From Eucommia ulmoides (taxonomy: Eukaryota > Streptophyta > Magnoliopsida > Garryales > Eucommiaceae), in NCBI GenBank assembly GCA_016647705.1, contig CM028339.1, positions 24,157,803-24,221,802 of the forward strand: a stretch of 64,000 nucleotides of DNA. Direction: 5' to 3'. The position numbers and the translations under genes are program-made. Positions 1-64,000 of this stretch are shown in pieces. The notes under the pieces are model-generated. The model was not told where the DNA came from. It searched no databases and saw nothing but the letters and a program-made list of their open reading frames with translations. Every line of letters starts with the position of its first letter. The first letter of the stretch is position 1.

Positions 1-365
1 ATCCAATTTCTTGCATGAACTCTTACGCCGAGGGGATACTTACTGGTGAAGAACTTCTAACGTGATAATAAGTATTCGGATATGAGAGAATATTTTAACA
101 AATATGTTTATAATTTTAGCTCTGAATCGAATTACCTTTACATCAACTATTTATAGGCGAATTAGGCAGGAGATAGATAAATTCCAAAATATGATGTCGC
201 CGATGAGGCCTTTCCACATATTCAACCAGCTACGACCATTGGACAAGCCATGCATGATACATTTATGGAGCAGCCCATGAAACCAGTAGATTTGCGTTAC
301 TCTACCGGGCGGGTGTGTAAGGATGTGGGCGAAAAGTGAGTCCTGGATTTTTGGATGGATTCGGG
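1..365. other. Unassigned edge sequence
   Basis: There is no convincing reading frame and no terminal structure here. It abuts the degenerate left part of an LTR of family A, so it may be flank or a lost LTR end. I see nothing else in it. Confidence 0.3.
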
Positions 366-1659
366 TTGGTAGTTTAAAATTTTAAACAAATAAAATAAAT
401 CACTAATTTTTCTAACCGGTTGTTATCTTGAGTTAAGGCGGAAACATGTTTATCTACGTGCACAACCAAACAAGGATAGAGAAATTAAACATATCGATTT
501 ATTATGGTTCGGCAAGCTACCCTTGCTTACGTCCAGTCCTCTAAGATCCTGCAGGGATTTCGCAATCCACTAACCTTGATCTCTTTCCCAGGTAGGAACC
601 AAACTCTTCCAATCATTTTCAGAGGTTTAAGATTAACCTAATTCTTTTTCTAGGCTCAGAATCAAACTTTTACACTCTCCTTTCTCACAGGCGCAGGAAT
701 AACCTAATTCTTTTACAAACTGAGAATCAAACATACATTTTTAACAAGCTAAAGACTAAACCTGATTAGACACCGACCCGATATGTTTAATCTGCTCACA
801 CTCACAAGAATACAAAAAATATATCTTTTTTTCTCACATGAGCTTTTACCACTTCAATTCAAGATATTATCAATTAATGTTCCGATATACTAAGTGATGG
901 AATTACATGAGAATACAAATTTGATTATTATTAATTAAAACACAAAGATTATGTAAATCAGATTATCAGGCAAAAATCGTTTTACGAAATTTTTCAAGAT
1001 ATTCAAAAAAGAAAACGATTTTTATCAAACAAATTAGTACGAGCTCAAGCGAAGATATATATCACGCAAATTCGCATAATATTAAACACTTAAAGTAATT
1101 AGAGAGATTTCATCAGAGTTTCCAAGAAAATATGTAGAGACAATAATGTAGCACAAAAATTGGTATTAAAACGATGAAAGCTTTGAACTTCTTCAAAAAT
1201 CTCTCAAAAATATATTTTAGCAAAAGAACTCTCTTTTCAAAAAGCTGATTTAAATCTCTTGTTCTTCATTCATTTTAATTCAAAAACGTAGATGTATATA
1301 TATAGGATTTAAACAATACCTATAACGCTTATATTTTCGAAGATATAACCATGAATGCCATATATAGACCGCATATATCCAAACCATTTAAATTTGAAAT
1401 GTTTTATCCAGAAATACACTTTTAAAACTCTCAATTTAGTTCCAAAAGATTTTGATTTAAATCTCTTAAAGATATAAAGTAGTTTTCCCAGTAAATCTCA
1501 CAAAATCTGATAATATGGCCAAATCATAGATCTTCAAAATATAAGGTATATCAATGAAAATCAATCAAAGCCCCTTTAAATATGATATTACAACATTCAA
1601 AGCCATATAATTAGGGTATAAGATCTTGAAAAATGTTCTAGTCTAATGCATTCTGAATT

Positions 1660-2058
1660 GGGAAAATTATAGTTTTGGTCCTCGTATTTGCACTCGTTTT
1701 TGCATTTGGCCCTCCAAATATTTATTTTGTCAAAATGGTCCTTGTATTTGTAGCCATTTTTTAAGTGGCTCTTCCATAAAAAATAGACATTAATTGTGAC
1801 GGATTTGAGATATGTGACTTGTATATGCAAACTTCAGGGGTAGAAAAGTAATTTTCTTTTGGGCAAATTACAATTTTGGTCCTCGTTTTACACGCGTTTT
1901 TGCATTTGGCCCTCCAATTTTTTATTTTTTTGGTCCAAGTGGTCCTCGTATTTACAGCCGTTTTTAGGTGGCCCTTCCGTATAAAAATAGGCGTTAATTG
2001 TGACAAATTTGAGACATGTGACTTGCGCATGCAAATATCAGGCGTAGAAAAGTAATTT
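1660..2058. repeat. Two tandem copies of a ~200-bp unit
   Basis: The unit starts 'ggg(c)aaattacaattttggtcctcg' (copies at 1658 and 1859) and ends 'gtagaaaagtaattttctttt'. The copies differ at scattered positions. The leading block resembles ends of Mutator-type MITEs, so this may be a doubled terminal segment of a non-autonomous DNA element inserted into the surrounding LTR. Confidence 0.6.
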
Positions 2059-2523
2059 TCTTTTTTCTTTTTCTTTTTTTTTCCTTTCCTTTTTTCCCTT
2101 TTTTCTTTCTCTTTTTTCCTACTACTTTTTTCCAGCTTCATCCCGCATCCATGGCCGGTTGGGTCACTTTCTCTCTCCTTTCTCTCTCTCTAGAAATTTT
2201 GTATCATTTGTTTGGTTTTACGAATATTACACTTAGTGCCCAAATCTTTTGATATATTAACACTATGAGACTTTTAGTACTTTTTATCATAAAATTACTA
2301 TTGACACATACAGAAATTGTTAGTGTTGTACTTTTTAGAGAGTATAAGAGAATAAAATAAAGATATACCATAAAGGGGTAAAATGATACATAAATAACAT
2401 GTAATATTTTGTTTATTTTTTATTTTATTTTATTTTTACTTTTTTAGTTAAGATCAACTAGATTGAATATATCACGTTGATGTTAACGATTATTAAATTA
2501 AGATAATTTTTTTTGTTAAAAGT

Positions 2524-2760
2524 TGAAATTAATTTGAAAAAAATAAATTAAAAAAATTGATCACCATTTGGACACTATGAAATCGCCTTTGAAATTTATA
2601 ATTTGAATGTTCAAGGTACTCAAAATTAATTTTTTTGTTAAAATTGAAATTAATTTGAGAAAAATAAGTTAAATTTTTTTATCACCATTTGGACACTGTG
2701 AAATCGTCTTTGAAATTTATAATTTGAATGTTCAATAAACTCAAAATTACTATATTTATT
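2524..2760. repeat. Two tandem copies of a ~121-bp AT-rich unit
   Basis: Both copies contain 'atcaccatttggacact' followed by 'gaaatttataatttgaatg' and start with 'gaaattaatttga' (2524 and 2646). Nothing is encoded. The block belongs to the foreign DNA inside the family A LTR. Confidence 0.6.
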
Positions 2761-3217
2761 TATTTGTGTATTTTAATTTGTATATTTTAACACTAATACC
2801 GTTTATCAATTTTGTGGGATCGAAACAAATGTGAAACTTAAGAGATCAAATGTGCAATTTGGTAAATCTTAAGGGTTAAAAAGTGTAATATTCTTTTAAT
2901 TATTATCCTACTGAGGTCCTCCCACCTTATAACCTCAACCCACCCCCATCTCTCCCTTTTCATTCCTCCATCTCTCTCTTACCAAAATCATACTCATATC
3001 TTCATGTTTTCCCTTTCATTATTGGTTAACCCATTTTTAATTTTCTCTCTTTTAGTTAGTATTTAGGTAACCATCTCAATCTTTCAAAATATATCATCTT
3101 GAAAACCATTATTTTTCTCATTTGCTTAATCAGAACTCAAATTTGAAATTACTCAATAAAAATATTAGTTCCGTAAAATATCAACGCTAATTTGTTCATA
3201 AAAACATCTAGGGTCAA

Positions 3218-4177
3218 CACGGGTAACCAGCCACGAAAGTTTATCTGTTGGCCCCTTGCAACATGGTGATAATTCAACCCACATCAAGAACAAATATAGT
3301 TTTTTTTCCCCATGTTTCTGTAATTCTGGTTCAAATTTATGGGAATAGAAACCATAAAAAAAGGAACGAAAACGCCACTTTTAGTGAATAGTGAACATTC
3401 CCTGAAGGTAAAACTGAGGGTGGCTGTTTTTTGAAGGCATATATTGGAGTTGCATTTAATGTGGAAATTTGATATAGTTGGATACAACCATTGGTTTCAT
3501 TTCCTTTAAGGCAATGACTTTGGGTTTGTGAAAGCACATGGTATTTTTCTAACATGTCGGCTTTGTTGCACATGGTTGATTGCCTTAACTAAGAAAACAT
3601 GCTTCATGCTCGAATGTTTATTTTCCTTGTCAAATACTAGTTGTTATAACAGAGTGCAGGCAAATAAATAATCAAGTGTGAAATATATAATCATAATGGC
3701 AGTGCCTCAATGTGGGCTGGTATTTGGATCATCCCATTATTAAATGAATGTAAAAGGAGAGAGAGGGAGAATGAGAGAAAGATGAGTGTGCGTTTTATGT
3801 TGAATTTTTGGTTAGTTTAAAGGGTTTAATTTTATTAACATTATTTTGATGATAACAATAATTTGATAATTTTCCGGACTGATTTATTTATTGAGAAATG
3901 TGACAGATTTAGTTATGTGATAATGGACCACGTACGTCATGTAATGATGATAACATTGGATCGATCATGTTAAGCATATAGATTGAAAAATCAAAATATT
4001 TTGACATTTTTTTTTTGGGTATTTACTAAGGTAAATGACATTTATATGTCAAATCCGTTTCATCCCGATTTAGATCATGCACTACAATATGTGTTAAATG
4101 CTATTGTGTGTGATTAAGTTATAAGTATGCATGCATGAGTGTTTAGATTTGTTAAGATTATTTCCTTGTATGTTTAG
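3218..4177. other. Unassigned AT-rich sequence
   Basis: There is no supported gene. From about 3795 the text ('tattttgatgataacaa') resembles the start of a reversed family A LTR that would continue past the hAT element and Copia C1 to 16048. This reading is tentative. Confidence 0.3.
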
Positions 4178-4659
4178 TAGGGGTGGTCATGGGTAGGGGT
4201 GTAAGTTTAACCCGCAGACCTGCCTCGCCCCGGCCGACTCGCCATCAGGTTGGTCAGATTTTTCTTAAGATTTTTTAGTTTCACCTGAATCCGACCAGCC
4301 TGCTACCAAAGCCTATTAGATTAGGTGACCCTCTACCCATACCCGGCCTACCCGAACTCAACCGAATCCATAACCCTAAAGTGGATGAATGTTTTTTATT
4401 TTTTATTTTTTATTTTTTTTTTATGGAAATTAATATTGGTAAGTAGTAATTACTATGGATGAATATATGTTTTAATTTTTTATTTGTTATTTGGTGATTA
4501 TTTTTTAAATTATGTTGACTTGGGCTTGAGATATTTTACAATGGGTGGGCTTGGGTAGAGTAATAGGGCCCGATGATCTGGCCTAATAAATTTTCGTAAT
4601 ACCCTAAGTAGAGCTCAGCCTAGCTCAGCCCAGCCCAGCCCAGCCCATTACCACCCCTA
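4178..4659. mobile_element. Non-autonomous hAT transposon, 482 bp
   Basis: The left end TAGGGGTGGTCATGGG pairs with the right end CCATTACCACCCCTA as terminal inverted repeats. The flanks ATGTTTAG (4170-4177) and ATATTTAG (4660-4667) form an 8-bp target duplication with one mismatch, the hAT signature. The inside is GC-rich near both ends ('cagcccagcccagccc') and carries no transposase. Ends and the subterminal 'gtaataccct' block match the larger element at 31800-32778, so both belong to one family. Confidence 0.8.
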
Positions 4660-4667
4660 ATATTTAG

Positions 4668-5191
4668 AGGTATTGGGGTTCAAATTGTCAAAAAATTGAA
4701 AAATTGTGTTCTACCTAAACCAATGTTAAAAGTCATTTTTGGGCACTCTATGAAATATCACTGTGCATTTTTTTAGTCACAACTTTTCATACAGTTGGAA
4801 TTTTGAGTTGAAACAATTTTTTTTTAATGAAAATTGACTCTTAAACTTTCCAACGAGTGGTCATTTAGTTAAATTGGAGTTCACATGAAAGAGTTATGCA
4901 CATTTGAAGTATAGGGTGGTTTATTGTAAATTTCAGTTGATTGAATTTATAATCAGTCAACCTAATGTTGTAGATAAGTGATTTTTTTAGGATTTTTAAA
5001 TGTTTCAGTCGACCGATTTGATGAAAGAGTCGAGTAGTTGAACCTTTTAAAAATTACTCAAAACAATCGACCGAATGGTTGGATAGTTGACTGATATGCT
5101 TTGTTTTTTCAAATTTTGAGAACATTTCCGGAAATATTTTGCCCCACTTTTAACGTTAAATATTTCTAAATTATTTTTTAAATGTTCTCAA
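4668..5191 (-). other. Probable left half of a reversed family A LTR
   Basis: It contains spaced 'cagtcgaccgat', 'caatcgaccgaat' and 'gttgactgat' motifs, like the TCGAC-palindrome zone of the intact family A LTR (10977-11133). It ends where Copia C1 starts, and the DNA beyond C1 (14712-16048) is clearly reversed family A LTR. I infer that C1 landed inside this LTR. The likeness is low, so confidence is modest. Confidence 0.35.
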
Positions 5192-5464
5192 TATTAGGAA
5201 AGTTGACTAATCATATTTGATTGAGTTTAATAGGTGTATTCGTTATGATTTTATTGTGTTTTCTTTTCTATATTTGGTAGTTTCTTTGATTGTATTTTCT
5301 TTTCTATATTTGATACTTTCTTGCTAGTTGTCTAGGTTTTTCTTCACATTTTTGTATATAAATAGTGATGTATACTTGTCAATAATATTGAAGATTTCTA
5401 CCGTCATCAATTTTATTTATGGCATCTCTAATTTTTTTCCCCCTGTTATTTACCTGCTGCTGCA

Positions 5465-6300
5465 ATGGAAGAATCATCACCCATCAACAACCTAACGGCA
5501 CTACCATCGTCATCCACCTTTTCCCTACCACAAACCACCCAACACCCTGCCACCGTACTGCAACATATGGCTATTCCAACACCTTTCTCCATTTCGCTTC
5601 CACCACATGCCATATCTTTCATGCTACCATTACTGCCTAAATATCCAACTCTTTCCACTATCTCACAAATTTTGCCGCTTCCTTCTATTTCAGCCACCAC
5701 CCATTCGATTCGCGCAACCATACCAATGGGTTCTCCAGCCACGCGACTCATGAAAGATAACTTCTCTCTATTAATACCATATCAGCCCCTCAAAAATTAT
5801 TTTTATCAAACTACTAACTGTGGTATTCTTAGTGGTGCTCAATTCTTATCGGCTGTGATTTTACACCTGATGTTATCTCTCCACCAACAAATCTACAACT
5901 TAGTTCTCTTTTATGGAATTGTCAAGATCAATTGCTTCGAAGCGCTCTTACGTTTCCTTAACGAATGAAATTGTACCATATGTGATGTCTGCAGTGACAT
6001 CATTTGACGTATGGACTACTCTCCATAATTTATATGCACGTATGATGACTCTTAAGAAGTCTTTAGCCCGAGTAACCAAAGGATCCCAAGGCAATCATTT
6101 TCTCAAAGTCATGTCTTCTCCAATCACCTCCATCATCAAATGGGACACGCGAAGAACACAAAGCAAGGGTCTAGCACAGTGTGTCAATATTGTGACAAAC
6201 CAGGTTACACTGCAAAGCAATGCTGGAACTTTTTCTTTGGGTCAAACAATCCAACTCGACCACCTCTGGATTCCCCAATGCTGGCCAAAAGACTAACCAT
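5465..6300 (+). pseudogene. Copia C1 gag remnant
   Basis: This is a weak, Pro/Thr/Ser-rich coding stretch after the C1 5' LTR. It ends in a zinc-knuckle-like segment (CQYC...AKQC near 6190-6230), as expected for a nucleocapsid domain. In the family this protein builds the virus-like particle. Here it is a fossil in several frames. Confidence 0.6.
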
Positions 6301-8098
6301 CCATGTGCCAATTTTGTCCAATTGGGTGCCACATCCAACTCCAATTGGTTGGTCGACTCCAGTACATCTTATAATGTGACGACCAATCTTCAAAATCTTT
6401 CCCTTCATTTTGAGTATGATGGTGGTGAGAATGTCATGTTGGGTGATGGTAAAAATGTAAAAGTGACACACACTGGCTTCACCCCTTTACCCTCTCTTTC
6501 TAGACCTTTACATCTAAATAATATCCTTTGTGTTCCTAGAATGACAAAGAACCTTATTTCTGTTTATCAACTTTGCTCATTGAATAATGTTTCTCTTGAA
6601 TTCTCATATTTTTCATTTGTTGTGAAGGATTATCGCACTAAGGAGCCTCTGGTAGCGGGGAAGCCTAAAAGTGGTGTCTGTGAGTGGCCGTTGAAGAACT
6701 TATCCAAGCTGGTAGCCTCTCCTTCAGTCAACTCTACCCAACTATTCAACCTATTTGAATGGCATTGTCATCTTGGTCATCCTTTTTCCCCTATCCTACG
6801 TCGTATTTTTAGTTTAATTGATATTCCTGTTTATTCTTTCACGTCGAAATTTAACTGCAATTCCTGTAAGTGCAATAAAATGCACAAAACTCCTTTTGCA
6901 ACTTTCTCAATAAAATCGACGTCTCCTTTGGAATTTGTTTACTCTGATGTGTGGGGTCCTTCCCTAGTTCCTTCTATTGATAGATTTCAGTACTATCTAA
7001 TTTTTGTGGATCATTTTCCAAAATATATTTAGTTATATCCCATAAAAAAAAAAAAAAAAAAAAAAAGGTCTAAAGTCTCCCACATCTTTCCCAAATTCAA
7101 GACCTTAGTTGAAAATTTCTTTAAGAAATCTATGGTCTCATTTTATTCTGTCAATAGTGGTAAATTTATTCACCTTAAATATTATTTTTCTAGTAATGGG
7201 ATATCTCACTTCTTGACCCCCCCCATACACCAGAATATAATGGTACTGTTGAAAGACGCCATAGACACCTTGTTGAGATAGGTCTTATACTTCTTCATAT
7301 TGCTAACCTACCATTATACTTTTGGTCATATGCCTTTCAAATAGCCACATATTTGATCAATATAATGCCAATTTCTCTCTTGAATAATGAATCACCTAAT
7401 CTTTATATTTTTGGAACCCAACTAAATTCCACAAAGTTTCATGTTTTTGGTTGTTTATGCTACCCATGGCTATGTCCATATGCTAAGAATAAATTGGAAC
7501 CAAGGTCAACTCTGTGTATTTTTCTTGGGTACTCCCTTAATGAAAATGCCTATAAATGTTATGATCCAGCTACCTCCAAACTCTGCCTTTCTAGGCATGT
7601 GGATTTTGTTGAACATGAATTTCCATTTACAAAGTTGCAACCTATTGCAAAACAAGTTAGTGAAGACACAATCAACACTTGGCTTCTACACTTTATCATA
7701 CCCATCCAAGCCGTTGGTCTTATCTTGGAGTCTAATGCCAACCGACTGCCATCTCTACATTTTATGCCTTCTTTGGCCACAGGTAATACTCCAACTCATG
7801 ATGTACTCCTTACAGAAGCAACCTCAAGCAATTGCCCTTCATCAAATGAAGCTCCGAGACTTAGAGAACAAAATTCAGGTATGAGTATTCTAGCCCTTTT
7901 TCCAGCCTATTCATCTTCCCCTTTATCTACATCTACTTCTAATCATTACAGGAATGCACCCTAAACATTCACCCAATGACCACTCGAGCCAAGAACAACA
8001 TTTGCAAGCCCAGTCAATGCCTCCATCTAGCCACCATTGCCCAAGACCTTATGAACACTTTTATACCATGTGAACCCCTCACTTCACCAGAAGCCAAG
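6300..8098 (+). pseudogene. Copia C1 protease-integrase region
   Basis: A protease-like 'NWLVDSS' segment (about 6340) is followed by the pre-integrase motif WHCHLGHP (about 6760), a CxxC pair, and the integrase core opening 'YSDVWGPS' (about 6940). Downstream 'FHVFGCLCYPW' and 'CIFLGYS' (7430-7530) are typical of the Copia integrase C-terminal part. A poly-A stretch lies at 7044-7066. The region is interrupted at 8099 by a solo LTR. It is broken. Confidence 0.8.
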
Positions 8099-9490
8099 TG
8101 GTGGCCGCAATTATGCGTTGCCACTTTCACCAGAAGCGTACGGGTCAAGTTTTAGTATAATGGACCTTTCGGTCTAGCATCGTATCCACAGGGATTGGTT
8201 GAGATTACTATGGACTACCACAATTATCATAACCTAGTTTTATCTAGGCCGCTAAAAATGTGTTTAATTTATACTAATACTAAACTCAAATACAAATTAA
8301 ATTAACTATACTATAAATACTATATTGAGATTGTTTAGGGGAGTAGATTGCCTAGATTAATTTCATTTACTTAAACATGTTTGATATCGTCTGACTTACG
8401 TTAACGGTATTCGACCTATTCGACAATCTCTGTTCGTAAACTCCCTTGTCACCTCTCCCGAGTGTAAGACGGGGGAATACGCGACTTTGTGTCAACAAAG
8501 AAGTCCCCTCAATGTCTTAACGACCCTAGGTCACGTGAGTCTCGCCCCAACGTCATTGATTGCACACTTTAAAACCCCCTCCCGAGTTATTGGATCGTCG
8601 CGTTGTGTTTACCCTAGTCTGAATCCGGAGTTACCTCTTCTGAGTGTCAAACCCCGTATTCTTAATATATCTAAACTAGCATATCATCATAGCAAACATA
8701 GCAAGCACAATCGAATAACGAAGAACGACTATTAACGAAACACCAATTTCAAAATCACATATTCATAAATATTATTAATCCCTAAACAATATCCATTTAG
8801 CTAACGGCCATAACTGTATATACAATGATAAATGAGCTAAACATACTCAAACCATAATCCAAAGTTAAGAAATAAAGAAAGAAATGAGGGAAACTAGTCG
8901 TAGTCTGAAGATTCGGCATTAAAACCGTTCCATGATCGCTTCTTCTTTTTTGCCTTGTAATCTTCTCCTTCGGATTTGGTGGAGCATTCCCCAAAACACT
9001 CTCAAAATCATAGGAACCCTAAGGGGTCTCCTATGGCCGGGCTTTTGGAGAGAAAAGCAGAGGAGGGTTTAAAGAGGGAGCAAAATATCCAAAAAAATAT
9101 CTAATCTGTGCAGAAGTGACCGCCTAGACGGTGGGTATGTCGGTTCAGTTGTTGCCGTAACGGTGAAGACAGTGGTGGATTTGGTGACCATCTTGCAATT
9201 TCACCGCCTAGGCGGTGAGTGTCCAACAAGAATTGGCCCTCTCTGCATTTTCACTACCACGGCGGTAGGCTTCTTTTTAGAATCTTGCCTCCGTGCTTGT
9301 TTTTTCACCGTTCTTCGACCGTTCTTGATTCGATTTGATCGTTTATGGTCGGTTTTCATACCTTTTCACCTTAAACACTTAATTTAATACAAAAAGAATA
9401 TAAACGAACTAAAACGTAATAAAACATACTAAACATACTTGAAAACTAACAAGTTTGGTTTGAAAATAGATAGGTAATTTACACCTATCA
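8099..9490 (-). mobile_element. Solo LTR of Athila-like Gypsy family B (copy B1)
   Basis: Reversed, it runs TGATAGGTG...GCGGCCACCA. Flanks CCAAG (8094-8098) and CTAAG (9491-9495) give a 5-bp target duplication with one mismatch. It matches copies at 11642-12969, 16562-19998 and 30662-32834. The block near the end ('gtacgggtcaag' on this strand) is shared with the B4 LTR, which is followed by an Athila-type primer site. A zone at 9119-9268 holds palindromes such as TCACCGCCTAGGCGGTGA. It sits inside Copia C1. Confidence 0.8.
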
Positions 9491-9519
9491 CTAAGCTCAC
9501 TTCCAACAAACAACAAGTC

Positions 9520-11568
9520 TGTTGGCCTAGTAAATACCCAAGAGGGGGGGTGAATTGGGTAATTAAAAAATAATCAGAATAAAAATCAATAAATCAAATA
9601 ATTAATTTTATGCCTAAATTAATTATTATTTTTATAATACAACGAAGTTAATCAATCAACTAGGTGTACACACAAATAGTAAAAATAGACAAATTAAGAA
9701 AGTAACACACTAGAGATTTATACTGGTTGACCAAGCTACTCTTGGCTAATCCAGTCCCCCGAGCTCCACGAAGGTCGCACCCACTAAAACCAAGATTCCT
9801 TTAAAGGTAGAAACCAAACCCGCACACTAATTCTTTTACAGACTCAGAATCAACCTTTACAACTTCATTTTCAAAGGCTAAGGAATAACCTCTACTTTTT
9901 ATAGGCTAAAGAATAACCTAATTTTTTTTAACACTTAGGATCAAGAATCAAAATCTTACCAAAATACTCCAAATATCCTTTTACCTGATAAGGATTAAAC
10001 CGTTACAAAATCACTCACAAACACGCAATTCTTATCTAGGAAGAATCACTACCTAAATCTTTTTACAGGAAGAGATTGAAACCTTGCTACCCTTAATTAA
10101 ATATCATTAATGATATTTAACCCGTCATAACTCACCAATACAAAAATTGATAAGTAAAACTCACTCGGAGCTTCTACCACCCCAGATACATATAAACTCA
10201 ATTAATATCCCAACTAGTGATAGAATTATGTGAGATGCAGAAATCTAATTTTAACAATATATGGGTAGCAAATTTGAGCATGTAATCAGATTCAAGAAAT
10301 TGTTTAAAAGAATATTTTCTTTAAAGAATCAAAAATAATTTCTAAGATCAATTTTCAAAGATAATAATAAACAAGTAATAATCAATATAGAAATATCTCA
10401 CCCGGAATCCACAGAATTAATGATGAAAATAATATAGCTTCAATTCTAGAATCAGCACAAATTTGATCGCAGTTGATTATCAAAATCACTCTTAGAACAA
10501 CCCAAAGTATAGTTAAATTATCACTCTTATAAAAACTCTCTCAAATATAGACTGATATTTTTTTCTTAGAATAAATAGAATGATTAACTCTCTTAGAAAA
10601 TTCGTAGGTCTATATAAGGGCACATGTAATCAGCCTCCTAACGGCTAGTTTACAAGTGTCATGATAATAAAATACTCTTATAGACCCTTCATAACATGAG
10701 GATTTCATTTAGGTTCAATTTCACTTAATAACAACTTTTAAAACTCTCAATTAAATCCCTAAAGTATTTCTCAATTAAAACAAATAAGTATAGAATTAAT
10801 TTTATGTACCAAATTGAGAAACTTTAATAATTAACGAACCATATTGAAAGGATTTAATTTGTATATGAACCATATCTCAAATGTTAAGAATATCCCCAAA
10901 ATCTCTCTCAAATCTTAACCAAAAATGGTTACTTTTGGATTTAAAATCGGATCAACCAATATCCAGAAACTGTGCGTTCAGTCGACTGAAGGATACTGGA
11001 AGTATTAAATGCACTTTATCGGTTGACTCGCAAATTCAGAGAGTTTTCCAAGCTTCCATCGGTCGACCTCTCTCTCAACTCGCAAATTTAGAGAGTTCAT
11101 CCTCTTTTTCCGGTCGACTCCTCAGTCGACTGACCTCTCCTGAATGTCTTCTCTAATCTCATTTTTAAGTTACTTTATTTTACAATTTTACCCCTTTATC
11201 CATATGTATATTCAAATGAATTCCATTAATACTTTTATATTCTATTTTAGCCATTTAAAAACTATTTCTTTTTAATTCACATAGGAGCAAATAAATATAC
11301 TCAACCAAAACATACATAAAAGATGAAATTCATTTTGTGCCATGTGTGTGTTCCTAGATAGGATATTAAGAGCTTATATTTACCTGGATTATTTTTCCTA
11401 ATGTCTTCAAACTCTTAATACTTCTTCATCATCTTGATATCTTCAGTTAACATCCATTTACTTTGACATCTTCATTATTGGAACTTTAAATCACTAAAAC
11501 ACTTGATCAAATATTAGTTCTACCAAAACATCAATACTTAATTGTTCATCAAAATCTTAGGATCAACA
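9520..11568 (+). mobile_element. Solo LTR of long family A, intact ends
   Basis: It runs TGTTGGCCTAG...GATCAACA and is flanked by a perfect 5-bp duplication AAGTC (9515-9519 and 11569-11573). It is 2049 bp with no internal coding region, so a full element collapsed by LTR-LTR recombination. This is the reference copy for the degenerate copies at 366-3217 and 14712-16048. A palindrome zone lies at 10977-11133. The superfamily is not assignable from the LTR alone. Confidence 0.85.
10977..11133. repeat. TCGAC palindrome cluster in family A LTR
   Basis: TTCAGTCGACTGAA (10977-10990), GGTCGACC (11061-11068) and TCAGTCGACTGA (11122-11133) are perfect palindromes, with partial relatives between them ('cggttgactcg', 'ccggtcgactcc'). 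Confidence 0.75.
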
Positions 11569-11641
11569 AAGTCTCCCAACATGAACCAATGGAGCCTAAG
11601 TCTGTTTCCCATGTGTTAAAGGATTCAAATTGGTGGGTTGC

Positions 11642-12969
11642 TGTACGTCGAGCATTTGTTACACGCTCGCGTATTGACTACTCGCAAGTGCACAAGGTCC
11701 AGTTTTAATATAGTGGATCTTTAAGATCAGATATCGTTCCCACAGGGACGGTGTGAATAATTGAATACCACAATTTGCATAATCTCATATTATCCAGACA
11801 GTTCAATAAATGTTTTAAAATTGAACTAATTAAAACTAAGTTAAACTACAATTAGTGAGTTAATCCTAACTAAGTTGATTAACTAGAGATTGATTTCGTT
11901 CACTTAATTCATGTTTGATTTCATTTAGTTAACAATAACGGAGTTTAGGTATTCGACAATCTCGGTTCGTAAACTCACTCGCCACCTCTCCTAAGTGTAA
12001 GACGAGTGAATACGTGACTTCATGTCAACAAAGAGGTCCCCCTCAATGTCTTAACGATGTTAGGTCATGTGAGTCTAGCCTCAACGTCATCAATTGCACA
12101 CTCACTAACGCCCTTTCGGGTCGTTAGATCATAACGATGTGTTTACCCTAGTCCGAATTTAGGATTACCTCTTCCGAGTGTCAAATCCCGTATTCTCAAA
12201 ACCAACCCTAATACCTTAACAAGTATATTAAGATCGTAATAAAATGATAAACACAATCGGATTTAAAAACAAACAACCGTTAAGGAAACATATATTAAAC
12301 CAAACAAGTATTTATATTTATCTAATCTAACATGATCTTGGCCATTGGAACATTAAACCAAGAGGCATTTATCATCATTTACAATAAAACATTAAATTAC
12401 AAAGAGAGAAGTAAAGAGAGAAAGATCAAATCTTAAAGTGGAATGATCCACTGTTACCAAATATCTATCCGCCAATATTTCCTGTTCTCCGGATGATGAA
12501 TCTCTTCTTCAAGAATGGCCAAGGATCACCTCCTAAGGTTAGGGGCGTCCAAGAGTGTCCAGCCTTTACAAGGGAAGTGGGAGAATTGGTATTTATGGGT
12601 GCAAAGTTTCAAAATATCTGAAAATATCTATTTTGTTGTGCAGAGGTCACCGCCGCTGTGGTGGGTAAGTCAGCTAGTTCTCTGATCTTTTACGGCTGCG
12701 GCGGTGGCCTTGTGCTGTGGCAGTGGGACGTTGGGCTCAAATAGCCCTTCTTTGCATTCTTACCGCTGCGGCGGTGGGTCTTGCGTTAATAAAACCTTGT
12801 TTTTTCAACATTTCTTTATCGTTTTCCCAACGTTTTTGCTTGTTTGTCGCTTGTTTGCGTCCCGACACCTGAATTACATAAAAACTACAAAAACGCAATT
12901 AAATATAACTAATTTACTCGAAAACTACTAAATTCAGTTTAGAAGTAGATATGTATTTTTCACCTATCA
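11642..12969 (-). mobile_element. Solo LTR of family B (copy B2)
   Basis: Its + strand ends are TGTACGTCGAG and CACCTATCA. Flanks GTTGC (11637-11641) and GCTGC (12970-12974) are a target duplication with one change. Copia C1 coding sequence abuts both sides, so the insertion lies within the reverse transcriptase region. GC-rich near-palindromes (for example ACCGCTGCGGCGGT, 12762-12775) occupy the same place as in the other B copies. Confidence 0.8.
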
Positions 12970-12974
12970 GCTGC

Positions 12975-14450
12975 TATGGCAGAAGAATTTCAAGCATTGA
13001 AAAAGCAAGGAACATGGCTTTTAGTTCCTCCCAATCCAACTAAAAAACTAGTAGGATCCAAATGGATTTTTTTCGGAAAAACACAATGCAAATGGCTCCC
13101 TAAATAAATACAAAGCTCAAGTAGTTGTGCATGGATTTAGTCAAAGGCCAGATATTGACTATATTGAAACTTTCTCGCCTGTTGCTAAACATACAACAAT
13201 TCGATTATTTTGTCTATTGTTGTTACAAAAGATTGGCCTCTTCGTCAATTAGATGTCAACAATGCATTTTTGCATGGGAATTTGACAGAAAATGTATATT
13301 TGGCTCAACCAAAGGGGTTTACTGATAAAAATATACCAAATTATGTATGCAAACTAAAGAAAGCAATTTATGGGCTTAAATAGGCTCCTCGGGCATGGTA
13401 CTCAGAACTCAGGATTTATATCTTTGGGATTTTGTGTCTCACACTTTGATCATTGTATTTTTATCTACTGTCATTATGGGATAACGCTTTACTTGGTAGT
13501 ATATATAGATGATTTAATAGTCACAGGAAGTCATACTGATGCAGTAGATAAGTTTATTCAAAATCTTAGTTATCAGTTCTCGATTAAGGATCAACCTCAA
13601 TTACTTTCTTGGTGTCTAAGTGGTTCAAAACCCTAATGGGTCATTTCTTTCTCAAAAGAAGTATATTGATGATATTATTGCCAAAGTTCAAATGGGTGGA
13701 TCAAATGCCATTAGTACTCCCATTGCCACCGGCAACAACTTATGTTTGGAGGATAGTACTCATTTTGAAGATCTAAAACTTTATCAAACTATCGTTAAAA
13801 CTATGCGGTATTTGTCTTTAACTAGACTCGACATCATATTTTTCGTAAACAAGCTTGCTCAATTTTCTCTTCGACCAACTATTAAACATTGGTCTATTGT
13901 GAAGCGTTTTGTTTGTTATCTAAAAGACACCATTGACTATGGTCTCTTTCTTTATCGTCGTTCACCTCTAGTTCTTCATGCATTCTTTGATGATGACTAG
14001 GCTGGAAACAAGGATGATAGATCTTCCACAAGTGCTTATCTTGTTTATCTTGGTTAAAAACTTGTTTCTTGGAGTTCAAAGAAACAAATAAGTGTGGCTC
14101 GTTCTTCAATTGAGGCAGAATGCAGGCCAGTTGCTTCGGCAACAACAAAACTTCTTTGGATCCAAAATCTCCTTAGGGAGATTTCAGTTTCGTTGTCCCA
14201 AAAACCGGTGGTCTATTATGACAATTTGGGAGCCATATATTTGGCAGGAAACCCAATGTTTTACTCTCACGTGAAGCATTTGAAAATTAACTGTCATTTT
14301 GTAAGGTCTTTCGTTCAAAAAGACCAATTTCATGTCGCTCATATTCGTGGAAAGGATCAACTCGCTGACTTGCTCACGAAAGCACTCTCCAGATTTGAAT
14401 TTGAAGGCTTTCGGTCCAAGATTAGCGTTACTCCTCGACCGCCATCTTGA
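12975..14450 (+). pseudogene. Copia C1 reverse transcriptase-RNase H region
   Basis: Reading from the left: 'GTWLLVPP' and 'VGSKWIF' (about 13010-13070), the polymerase motif YIDDLIVTGS (13500-13530), then RNase H wording 'SSIEAEC', 'VVYYDN', 'HLKI' and 'IRGKDQLADLLTKALS' (14100-14400). These are standard Copia reverse transcriptase and RNase H landmarks. The stretch is spread over several frames and is a fossil. Confidence 0.85.
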
Positions 14451-14711
14451 GGGGACATATTAGGAAAATTGACTAATCATATTTGATTGAATTTATTAGG
14501 TGTATTCATTATGATTTGATTGTGTTTCCTTTTCTATAATTGGTAGTTTCTTTGATTGTATTTCCTTTTCTATATTTGGTAGTTTCTTTGATTGTATTTC
14601 CTTTTATATATTTGGTGTTTTCTTGCAAGTTGTCTAGGCTTTTCTACACATTCTTGTATATAAATAGTGATGTACACTTGTCAATAATATTGAGGATTTC
14701 TACCTTCATCA

Positions 14712-16048
14712 ATTTTCTTTAATCAATTGATTATATTTTATTAGAAATATTTTGAAAGAGATTTTTATGTGAAACATTTTGTTTTTTTAAATTGAGGGCT
14801 TTAACATAAATTAATTTTCTTCCTCAAACTTTCTGATTTCGTAATTCTTTCGATAAAACATTATGACCTATATTTGTGGCTAGATTTTTGAATTGATTTG
14901 AGACTTGAGCCTAGACTATTTTTTGTCTTTATTCATTAGTAATTTGATGGAGTTGTGGTAGAGAAAATTTAGGGTCAAAAGGTTAGGATCCTAGGGTTTA
15001 AATCTATGGAAATATCACCTAAAACTAGCAGTTGGAGATGATATGATTTTGAGCTTAAATTGACTACGTTTTTCTATTAAAAAATTAATATCAGAAGTGT
15101 AGAATTTTTTAAATTCAAGTGTTACAAGAGAAAGAAAAAGAGAAAAGGCAAAAAAAAAATAAATAAATAAATAAATCTTAATATTTTTTAGAGAAACCAA
15201 AGATAGTTTTTCTGAGGAAAAACTCTTGATCTTTTGAAGCTGATTTCATTTACTACATTATATTGCTGTGATTATTATTATCTACTTAAAATCCGGTGAA
15301 ATCATTATTTATATTACATTATCTTTGTGAAATTTCTTGTAAATATATTCTATACATTGCTTCGAATATCACTTAATTAGATCTTATCTTGAGAAAGTGA
15401 ATTAAACTTTGTTTCCAAAAATCATTTTAAAAAATTCTTAGACCTTAAACTTGGAAATTATTTCTATTATGAGTTAAAACGATTTGATATAATTTATCGG
15501 GGCTATCTGATTTTGTGCTACATTTGTTTTAAATCCAGATAAACTTAACACGATTTTAAATTGAATATCTTGTAATAGTATGCACTTATATAACACTTAA
15601 AATCGATCTTAATGTCAAATTTGATATTAATAATTGTTGGTAGAAGCTCTTTGTGAGAAAAAAATATTTTTTTTTGGTTTTTGTATTTGTGTGAGGTTAT
15701 ATCTTGGATCTAAGTGTAAATTGTTTAGGCGAGAGTGCGACTGAGTATAAGGGTAATTTATTCAATCAGGATTGTAAGGGGTTTGATTCTCACCTGGTAA
15801 AAGAATCAGAAAGGTTTTAGTGGATTGAATTCCTTGCGAGAGTTTAAGAGAGTAGACGTAGGCAAGAGTATCTTGCCGAACTATTGTAAAATATCTGGTG
15901 CCAAATTTTTCTATCCCTTTCTCTTTGTGTGCCTAGAAATAACACTTCTGCAATTAATCAAGATTAAAATCGAATAGGCTAAATTATTTTGATTAACATT
16001 TTTTAAACTACCCAATTCACCTCCTTCTTGGGTAAATTTTTGGGCCAA
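14712..16048 (-). mobile_element. Reversed family A LTR, right part
   Basis: It ends in 'acccaagaaggaggtgaattg' when reversed, then TGTTGGCCC at the tip (16048). Internal blocks ('ggtagaagctc', 'gattgaattcc', 'cttgccgaac') match the intact LTR at 9520 in reverse order. Copia C1 forms its left border, which fits an insertion of C1 into this LTR. Confidence 0.6.
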
Positions 16049-16561
16049 CACTTGTGTTACTTGATCTTGAACTATATATAAAATCTATAACTATCCTCTT
16101 TTGTCCAGGCGTCTTTCGAGAGTGAGTTAAGCCCCATTGGGTTTCTACATGGTACCAAAGATTGACCTTTTGTCGGATATTGGGCATGTTGAATCCCATA
16201 TCGATGTTGGTATTCAATACGCTCCTTCATACGCAGGGTGAACTTTTGTCAAACCATTACGAATAGATATCGAGGGACCAACATCGATGTAGGATTCAAT
16301 ACGTCCAACACCAAACAATAGGCATGGCTCTAATACCATATAAAAACTCAATAGGCCTAACTCACTCTCAAAAGATGCCTTAAGAAATAAAGGTATCCCC
16401 ATACTTTATGTATAACTCATGATTAGGTAACACAAGCGATATGGGATTTAACACTCCCCTTCATGTGTAGGGTGGACTTTGCCAAACTACTACCAACGAA
16501 TATTGGGATGAGAAAGCAATATTGATGTGGGATTTAACACGCCCTTTCATGCGCAGCGTGG
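16049..16561. repeat. Dispersed repeat with reiterated 'gggatttaacacgcccttcatg' modules
   Basis: Three to four diverged modules around 16190, 16290, 16445 and 16530 read 'gatt(c/t)aa(t/c)ac(g/t)c(c)c' plus 'ttcat(a/g)cgcag(g/c)gtg'. This wording is common in dispersed plant repeats. There is no open reading frame and I cannot assign a family. Confidence 0.4.
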
Positions 16562-17624
16562 TGATAGGTGTAATTTATCTATTGATTCCCAAGCCAGTTT
16601 TGGTAGTTTTCAAGTATTTTTATAGTGTTTTAATTAGTTTTTATTTGTTTTGTTATAAACCAGGTGTTTGGGGCGAAAATGGATGAAAACGATCCATAAA
16701 CGAGCAAGTCGGTGGAAGAACGGTGGAAAAACGAACAAAAGGATAAAAGTTCAGAACTTGCAGCCCACCGCTGTAACAATCAAAGTACAGATAATTGCTA
16801 CATTTCCACCGCTGCAGTAGTCAAAATGCAGAGAGCTCCACCGCTGTAGCAGTTATCCGGCAGAAAGCCACCGACTTTTCCACCGCTGCAGAGGTCAGGC
16901 GCCAGACAGTTTAAATATTTTAGGATATTTTGGATCCTATAAATATCCTCTCTTCTCCCCCAAACACTTAGGAACATTTTTGGGAGCGTCTTGAGAGCTC
17001 GAAGGCCTATTAACCAAGAGAAGAACACAACATCAAGAAGAGGAAACATTCTCGGAGCAGTTTTACCGTTGATTCTTCGGATAACGGCTAGTCTCCTCGT
17101 TTCTCTCTTTTATTCTTAGTTTGGTTGATAGTTTTGTATATTTTTAGCTTGTATTTTGTCGTATATGTGGTTATGGCCATGAAAAACTAAACATATATTA
17201 TCTAAGGAGCAGTTGAACGCGCCCCGATTTTTCAGAGAAAACCAAAAAAATATAGATATATGTTTATATATGCTTGGCGCTGGTAAAACGAGAAGGGTTT
17301 TTAAAAACGTCGATTTTCTCATTAAAATATACTTAAGCCTGTTTTAGAAAAATGAGTCGCCGCCTAGCATTGGGTTTAAATGATGTGCTAGGTCACCATA
17401 TTTTTCTTTTTTGAAAATAATTAAAAAAAAATGGCTTAAGTAAAATTTGACTCCAAAAATAATATGGTCTAACCAGAGATTCGTTTAAAGAGTTCGGGGG
17501 TCAGTTACGCTCGGGGAAGGTGTCAAGCACCCCAAGACGCCCGTCCAAAGACGGTACCTTATCCGATTAAGTCCAATTAGAATTTAAATCCGAATGTTTT
17601 TATTTTATTTTTAAATCCTCCTTA

Positions 17625-18705
17625 TATACACATATACACATACACACACATTGAGGGAAGTGATCTCCCTTCTAAACCTAGACCGTTCTGATGGAAGGCT
17701 GTGAATTTTCCACCTCATCTTGTTAACACATTATATTTAATATGAGTTAAAGAAAACACACGCACCCACACGCACGCACACATTGAGGGGAATAATTTCC
17801 CTTCTAAATTTAAACCGTTCAAATGGAAGGTTGGAAATTTTCCACCTCGTATCGTTAGCACATTATATTTAATACAAATTAAATAAAACACCCACACACA
17901 CGCATCGAGGGAAGTAATTCCCTTCTAAATTTAAGCCGTTCAAATTGAAGGTTGGGAATTTTCCACCTCGTATTGTTAGCACATTATATTTAATACAATT
18001 TAAATAAAACACCCGCACACATGCATCGAGGAGAGTAATTCCCTTCTAAATTTAGCCATTCAAATTGAAGGTTAGGAATTTTCTATCTCGTATTGTTAGC
18101 ACATTATATTTAATACAAATTAAATAAAACACCCGCACACACGCATCGAGGAGAGTAATTCCCTTCTAAATTTTAGCCATTCAAATTGAAGGTTGGGAAT
18201 TTTTCACCTCGTATTGTTAGCACATTATATTTAATATAAATTAAATAAAACACCCGCACACACGCATCGAGGAGAGTAATTCCCTTCTAAATTTTAGCCA
18301 TTCAAATTGAAGGTTGGGAATTTTCCACCTTGTATTGTTAGCACATTATATTTAATATAAATTAAATAAAACACCCGCACACACGCATCGAGGGGAGTAA
18401 TTCCCTTCTAAATTTAGCCATTCAAATTGAAGGTTGGGAATTTTCCACCTCGTATTGTTAGTACATTATATTTAATACAAATTAAATAAAACATCCGCAC
18501 ACACGCATCGAGGGGAGTAATTCCCTTATAAATTTAGCCATTCAAATTGAAGGTTGGAAATTTTTCACCTCGTATTGTTAGTACATTATACTTAATACAA
18601 ATTAAATAAAACACCCGCACATACGCATCGAGGGGAGTAATTCTCTTCTAAATTTAGCCTTTCAAATTGAAGGTTGGGAATTTTCCACCTCGTTTTATTT
18701 ACTCA
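17625..18705. repeat. Minisatellite, ~120-bp unit, about nine copies
   Basis: Each unit has 'cgcatcgagg(g)gagtaattc', 'ccattcaaattgaaggttgg', 'aattttccacctcgt' and 'ttagcacattatatttaata'. The anchor 'catcgagg' recurs near 17902, 18022, 18142, 18264, 18384, 18505 and 18625, with two diverged units before it. The first units differ most and the central ones are nearly identical, which suggests recent unequal exchange in the middle. Confidence 0.9.
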
Positions 18706-19080
18706 AAAAAAAAAAAAAAAAAAAAAAAAAAGAAAAGTAATAAATAAATAAATAATAAAGGAAAAAAAAAAAAAAGAAAAAAAAATCTAATTTACAAAAA
18801 AAAAAATTAGTATAATAACAACTTAAAAAATAAGAGTAAGATTTACAACAGATGAAAATTTACCACCTTCTTGGAGATTTTCTTCTTCAAAATTACAATA
18901 AAATGAAAATAATATTATTTCCTTCAAAATTTTTCTCCAGATTTCCCCTCTCCCTTACAAAAATTCCTCTCAAAAATTTCTTCCCCTCCAAAATCCTCCT
19001 CTCTTCTGAGTTGTCTGAGCCCTCTTCTATTTATAGGAAATTTTTTGAAACTCCAGGCGTGCGAAAAGGTAAGGAAAAGG

Positions 19081-19237
19081 GGGTGGGTGCACCGAAATTT
19101 GGTGCACCCACCCTCTTTTGGGTGCACCAAAACTTGGTGCACCCAAAAGGGGGGCTTTCTGCCCCCTTTTCTTTGCTGGCCGCATGTGCGGCCAGCTTTA
19201 AGCTGGCTGCACATGCAGCCTGGTCGCACGTGCGACC
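19081..19237. repeat. Cluster of six consecutive hairpins
   Basis: 19081-19113 has 13-base arms (GGGTGGGTGCACC and its complement). 19116-19148 has 15-base arms (TTTTGGGTGCACCAA). A GGGGG/CCCCC stem spans about 19145-19171. Then come CTGGCCGCATGTGCGGCCAG (19176-19195), GGCTGCACATGCAGCC (19205-19220) and GGTCGCACGTGCGACC (19222-19237). They lie end to end near the 3' end of the solo LTR. Confidence 0.85.
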
Positions 19238-19998
19238 TTCGTGCACCCCTCCCACCCCCGTTCGGTTCAGACCTCTCTCGTTTTCGTCTATTTCTTGTCC
19301 ATTTTGTTCTGAATTAACGCGTTTTTATTCCACTTCGAAAAATCTACAAAACCAAAAAAATAAAAATCAATTACTAATATTTAATTTACTTAAGAGATTA
19401 ATAAAACTTAATTTAGCAGTATTAAACCGCATAAATACGGTACAATCAAAACAAAATAAATAAAAAAATAAAATAAAGGTAACTATAAAATAAAGTATAA
19501 TTTTTTGCGAGGCGGTCAAAATACCGTGTCTACAGCAGTGTACTTCATAAAAACATTGTTTGAATAAATCAATGTTTTGTTAATGGTTGTTCATATTTAT
19601 CTGATTGTGTTTACTATTTTATTACAATCTTGACATGCTTGTTATGATAATAGGATTGATTTTGAGAATACGAGGTTTGACACTCGGGAGAGGTAACCTC
19701 GGATTCGGACTAGGGTTTAAACACAACGTGACAATCTAATGACCAAAGAGAGCATTAGAAAGTATGCAATCTATGAGGTTGGGATGAGACTCATATGACC
19801 AAGTGTCGTATAAACGCTCGAGGGGGACTTCGGCATTAACACGAAGTCACATATTCATTCACTTTATACTTGGGAGAGGTAGTGAATGAGATTTCGATAC
19901 CGAAATTGTCAGATAGGATGAATGTCATTAATATAAACTAGATTGAAATGAACATGTTTAAGTGGATGAAGTTAATCTCTAGTCAATTTAAGTAGGCT

Positions 19999-20460
19999 AG
20001 GATGATCATGGACTTGCAAGTCGATTCTTTCACAACCACTAGGCCAAATCTTTAGGTTTAATTTAGTTATGTAATTAATTAAATTAAATATGACTTATCA
20101 AATGGTCATTCTTATTGGGCTTTCAATTTCTTGACCTCCATTACTTCATGCTACAAATTGGACTTCTCGGTTTTTCCATCATCATTGCGTCTCCTCTTTA
20201 TCTTCTCAAAATTATAAATGCAAAGAAAAATAGTAAAAAGAGAGGGATACATTTTGGAAGGAGAAAATGATATATAGAAAGAGATAAATACAACAAAAAG
20301 AAAAATGAGACAGAGCATGCAAGCCCTTGAAAAACCTTCAAAAATTAACCACAATCTTGAATGGATTTAAAAGACCAATTTACAAAATTATAACCAATCT
20401 ACAATCCAATCACATGGCTCAAATGGTTTTAGTCCATGATCATTCCCTAACTAACATATA
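19999..20460. other. Possible small TIR element or flank
   Basis: 'taggatgatcatggact' near 20002 and 'agtccatgatcattccctaa' near 20431 are inverted copies. They recall hAT ends, but no 8-bp target duplication is visible. There is no coding region. Confidence 0.3.
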
Positions 20461-21447
20461 TAATACATGGCGTGTAAAATTTTCAAGAAATGGTTAATCC
20501 TATTATGAAATTAAATTGGATCGATAAATATTAACGTTTCCTGATTAAATTAAGAAATTATTCTTATTCAAATTAAATCAAATTCTACGTCTATTAAAAA
20601 TTATTGTATAATTAAAATAGAATTTGATTTAAATATTAAATTATTAAAATTCTTTGTCCATTAAAATTATCTCATAATATTAAAATAGAATTATTTGATA
20701 AACGTGTAAAAACCTTCCCATATTAGAAAATAAATAAATAAATAAATATTAAATTAATATGGATAGTTATTAAATTTAAATAATTAATAATAATCATTAT
20801 CTATAAATTATTATCTAATAAGAATTTAAAATGATTAATTAAATATTTAATTTAAGAAGTTTTAAAATTTAAGTTTCAAATAAGATACCAAATCTAATTT
20901 GATAATTTTTTTCAAATACATTTTAAAAAGATATCAAATCTAATACGTTCACAATTTAAAATTCAAAATTAAAAGGCGTAGTCAACATTAACTTATTCTT
21001 CCTAAATATTCGAAAGACGAAATCTACATAATTTATGAAATCGCAGGTAATTCGAATTCTGCCGGAAAGAAAATCGAACCACTGCATTGGGAACCACTTC
21101 GTACCACTACAGCTATGCCGTTGGAATGCCAAAGCAGTACAAGCATTTCCATGATAACAACGCGTTACTTGCACAAGCTAGCAACGCCCGACGGTGGGGG
21201 TGCCACCATAGACGATTGCGCTGTTACCCTTGCTATCTGGAACCCTAGGCTCCCACCACCTTTGTGGTTTTAACCGCGACAATGTTCTCTTAATTTCCTA
21301 TTTTTTTTATTTTTAAAATTTTTTTAAAAAATAATTTTATAAAAATAAAATAAAAACACTTTCGGATTTACACGCGATCGAATATCGTCAATATTCCCAC
21401 GATCATTCATAAAACATAACCAAAAAATTATTTTAAGTTAATTATGA
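20461..21447. other. Unassigned AT-rich sequence
   Basis: There is no gene. It lies on the inner side of the reversed primer site at 21451, so it may be the remnant 5' interior of the LTR element whose LTR follows. A GC-richer patch at 21040-21280 has no recognisable product. Confidence 0.3.
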
Positions 21448-21450
21448 AGT

Positions 21451-23111
21451 GGCTCTGAAACCACTTTTAGATATCAAATTGACATATTTAGGCAACGGAA
21501 TACAAAAAATTAAATCACAATTCAATATCCAATTCCTTAAAGTCGGATCTTATTGTACCAACATTAAAATAATAGAGCAGGCAATATTAAAACACTTTTA
21601 TAAAAGTATTACCTCTTTTGATGTTTCAACCTCAAAGTTGATAGTTCACGAGGTGTGATCTGAGTAGGTTCTTCCGAGAGTGTCAAACACGAGCAGTTCA
21701 GCTATTAGAGATTTGATTATCTTAGAAGTGACAAAGATGTCTCACCTCTAACTATATACACAAAGAGAATCTCCGAAAGAAAAGTGTTCTTGAGATTTCT
21801 AAGATTATATCTAATCCCAAGACTTTAGGATGACTCTGATTTGAATCTAGGTGATAGTAAGATTCAAATCACTAGTGAAATCCGAAAAACGCAATCTTAC
21901 AGATACAGAGATCTTAGAGAAAATGAGGGATGGAAACATATGTATGGGGTGGCTGAATTTTCTTCCAAGTGGGAGACCATTATTGGTTTTCCACTTTATA
22001 TAGATTGTCCAAGGTTCAAAATCCTGGACCCCTTCGTTTTTGTATTTACACGTTGGTCCCTGAACTTCTTAAATTCAACATTACTATCAATTTCTTTTTC
22101 AATGACTCTTTTAACATCAATTATCTATTATGTGTGATCCAATAGGTTCATACTAATTTTTTATAGTAAAAATAATTAATTAACTAATTATTTTACTAAT
22201 CAATTAATTAATAAAAAATAGAAGAATCCTAATTTTTTTCTTCTAGAAGAAGATGCTCTTTTCCTTAAAACATTTCCTCCAACTGTGAGTCACGTCTACC
22301 CACATATCAAAGTCATATCTAGTTGGAATAAATTTAACCAAAATATACCCCAGGTATGATAAGCGTATTACACGATCTCTTTATTTGTGTACATGAAAGG
22401 ACCAACAGGATATGCCCTTATTCCAATCATTTGTATTTGATTGATAATATAATTCTTTGTGATACCGATTGGAATCTTATCTCAATAATCACAATACTCT
22501 GGGGCAGAGTTTTGGGTGAATTATACTAAATCAAATCACATGGGTCACATCTCATTTTGATAAGAATGATAGATCCTTTCTTACATACTCGTTTATTCGC
22601 ATGTATGTCCCACTATATCCAGTGAATACCTTTCAAGACTCATGGTTAGAGAACAACACTTAGTGATATCAAAGTATAGCTACGCATACATGTAATATAC
22701 AATATCTTAAGTACAAAAGTTCATGGAATAAGATCACATCTTAGATATCATATTTTGACTCAAGCAAAACTATCATGTAGGATATCAAGGATAATCATGT
22801 TCGGTCTCTTACTACTCTTAGTAAATCCCCATAAATATGTTCTAGGATCTCATATTAATATATTAAGACTCACCATTCTCAAAGACAAAAACATCGGATT
22901 AGGCTAGTTTAGATTGTTGAAGACAATTTTCAACAATCCAATGCTGATTATAAACAACTTAGAATATCAAGTCACCAAATATTTTTGGTCTCCTATTTAA
23001 TCACATTAAATAGCAAGAATACTTTTTATTGATTCTTGATATTAAAATATTTTTATAGATAAAAGCCTTCAATGTGATAATACAAGATTGACTTAGTACT
23101 TACATCCAACA
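21451..23111 (-). mobile_element. Reversed LTR with adjacent primer-binding site
   Basis: GGCTCTGAAACCA (21451-21463) is the reverse of TGGTTTCAGAGCC, an initiator-Met-like primer site. The DNA to its right runs to ATCCAACA (23111). Reversed, this LTR therefore starts TGTTGGAT and ends just before the primer site. The length is about 1.65 kb. There is no matching second LTR in the window and the interior is largely lost. Superfamily uncertain, perhaps Copia. Confidence 0.5.
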
Positions 23112-23159
23112 CTTACCAATTTAATGGTAACTCTTCCATTGCAGGACACAGGACAATAC

Positions 23160-24836
23160 AAATCTATTGTTTTTTTCCTTAAGCACCTCTATTCCCTGAT
23201 CTTAGTCTAGATCTTAACAACGGCTTTGAATATAGGCATGTGCCTTGCTTCCTATATCCATAAATTGAAAGACTCGACAATATTTGATGTTATCTCTCCA
23301 TATTTGTTTACCCTAAAACAATGCGTTGCATTAACATTATTTTAGAATGCTTTTGACAAATGCAACAACATCAATCCCCCCTTCAACAATGATGTTGTTA
23401 ATGTGCTGATTAAACAAACTCTCTGTCGAGGTATAAGATTCTTCACGAAACTTCTAAATAAGTTATTCTTTAACCATTCTACAACTACTAGAAAGCTTAT
23501 ATCTCAAATTGTTCTTGAAGTGCTGAAGACAAAATGCATTTAAACACATTAGGAACACCTTCTTTATTGCTGAAAGCAACCCCAGGTTCCTGTCGAAAAT
23601 TAATGTAATCTGACGATTTAGGGACACTATATTATATAATTGTCCCAAAAACTAACTTTAATTTTCTTATGTTTTCTAATAAACAATTTCAAATGCATAT
23701 GAAAATATTTTTGGAAAAAAAAAAAAAACTTTTAATCATGTATATCAAAAAATAAAAATAAAAAGTCACCGACAATGTGCAATCACAAAAAGTTATTTTT
23801 ATGACTTATGTTGATTCTCATCCTTTCCTGTAGCACCAAGAAGGCATTTTTTATATCTCGATTTAAAAAATATAGGATCCAAAAATAAGATAGGACAACA
23901 AAAATTATAATCAATCATACAAGCAACAAAGCAAACAAATAATCTAATAAAATGACTAGTTGACTTATCACAGTCAATATCAAATCGTGTACTGTGGTAT
24001 GTCTCCCATATGGCATCCTTATACAATAACAATTGATCATAACCTATTCATGATTGTACGTTATATCTAACATATATTGTTCTTTAAAGTTAATTAAAAC
24101 CTCAATAGGGAGTTTAAGAGGTTTCTTACGAACTTCATTAACTATGCAGTTTGCAACATCCGAACTCATTCAAGAATTAGATGTAGTTCGAGAAGCTGCA
24201 AAAAAAGTGTGAACAAGATGAAGTTTTTTAATATAGAAACACCTACTAAATTTATCAGCAATAGCATGAACAAATCAATTGTATACAAATATCATCTTCA
24301 TTTTGCACCAAGCTGTAATTCCTTGCTTTCTCCAATGCAAGCCATGCATGATTGTGCGTTATATCTAAGCCCATATTGTTCTTTAAAGTCAATTAAAACC
24401 TCAACAGGGTACTTTTCTTACAAAGTTCACTAACTATGCAACTTGAAACAACATCCGAACTCATTCAAGAATCAAATATAGTTTGAGAAACTGCACCACA
24501 AGTGTGTACATGATGAAGTTTTTTAATATAGAAGCACCCACTATATTTATCAACAATAGCACGAGCAAACCAATTGCATCCAGATATCATCTTAATTTTG
24601 CAACAAGTTGTAATCCTTCTCTTGTCATTTTTCAAATAACTAAATTCAAAACCAACTTCAAGGGCATACTTAACCAAAACATATCTAAAGTGAGAAGAGC
24701 CAGCAGCAAAATATTGTCCCACCCCCTGAATACCATCTTTCCAATCAGTTGATAACCGATTCTGTTTTTTATGAGAGTAATATTCAATTAAGAAATATTT
24801 CTCAACCTTATTATACTTAGCCCTAATTGTTGTCAA
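23160..24836 (-). pseudogene. Mutator-like (MULE) transposase, decayed
   Basis: Reading leftward from 24836: a MuDR-type N-terminal domain ('HFRYVLVKYALEVGFEFSYL', then 'CCKIKMISGCNWF' and 'FYIKKLHHVHTCG', the zinc-chelating region). Next, at 24032-23799, comes the transposase core opening 'RLFVCFVACMIDYNFCCP' and 'LFLD...KKCLLGATGKDENQ'. Then at 23648-23463 'ITLIFDRNLGLLSAIKKVF' and 'AFCLQHFKNNLR'. These match the plant MULE transposase domain order, with stops and frame changes between blocks and no C-terminal SWIM finger found. Part of the N-terminal region is duplicated. I see no terminal inverted repeats, so the element's borders are lost. Confidence 0.8.
24042..24640. repeat. ~303-bp tandem duplication inside the MULE gene
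   Basis: 'catgattgt(a/g)cgttatatcta' near 24046 and 24349, 'acatccgaactcattcaagaat' near 24156 and 24451, and 'gatgaagttttttaatatagaa' near 24218 and 24511 recur in the same order. The duplication covers the end of the zinc-chelating domain and the linker after it. Confidence 0.8.
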
Positions 24837-26198
24837 GTTAATGTCACTTTACTATTAGATGAATTCCTCATACAACTTTGAACATTATCAAGTTTTTAAA
24901 TTTATAAGTCTGAGTATATTAACTTTCAAATTTATAAATATTTTAAAAAGTTAATATATAAATGTTTCTTGTTCAATTTTAAGGGTGTTTGGTGAACAAT
25001 TCACGAATTTAAAATTTTAACTCATGCAATTCACGCACTACAATAATTTTTTTAGAAGTCCAAAATTATTGTATTAAAAGTCATTGTAATTTTTTTTTCA
25101 TGTAAAAAAATAAAGTAATCTTTATGGTGTATAGTTACTTTGGGCTTTTGACATAATTGTTAGACTTCTCAAAAAAATATTGCACCGAATAAATTGGATG
25201 AATAGTAAATTACAAAATTTAGAGTTTGACAAAAAAAAAAAATTGCATTTTAAACGTTAGATGTATAATTTCATTATTTTAAATAGATAATTAAACAATA
25301 GAATAAAATTATGATTGTAGAAGTAATCTTATTTTCTCTATTTCATTCCGTTCATATCTTACGGTTTTTTTGGGTAGTATGTATGATGTTTTACCTAATG
25401 CCTCTATTAACTAATCAATTTTTTTCCCTTTTTTTTTTAAAGAAGAAGAAGAAGATGTGTCTACCTTACATCTCTAAGGAACAATCACTTCTTTAATTTT
25501 TTTTTTTTTTGGAGTTTCTTAATGTACACTTCACTTGTTATACATTTCATAAAAAATAAATAAAAATTATTTAATTAAATTATTATTTTATTCTTTAGTT
25601 TACTAACACATATATCCCTTAGACTTTTTTATTTTTACACATTCCTCTCATTCTATCTTGCTCCCTTATGAGACGAACTACCATCGCGGAGACGGCACGG
25701 GCGTCAAATTTTATCTATCTACTCTCTCTTTCATTTTCTAACCCACCAACCCCCGCTGGTACTTCCCCTCCACCCACACCCGCTGTTATAGATCTCCCAC
25801 TGAGCGCCACCTACCCCCTATCCACTACTTCTCTCTTCTTCTTATTCCTCCTCTCTCTATACATACATATATATATACAAACAACAATTACTCAGATCTA
25901 CAATCTTAGGTCTATAGATCTGAACTCAGATATACAGATCCAAGCAATTCTTTTTTTATGTATGTGTGTGTGTGTGTGTGTGTGTGTGGAGAGAGAGAGA
26001 GAGAGAGAGACGAATAATAAGAAGAACAAGAAGAAGAAAAGGAATAGGGGGATAAGGAGCAGGGGGACTGGTGGACAGGGGACCGATGGTGCTGGACGAT
26101 GGTGGGAGGTGGGTTGGGGGCGAGGGTTGTTGGTCAAATTTTATGAAAACAAATGGGTTAAAAATTAGTAAACTTATTTTAAGAGGGATAAAAAATAT
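24837..26198. other. Intergenic sequence with microsatellites
   Basis: There is no supported gene. An AT-rich stretch is followed from 25660 by a patch of CT-rich, leader-like DNA. An open frame of 166 codons at 25668-26168 runs through simple repeats and has no recognisable domain. Confidence 0.4.
25963..26010. repeat. Compound (TG)n(GA)n microsatellite
   Basis: Uninterrupted TG dinucleotides for about 25 bases run directly into GA dinucleotides for about 22 bases. Confidence 0.95.
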
Positions 26199-26699
26199 TG
26201 AAAAAGGATCTTGAGTCTTTCATATTCATTCTCTTGAATTACAAGGGTATATATAGAGTTTGATTCTAGAGTATCCCTATACCCTAGAATCAATCTATTA
26301 CATAATCTAAATTAGGAAGCTATTACATAATCTAGAAAAATATAATTTGTACCTTATTTAACACTCCCCCTCAAGTTGGTGCATGGATGTCCCACATGCC
26401 CAACTTGTCTAGAAATTTTAAGAATACCCGATTTGATATTTCTTAGGTGAAGATGTCGGCCAATTGATCCTCTGATTGAATCTTAGGCAATTCCATAATC
26501 TTTCCATCCAACTTTTCCTTAATGAAAAACTTATCATCCTCGACGTGCTTTATACGGTCATATTGAACTGGATTATACGCAATGTCATATGCTGCTTTAT
26601 TATCACAAATATAATCGAATAGGTTGTTCAGATAAATAACCCAGCTATTGTAAAAAGAGTCTTAGCCGTAATGTCTTACACAATACATTTGCCAAACCT

Positions 26700-28000
26700 C
26701 TGAATTCAATTTCTGCACTTTAGGAAGCTACAATATTTTGTTTCTTACTTTTCCATGTCACAATGTTACCTCCTAGAAAGGTAAAGTATCCAAAGGTAGA
26801 CCGTCTGTCACCTACATTACCAGCCCAATCAGCATTGATATAGGCTTCTATGCTTTGATGGTCTGTGTTTTTAGAGAATAATATTCTTTTTCTTGGAGCA
26901 AACTTTAGGTACCTCAAAATGAGAATAACTGTATTCATATGTTGTTCTCTAGGATTATGCATAAACTGACTGACAATACTCAAGGCATAAGTCAAATTTG
27001 GTCTAATATGAGATAAGTACAACAATCTTCCTACAAGTCTTTGGTATCTTCCTTTGTCAACTAGTACTTGATTGGGCTCAACACACAACTTTAGACCTTC
27101 TTCTACGGGTGTATCAACTGGTTGACATGCTGACATATCAGTCTCTCATAATAGATCTAGTGTATATTTTCTTTGAGATAGAACTATCCCTTTATTAGAT
27201 CGGGATACTTCAATCCCAAGAAAATATATTAGAGGGCCTAGATCTTTCATTTCAAATTCTTTGGACATACCTTACTTTCATTAGGATCATTCCTTGTAAC
27301 CACCATATCATCGACATATACAATGAGTGCAATTATCTGACCTTGCTCTCTTTTAAGAAAAAGAGTATGATTTGAGTTGCTTTGATGGTAGCTAAAGGCT
27401 ATCATAGATTTTGTGAACCTTCCAAACCATGCTCAAGGAGACTGTTTCAACCCATACAATGATTTTTTTAGTCTACAAACCTTGTGGCTGTGTCTTTTGG
27501 GTATCATGCATCCTGGTAGTAGATCCATATAGACTTATTCAGATAATTTGTCATGTAAAAAAGCATTATTCACGTCAAATTGTTGTAAGGGTCAATCCAA
27601 GTTTGCACCTAAGGATAGTAGAACACGAACTGTGTTAATTTTGGCTACAGAAGCAAATGTTTCTATGTAATCAATCTCATAGGTTTGAGTGCATCCCTTT
27701 GCTACTAGTCTCATTTTAAAGCATTCAATTGTGCCATCAACTTTGTACTTCACGGCATAAATCCACCGACATCCAACTAGTTTTTTTCCTGATGGAGGAT
27801 CAACTAATTCCCATGTTTCATTTTTTTTCTAGAGATTTCATCTTCTCGTTCATAGCTGCTTTCCACGTGGGATCAGATAAAACTTCCTGCAAATTGTTAG
27901 TAATAGATACAGTAGATAATTGATTCACATAATAACTCATGGGATATTTTACTTTACTCGAGAGTTCATATTCATATGTTTAATTCTAATAAACGATGGT
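26700..28000 (-). pseudogene. Copia C3 reverse transcriptase-RNase H region
   Basis: Reversed, 27136-26720 gives 'GRYQRLVGRLLYLSHIRPNL', 'ADWAGNVGDRRSTFGYFTFL' and 'VTWKSKKQ', the standard end of Copia reverse transcriptase and start of RNase H. Upstream polymerase blocks (27290-27900) are recognisable but scattered over frames. Fossil. Confidence 0.85.
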
Positions 28001-28002
28001 AA

Positions 28003-28990
28003 CTATCTTCTGTGTGGCTTAGGAACATCTTCAATAAACGATTGGTGTGATATGTCAACTGGGGATGGAGCTATATTTTCATAAATCTCAATTTTTGGTT
28101 GAGTTAGAGAATGATCCACCTCTTCAATTATTTGGTTCTCATCACGATTTTGTTTTAATATCGTACCACTTACATTCAATTCACCCATTTCCTCATTTAC
28201 TCTAGTCTGTGAGTCATTACCACCGGAATCCAATTTCATATTAGTTATCTCCAAGTTTTCCACATCTTGGTTATCGTAATCTAGACTTTGAATTTCCTTT
28301 TGGTACTCCCCCTGAAATTTAGGTTTGGAGAAGTACATTGTATCTTCATGGAAAACAACATCCATCATGATAAATAGTTGACATGTTGGAGGGTGATAAC
28401 ACTGATATCCATTTTGATGAGTGACATACCCAACAAAAACATATCTCAATGCTTAAGGAGTTAACTTGGTACGTTGATACTTATGCAGATGTACAAACAC
28501 TACATATCCAAAGATATGAGGAGTTAAACTTGATACAGTTGGAGTCACAATTCCATCATGAAGAGTTTGGAATGGTGTTTTAAAATTTAGTGTGCTAAAA
28601 GGTACCCGTTTGATTAAATAAGCTGTTGAAGTTAAAACTTTTCCCCAATAAGACAAAGGTATATGGGCTTCAATTAGTAAAGCTTGAAAAATCGCTAACA
28701 AGTGCCTATTTTTTTCACTCGGCCACCCCATTTTGTCGGGGTGTGGTTGAACAAGTTGTCTGATGGATCTTTCTTTGTGCTTCCAAATAATGTTGAAATT
28801 CAATACTTTGATATTTTTCACCATTGTCACTGCGAAAAACTTGAATCTTTCTATTGTACTGAGTTTTAATTCTTTTATAAAACTTTTGAAATATCGAGTT
28901 CACTTTATTTTTGGATTTCATCAAGCAAAGCCATGTCATCCTGGTACAATCATCAATAAACATTACAAACCAACATATCCCACCCAAGGT
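28003..28990 (-). pseudogene. Copia C3 integrase region
   Basis: 'WFVMFIDDCTRMTWL' and 'VFRSDNGEKYQSIEF' belong to the catalytic core. 'HPDKMGWPSEKNRH' and 'RYVFVGYVTHQNGYQCYHP' belong to the C-terminal part. These are usual Copia integrase landmarks read leftward. It is broken. Confidence 0.85.
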
Positions 28991-29365
28991 ATTAACCTTC
29001 GATGGATCCCAAACGTCAGAATAAATAATTATAAATGGAAGTAGACTTTTATTTAATCGTAATGGAAATGAAACACGATGGTTTTTTGCAAGTTCGCAAG
29101 TATCACAGTGAAAACTAGAAACATCGACTCCTGTAAATAAATTGGGAAATAACCTTTTGAGATATCCAAAAGAAGCATGTCCAAACTAGCGATGCTGTAA
29201 CCATATTTCTTTCCCTTTTTTTATCTTCAAATGCAGTCACTGTCAGAGCTCGTCTTAGGCTTTCGGTACTTTTGATTCCAAGTCTAAGTAATACAGCTTC
29301 CCCTGTCTTGTACCACGACCAATCGTTTTCCTAGTTTTGATGTCCTTAAACAAACAAAAATCAGG

Positions 29366-29830
29366 CTAAAAAATGACAATATAAGATAAAGTAATTGTTA
29401 TTTGGGAAACTGACAAAAGATTATAATCTAAAGATGGAACAACTATGATAGACTCTAAATTTAATGTATTGGTGAGAGTAAAAAAAAAAATTCCCAATAA
29501 TTGGAGTCGAAATTCCATTTGCAGTAGAGATAAATTTTTGGATGGAGTGATTGAGTGGTGAGATTTGTCTAGAATCATATGTCATGTGATCTGTTGCACC
29601 AGAATCAATTATCCATGCATTATTCAAAACAAGTATTGAAATGTTTAAAATCTTACCACCATTGTCTGCAGCTACAATTGCTACAGTGGAGTGTTTTTCG
29701 TAATGTTTTTTCGAGCGACTAGAATCCCACCATACTGGATAGCCCACTAGTTTAAAACAACGACTTTTGGTATGACCAGTCTTATGGCAATGTGTGTATA
29801 TGCAGGAAGACTTTTCAACAATGGTTTATT
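29366..29830 (-). pseudogene. Copia C3 nucleocapsid-protease region
   Basis: 'AWIIDSGATDHMTYDS' is the Copia aspartic protease signature with the usual DSGA. It lies just after a zinc-knuckle-like stretch (29830-29700). Beyond about 29880 the C3 gag and leader cannot be followed. From 30160 to 30661 the DNA is GC-richer, with repeated 'gatctgagcgg' wording, and may be untranslated leader. Confidence 0.75.
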
Positions 29831-30884
29831 TACCAGTGTTGAGTTGTGCTCAATCTCGTTGACCCAAATTAGATTGATTCCAAGCCACTATGGTACTAGG
29901 TTCAAATGCTCCAGTACATGAAGAAATTTTTCACTCATTTTTTTTAGGACTGAAGTGTGATTCTTACGAAACTTTAGGTTATTGTGTTCAAATTACAACA
30001 ACATGGACCAAAGTGAAATAATGGTCAAACTTCAAGGGTTCAGAGTGTCAAAAAACCTTCTTAAAATAAAAATAAACAAGAGCAATCAATAAAAAAGTTT
30101 TTTGAAACAGAGTCCGAAAAACAAACCAGATCAGGGGCTAAGATTTCAAAGAGTCATTACGATGACTCTCCTTCGGGGATCCAATAACGTCTCATACACC
30201 TCCTGCACCCAAATGAACCTTTGTTATACTCCTCGATCCTTTCGGTGATGAAACGTCTAATCTGCGATCTTACTTTCTGAGCAGATCTAAGCGGCGACTA
30301 CTTCAAATGGTTGGACGGATCTGAGCGATGGACAAAACTGAGTTTGATTTCAGATCTAGATCTAAGGTTGGTCATGTTCACGATGGAAGCAGATGAATCA
30401 GCTGACAAATGGATCTGAGCGGCGAACAACGGTGGCGGGATCTGAGGTTCGATTTATGGTTTTTTGTTTTGGGTTATGGTTTTTTTTTTAATCTGGGTTG
30501 CGACTGAGGGGTTTTTCTGGGTTTAGGATTATTTTTTTTTGGTAAACCCTAGCAACAGAGTGATGACGACGCAGCCGATCATGACGACAGAGGTTATGAT
30601 CCTTCTTCTTCGCCGGTTGTTTGAATTCAATACGGTGAAATCGAGGGAAAACAAGAACTTTTGATAGTTGTAATTTATCTATATATTTTCAAATCGGTTT
30701 TGGTAGTTTTCGAGTATTATTATAATGTTTTAATATATTTTAATTCATTTTTATTTGTCTGTATGTAAAACAGGTGTTTGGGACGAAAAGAGATGAAAAC
30801 GGTCGATAAACGAGCAATGCGGTGGAACGTTGGTGGAAGAACAGTGGAAAAATAAGCAAAAAGGCAAGTTCAGGACTGCAGGCC

Positions 30885-31014
30885 CACCGCTGCAGCGGTG
30901 AAATCACCATTGCAATGATCAATCGAACATAATCTTCTGCTTGATCACCGCTGCAGCGATGCTTCCCACCGCTACCCGTCAAAAAGCCTATTGACTTCCC
31001 ACCGCTGCAGCGGT
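30885..31014. repeat. GCTGCAGC palindrome cluster in LTR B4
   Basis: CACCGCTGCAGCGGTG (30885-30900) is a perfect 16-base palindrome. ACCGCTGCAGCGGT (31001-31014) is a second, with near-palindromes around 30904 and 30945 between them. Confidence 0.85.
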
Positions 31015-31799
31015 CCGGCACCAGATGTTTTAGATATTTTGGGATATTTTTTAAATATTTTTTTTTTCTCTAAATATCCTCCCTTCTTCCCAAGACATTG
31101 AGGACGTTTTTAGGACCTCCTCAAGAGCTCTGGCCTATCAACCAAGAATATCACAAAGCCAATAAGAGGAAACGATCTCGAAGCGGTTTTAGCGTCAGTT
31201 CTTTGGATAACGGCTAGTCTCCTTGTTTTTCTCTTTATTTATTAGTTTTAGTTGATAGTTTTGTTTATGTTTAGCTTGTGTATTATTGAATATAGGGTTA
31301 TGGCCATGTGTAACTAAACATATATTTTCTAGGGAGCAATTTGTTTATAAAAACATTGTTTGTTTGATCTTTGTTTTGTTATCAATTTTTCATCAATATT
31401 CGATTGTGTTTACCATTTTATTACAATCATTATATGCTTGTTATGGTATTATGGTTGATTTGAGAATACGAGGTTTGACACTTGAGAGAGATAACCCCGG
31501 ATTCGAACTAGGTTTTAAACACAACGTGACGATCTAATGACTTGGGAAAGCATTAGAAAGTATGCAATCCGTGAGATTAGGGCGAGACTTAAGTGAACAA
31601 AGTTAATTCCTAGGCAATATAATCCCTTAAACGTCATATTAGTATTGTACTTATTAATTTAGTTTAGTATATTTTATTAACAAAATCATAAATTAAGTCA
31701 CCTAGATAAAATTCGGTTATGACAATCGCGATTCTCAACGACAATTTAATCCAATCTCTATGGATATGACAACCATACTCTTCCTATTATACTAAAAGT

Positions 31800-32778
31800 T
31801 AGGGGTGGTCATGGGCTCGGGAGCCCGCCCACTGAGCTAGGGCCTAACCATTTTCTTTTAGGGTCGGCCCGGTCTTTTTTTAATAATATTATATATTATA
31901 TATAATAATATCATGATTTGAGAGTGCACTACTTGAGTGGAAACAGGCTGGAAATAGATTGGTATGGGCATGAATTGATCACCTAATTCATAATTAAATA
32001 ATAACTATAATTATATAATTTATATAATATTAAGATAAAAATATTGTACCTCCTATCTTCTTTACACAACCAAAGGATGTCTCATTCTCTCTCTACCGTG
32101 TCTCTCTCATTTCACTCTCACTCGTTCTCACTTTCTCTCTACCTCTCTCTCACTCTCGCTCTCACACAGACGACGACTTTTTCGAGCCGTCACCATCCCT
32201 AACCCATCTCGCTCCACGCTGCCGCTTTTACCACCGATCTCACCACTCACTAATTCACTATCATTGCTCTCTCTCCGTATGAAGTGTTGGGCGTTTCTCC
32301 ATTTGCAAGTCCCGACGACATCAAGAGTGCTTACCGAAAACTCGCTCTCAAGTATCATCCGGATGTCAACAATGAGGTAACATTTTTCTGAATCCAACGA
32401 AATTCTTTTCAAATTTCAAGTCCAATTTCATGAAATCAAAACCCTAAGCAATCAATCGGTACTCTCTCTCTCTCTCTGTCTATCTCTCTTTGCTCTGACT
32501 GCTGAAATTTGAGTATATAATGTGTTGAATTTGACTTTAAAAAATTGTGCATTAGCCTGTTGAATTTGAGTAAACATATTCTATTGCTTTGTTTAATTTA
32601 AAAATAAAAATTATAGAGCCAGATCGAGGGTCGAGCTAGGGCCCTAATTATGTTGATAGGGTCGGACTTGGGAATGAAAACAAGACCCGATCTTAGGGCC
32701 GGGCTGGGCTAGGGCCATGTATATTTTTGTAATACCCTATCTAAATTCCAGCCCGGCCCTACCCCATGACCATCCCTA
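31800..32778 (+). mobile_element. hAT transposon (979 bp) carrying host gene sequence
   Basis: The left end TAGGGGTGGTCATGGGC and the right end CCATGACCATCCCTA are inverted repeats. CTAAAAGT (31792-31799) and CTAAAACT (32779-32786) form an 8-bp target duplication with one mismatch. GC-rich subterminal blocks ('gggccgggctgggctaggg') match the 482-bp element at 4178-4659, a smaller relative. There is no transposase. The middle (about 32080-32560) is unlike the ends: CT-rich leader-like DNA, a J-domain exon and the start of an intron. The element is nested in the family B LTR. Confidence 0.85.
32275..32376 (+). pseudogene. Captured J-domain (DnaJ/HSP40) exon fragment
   Basis: These 34 codons read '[20 protein letters not shown]' and then '[14 protein letters not shown]'. 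That is J-domain helices I and II and the invariant HPD loop, needed to stimulate HSP70 ATPase in this family. The exon stops at GAG followed by GTAACA, a proper 5' splice donor, so genomic DNA was captured, not cDNA. In-frame stops lie upstream and no initiator or helix III remains, so it is a fragment. The wording resembles organelle-targeted plant J proteins, but the parent gene cannot be named. The CT-rich DNA before it (32080-32260) may be its former leader and transit-peptide region. Confidence 0.85.
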
Positions 32779-32921
32779 CTAAAACTTGACCCGTACACTT
32801 GCGGTGAAAGTAGCGACGTAATATTCCACTACCAAGCTTTTGGCACCGTTGCTGGGGATTGATTTTTAGATTGTTGTTGTTATTGTAAGTAAATAACTTG
32901 ATTTTAATTTAGGCATTTATT

Positions 32922-33943
32922 TTGTTTATAATTTTTCTTTTTAGTTTTGTTTGTTCTACGAGGTGCTTGAAGATAGATCATCAACAAGTCCTCATGTATT
33001 TCTTTCAACGAGATTCCGAGACATTTTATTGTGCTTGGGATAGATACAAGGAATTACTATTCTGGTTCTCCAATTATCGTTTCCCGATGGAGTGTCAATT
33101 ACTAAACTTCTTCGACGGGTTATTAGTCGCAACAAGAACTTGCATGGAAAGAGGAAACGATACCACCTCTTTCTACCAACTAACCGCAGATGAAGCCTAT
33201 TGGTTGTTGGAAGACATGGCAGAGTTTGATTTTCGGAGTTGGAATTATTCAACAAGCTACAAACACTTGAGGGATAGTTTCACCATTTCTACGTCATGGA
33301 TTGACACCCAGGACCGATATGTAGAGTCTTCTCCTACCCTGGAAGAAATGTTTGTTGAATTTATAGGAGAGACTCAGGCATTCTGGAGAGAAACGAATGA
33401 CCGACTCAACAAGCATGAGGACCGTCTTGACAAAATTAAGACGACCTGCGCTGAAATTGATGAGACCGTAAAGTCTCTTGAGACTCAAATCGGTTAGCTT
33501 ATTTGCTTAATTGAGGCCAAGGCAGAAATAGTGACACTGAGAGACACACAAGTGAAAGCCACCGTGAGGAACCAAATACGAGCGGGAGGAACTTGGGTTC
33601 ATGCAATGACGATGATTCGAATGAGATGGAAACCCAAGCATGGATCGACGATTGTGATTCTTCACCATTTGAGATCCAACTATTGATGTCGCCACCGATC
33701 CAAGAAGATCACATCTATAAGGATCCAATGTGGCTCAATTGTCCTTCACCGTCTCTTGCAACGTTCATTCAGGCCAACAGAGCACATGAGACGGAGATGA
33801 GTCTTGTTGATAGTTCGAGCCAAGCAATGCCATATTTCGCCAAGCTTGAGGGTGTTCTGAATCAAGACCCATATGTGGTATTGTGTGACACTTACTATGG
33901 GCAGAAACCACTCTTTGACGAGCCCTTCTCTATGTCAAGCTGA
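32922..33943 (+). pseudogene. Athila-like gag remnant
   Basis: The 32922-33497 frame contains 'FFQRDSETFYCAWDRYKELL' followed by 'FFDGLLVATRT' and 'ADEAYWLLEDMAEFD', the retrotransposon gag (capsid) pattern of Athila-type elements, and then a heptad-rich stretch ('NDRLNKHEDRLDKI'). A second frame (33593-33943) is acidic and unassigned, as is usual for the spacer after gag. It is a truncated fossil. Sequence from 33950 to 35500 is non-coding, with 'gggggtgtggttt' wording typical of this group. Confidence 0.7.
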
Positions 33944-35749
33944 GGACAATAAACCAAGCGCTTCTTGGGAGGCAACCCAAGGTTTCAAATAAATTAAACC
34001 ATCACCGCCGACTTCATTCGGAGATGAGATTGTCTCGCCTCCCAGGTACATGTTCAAAAACCCCTTCGTCACTATAATGCATGCTAAATGTTAAGATCGA
34101 TGATTGGGTCTTTGTAGACACTGACCGTTTTAAGCTTTAGGGGGATGTTTAGTTTGTTTAGTATGTGTTCTTGTTGTTAGTTGTGTAGTTTTAGTTTAAT
34201 ATATGCATGTTTGTTTAGTTTAGTGTAAATGTGTTTATGTTTGTAGTATGTGTTGTTGTGTGCTAAGTTTTGCATTTTTATGTGCCATTACCCAATGATG
34301 ATGTTATCCCCTAGTTGTTTTTCGAGGTCAAGGGTAATGCCCATTCATGTATGTTCTGTGTGCTTGGCATGTCGTTTTGGTAAAAGTTATTATAGATCCT
34401 AATTTGCACGAGCACATACACTCAATGTATAGTTATCCAATTGATTTGAGGATCGATTATTCATTAGCCAAATTCATGACAATTTAAGGGATTCTAGAAC
34501 CTGATTGGAGAAAATTTGAGGTGAAATCCTAAGCGAGGTAATTCGGGAGACATGATTTAGGCATTCATTTTGTCGCTTGAGCCTTTGAAGCTTACTTTGT
34601 AATATGTTTATCCCTCGTTACCCTGTTGAAACCTATAAGCCGTTTCAATTCTGAACACATAACAAATACCATGGTCGATAAAACGTTTTCCAAACCTAAG
34701 TCGCTAAACCGAAGGCACAATTTGAGTTAAATCAAATTAGCATTTGTTTATACTACTTGAAGTGAGCGGTTGGATTTTGAGTGAACTTTTCATTGGTTCG
34801 GTATTCAAGTACTCACTTGTCATTTTTCTTTTATTTTAACCACACCCATGAAATTGTAATAATCGAATAAATTTGGGGGTGTGGTTTGTTAAAAAAAAAA
34901 AAACATATGTAAATATAGTTATATTATAGTTTCTTTTGACAAGCAAGTACGGAGTTCTTAAATGTATGTTCAGGGTTTTTTGAATTTATCTATGGGGGTT
35001 CAAGTGTGATTGTGTGTCAAGTGTTGTGCCTTGGGTATCGTTGAGTTAATAACATTAACCTGTTTTATATTCCTGATATACCTTTAGCCATTTTTCGAAA
35101 ACCGAACCAAATCCTATTGATCTTTTTGAATTTCCTAGCCTACATTAGTAGAGAGTGGAACTTAGTCAGGCATATGGATATCCTAATCCTTTATGGTATA
35201 AGTCGTGAGCTTCATTGGTGGATAATCCATTCCGGTCTTTGAATAGTTATATAATTGAGTTTTCGCACACACACTTGAGCAAGATCTAGAATGGCATTTA
35301 CCATTATCGAATGTTGAAATTCTAGAACACCACAAGGTACATTTTACTCCTGAACTCAATATAATTGGGGGCCATTAAGGGAAAGCATTTTGGTTGGAAT
35401 AGTTGAATTCAAAACTCGCATGCCATTGTTTGTGTTTTTATTCGTTTTTAATATTTGTGTTAGTTAATTAATTGTTTTTGTTTATTTTAGTGTGAGTGTT
35501 TTGCTCGAGAACTAGCAAAATTCTAATTGTGTCGTACCTATGTCGATTGGACCAGCTTGATTGGCGATCCCGGCGACGTAGATCGACGAATCTAGACGAC
35601 TTGTGTAACGGACTGGTTTCCCAGAGTCGCCACGCGATTTCTCTCCTTGAAGAGTTAACACTAAAACCGAATGACTAATATTTTTTTTTTATAAAAATGT
35701 GAGAAATTTTACAATATGATAGTATCGTCTATGGCGTTGTTGTACAATT

Positions 35750-37347
35750 GGGATAATTTCACTTACACCCCACCCCCATAACTTTCAAAATTACCACGGC
35801 GACCTTCTACCGAAGCTATTTTTAATGAATTGCCCATTTTGCTCTTAGTAATCTTGACACGAAAAATAATAAAATATTAAAATCAGTGAATGACCAAATT
35901 ACCCTTTCTCTTTTTCTTTCTTTTTTCAATTTTTTTTTCATTTTCTACTCTTTTTTTCTCTTTTTCTTTTTTCTCTCTCTTTATTCATCAGACCCTTTCT
36001 CATCGTCTCTCTCTCTAACCATCCATCCCCATCCATCAAAATCTGTTCAATAGCTCTAGAGAGGGAAAACTTATCTCTTGCAAAGTCCCTAAACAACAAT
36101 GGAAGCAACAACAACAGCAGTGGATCAGCCCAAATCCAACCGCTGCCGTCGCTAACCCCGAAACCCATATCCAGATCTAAACCCATATACAGGGGTTCAA
36201 ACTCTACGATAAAAGAAGCAGGGGTTCAAGAAACAGGGGATTGGATTTGAATCTCTTGCATACGAAGGGACTATCTTATGAGCTTGAGAGCTTGAGCTTT
36301 TTCAAACCATTGAAGAAGAAGATCGCTTCGACAATTGGATTTCGACAATTGCAATCGGTAGCTTTACTCAACATCGCTCCATCTCATGAAAATCTTGAAC
36401 CCAATTGGATTATCTTTCTATTTTCTAGGGTTTTTTTCTCTCGAATAGGGTTTGTTTCTCTCTCTTTAAAATTTTGCTGAATGAGGAGAAAAAACAGTTC
36501 ATCTTGTCGTTCATCTACAGACAAAACAATACTGATTTCGATAAGTTTGTTTTGTGTTGCTTTTGTTCGATTGGGTCCGACATCGATTTTTTTGGTGTTA
36601 ATTCATCCAACCCATTTGATTTCGTGGTTTAATTACTATTTCTCGAGATAGAAATCCAATTTTCGATTTCTAGAGAGAGAGATTGACCTTCTTCTTTTGC
36701 TTTACCTTGTTCCACTTCTACAATTAGAACAAACCACATTACATACCTATAAGCATATATCAAATCACGAAAATTAGAGAGAGAGAGAGAGAGATCTTCT
36801 TCTTTTGCTTGCCACCGTCGAACTTGGCCGGCTTGGAAGACAGCAGGAGAGCCTTATCTATCTTTTGCGCCTGCAACAATGAAATCCAGATCATATTACA
36901 AAAGATTGAATGGAAAAAGTGATAAGCAAAGAGAGAAAAGTGGCGAATGTGGTGGTGGTGTTCACTGTTGGTGTGGCGGCATTTGGTGGTGGATTTGGAG
37001 AGGATGTGGTGGTAGTAGAGATTTGGGGCTGGAGTCTATAAACATGGATTAAACATGAAGATTAAAAACTTTAGGCACTAATTACACTATATATCCTGAG
37101 ACTTTTATAAAGTTTTATTTTAAACCATTACATTTAATCCAAGGGTAATATTGTCATTTTATTTGGGCAACTTTGTCAACAATTAGAATTTTGACTTTCA
37201 AAGGGTATTTTAGGAATAAAAAATGAACAGGGGGTCTCTGTATCCTTTGACCAAATAGTTCAAGGGTGTCCCATGTAGTTTTAAAAGTTGAGAGGATTCT
37301 CGTAGTCACGATCAATAGTTGAGGGGGTGTAAGGGGAATTATCCCTA
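35750..37347. mobile_element. Mutator-type (Pack-MULE-like) element carrying eS25 exons
   Basis: Ends GGGATAATTTCACTTACACC and (reversed from the right) GGGATAATTCCCCTTACACC are inverted. GTACAATT flanks both sides (35742-35749; 37348-37355), and the uninterrupted sequence is preserved in the other G1 LTR at 41170. An 8-bp copy leaves hAT possible, but the end wording fits Mutator-type elements better. There is no transposase. The interior holds leader-like CT-rich DNA, a (GA)n run at 36775-36794 and two exons of a ribosomal protein gene on the reverse strand. Confidence 0.75.
36682..36870 (-). pseudogene. Captured fragment of ribosomal protein eS25 (RPS25)
   Basis: Reverse strand: an AG splice acceptor at 36871-36873 precedes 25 codons reading 'AQKIDKALLLSSKPAKFDGG' then 'KQKKK' (36870-36796). 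After about 80 bases, a TAG acceptor precedes 'KWNKVKQKKKVN' (36717-36682). Plant eS25 starts MAPKK(D/E)[33 protein letters not shown], so both pieces match consecutive exons with scattered changes. eS25 is a 40S subunit protein of about 108 residues. Only the first third is present. The intron donor seems overwritten by a (GA)n/(CT)n run. The initiator exon is not identified. Confidence 0.8.
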
Positions 37348-38406
37348 GTACAATTTTGTTCGTGGCTTAGAACTATTCATGCTCATGCCTTCAAAACTAT
37401 GGACTATATGGTACCTAAAAAATATGTATGCTTACTCTATTCACAATATTGTGAGCTATACCATTTCTCGTTATTATTAACAAAACTATCTGGGTTAATT
37501 GTTTCACTAATTATATGCTTAAAAATATTCATGCTAGACTATGTTAGAAAGCAGTAGCGATTTAATAGGAATAATTATAATTATTTCATTTAATAAAAAT
37601 CGAGAAAATTTTATAAACTGCGACAATAATTATAATTATGGAATTATCGGGTAAATTTTACAATAGTAAATATTAAATACAACTATTACAAACTAAATAG
37701 AAATTCAAATGTAATTTTTGGCACAGTTTCATTCTAACCAGCCCTGCAATCAAGACTATGGGGTTGTAAGCCAATACTCAGTAGAATTTCAACTCCTCTA
37801 ATACGTGTATTTAATTAATACAACAAATAAAACACATAGGCATGTTTCACACATAATTTTCACATAACCGTAACTATTTCATAAAAATTAACAATTATAA
37901 TTCAACAACAATAATAACCTAAACCTCACAATAGAGAAATTAAATACATATATTAAAAGAGTTAAAAATTCTACCTGAAATACGAAACTGAAATCGATAT
38001 TCTTTTCTCGTTAAAAATCATTCAATATATAAACTTTCTTCTATATAACATACATATAATATCCTCGCCGATCATCAACCTTCTGAACTTTATATCCCCC
38101 AATTAGTTTTTCATTCTTAGTCTTATTATGATTTTTATTATATAATTCATACACATACACCTACACGTGTCCTCACTTATATATATATATATAGATATTA
38201 TATATCATTTGGTGGATATCATATTCTTCTTTATTAAGGAAATGATATCGGCCAAATTTTATATTTATTTATTTATTTACACAATGTTCCCCCTTAAACT
38301 CCAAAATTTTTCAAATATTATTTATACCATAAATTTGCAAAACAATCCCAAAAATATTAAACTTATAAAATAATATTTTTAAAAATACAAATTTTCTGGG
38401 TATTAC

Positions 38407-41035
38407 AATCTACCCCCTTAAATAAATTTTGTCCACGAAATTTTGTTCAAAACAATAATAATTCAGAATCGTATTGCACGGTCATGTTAGTTACACTCAA
38501 TTTTAAAACAATTGTTTTCTATATTGGGTCCCATAACTAAAAGTCACCCACAATTCATAACCGACAAAATCCATTCCACACTTCGCGACATCCGTATTTG
38601 CGGTGACCCACATTATATCCAACAACATATGGACAGGGTGCACTTTGGTCGGTAATACCTAGCACAGATAATCAACTGCCAAAGAATTTTATGTTTCTAA
38701 ATACTTCATCTATGCTACTCTGATAAAAATAACAGTAATAAAATAATATATCTTTAAAATATCACAGTAATTTCACTAGATTGGGTCTATCTCAATTCCA
38801 ACAGGCTTACGACCTCAATAATTTTTTTCACTTTGCATGACTTTTTAAGTTTACTATCATATCTCATAACCAGCGTTTATCAATTTCATCAAACATTTCA
38901 AGCCAACATATCACAACAACCAACATCTTAACCAATAGATAGTCCAAATTCCTCGTGGACTACCCCGTGCCACTAAAAACAATCATCTCCAATATTCACA
39001 TTAAAATTTCAATAATCTCGTAAACTTTTTTTATAAATATCATCACTACCCAATTTCAAATAACGGATTTTTCTGAAATACATCTAAAAATACATAAATT
39101 CTTCTCAACCACATAAATACGTCAAAAAACATATAAATACTTCTTAACCACATAAATACATCTTAGCCGTATAAATACATCTCGAAACACATAAATACGT
39201 TTCAACCCACATAAATACGGCTCAAAACACGTAAATATGTTTTAACCACAAAAATACGCATCGAATCACATAAATACATGTCAAACTACAAAACTAAATA
39301 CGTCTCAACGATATAAATACGTCTTAATCACATAATTATGTCTCAACCATAGAAATACATTTCAAACACATAAATGATATTTCATCTTAAAAGTTCAATA
39401 TTCACATACTATGATGAGTTCAATATTCAAGCAACAAATGTATATAAAAATACTACATAAAGTTCGTCAAAAATTTCAATAATTACCCTTACTTCGATTC
39501 TACCTATCGCTAGTAATTGATCAATATCTATGAGAATTATTTTATCGGTATATTGTCTTTATAGTACAAAAATCAATTTATGAATCAAGTGTTTTTATCA
39601 AAATTCACTTTTCAATAAAATATAACCACACTAAGCAGTATCCAAATTCCAACAAAATATAGTCACTCACTTGACAATATCAAAATTCCAACAAAATATC
39701 ATCATAATCGAACAACCGAATTTAAATCGACTGTTCAACTCATATTTATATAATAAAATATCATATTTTTTTACTAGTCATATGATCGTTTTACCTCACG
39801 ATCAGGAGTTATCATATCAACCACCTGCAAGACTTGCCCTCCTGACAAGTCTCAACACAACATATCATAATTAATTCCATATTCAACTTCTCCTGTCAAA
39901 TCAACAACATATTTTTATTACCTGCAGGACTTTCTCTCCTAACAGATCTAACAATATATTCATAGTCCATTCCATATTCGATTTCACCACATTATACTGT
40001 AAATTTCATATTCAACTTCACCATATTGACAATCAATACCATATTTGACTCCATCATATTAATAGTCAACAATAATAACAACATCAACCACCTGTAGGAC
40101 TTTCGTCCTAACATGTCACAACACAACTTCCTACAGGACATGCCCTCCTATAAGGACCAACAACATCTCGCAAGACATGTTCTCCTAACGAGACAATTAT
40201 GATATAACAGGATAATAAAAATAATTTTTCATCTTTTAAAATTTTACGTGATCCACTAATCATCGTAAATTGTCCATTTTCATCAACATTTTTTTTTTCA
40301 TAATTTAATACGGAAATAAAATTTGATAATTTACATAAAAAACAGTAAATACCTTTTTAAAGTGATTATTTTTAATAATTTATCCTATGGTCCACGACTA
40401 ACACGACACTCACTAAGTCTTCTTAACTTACTATTGGCTTCACAATTTTTATTTTTATTTTTGGTATAATTCTAATTTTGAATAGTATGGAAAAAAAATT
40501 GGATTCCTCTAAGCCTCAATTAGCTCCAACTCCCATCCCTAATTCAAAATTTGGATTCTTTATTCATATCATAAATGGTTAATTTGTGTATTGTATTTTT
40601 GGCAGGACACTTGCAAGGTTGCAATTAATTCATGTTCCACAAAATTTTTAATCAATAACTCCCTCAAACTAGGTCAATGATACCCAACATTAACTAATAA
40701 AAAATCATTTCACCACCTAAATAAAATGTATATCATGCTAGTGATGTCTCAAAAAAAATTTAGCTAAAAGGATTTAGATCACCAATTAAATAAATCTTAT
40801 GTATATCATGCAATTGATGTCTCAAAAAAGAAAATTAGCTAAAAGATTCAACGACCTTGGAACATTTGAAGAAACATTAGGTTACGTTGTTGTATAAAAT
40901 TGGCTATGATATATATATATGAATTAATGAATTATACGAAAATTATTATTTTTAAGTATTACTTTACTTATTATTAGTAATGGGTACCATAATCCAAACC
41001 TAGGGTAGTCACAAACCTACTCTGATACCACTTTG
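38407..41035. other. Interior of G1: non-coding, repeat-rich
   Basis: There is no frame with recognisable gag or pol. It holds a minisatellite (39080-39375) and, at 39810-40190, several diverged copies of a 'ctgcaggactt...ctcctaacag' module able to form weak hairpins. The ends carry the PPT and primer site that mark a transposable, non-autonomous derivative. Confidence 0.7.
39080..39375. repeat. Degenerate ~22-bp tandem repeat, about 13 copies
   Basis: The consensus is close to 'cacataaatacgtctcaac', repeated with many substitutions and small length changes across the interior of G1. Confidence 0.75.
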
Positions 41036-41681
41036 TAACAACCCGATTTTCTAGGGCTGCCACGCGATTTCTCCCCTTGGAGAGTTAACACTAAAATGGA
41101 ACGACCAATATTTTTTTTAGAAAAATCTAAGAAATTTTACAATACAACGGTATTGTCTATGGTATTGTTGTACAATTTTGTTCGTGGCTTAGAACTATTC
41201 ATGCTCATGCCTTCAAAACTATGGACTATATGGTTGCTAAAAATGTGTATGCTTGCTTTATTCACAATATTGTGAGCTATACCATTTCTAGTTATTATTA
41301 ACAAAACTATTTGGGTTAATTGTTTCACTAATTATATGCTTAAAAATGTTCATACTAGACTATGATAGAAAGCAGTAGCAATTTAATAGGAATAATTATA
41401 ATTATTTCATTTAATAACAATCAAGAAATTTTATAAATTACGGCGATAATTATAATTATGGAATTATCGGGTAAGTTTTATAATAGTAAATAATAAATAT
41501 AACTATTACAAACTAAATAGAAATTCAAATATAATTTATGGAGCAATTTCATTCTTTCCGGCCCTGCAATCAAAACTGTAGGGTTGTGAGCCAACGCTCA
41601 GTAGAATTTCAACCTCTCTAATACGTGTATCTAATCAATATATTAAATTAAACACATAGGCATGTTTCCCACATAATTTTT

Positions 41682-42558
41682 AGGGAAAAGTACGATTTAG
41701 ACCCTCTAACTATTGACACATTTCTAAGTGGTCCCTCTAAGTTTAAACGTTTCATTTTAAACCCTCTACGTATCTAACGTTTCATTTTAAACCCTCCGTC
41801 AGAGATTCCGTTAAAACTAACAGAATTTCAGGGGAAAAATGGTTATTTCATATTTTTTTAATTTTTTAATCATTTTTAATTAATTTTTTAAAAAAAAAAA
41901 TTAATTTTTTTTTTCCCTCCTCTCTCTCTTCCTCCCCTTCCTCTCTCTCTCCCGCCACCTCCCTCTCCTTCCTTTCCTCTCCCCGCCACCTTCCTCTCCC
42001 TCTCCCTCCCCTTCCCCTCTCTCCCTCCCACCCCACCCCCTGCAACAGGGGGGTAGAATCACCCCCTGTTACGGGGGTGGTTCCACCCCCTGAAACAGGG
42101 GGTGAAAACACCCCCTGTTGCAGGGGGTGCAACCACCCCCTGTTACGGGGGGTGGCACCACCCCCTGCCACAGGGGGTGATTTTTCACCCCCTGTTGCAG
42201 GGGGTGGGGTGGGAGGGAGAGAGGGGAAGGGGAGGAAGAGGGAGAGGGAGGTGGCAGGGAGAGGGAAGGAGGGAGAGGGAGGTGGCGGGAGAGAGAGAGG
42301 AAGGGGAGGAAGAGAGAGAGGAGGGAAAAAAAATTAATTTTTTTTTTTTTAAAAAATTAATTAAAAATGATTAAAAAATTAAAAAAATATGAAATGACCA
42401 TTTTGCCCCTGAAATTCTGTTAATTTTAACGGAATCTCTGACGGAGGGTTTAAAATGAAACGTTAGATACGTAGAGGGTTTAAAATGAAACGTTTAAACT
42501 TAGAGGGACCACTTAGAAATGTGTCAATAGTTAGAGGGTCTAAATCGTACTTTTCCCT
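41682..42558. mobile_element. Foldback (long-TIR) transposable element, 877 bp
   Basis: Almost the whole element is an inverted repeat. The left arm AGGGAAAAGTACGATTTAGA pairs with the right end TCTAAATCGTACTTTTCCCT, and pairing continues through '..ccctccgtcagagattccg', an A/T-rich block and a CT-rich block (GA-rich on the other arm) for about 370 bases per arm. Flanks read TAATTTTT on both sides (7-8-bp duplication), and the empty site survives in the other G1 LTR near 37850. There is no transposase. It probably belongs to the Mutator-type foldback MITEs. The centre is a hairpin array. Confidence 0.85.
42035..42206. repeat. Array of seven short hairpins, ~25-bp spacing
   Basis: CACCCCCTG, a three-base spacer and CAGGGGGTG (or a close variant such as CGGGGGTG) recur at about 42035, 42060, 42084, 42109, 42134, 42159 and 42186. 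The spacer changes (AAA, TTG, TTA, CCA, CAA) while the stem stays. Open frames of 80-100 codons over this array and its CT-rich sides are low-complexity artefacts. Confidence 0.9.
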
Positions 42559-43722
42559 AATTTTTACATAACCATAACTATTTTATGAAAATTAACAATT
42601 ATATTTCAACAACAATAATAATCTAAATCTTACAATAGAGAAATTAAATACATATATTAAAAGAGTTAGAAATTCTACCTAAAATACAAAATCGAAATCA
42701 ATATTCTTTTCTCGTTCAAAATCATTCAATATATAAACTTTCTTCTATATAACATACATATAATATCCTCGCCAATCATCAACCTTCTGAACTTTATATC
42801 CCCCAATTAGTTTTTCATTCCTTAGTTTTATTATGATTTTTATTATATAATTCACACACATACACCTACACGTGTCCTCACTTTTATTTATATAAATATT
42901 ATATATCATTTGGTGGATATCATTGTTGGTGTGAGTCCAATTAATCAGTTCATATTCATCTTCTCCAAATCGCCATACTAAATGCTCATTCACCATATTC
43001 AATGCTCACTTTCCCAACTCCATATTTAATGTGATTTTTCAACTATCCTCTTAAATATAGATTTGTATCTATATATATTGATGTAAATATTATCAAAGTG
43101 AATAAATGAAAATAAGATCTTCTACCTATCCTATCTGTTTTTTACATGGCATCAGAGCCAAACCCAAACTCATCTGTAAGTTCTTTTGTGCACTGTTTTT
43201 TCTCTTTTCTTCAATATTCGGTCCTCCAATATAATTTTTGATCATATATTCCAAAATGTTTTTTCAAAACGATTCCAACTACATATTACACGATCTTTTT
43301 TGACGATCCACGCGCCATCACGCGCAAACTGAAACTTTGCCCAGAAACTTACCGATTCGACCAACAGAAACCTATTTTCGAAATTATTTCTTGGTCATAT
43401 TTGAAATTTGATACCATATCTGAACTCCTATTTTCATAAAGATTCTAAAAACATATTATTCGACCCGTTCCGACGTTCCACGCGCTCTAACGCGCCTCTT
43501 GTTTCTTACAGCCTTCGTTTCATGCGCCGTCTTCTTAGGCCCATGCGCAACCGCTTCATTTTTTGCCCAGTTCAGCCTCTTTTAGACCGGTTCTTGACGA
43601 TATACCGATTCCTGGCATTATTTTCTATTTCCAATCCAACGGTGGTGTCAGGTTTGCAAAATATTATTTCTACAGTATAGTTCCTTTTATAACTATACAG
43701 ACCGATTCACTGTTAACCTTTC

Positions 43723-44780
43723 ATGTCCGCTCCACTACCAATTCTGATGGTTGATAGAGACTCCCATACTGATAAATCTCCATCTTCATCCATTCCGGCT
43801 GAATTGACCACAAAAATGGTTGAAGTTTTAAGCAAAGCTTCAACCCCAACCCAAACTTCCGATAGTACTACTGCACCGATCGGCATCAAGTTGGATGACA
43901 CCAACTATGCTCTTTGGTCCCAGGTGGTCGAGATGTACATCTCGGGTAAATACAAACTGGGATATATAAACGGCGATCTACCCCACAACCTCCTCCGACG
44001 GACCCTACCTTTCGACAATAGCGCACTGACAATGCTATTGTTGAAGGATGGTTGATTAATTCCATGGACTCATGTCTTATCAGTAACTTCATTCGCTTCC
44101 CAATAGCCAAGTTGGTGTAGGATGCAATTGCTACTACATACTTTGATGGCAGCGACACCTCCCAAGTATATGACCTCCGGCGACGGGTGACCCACCTCAA
44201 ATAGGCTGGCGATTCTCTTGAAAAATTCTACAATGATCTTCAAGGCCTCTGGCGTGAAATCGATTTCCGTCGTCCAAACTCGATGGAATACCCAAATGAT
44301 ATTCAACACTACAATACTCTAATTCAGGAAGATTGAGTATATGTATTCTTGGATGGTCTCGATGACCGCCTAGACCATATCAGGAGTGATGTCCTGTAGA
44401 TGAAACCATTTCCAACAGTCAAGCAAGCCTATGCACACGTCTGGAGAGAAGCTCTTCGTCAAATGGTGATGATGACAAGTAGCCCCAATGATATACTAGG
44501 AGCTGGTCTGGCATCCAAAAGTCTCAAACATGGCTTGTAGCCACAAACATCCTTCGGGTCTCTCTCTCTTCATGGTGGCAAACCTGGTTATAACTCCAGA
44601 TCCCGAGCCATCTCTGATGGTACTAAATGCTCTCACTGTGGGAGTACAAAGCATACGTGTGAGGCCTGTTTCAAGTTTCACGGGTATCCCAATTGGTGGC
44701 AGGAACTCCAAGCTCGGAAGCGCTGTGATGGAAGTGGGAATAATAATAGTACTGGCATGGCTGCAGTGGCTGCAGCTGAT
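43723..44780 (+). pseudogene. Copia C2 gag remnant
   Basis: 'GIKLDDTNYALWSQVVEMYI' is the N-terminal gag pattern of many plant Copia elements. Later segments resemble the rest of the capsid domain and a zinc knuckle followed by 'GYPNWW'-like wording near 44690. It is spread over frames. Confidence 0.75.
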
Positions 44781-44789
44781 AGTCCAAAC

Positions 44790-46140
44790 GTTGACCCAGG
44801 TAATGCCCTACTTGGTTTTAAACGGGATGATGATCACAATACTTGGATAATTGATTCCAAAGCAACAAACCATATAACATTTAATGCAAATGATTTTTCT
44901 CATACCTCCTTCCTTAGCGAGCTAGCATTGTTAATGCTAATGGAGGCACCTCTTTGGTAACAGGGAGCTGGGACTATAATGTTGTCACCAACCCTACCAT
45001 TACCTAATACTTTACTAGTGCCTTCTCTCTCACACAAGTTACTATCTGTGAGTCAAGTTACTAAAGATTTGAATTGTGTTGTGCTCATTCATCCTGCGTT
45101 TTGTCTTATTCAGGATATTCTCACTAAGGAGATAATTGGGCGTGGAACTCGGAGGGGGGGCTCTATTATGTGGAAGATTTCAGTATCGGCCGAGCACACC
45201 ACATGCATCGCCCAAGCGACCTCATAGTAGAACAAATTTTGCTTTGGCACCGTCTGTTAGGCCATCCGTCATTTGGATATCTTCAACATGTGCTTCCTAA
45301 TTTATTTTCAGGCTTGTCAAATATAGATTTCAAATGTAAGACTTGCATTCTAGCTAAAAGTCATCGAGTCACTTACCCATTGAGTATGAATAAAAGTGAT
45401 GTTCCTTTTACTCTGATTCACTCTGACGTGTGGGGTCCTTTCCCAAAATATACTATATCTGGTGTCCGTTGGTTTGTGATATTCATTGATGATTGTACTC
45501 GAATGACTTGACTTTATTAGTTGAAACATAAAAATAAAGTTTCTCGGGTGTTTCAATCATTTCATACAATGATTTAAACTAAGTTTAATGCTAAGATTTG
45601 CATTCTTAGATCCGATAATGGTGGAGAGTATATGAATCAAGAGCTCCGTGGTTATTTCCAACACCATGGACTAATCCATGAGACCTCATGTCCCTAGACT
45701 CCGCAACAAAATGGTGTAGCCGAGCGCAAGAATCGTCACATCCTCGAAACTGCTCGAGCTCTATTACTTGGAGCTCACGTACCAAGCTACCACTGGGCTG
45801 ATGTTGTTGCCACAGCTGCCCATCTCATTAACCGCATGCCTTCAAAAGTTCCTTAGTTCAAGACTCTAGTACAGGCCTTGTCAACCTATGTGTCACTACC
45901 CATATTATTGATGCTTCCGCCTCGTGTCTTTGGTTGTGTTGCGTTTGTTCACCTCCACAAGAACCAACGCATGAAACTTGATCCATGTGCTATTCGTTGT
46001 CTTTTTTTGGGATATGTTGTACACCAACAAAGGTATCGATGCTACGACCCGAATACTCAGCACACCTATGTGACTACGGATGTCACATTCCTTGAATCTG
46101 ACACTTTCTACTCTCCTGCCGCATCCAATTCTTCTCTTCA
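44790..46140 (+). pseudogene. Copia C2 protease-integrase region
   Basis: The protease-like 'TWIIDSKATNHIT' block is at about 44840. The pre-integrase 'LLWHRLLGHPSFGYLQHVLP' is at about 45240, with CKTC after it. The integrase core 'HSDVWGPFPK' is at about 45420, and 'RVFGCVAFVHLHKNQR' with 'CLFLGYV' at 45920-46015. Fossil. Confidence 0.85.
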
Positions 46141-46600
46141 GGGGGAGACATGAGAAGAAGAAGAGTTGAATTGGTTGACCTTCGACTGGTTCAAGGATGC
46201 TAAGACAACACCGACTACTCCTCAATTAACCATTGAGGAGCCGACTCCAGATCTAGTGCCGACATCTCTAGAAGCTGATACAACCATTGAAGAGCCAACT
46301 CCAGGGGGAGACATGAGAAGAAGAAGAGTTGAATTGGTTGACCTTCGACTGGTTCAAGGATGCTGAGGCAACACCGACTGCTCCTCAATTAACCATTGAG
46401 GAGCCGACTCCAGATCTAGTGCCGACATCTCTAGAAGCTGATACAACCATTGAAGAGCCAACTCCAGGGGGAGACATGAGAAGAAGAAGAGTTGAATTGG
46501 TTGACCTTCGACTGCTTCAAGGATGCTGAGGCAACACCGACTGCTCCTCAATTAACCATTGAGGAGCCGACTCCAGATCTAGTGCCGACATCTCTAGACG
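46141..46600. repeat. 163-bp tandem triplication in the C2 integrase-RT linker
   Basis: The block beginning 'gggggagacatgagaagaag' occurs at 46141, 46304 and 46467. The copies are nearly identical, so the triplication is younger than most point changes in the element. Confidence 0.9.
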
Positions 46601-48420
46601 CTGAAGTAGCAGTACCTCCCTACTCTCCAGTATCCAACGTCCCATCTCCTGAGAATATCACTGAGGTAAGCTCTCCTAGCTCTCCTACTATTTCTACTAA
46701 CGTGGATACTCCTATTGGTTATGAATTACCTTTCAGGCACAATCGAGGCAAACCGCCGAATAGATATTCTCCAGAACTGGAGAACCACAGATCGAGATAT
46801 CTAATTTCCAATTATGTGTCTACAAAAAAGCTGTCTGAACCCCTCAAAAATTTTGTGAATGAACTTTCCTCGCATCATATCCCACAAATGTTGAAGAGGC
46901 TCTAGAAGACCCTAGGCGGGTCAAATCTATGAAGGATGAAATAGAGGAGTTGCTTAAAAATGAGACATGGACTCTTGTTCCCCAACCAGAAAGAAAAAAA
47001 AATAGTGGGGTGCAAGTGGGTATTCTCTATCAAGTACAAAACTGATGGATTAGTTGAAAGGTACAAAACAAGACTGGTGGCAAAAGGCTATACGCAAGCC
47101 TATGGCATAGACTATCAAAAACATTCTCACCTGTGGCTAAATTGAGTACTGTCAGGGTTCTACTACTCTTGCAGCAAATCTTGAGTGGCCCTTGCACCAG
47201 TTTGACGTTAAAAATGTCTTTCTTCATGGAGATCTTGAAGAAGAAATCTATATAGATATCCCTCCAGGATTTACTACAAACTCTAAATCTAAGATTGTGT
47301 GCAAGCTACAACGAACTTTGTATGGCTTAAAACAATCTCCTAGAGCATGGTTTGGGTGCTTGAACTCGGTAATGAAGAAATATGGTTATCAACAAAGCAA
47401 CTCAGACCATACGCTATTCCTAAAGTATTACCAGGGTAAGATAACAACTTTGATAGTCTATGTAGACGATGTGATCATTACAGGAGATGACCCAAAGGAA
47501 ATAGTAAGACTTCAAGAACAATTGATAACAGATTTTGAGATGAAAAGTCTAGGAGAACTCAAATATTTTCTGGGAATTGAAGTTGCTAAGTCAAAGCAAG
47601 GCATATTTCTTTCCCAATGAAAATATATCCTAGATTTATTATTAGAAGTTGGATTACTGGATTGTAAGCCTGCAGATACACCAATAATCCAAAATCACAA
47701 GCTTGGAGAATACCCAGGACAAGTGTCAACTGACAAAGGAAAGTACCAGAGAATAGTTGAAAAACTTATTTATCTCTCTCATACGCGACCTGACATTGCA
47801 TATGCAGTGAGTGTGGTAAGTCAATTCATACACTGTCTAAGTGAAGATCATATGAGTGGGGTAATATGGATTCTCCGATACCTAAAGTCTTTCCCCGAAA
47901 AAGGACTTATGTTTAAAAAAAATAATCATCTACAGGTGGAAGGTTACACAGATGCTGACTGGGCAGGAAACATCTCTGATAGAAAATCCACCTCAGGCTA
48001 TTTCACATTTGTTGGAGGTAACCTAGTTACATGGAGAAGTAAAAAGCAAAATGTGGTAGCATTATCAAGTGCTGAAGCCGAGTTTTAGGGGATAGCTAAG
48101 GGCCTTTATGAACTTCTATGGCTTCGAAGACTATTAACTGAGATTGGTTTTGCTCCTGGCTGCGAGATGGACCTATTCTGTGATAATAAGGCTGCAATTG
48201 ACATTTCTCATAATCCAGTCCAGCACTATCGAACCAAACACGTGGAGGTAGACTGACACTTCATCAAACAAAATCTTGAGGCCAAGATAATTCGATTCCC
48301 ATTTGTTAAATCTGAAGACCAGTTAGCAGATATACTTAAAAAAACTGTAAGTAACAGAAGCTTCTACAACTCACTTGGTAAGTTGGGCATCCGAGATCTA
48401 TATGCACCAACTTGAGGGGG
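46600..48420 (+). pseudogene. Copia C2 reverse transcriptase-RNase H region
   Basis: Landmarks are 'VGCKWVFSIKYKTDG' (about 47005), 'LHGDLEEEIYIDIPPGF' (47225), 'YGLKQSPRAWF' (47320), the polymerase motif YVDDVIITGDD (47460), 'ADWAGNISDRKSTSGYF' (47960) and 'AEF' at 48085. This is the clearest pol in the window, in a few long open segments. Fossil. Confidence 0.9.
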
Positions 48421-48914
48421 AGTGTTGGCGTGAGTCCAATTAATGAGTTCATATTCATCTTCTCCAAACCACCATATTAAATGCCCATCCATCATATTCA
48501 ATGCTCACATTTCCCAACTCCATATTTAATGTGATTTCTCAACTATCCTCTTAAATATAGATTTGAATAGATTTGTATCTATATATATTGTTGTAAATAT
48601 TGTCAAAGTGAATAAATTAAAATAAGATTTTCTACCTATCCTATTTGTTTTTTACAATCATTTCCTTCTTTAGGAAAGAAATGATATCGGCCATATTTTT
48701 TATTTATATATTTATTTATTTATTTATTTACACAATGTCTCCCTATTAAAAAAATATATATATCAATTATGTTTCAAAACTCTTAAAAGTAAAATTAACA
48801 TTTAACTCCAAAAATTTTCAAATATTATTTATACCATAAATTTTCAAAATCATCCCGAAAATATTAAACTTAAAAAATAATATTTTCAAAAATACAAATT
48901 TTCGGGGTATTACA

Positions 48915-49138
48915 GCTTGAGTACAACAGTGGCACAACGACTGTTGGATTTGGACAAAGGCGGTGGCGATCTGCTAGATTTAGGTTGAGATGGTGTTGGA
49001 TTTAGGGGTTTTTTTGAGTTTTAGGTTTAGGTCGAAGAGGCGGTGGAGGGTGAGGTTTTTCCTCCCTTCTTTTTTTTTTTTTTTTTTTTTTTTTTTTCCA
49101 AATATTTGAACCATTTCAATTTGGCTATGATGCCGTAT
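48915..49138 (-). other. Copia C3 leader remnant and primer site
   Basis: GC-richer DNA without a frame, then a T run (49072-49097), then the reversed primer site next to the right C3 LTR. The text at 35530-35603 on the far side of G1 has the same character, which supports both being one C3 leader split by G1. Confidence 0.5.
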
Positions 49139-49293
49139 TGAAAAAGATTCTTGAGTCTTTCATATTCATTCTCTTGAATTACAAGGGTATATATAGAGCT
49201 TATTTTAGGGTATCCCTAGAATCAAGCTATTAGATAATCTAAATTAGAAAGCTATTACATAATCTAGGAAAATATAATTTGTCTTATTTAACA

Positions 49294-51276
49294 AAAATAA
49301 TTTTAATTTTTTTTTAAATAAAAATTTATATTTAGCAATAAGAGTATACATGTAGATTATCCCTTTCATTCCCAAGTTTAAAAAGGGCACCTCTCTTAAA
49401 TTATATATTTTCAGATCTAGTGTTTAAAATTAAGTTGAAATTAATTCATAACTAACATTAATCCATTATTCCGATCCTTTTTTTAGATCTAATAAGTAAT
49501 AATGCAGTAATGAACAAACTATCAATTTTGGTCCCGGAAGAAGTTTGCTTCCAACATGTAAAATACCCAAAAAAATTGAAATAAAAAACACAGCCATCAT
49601 ATTTTTGTCCAGCTATCATATGCCAATTGCCCTATCCCCACTTTTGGGTCATAGCTTTATACTTACATCACCAGATAATGACATCAATCCATTTTATTTA
49701 TTTATTTTTTAAAATAAATTAATATTCTTTGATAGAAAAAAATATTTGCTTGAAAATAGTTTTATAGTTAGAAAACAAAAAAATAAATATATTTTATAAT
49801 TACGAACCAAATAGGTTAACATCACAAAATTAAATACTCAAATTGCTTGATTTCATTTTTACTATACTACACAATTTGAACTTTTGAAGTTTTTTTTATT
49901 GACAAAATGAAAAATAAATTAAGATACTTTAGTATCCATTTAGCCAAGAGGTGTTAGTCGGATTGATAAGGAGAGATGCCCAATTTTCTTCTCAATCAGA
50001 ATTTGACGGAACACTGCAGGATTTAAATTTTGAATTTAATTCTGAATGTACTAGGTCGATGTACAAGAGTAAGTCCTTAAGTGTTGGTAAAATAATAGTC
50101 AAAAATTAATTAAATAATTAAACAACTAATTATTTTAATCAATTATTAATTAAAAAATAAAAATACAGAAGAAACAGTTCTAATTTCTTTATTACGTAAA
50201 CATTCTAGATGACATTATAAGAAAAATATTACAATCTAGAATGAAAAACAGGAAAAAGAATGGTTGGTGTATAATAACAAAATAATAAAAAGAGAATACT
50301 TATTGTGTAATAACAAGAAACATAAACAAAAATACCAGAATAAAATATCGGGACAATCGTTTGACGATTTGTCCTTAAAGCAAATTTAACCTTCTTTCTG
50401 TCCATATCTTTTAACGCCCTAGAGGGCTTACCTACAAGAGGCATCTCAAATCTTAATAAATGATTTTTCATCTTCTTAGGTTATCGATGTGAGATAACCC
50501 ACATTACACGTCAATCAATATTTTCAAATGAGTACTTTAATGAATAATTTTAATTCACCTTTTAAATGATTTTACACAAATAAATATATTACATTCATCT
50601 CCTCATAAAAGAGAACACATTAGTTTATTTATATATCCTAAATTATTGTTGGGTCTCATAAATAATTGGATCACAAAATCCCAAAAATTATTTAATACAA
50701 CATTAAGATCATTCAGAGAGATGATTATCGAAGAACGCGTAAACTGACTTGGATACACTTTACGGCGATAAGGGGTTAAAAGATCGACTACTTTAATTCA
50801 GATCTGTTCCACCCAAAATGGGAATGGACTAGGGTTATGAACTTATAATCATAAAATCGACTCGATCATCAGATTATACTATACTGTAATAATAAAAATT
50901 TATTAAAAAAAATTATGAAATAATAAGGAATTGACAAAAAAAAAAAAAAGAGAGGAGAGAGAGAGAAGGAAATAATTATGGAGAATTGTTCTTGAAGAAA
51001 GTCAGGAACATGCCATTTTAACTAACAGAGCCATTCATTTCATATTATATATTACATATGTACAGTATTTTTTTTTTGACAGGAGAGGATTGTGTTGATT
51101 AGAAATTTGATGATTTATGAACAAGGACAAATCAACTTGAAAGAATGTTTTTAAAAATAAAAAGAAAATTTGTGGGCCCCATAACAGACGTATACTCCTA
51201 AATAAAGATTTGAGACTAAAAAAGGTGGGAGAGGCAGTTAACTCTCCGCGATGTCCATTCACATTTTAATTATTTA
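49294..51276. other. Intergenic AT-rich sequence
   Basis: There is no supported gene, RNA or element border. Poly-A/T tracts are common. The segment at 50080-50180 (stacked 'aattaatta') resembles 22160-22210, hinting at an unrecognised repeat. Confidence 0.4.
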
Positions 51277-52592
51277 GGCCCCATTTTTCTTACCAAACTC
51301 AATCTAATTCAATCTAAAAAAAAAATTGAGATTGATTTTTGTAAATACGTTTGATAAACAAAAAACTCAACTCAAAAAATAATAATTAATTCTCAAAATC
51401 TTAAGAAAATGAGGAAAAAAAAAAAAAAAATTCGCCTAAAATACTGAACCCAACATGAGGACACACTCAGAATTTATTGAGTTGTTAGTAAGTCCCGTCT
51501 TCCACTTTTGTTAAACTCAAAACAAAGAAATTTTTATTTTTTCTTTCTCCCTTCCCATTTCTGCGATCTCTCCATTGCTCTTGCCTCTGTGTGTCGATTT
51601 CTATCGTCTTCTTCGTCTTCGTCTTGCCATCGTCTTCGTCTTCTCATTGCCATCCTCGTCTCGGTGTCATCACCATCGTCGATGCCATTGAAATCAGAGA
51701 GGGATTGGGGATATAGGGAGAGAAATTGTGTTTTGGGGTGTCGATTTCTAGACAGAGAGATGGGTTGCTCTCTATTTCATGGAGCTTGCCAACGACTAAC
51801 AACAACGACGAACAATGAATTCGTCGTTCAGGAGGCCAACGATTTCAATCTCGTTGTTCGTGAAATCAATTTTCGATTTCGTTGTTTAAGAAATCGATTT
51901 CGTTTCGTCACACTGTTTCGTCAACATTCTTATTAGGTTTCAGTTGTACTGTCAAATTTGAACATCGTCGTTGTGGGTTTCGGTTGCAGAAAATAGGTAT
52001 TTATATAAGAACAAAAGTAGTTTTTGGTTTGATTCGGATCTAGTGAAGATATACGAACCTGTGGCACCGAAAGACCTCGGGAAACACCATCTCTCTTTGC
52101 ATTTCGAAGCTCTTCGGCCTCTTTGATTGAGCCCAGCAGAGGGTAATTTCTATTTGATTTTAGCGTCGGATGAAAATTATTCTTGAATTTGCGTAGAAGC
52201 CATTGGTTTTTTCTTCGGTTTGGTTGATTTTTAATTTCGCAGGAAAGGGCTCAATATAGATAGAGATTGATAGAGCAATCACAGAGAGTGACGATTGAAG
52301 GCTGAAAACGAAGCATTTTTTGAGCATTTTGCATTCATGCGATTGTTGAGCATTCTTTTTGTTGATTAGGGTAATTTCTGGTTGATTTTGCATTCATGTG
52401 ATTGTTGAGCAACGGGTTTGGTTGATGATATCAATTTTAAGATAATATCGTTAACAAACGCGATTCTGTACAAAAAAAAAAAAAAAAAATGTCCTTATCA
52501 AATGTAATTCTGTTCTCAGTAAGAAACAAAATTTTCAACTCAACCCATCTTAATTGGGTTGAAAAAAGTGAGAACACTAACCAAACGTCACC
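51277..52592. mobile_element. Possible non-autonomous Harbinger-like element, 1316 bp
   Basis: TTA flanks both sides (51274-51276; 52593-52595). The ends GGCCCCATTTTTCTTACCAA and (reversed) GGTGACGTTTGGTTAGTGTT are only loosely alike. Sub-terminal 'aactcaa' and 'caacccaa' wording is shared. There is no transposase. The interior (51540-52150) is CT-rich and leader-like with an open frame of 142 codons (51508-51936) that matches nothing I know. It might carry host 5' sequence. Confidence 0.4.
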
Positions 52593-53098
52593 TTAGTGTT
52601 TCATTGAAAGACAAAAATAACTAGTGTAAGGATATTTTTAAAGTGCTTAATAGATCAATAAATATTGATGAAAAACTTATAAGAATATTTTTTATTTTTA
52701 TTTTTATTATAGTTACTCAATAAATGTAGCTAACAAAAAAACAGTAAAATGTAAGGTAGCTACTTGAGTACGTAGTTAATTGGAGATTCGATGTTATTTA
52801 ATTTTATCAAACATAGCTAAATAATCAAGTTTACTTAGAAAGTTGAAGATGCTCTAACTTTGGTAAAAAATAAAAAACTTACAACTTTGATAAAAATGTA
52901 ATTTTGATTCCGATAATTTTTTGCTGATATTTATGTAATTCAATTCTCTCACATCGAACCCACATTTCTGCACAGATAGATAAAAAAAAAAATATATAGA
53001 TGGGAAATATTATTGGCACTCTTAGATATCTACTTGTATTTTGTTACGCTCTTATTATTATGAGAAATCCAAGTGCATATTTTAGTAAGGGTTTGTTT
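52593..53098. other. Intergenic AT-rich sequence
   Basis: No gene or element border is seen. It ends with the TAA target site of the PIF-Harbinger transposon. Confidence 0.4.
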
Positions 53099-53339
53099 GA
53101 TAAAAAAATTAAGTAATTAAAACTGATTAAATTAAGTGTTTAATGAATTAAGTGTGTTTGACAAATGTAATAAAAATTACTTAATTAATTAAGTTTGCTT
53201 AAAAATTAAGTGAAATATTAAGTTAAAAATTCAGTAAACCCCCCCTTGCTTATTTTTTTTTTACAGATTGCGCTCAGCATTTTTTAAATTAAAAAAAAAG
53301 TGGAATTGACCGTTTTGCCCTTAGGGAACTAGGGCTCTT

Positions 53340-54612
53340 CTGCTGATCATCTTTCATTCGATCGGTTGTTTTCGTTTCGTCGCTGTGCAGAGAAGCGGCG
53401 CGATCTGAGAAGAAAGGCGACGCCGGCGAGCTTTGAAGAGGAGCGGCGGCGGAGAGCTTAGAAAAGGAGCAGCAGCAGCGGCAACGAGCTTAGAAGAGGA
53501 GCGACAGCGGCGGCGACGAGGTATGTTCTTCGAATCTATAGTTTAGGGTTTAGGGTTTCTTCATATATATGTTTTTCTATTTCGAAATCTGAAATTTTTG
53601 CTTGTTTTCAATGGAATAGTAGAAGAAACTATGATTGTTTATGTTATGGATTCATATTTTATTTTTTGAATTTCAATTTATCTGTTGAAGTCTTGTTCTT
53701 TTTTCTTTGTTCATATTCATAATTTTATGATAGAATCGTACGTTTTGATCGCATATTTCGCGTTGATGTTAATATGTAGGTTATCTCTCTGTTTTTCATA
53801 CACGGTTTACTGTGATTCGGTTTGCATGTTCTATTTCATCCTGATTCGTTTATGATATGAATCTGAGATTCCATAACTTGTTTGGATGTGGTTTAGTTTT
53901 TATTAGTTTTCCCTGTTTTAATGTTTGTTTTCTCATGGTTTCTAGTTTCAATATAGAATCATTGGTATGCGTTGAAAGATCCTTCTTGCATCAGTTCGAA
54001 ATTCCTGTTCACATGTTTCAATTTTTCAGATGCACATCACTTTCCATTTACTTCTGCATGCGTGATGCTTGATGGGAGATTAGAAATTAGTTGTTGATAC
54101 AGGCTTTGCTAGCCAATTGGGAAGGCTTCTATGTTTTCTGGAATGACTATTTCATTTTGTTTTTAGATTGTTGGAGTAATCAATGCTTGTTTTTTGGGGT
54201 TAAAGGGCTTGTAGGTGCCATCTTAAAGGACCCCTGCCTCACCTACTTCCTTTGTTTTCTGGGTCTCCTCTTTTGAATTGAAACACACACTATTTTTAAA
54301 AATCATTCAATTTGAGGTGGAACTCTATTAGGTAGTGTGGAACTCTATTAGGTAGGTGTAGTCGTGCTTCCATGCATCTTGAATTATATTCTAATTTCTT
54401 TTTATATGTAAGCATACATGTTAGTTGTAGCAAATGAATCTTTATGGTACGGTGAAGACATGGTCATTCTAATGTTCCATTCTACAAGAATCTAGTTCTC
54501 CTATGAGATTGTCAACGTATATATACTACTTGTTTGATCATTGCGTGTGAATAAGCTATTCTGTTTTTTAATTTACACTTGTATTATATTTTTTCAATCA
54601 AACCGGTATAGG
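53340..54612 (+). promoter_or_regulatory. Leader exon and 5' intron of the Myb-like gene
   Basis: A GC-rich stretch (53390-53520, 'gcggcgg' wording) ends in GACGAG followed by GTATGT, a good donor. The next strong acceptor is TATAG at 54608-54612, just before the ATG. This gives an inferred leader intron of about 1.1 kb. No promoter motif is certain. Confidence 0.45.
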
Positions 54613-54613
54613 T

Positions 54614-55439
54614 ATGTCGACTAATGATGCTAGAGTTAATTGGAAAGATCCAGATCAATATAAACTTTTTCTGGATTTATGTCTTGAAGAGGCGAATCAT
54701 AACAAGAAATCTAGTGGAACTCTTAGGAAAGAAGCGTGGAATAATATAGCAGAGAAGATTGCCGAGAAAAAAAATATTGTCTTAACTCAAAAGCAAATGA
54801 AAAATCAATGGGACTATATGAAGAAAAAATATCAAACATGGACCAAACTAATGAAAAATACCGGTCATGGAGATGATCCATTGACAAACACGAAGAATTG
54901 GAGTGCCGAGCAATGGAACGCATACTTAAAGGTAACATGAAGTACGATATTATTTATCAAATATATATTTAAATTACATAATAAAATAATAACTTATAAA
55001 TGAAAAATATGATGCCTTACAGGACAATCCCGAAGCTAAACAATTTCGATATGTTGGTCTGCAATATGTTGATGAAATGAAGGCGTTGTTTGATGGTATA
55101 ACAGCGACAGGGGAAGCATCATGGGGTCCTTCTAGGATAGGATTACCTTCCGATGATGTCCAGTACTCATCAACGTCTCAATCTATCGGACGCGTACAAA
55201 TTGACCTAGAGGGTGATTCTGTACCTTCATCTTCAAAAGCTAAGCGTCAGAAGAAGATGAAAAGTGATGACATCGATAAACAGCTACAAGCTGTTTTGCA
55301 AAGCTTAGAGAAATCGGATGGACCTACCATGGAGGAGTGTAATGGAGCTTTGGATAGTATGATAATGCTCCAAATGGATGACCCTTTATATATTGCGGCG
55401 CTAAGTATCTTTTGTGAGAGTCAATCACATCGAGAGTAA
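54614..55439 (+). CDS. Harbinger accessory protein, Myb/SANT-like (two exons)
   Basis: Exon 1 is 54614-54931 (106 codons), with a donor at GTAACA. Exon 2 is 55023-55439 (138 codons plus stop), after an acceptor CAG. The joined product has 244 residues. Residues 1-106 form a Myb/SANT-like DNA-binding domain ('VNWKDPDQYKLFLDLCLEEA', 'LRKEAWNNIAEKI', 'KQMKNQWDYMKKKYQTW', 'GHGDDPLTNTKNWSAEQW'). The second half has a basic patch (KAKRQKKMK, possible nuclear signal) and an acidic helical tail. In the family this protein binds transposon ends and helps bring the transposase into the nucleus. The frame is open throughout. The start is the first ATG after the inferred leader acceptor. Confidence 0.85.
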
Positions 55440-55743
55440 TGGATGACATTAGTTCGAAAACCCGAAGAAGTTAGAATCAATTGGCTAAAAATGAATGCGA
55501 AGAAATTAGGATTTCTTTGAATGTAACGGATTTTGAATTATCTTTTGTTGATCTTCAATTATGAATTTTTATGTTAATGTAGTATTTGGATTTATAAGTA
55601 TTTGAGTATTCGCTTAGTAGTTTTAATATGTGACTCATTATGTATTTGTTTTTTTTAAGATTTTATATATATGTGATATTTGACTTTTTATTTCAATGAA
55701 ATATTTTTAGCCGGTGATTAAAGTATTTTATTTTTGTTGTAGA

Positions 55744-57086
55744 ATGAAAGTAAAGAATTCAAATATCGTCTTAAAGAAAGTTGCAGTTCTTTTGTTAATG
55801 AAAAAAATAAGGAGAAATAGAAGAAGACCCGATACCGATTCCTCTCTTAGTGGAAAATTATATGTAGAAGAAATTGTTAACGGAAATGATTCTCATTGTC
55901 TCGAAATGTTGAGGATGAAGATTGACCCATTCATAAGATTGTGTACCTACTTCGAAAATAAAGGATGGTTAAAAGATAGTCGTTACATTTCCGTTAAAGA
56001 GAAAATGACAATATTTATCTTAATTTTAAGTCACAATTCAAGAATTCGTTGTGTGAAGAGAAGATTCAACCATTCAACTCAAACTATACATAAAATTTTC
56101 CATGAAGTATTGGATGCAATGATTTATTTTTCTAAAGAAATGATCATCCCGACAACAAGCAATGAGAGTTCAAATCAATACCATCAACGCCTTAGGCAAA
56201 TATTTCAGGTAAAATATCTAAATTGTTTGTTTAGTAGTTGATTTTGGTGTTTTGTTTGAATTAACCGATTCTTTTTAAAGGGTGCTGTAGGGGCACTTGA
56301 TGGAACTCTTATTCATGCGGTTATTTCTCCTGATAAGCAAGTTCCATTTAGAGGAAGAGGGAGAGGACAGTGTTATCAAAATGTGCTTGCGATATGTGAC
56401 TTCGATATGATTTTTACATTTTTATGGGCTGGTTGAGAAGGTGTTGCACATGACGCAAGAGTGTTGTCAGAAACTATGAATGATCCAGCGAACAATTTTC
56501 CATTTCCTTTGCCAGGTAAGTTCTTTTTACATTATTTTTCATATTAATTTAATTGTATAATACAATTTAGTATATTTATGAGTTATGCGATTGAATAATA
56601 TTTCTACATATTAATTATACAGATAACTATTATTTATGCGATGCTGCATATACTCATACAAGGGGATTTATGGCGCCCTATCGTAATGTACAATATTGGT
56701 TGTCTGACTTTAGGAGTAACGGTCCTAGAACGAAAGAAGAACTTTTCAACCATGCTCATGCCAAATTACGGAATGTAATTGAACGAGCTTTTGGGGTTCT
56801 GAAAATGCGTTTTCCAATCTTGAAGTTGATGCCATCATATACATTTGGAGTGCAGAGAAATATTGTTATTGCTTGTGTAGCTATTCATAACTATCTTCGG
56901 AAAACAATTGTGACTGATGATTTTTTTGACCAATTTACTGAAGGTTATGAAGTAAATGAATCATTTGATCATGAAATAATTACTTCAGAAATTGAAACTA
57001 GAAGGGGAAGCAAGCAAGCGGATCAAGCATATATGATTAACTTGAGAGAGAGAATTGCAATTGAATTGTTTAATTCCCGAATTTAA
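55744..57086 (+). pseudogene. PIF-Harbinger DDE transposase (three exons), one nonsense codon
   Basis: Exon 1 runs from 55744 (or the in-frame ATG at 55714) to 56208, exon 2 is 56281-56515 and exon 3 is 56623-57086. All junctions are GT-AG and keep frame. Exon 1 holds the helix-turn-helix region ('RCVKRRFNHSTQTIHKIFHE'). Exon 2 holds the first Asp in 'GALDGTLIHA' and the second in 'AHDARVL'. Exon 3 holds the Glu in 'RNVIERAFGVLKMRFPIL'. In family members these form the DDE site that cuts and joins ends at TWA. A TGA near 56434, between 'LWAG' and 'EGVAHD', replaces the Trp expected there, so this copy should not make full transposase unless the stop is bypassed. Confidence 0.88.
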
Positions 57087-57441
57087 TTTTTGTTTTTGTT
57101 GAATTCTATGTTATTATTGACTTGTGATAATTTATTTATTTGAACTTCTTAGTATATTATTGGTGTTTTTATTTTATTGTTTTATTCTCTATTTTTATTT
57201 ATTTATTTTTATTTTATTTTTTGTATTATCTTGATTCAAGGGCAATTATGTAAATTAAACAATTTTCAGCAATTCAAATTTTGCACTTATCAAACAAACA
57301 AAAAAAATTCAGCACTTAAATTTTCAGCACAATTTATCAAACAACTTTCTTAATTTTTCAGCACTTAAAATTTAAGTACTTAATTTTCAGCACTTAAATT
57401 TTCAGCACTTAAAAATTAAGTCGTTATCAAACAAGCCCTAA

Positions 57442-59134
57442 GTGTCAATGAAACTTGTCTATATTTATGAACTACGTTAATATTTTCATGGACCATATTA
57501 TGTCGATAATGAATTTGCTTAATTATTTTGAGTATGATTGCTTGTTAAATACAAGATAATTTATTTATATGGTACATTATAATTTACAGTTCGTCCCCAT
57601 CAACCGCTTGGGCATTGACCCAAGAAGAATCCATTTTAGACTGATTAGTAATATCCATTATTAACACCCGTTCGTAGTACCTTTCCCAAGGGGAAGTAGA
57701 ATCCCCACCGCTTCCTTGAAAGAGAGATGCATTGAACAACTAGATGAGAAGGGCATAATTGGCCAACGGCCCTTGTACTATGATGATAGTATCATTCAAT
57801 TTATTTATTTATTTTTGAAATTGTTAATATAACTTATAGGGTGGTCTTATGCCTCTCTTAAACACAAAAAATAGTTCAAGATGTGAGACTTTCCCTCACT
57901 TATAACCTAACTATCAGCTTCTTCCACGGATGATATGTGAAAACTCAACAATTTTTCTCGCACACATTGAGTCTTTGCTCGACCAACCCTCAATCAGTCT
58001 CCTCATTTGGACTATTCATCTAGAATTGTTATAACATGAGCTCTCATTTTTCAACATTTCATAGATTTTAATCTCGTATCTTTCATCTGAAACTACCTAT
58101 CTTATTAATCCACGATCTTCCATAAAGAGAATTTGCTTATGTGTTAGTGTGCGGGAGTAGTGCACAAGAAGAGAAACAAGTTATCGTAAGTAATGCACTA
58201 GGACTACCATTACTGATGCAAAACTTTTTGTCATGTAAATGTGATCTCGACGAAGAAGATAAAAATGGAAGTGCACATGCACTATTCAAGGATTTGTAAA
58301 TTTTATGTGAAAATTGTGAGAGATTAAATTATAAGAAAGTACTATATCTATGAATGATCTAGTAAAAAATATTTTACAATGAGATCTATCTATACAGTAA
58401 CGGGATATAATTATAAAAAATAACTGAAGTAACATAATTTAAAATACAGCAGAATAACCAAAAATAAAAACAATCGGAGCAGAGTTTTTCAAATGTGACC
58501 ATGTGAGGGAAAAAGTTAATTATTGACATAATATTGTCTAATAACCATAGCAATAGGATGGATGACATGGCTAGTGAGGAAGAACATGGAAGATGGATTT
58601 TAAATATTTAATATTTCTGTAAGCATCCTTATTAGGTGTATCTTACTGTGACAGTGATCAATTATTAATATCTGTGTGTGTCACAAAATATAAGAAATTC
58701 ATAATTTTTTCCAACTAAGAGAGAGAGAGAGTACAATTCAAGTCATCCGGTGTTCAATGGCTTGGCTTGGCTTGGCTTGGCTTAAATTGAAGCTTTTTGG
58801 ATTTTGATTTGTAATATATGTTGAAAAATTGTGATAATTCAATCAAAATTATTCTAATATAAAAATATTAAAATATGGCTCTATTTCTTATCTTTTTGTA
58901 GAACTTGTGAAGGTTTTTGAGAATGCTGGAATTTAACTCTCCATTCGCTGATCAATTACCTGTCAAATCTAAGAAAAATATTTAAAATACTAACATGGTA
59001 TCGATCAAATACCCTCCGACGTGATGAAAATAAGTTAATAAAAAATTGAGAATTGGAAAAAATCAATGAAATTATCAGTTTCTTTCAAAATATTTAATAT
59101 TATTTTTTATTTTGAAATTGATAAATATAAAAAA
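57442..59134. other. Intergenic sequence
   Basis: There is no supported gene. A non-AT-rich patch (57590-57770) and a short (CTTGG)n-like run (58759-58781, 'ggcttggcttgg') are the only distinctive parts. Confidence 0.4.
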
Positions 59135-59362
59135 GGGTTAATTAAATTTTACCCTGTAGTTTGACCGATTTGCACTTATTTCATGTGGTTTAAAAATCAC
59201 CACTTACCTTCTTGTGGTTAGATTTTCAAACTACTTACTTCTTGATATAGGAGAGTAAGTGCAACAAATATATGATCATAGGAGGGTAAATGACGATTTC
59301 CAAACTACATAAAAATAACTAGCAAATTAACCAAACTACAGGAGATTAAGTGCTATTAACCC
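59135..59362. mobile_element. Mutator-type MITE, 228 bp
   Basis: The left end GGGTTAATTAAATTTTACCC and the reversed right end GGGTTAATAGCACTTAATCT are inverted, and both continue into 'tgtagtttg'. A perfect 9-bp duplication TATAAAAAA flanks it (59126-59134; 59363-59371). Internal 'cttacc..cttgtggtt' and reversed copies make it foldback-like. There is no coding capacity. It lies about 1.3 kb upstream of the CSI1 leader. Confidence 0.85.
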
Positions 59363-59740
59363 TATAAAAAACTCACATCACATGCTCAATAATAATAGAT
59401 TTATTTGTTTTTATTGATAAATAATTTTATTTTTTAATTTATTTAAATAATATGACTTTACAACTAGTAAGAATTTTATGCATGGGGAATTTTCAACGAT
59501 TTTTTTAATTGGTAGGCATGAGATGTAAATTTTTTCTAGATATATTTCACTAAATGTTTCTAATTTTTAAATAATTATCGCGTATCTTTCATAATGTTAT
59601 TTAAATTTACTAAAAAGACTATATAATGGATTTTGATTTTGACTCTACTATAAATTAAGTGAAATTAATAAAAATAAAAATAACAATAATAGCCTAAAAA
59701 AGTAACCAACCAAACCGGTACTTTTTAAATATATACATTA

Positions 59741-59797
<57 letters not shown>

Positions 59798-60540
59798 TTC
59801 TATTTCCAATTCCATCCTAAAAAATTATAAGAGATTTAGGTCACATTTGAAAATGCTTAAATTTTAAGTGCTGAATTTAAGTACTAAAATTATAAGCGTT
59901 AAATATATTAAGTATTCAATTTTTTAATATTTTGAACTTAAAAAAAAATTATCTTCCTACAAATTTTTGTTTTTTAAAATAATTTTTATAATGTTATTTT
60001 TCTAAAATATTTTCTCCCTATAACTTTCTCTATTTATTTATTTATTTCTATTTTTTTTATTTATAATTTTTTTGTATATAATTTTTTCTGCGAGCTTCTA
60101 TAATAGTTGCGAGCTTCTATAATAGTTGTGTAACATGTCAATTGTAATAGTTAGATATTTTATGGTATTACAAGACTCTTAGTTTACTCTTAATTTTTAA
60201 AAAAAATTCATGGGTAGAATCAACATGTGTCTTAGTCCTGCCTATTAAAAAAGGCAGAAAACTTAATTCACGCGTATGCACTCACGCAATACCTACACAT
60301 GCGGAACTAAAATTCAAACGAAAACTAATTTTAAAGAACTAAGTCAAAACTTATACCTTAAGCAAGATTTTTATAAAATTACATTTGTTTTTTGAGACTA
60401 ATAGTTAATTATCCCTATTAAATGATAAGTAATAAAAAATTGAGTGAATACCACGTTATTTAAAATTTTGAATAATTTTTAAATAGTATTTATATTTTAA
60501 GTGATTATTTTATTTTATTATCAATTTTAAAAATTTAATT
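59363..60540. other. Intergenic sequence upstream of CSI1
   Basis: It is AT-rich without a gene. It holds the (TA)n run and, at 59855-59905, wording ('gcttaaattttaagtgctga') very like the subterminal repeats of the PIF-Harbinger element. Confidence 0.4.
59744..59793. repeat. (TA)n microsatellite
   Basis: About 25 uninterrupted TA dinucleotides. Confidence 0.95.
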
Positions 60541-61486
60541 GCTTACTTTTGCATATATTTCCCCAAGCGGTTTGCTTCTGCCGGTGGTAGCCAGGCAGTG
60601 ACGAAGCCGACAAGCAAGAAGCTGCATTGAGCCGTCAGCTGTCGGTGGTCCAGTGATTGCTCAAAGAAGCTCACATTCTTCACCCACCTCTCACTCTTGT
60701 GCACACATACAATCTCTCTCTCTCTAAACTTTTTCTCATTTATCGCCATCTTCCTCTTCTCCTCTTCCCTTGTCTTCTACGAAATCTCTCAAGTCTCAAT
60801 GCATTGAGAAAGATCTCCTCCATTCGACACAGTCTCTGCCAAAGGTATCTCTTTCTCTTCATTAATTGCAGTCTGCATTGTTGTCAAAGATTGTTGTTTT
60901 ACCACGAATTCCAAGATGTTTAGCTACTCTCGCAATTGTTTCTTAGATCTTCTCGATTTGATCCTTCAAAAGTTCAAATTTATACTTTTTGCACGGCTGT
61001 GTGCGCGTGACCGGTGTGATACTTCTTTTCTGATTCTCATGTTTCTCTCATTTACAAATTTCAGTTGAATTTGATTTGCTAATCGTGCTAACCTTCGATG
61101 TTTATTCAAATGCATATTGATCTCCTTCTATAAGACAAGTTCTAATGGATTTCAGTGGAATTTTGTTTTAGATTTCTCGGATTTGTTTCTGTTTTTGCAA
61201 GTATGTTTGTGTATCATTTTCTAGCTTTCCATCCATCTGTGAATTAGATTCCTGTAATTTCTGTGACGGAATTGGATTCTAGTTTCTTTCAAGTTAGTTT
61301 AGTTCAATTGGTGTTAGGGTTCTGGCATTTCTTACTATGGATTTGATCTTGTCTGTCAGTATGCGTTCTTATTGATACAACTAGTTGAGCAATTCAGGCA
61401 ATTCGGAATTTGTTGCTTGCAGGAAGCTTTTACATTTTTGACTGTGTCTTGGAGGTGGATCTGCAAGATCTCATAAATACTTCAAA
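60541..61486 (+). promoter_or_regulatory. CSI1 promoter-proximal region, leader exon 1 and leader intron
   Basis: A GC-richer block (60550-60660) precedes a CT-rich leader ('ctctctctctct', 60713-60724). Leader exon 1 probably ends at 60844 (CCAAAG followed by GTATCT). A T-rich intron of about 580 bases ends at CAG 61420-61422, and exon 2 opens at 61423 with 64 more leader bases. The leader intron is inferred from splice signals and from the coding part starting in exon 2. No TATA box is clear. Confidence 0.55.
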
Positions 61487-64000
61487 CTGGCGGCGACACT
61501 AGCTTGGAGATTTGCTGCCAGCAATGGCAGCAGCCCTGCCACTAATGATCTGGTACTTTGCCTTATTCCATCTTGATTAAATGTATAGATTTTCGTTGTG
61601 CGTGTTCATTTACCAAAATTGGTCCTTGAGTGAATTTGATGTGGGCTCTCAACATATACACTGTTTCGGTAGAACCTAGGTTCTGTTTTTGGACACAGCA
61701 ACCAGTTTTAGATTTTCTGATTTACAAAAGGATAGTTCCAGTGAATGGTGCAGGCAGGGGATTATTAGCATTTCCTATTTACTTCTGTTTTAAAGAAACA
61801 TTACAAAAAAATGATATACAATTGGACCGAATTTCTTTCAAGTCTCTTGGAGGCAAAAATTTATTGAGAATAGCGCCTAAAAGTTATTACAATGTTTTTA
61901 TTTGGTGTACATATGTTCTTCCCCTCTCTCCCTATCCCTACTCCAGTTGCAAGAGTAAAAACTTCTTGCCATTTTTTTAGGTTTAGGCATTAAAATGCAA
62001 GTCGATCTAGGGAATACCATTGTCAACCTAGTTATCCTAGTAATGTTTTTTTTTTTTTTTTCACTGTATTCTTCTTAGATCATTTCTTACCTCAATTGAC
62101 TTTTTGACATCATTTCGTAAACATGCAATGTCATTTGAAGTTATTGCTTCATGTTTTCCCCTACTTATTTATTTAAATTGCTTTTCTAGATGCCGTCCAA
62201 TCTTAAGTAAATAGAGATTTTTATTTGTTTGTCCATGCTAATATTTCTAAGTATCTTTTTCCTTCTAATGCAGGAAAGGAATGGAGAGGGTAAACTTCAT
62301 GATTCAGAGCCTCCAACTCCGCATTCACTTGCAAAGATGGGTTCAAGGTTGGCTCAATCATAATATAAACTGTTGCCATTGGGCTTTTTCTTTTTTTATA
62401 GTGACCTTCTATTCGATACATTGTTCTTTTTCCTCTATAAATGGAATTATGTCAGCAAACTTTCTTTTGTGCACTCAGTTATTATAAGAATTAAGTCTTT
62501 CGCTTATAAACCCAATGGGGACCAACTTTAGAGGAAACTCTGGCTATAATTAACTACATATTTTACGCCATAAAACAGAGATATAAAGGGATAGGTTTTT
62601 CTCTAGTGTTTTTCTTGGGACAGTATGAGCTGAAGGTTGCATAGAAATTTTACTTCTATTTATTCACATTACACTGAAATTGTGACTTAAGGAATTCACA
62701 AGTTCTCTCAAAGTTATAATTCTTTTTTCTATTTAATTCTTCTTGGAAACATGTTCACCGTGTTCTCTGAACCTCCAATGCATCGTCATTTGAGGCCAGA
62801 AGAAAAGTTGAAAGATCATCTATGCTGTCAAGAAAAGAAGTCAAACATAAATTTACTGTTGTTTGCCATAATTTTGAACCAGTCGCTAAATTTTTTGGAT
62901 GCCGTTAGGTGATAGGTAAAGTCAACTACCCTCTAAAAGGCCTCATGCTAAATTATGGGCATAAAATTCCATTCACTTGCACTTGGACCTTTTTCTGTTC
63001 TTTTTTCCTCCCTTCTATGCCATAGAAATTCATTTGTCTTCTCAAAATCCTACCAGAGATCCCAAGTATCCATTTATTGCCTTGGGCTCGAAGTCCATTG
63101 TGCCTCAGCTATGACGTAATTATTGTTTACCTTTCTTCATCTCGTAGGTACGAAGTTTGTTAATTTTGACCATCTGGTGACGATCTGGTTTATATGCCTT
63201 TAACTTTATGCCTTCAAAAGGTTTTTTGCCTGATAATCTTGTTAAAGATATAGCTAGTTGACATGAATGATAATTATTGCTTGTGTTTATAAACTATCTG
63301 TAGAGATCGTAGTAGCATGGAGGATCCAGATGGGACACTGGCGAGTGTTGCCCAATGCATTGAGCAGTTGAGGCAAAATTCCTCATCTGTACTAGAGAAG
63401 GAGTACTCCTTGAAGCAGTTAAGCGAGCTCATTGATACACGTGAAAATGCTTTCAGTGCTGTTGGATCACATTCTCAGGCGGTTCCTGTACTTGTATCTC
63501 TTCTACGATCAGGATCATTGGGTGTAAAGATGCAGGCTGCTACTGTTTTAGGTTCTCTCTGCAAGGAGAATGAACTAAGGGTGAAAGTACTGCTAGGGGG
63601 CTGCATTCCGCCGCTGCTTGGTCTGCTCAGATCCAGCTCGGCTGATGCTCAAATCGCAGCTGCAAAAACTATCTATGCTGTTTCTCAAGGAGGTGCAAAG
63701 GATCACGTTGGCTCGAAAATTTTCTCAACTGAAGGAGTTGTACCAGAGCTTTGGGAGCAGTTAGAGAAGGGACTCAAGGCCGGGAATTTAGTTGACAACT
63801 TACTGACAGGAGCTTTAAGAAACCTATCCAGCAGCACTGAGGGATTTTGGTCTGAGACAGTACAAGCTGGGGGAGTAGATATACTTGTGAAGTTGCTTAC
63901 AAGTGGACAATCAAATACTCAAGCAAACGTATGCTTTCTCCTGGCATGCATGATGATGGAAGATGCGTCAGTTTGTTCAAGGATTTTGGCTGCAGATACT
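61487..64000 (+). CDS. CSI1: CELLULOSE SYNTHASE INTERACTIVE 1 (CSI1/POM2), 5' part
   Basis: CSI1 is a roughly 2,100-residue armadillo-repeat protein with a C-terminal C2 domain. It sits at the plasma membrane and cortical microtubules and guides cellulose synthase complexes along microtubules. The exons in the window are 61487-61552, 62274-62347 and 63304-64000 (running off the edge), with GT-AG introns and frame kept. The product reads [20 protein letters not shown], then '[20 protein letters not shown]', then '[19 protein letters not shown]', matching the CSI1 N-terminus known from Arabidopsis and others. Armadillo repeats begin around '[17 protein letters not shown]'. The codon where others have the initiator Met is CTG (61487-61489). 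An in-frame TGA lies upstream and the next in-frame ATGs are 62337 and 63317. The C2 domain is outside the window. Confidence 0.93.

Follow-up and report, generated by a model that had tools for sequence, protein, structure and literature searches.

A non-autonomous hAT element family of Eucommia ulmoides carrying exon and intron sequence of a DnaJ gene

The analysed stretch of Eucommia ulmoides DNA (64,000 nucleotides, C15:24157803-24221802 of assembly GCA_016647705.1; the window hereafter) was examined together with the whole genome of 946.67 Mb in 391 contigs. Positions 31800-32778 of the window are occupied by a 979-bp non-autonomous hAT element with imperfect inverted ends, the 22-nt arms of which are 86% complementary (Table 1). 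The terminal inverted repeats are short, of hAT type, and of the same kind as those on a transposase-bearing hAT described below, and the flanking 8-bp target-site duplication is identical at 7 of 8 positions. With up to three mismatches allowed, the 17-nt end sequence occurred four times in the window, against 0.03 occurrences expected from shuffles, namely at both ends of this element and at both ends of another one at 4178-4659. A transposase of its own was not found, with no open reading frame of 150 aa or more overlapping the element at 31800-32778.

The element at 4178-4659 is a second non-autonomous hAT of 482 bp, with the same end sequence, a different interior and a 7/8 duplication (atgtttag/atatttag); a further TAGGGGTG motif directly follows its 5' end. 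A frame of 270 codons at 6220-7032 of the window has a Pol beta-barrel domain (Pol_BBD) and, below threshold, a gag-pre-integrase match; it is probably a retrotransposon remnant.

Table 1. Features of the hAT element and its insertion site, in window positions
Feature	Position	Strand	Basis
Left target-site duplication, 8 bp, ctaaaagt	31792..31799	.	Duplication and empty sites
5' terminal inverted repeat, hAT element	31800..31821	+	86% complementary arms
5' element body	31800..32271	+	32077-32252 common to loci without J match
Captured 3' part of DnaJ exon 1, 35 codons, HPD kept	32272..32376	+	
Captured splice donor GTAACA	32377..32382	+	
Captured intron 1, first part, 70 nt	32377..32446	+	~89% identical to parent
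CT-rich stretch, 76 nt	32447..32522	+	In element copies; not in present-day parent intron
Captured intron 1, second part, 50 nt	32523..32572	+	90% identical to parent
3' element body	32588..32778	+	Common to J-less copies; from 32600 also in transposase-bearing element
3' terminal inverted repeat	32757..32778	-	
Right target-site duplication, ctaaaact	32779..32786	.	

For the empty-site search, 2 kb around the element were used and 40 candidates scored, consisting of the window itself, three copies of the element and 36 copies of the repeat around the element that match the right flank. In 31 of these 36 copies the left flank reached the junction and was contiguous with the right, with an overlap of 7-13 nt between the flanks, as is expected where no element has been inserted; in the remaining five, the left match ended early or was unlisted. 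Together with the ends and the duplication, these sites bear out the preliminary description of the locus as a 979-bp element with hAT ends and an 8-bp duplication. The host repeat (31300-31799 and 32779-33300) is dispersed in many copies, with 87-90% identity over the right flank. Because it is abundant and contains a motif that we take to point to the interior of an LTR retrotransposon, it is probably of this kind; a 191-aa frame within it (32922-33497) gave no Pfam match above the cut-off.

Inside the element, the captured codons match positions 2-34 of 63 of the Pfam DnaJ domain (E = 1.7e-14) and include the HPD motif; they had been counted as 34 in the preliminary description and are 35 by our reading. 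The GTAACA splice donor noted there is present directly after the J codons and is followed by intron sequence. Over the 175 nt that comprise the J codons and the first intron part, the window copy is 91% identical to its best parent in the genome. The insert had been placed at 32080-32560. Its right part stands, as ~32272-32572 is captured from a DnaJ gene, 32447-32522 within it lacking a match in the present parent; its left part belongs to the element body, as the CT-rich segment 32077-32252 also occurs at loci without J match. That segment matches ~20 loci without a listed J match and holds a start-like stretch, ATGTCTCATTC; it might be an older captured gene start.

The genome search that had been proposed for finding the parent and further copies yielded both. 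The best parent is a gene at C5:56.436 Mb (L044), on a chromosome other than that of the window, for which exons 1 and 2 were modelled. From the ATG, exon 1 comprises 121 codons and is followed by a 145-bp GT-AG intron 1; exon 2 completes the J-domain, and the translation of the joined exons matches positions 2-63 of 63 of the DnaJ domain (E = 3e-25). A basic leader ahead of the J-domain suggests that the predicted protein is targeted to an organelle. No element end was found near the gene in the 9 kb read. A second parent-like locus, at C10:27.16 Mb, is a pseudogene with upstream gene DNA and an exon 1 interrupted by stops; it was likewise without element ends in 9 kb read. Four elements retain the larger part of exon 1; their identity is 87-89% to the C5 gene versus 81-84% to the C10 pseudogene. 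Because even in these fuller copies exon 1 identity is just 87-89%, we regard the C5 gene as the best living candidate parent rather than as a proven donor.

When the element or its middle part served as DNA query, at least 14 loci were located that carry the J codons with intron sequence or element ends, a lower bound in that only the best 40 candidates were scored. They lie on C1 (2), C2, C7, C8 (2), C10, C13 (2), C14 (2), C15 (2, including the window) and C17. A protein search with the 35 codons gave 39 matches, the 16 best of which are the 14 elements, the parent and the pseudogene (68-100% identity). The next matches (E of 3e-6 and weaker, 50-70% identity) are not separated by a wide score gap (7.9e-7 vs 3.0e-6) and were set apart because they do not appear in the DNA lists. 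Nine of the 14 copies showed both ends and a 7-8/8 duplication directly, five of them 8/8 (one of these, in L013, being a TC repeat); in L050 and L052 (= L017) the 5' end is worn, and an 8/8 duplication is obtained if the duplication itself guides the reading of that end, and L053 has both ends without a matching duplication. Only the 5' end of L045 and only the 3' end of L051 were found in the DNA read. The J stretch is thus situated between two recognisable element ends in 12 of 14 copies, and lies outside an element in the parent and the pseudogene; had it lain outside in other copies, or had the ends not been transposon termini, the preliminary description would have failed, and the nine copies with ends and duplications, together with the window site being empty elsewhere, show the termini to be genuine. 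The window copy forms a supported clade (100/98) with L009, L010 and L011.

Unrelated nested sequence was observed inside two of the J elements, at ~520-1290 of L018 and ~670-1560 of L011; the latter has long inverted arms (75%), and the former carries TAGGGGTGTTCAAA near its start, like another hAT. An ancestral insert common to the longer elements L011, L018 and L050 was not found.

For the extent of the capture, parent coordinates were counted from g1, base 3601 of the L044 reverse complement, the intron-1 acceptor ending at g812. L013, L045 and L050 carry g356-359 to g808-809 and L014 extends to g811, so that in fuller copies the span begins at about codon 18 of exon 1 and stops a few bases before the acceptor. 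The two intron parts of L045 are separated by 4.7 kb, and L053 keeps g356-737 and has lost the right part. The preliminary description had taken the donor as a sign that genomic DNA was captured; the presence of intron-1 sequence up to near the acceptor, matching the parent, leads to the same conclusion and strengthens it. A CT-rich intron stretch of ~46-76 nt in element copies is absent from the present parent, which implies that parent or element has changed since, or that a lost paralogue was the donor.

The 13 copies keeping the right region align at a single right junction, which L053 has lost, and none of the 14 is entirely without the CT-rich stretch. An alignment of the left junctions, covering 11 copies (L050 and L053 had no anchor, L051 was not included), shows three forms. 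In L014, L015, L018, L019 and L052, element sequence like GTTGCTCTCACT, which also occurs in L023, runs into parent-like CCGCCGCTCAGC. The join is shorter in L013 and L045, as if sequence had been deleted between two occurrences of CGCCGCTCA. The exon codons TCTCCG directly follow element GCTCTC, or a similar sequence, in the window copy, L009, L010 and L011, probably through a larger deletion. L023 itself is a J-less element of 1014 bp with an 8/8 duplication, ~72% identical to L013 in its 5' part; it resembles the putative pre-capture element and is a diverged relative, not the direct predecessor.

A candidate source of mobility was found in L054 (C5:57.54 Mb), in which 3722 bp lie between the same kind of ends. 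Its similarity to the window element covers 31 nt of the 5' end (90%) and 179 nt of the 3' end (82%), and its 699-codon open frame contains a BED zinc finger, the hAT RNase-H fold and the hAT dimerisation domain; its duplication is inexact (ctctacat/tctacaat). A search with 647 residues of this transposase gave 79 matches, the best others being free of stops and 97% identical along the full 647 residues. Near-identical, stop-free relatives and matching ends imply the existence of a transposase family that is compatible and rather young, and it is plausible that a transposase of the L054 type moved the J elements. A second match, with stops, lies at C17:17841710-17843256, 0.9 kb upstream of a copy of the window element's 3' end at C17:17844122. 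L054 (C5:57.540 Mb) and the parent (C5:56.436 Mb) are 1.1 Mb apart on one chromosome, a proximity that may be fortuitous or may be left over from local capture.

Divergence was expressed as Kimura distance, which is 0.108 between the window copy and its nearest relative (L011), 0.169 on average among the 14 elements, and 0.152 on average to the parent. At plant substitution rates between 2.5e-9 and 7e-9 per site per year, the distance of 0.108 corresponds to some 8 to 22 million years. Changes of C to T or G to A account for 126 of the 245 differences from the parent over exon and intron. Taking the direction from the parent base, although the parent itself has changed, C-to-T changes numbered 23/112 in CHG, 44/280 in CG and 56/644 in CHH, compared with any change at 22/700 parent A and 36/644 parent T. 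Per site, they thus peak in the CHG and CG contexts, a pattern that methylated DNA is expected to show, and methylation silencing may explain the excess.

Selection on the J codons was assessed on a codon tree of the 14 elements, with a grid of four transition ratios per omega, the best always being the largest tried; this replaced an earlier model with omega fixed at 1 and the transition ratio at 2, which lay 10.7 log units below the free model. Log-likelihoods were -551.78 (omega 0.7), -552.07 (1.0), -553.75 (1.3), -553.80 (0.5) and -561.35 (0.3). Purifying selection was not supported, an omega of 1.0 costing only 0.3 log units relative to 0.7; the data reject strong constraint but not neutral change, and weak constraint is compatible with them, given only 35 codons. 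Counted directly against the parent, there are 86 nonsynonymous and 56 synonymous changes (74:26 expected), which alone would hint at constraint; we discount this because a single third-position difference, C in the parent and T in the elements, contributes 14 of the 56. The absence of stop codons from the J codons of all 14 copies mildly favours constraint. HPD is intact in five copies (window, L009, L011, L013, L045) and changed in nine (L010, L014, L015, L018, L019, L050, L051, L052, L053); L009 and L045 have one 3-nt gap each, and 13 of 14 copies keep the GT of the donor. In the window copy 45 codons are open and an ATG in frame with the J codons is missing; a Met-initiated frame from the element body through the J codons is present in two copies, L045 (158 aa) and L015 (146 aa).

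Coding DNA of a host gene is carried by this element, and its parent lies elsewhere without an element; capture took place at the DNA level, with the intron kept; and the fragment has moved with the element, standing at 14 loci with separate duplications. We consider it very probable that the window element is a Pack-TYPE hAT element with a passenger DnaJ fragment, moved by a transposase from elsewhere. Points against it include the 7/8 duplication in the window, the CT-rich stretch missing in the parent, the copy without matching duplication (L053), and the two copies for which a single end was found (L045, L051). On this interpretation, a non-autonomous hAT would have acquired, most simply once, genomic DNA of a DnaJ gene, namely the greater part of exon 1, the donor and almost the whole of intron 1, possibly through template switching or gap repair at microhomology. 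The composite would then have multiplied to at least 14 loci by means of a transposase recognising the common ends, with internal deletions giving rise to subfamilies. The order of capture and later deletions is our inference from the junctions. The window copy appears to be an internally deleted descendant, whose four-member subgroup would later have lost most of exon 1, so that element body is joined directly to J codons, and it was subsequently inserted into the dispersed repeat on C15. The captured exon would be a decaying passenger, from which the window copy is predicted to make no protein of its own.

That the variable left junctions reflect several independent captures from the same gene is very unlikely, as one right junction is common to the 13 copies retaining the region and the CT-rich stretch, absent from the parent, persists at least partly in all 14. 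The longer left junction of five copies moreover contains element sequence also present in the J-less L023, and the shorter junctions are for this reason read as later deletions; most simply, a single capture in an ancestor was followed by deletions. Duplication or retroposition of the DnaJ gene in place of a transposed fragment has next to no probability: the C10 pseudogene, with no element ends in the 9 kb read, speaks for it, but the fragments in question keep intron 1 and are bracketed by element ends and duplications, and the window site is empty in the host-repeat relatives. For the window copy, its ends and the empty sites refute this alternative. A processed retrogene was rejected on account of intron 1. 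Pack-MULEs, CACTA elements and Helitrons reach the same outcome, gene fragments carried with introns, with different ends and target duplications (MULEs have a 9-bp duplication, CACTA elements their own ends with a 3-bp duplication, Helitrons TC...CTRR ends without duplication), and these identities were rejected on ends and duplication.

A further alternative is that the captured exon is in use in some copies, through a chimeric transcript or protein, in which an N-terminus from the element would precede a partial J-domain, or through small RNAs acting on the parent chaperone gene. The two Met-initiated frames, the widely retained donor and the stop-free J codons would suit such a role, as would exact words of 22, 21, 18 and 22 nt common to the window copy and the parent. 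Codon change is compatible with neutrality, however, HPD is lost in most copies, the window copy is without an in-frame ATG, and the captured span stops before exon 2, where the rest of the J-domain is encoded; use of the exon is accordingly very improbable. The same low expectation attaches to the specific proposal that small RNAs or chimeric transcripts of the family tune the chaperone gene while L045 and L015 still encode an element-J fusion peptide. The reading of the exon as a decaying passenger of a Pack-TYPE hAT is the one we retain.

Capture by plant hAT elements had been thought less often reported than for other transposons; it is already in print for grapevine (PMC2528002) and for the Pack-hATs of maize and rice (PMC8903248). 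The latter, described in 2022, are hAT elements with inverted ends and an 8-nt duplication carrying host coding DNA, as in the Eucommia family, and one of them, in maize, is reported to give a gene a new splice donor (PMC8903248). The present case differs in species, the name Eucommia being absent from the main text of that paper, and in that junctions, J-less and transposase-bearing relatives are resolved for one family. In the grapevine Hatvine-6 transduplications (PMC2528002, 2008), the internal part matches host introns and exons, as in our element; Hatvine-6 copies are described as having a common transposase coding sequence and inserts that are unique or found in few, whereas the Eucommia element has no transposase and its insert recurs in at least 14 copies. 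Among the multicopy Pack-TIRs of animals (PMC8277862, 2021), which have microhomology at many breakpoints, hAT-N8 of the western clawed frog carries 5' UTR sequence of CAPSL; in this case too, a hAT took up part of a gene and amplified it, with distinct duplications, but on three chromosomes of an animal host and from a UTR, compared with 14 loci and exon plus intron in Eucommia. In the limited literature collection searched, no Pack-TYPE element was found reported for Eucommia. What is new is this hAT family in this host; Pack-TYPE behaviour of hAT elements is itself already known, and the accepted picture is unchanged by the family.

Its value lies in the fact that one genome shows the parent and a J-less relative, the two junctions and the stepwise deletions, 14 descendants, a plausible driver, and targets free of the element, which makes the family a good worked example of gene acquisition by hAT elements. 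It is also a warning that DnaJ fragments in the Eucommia genome can be transposon cargo.
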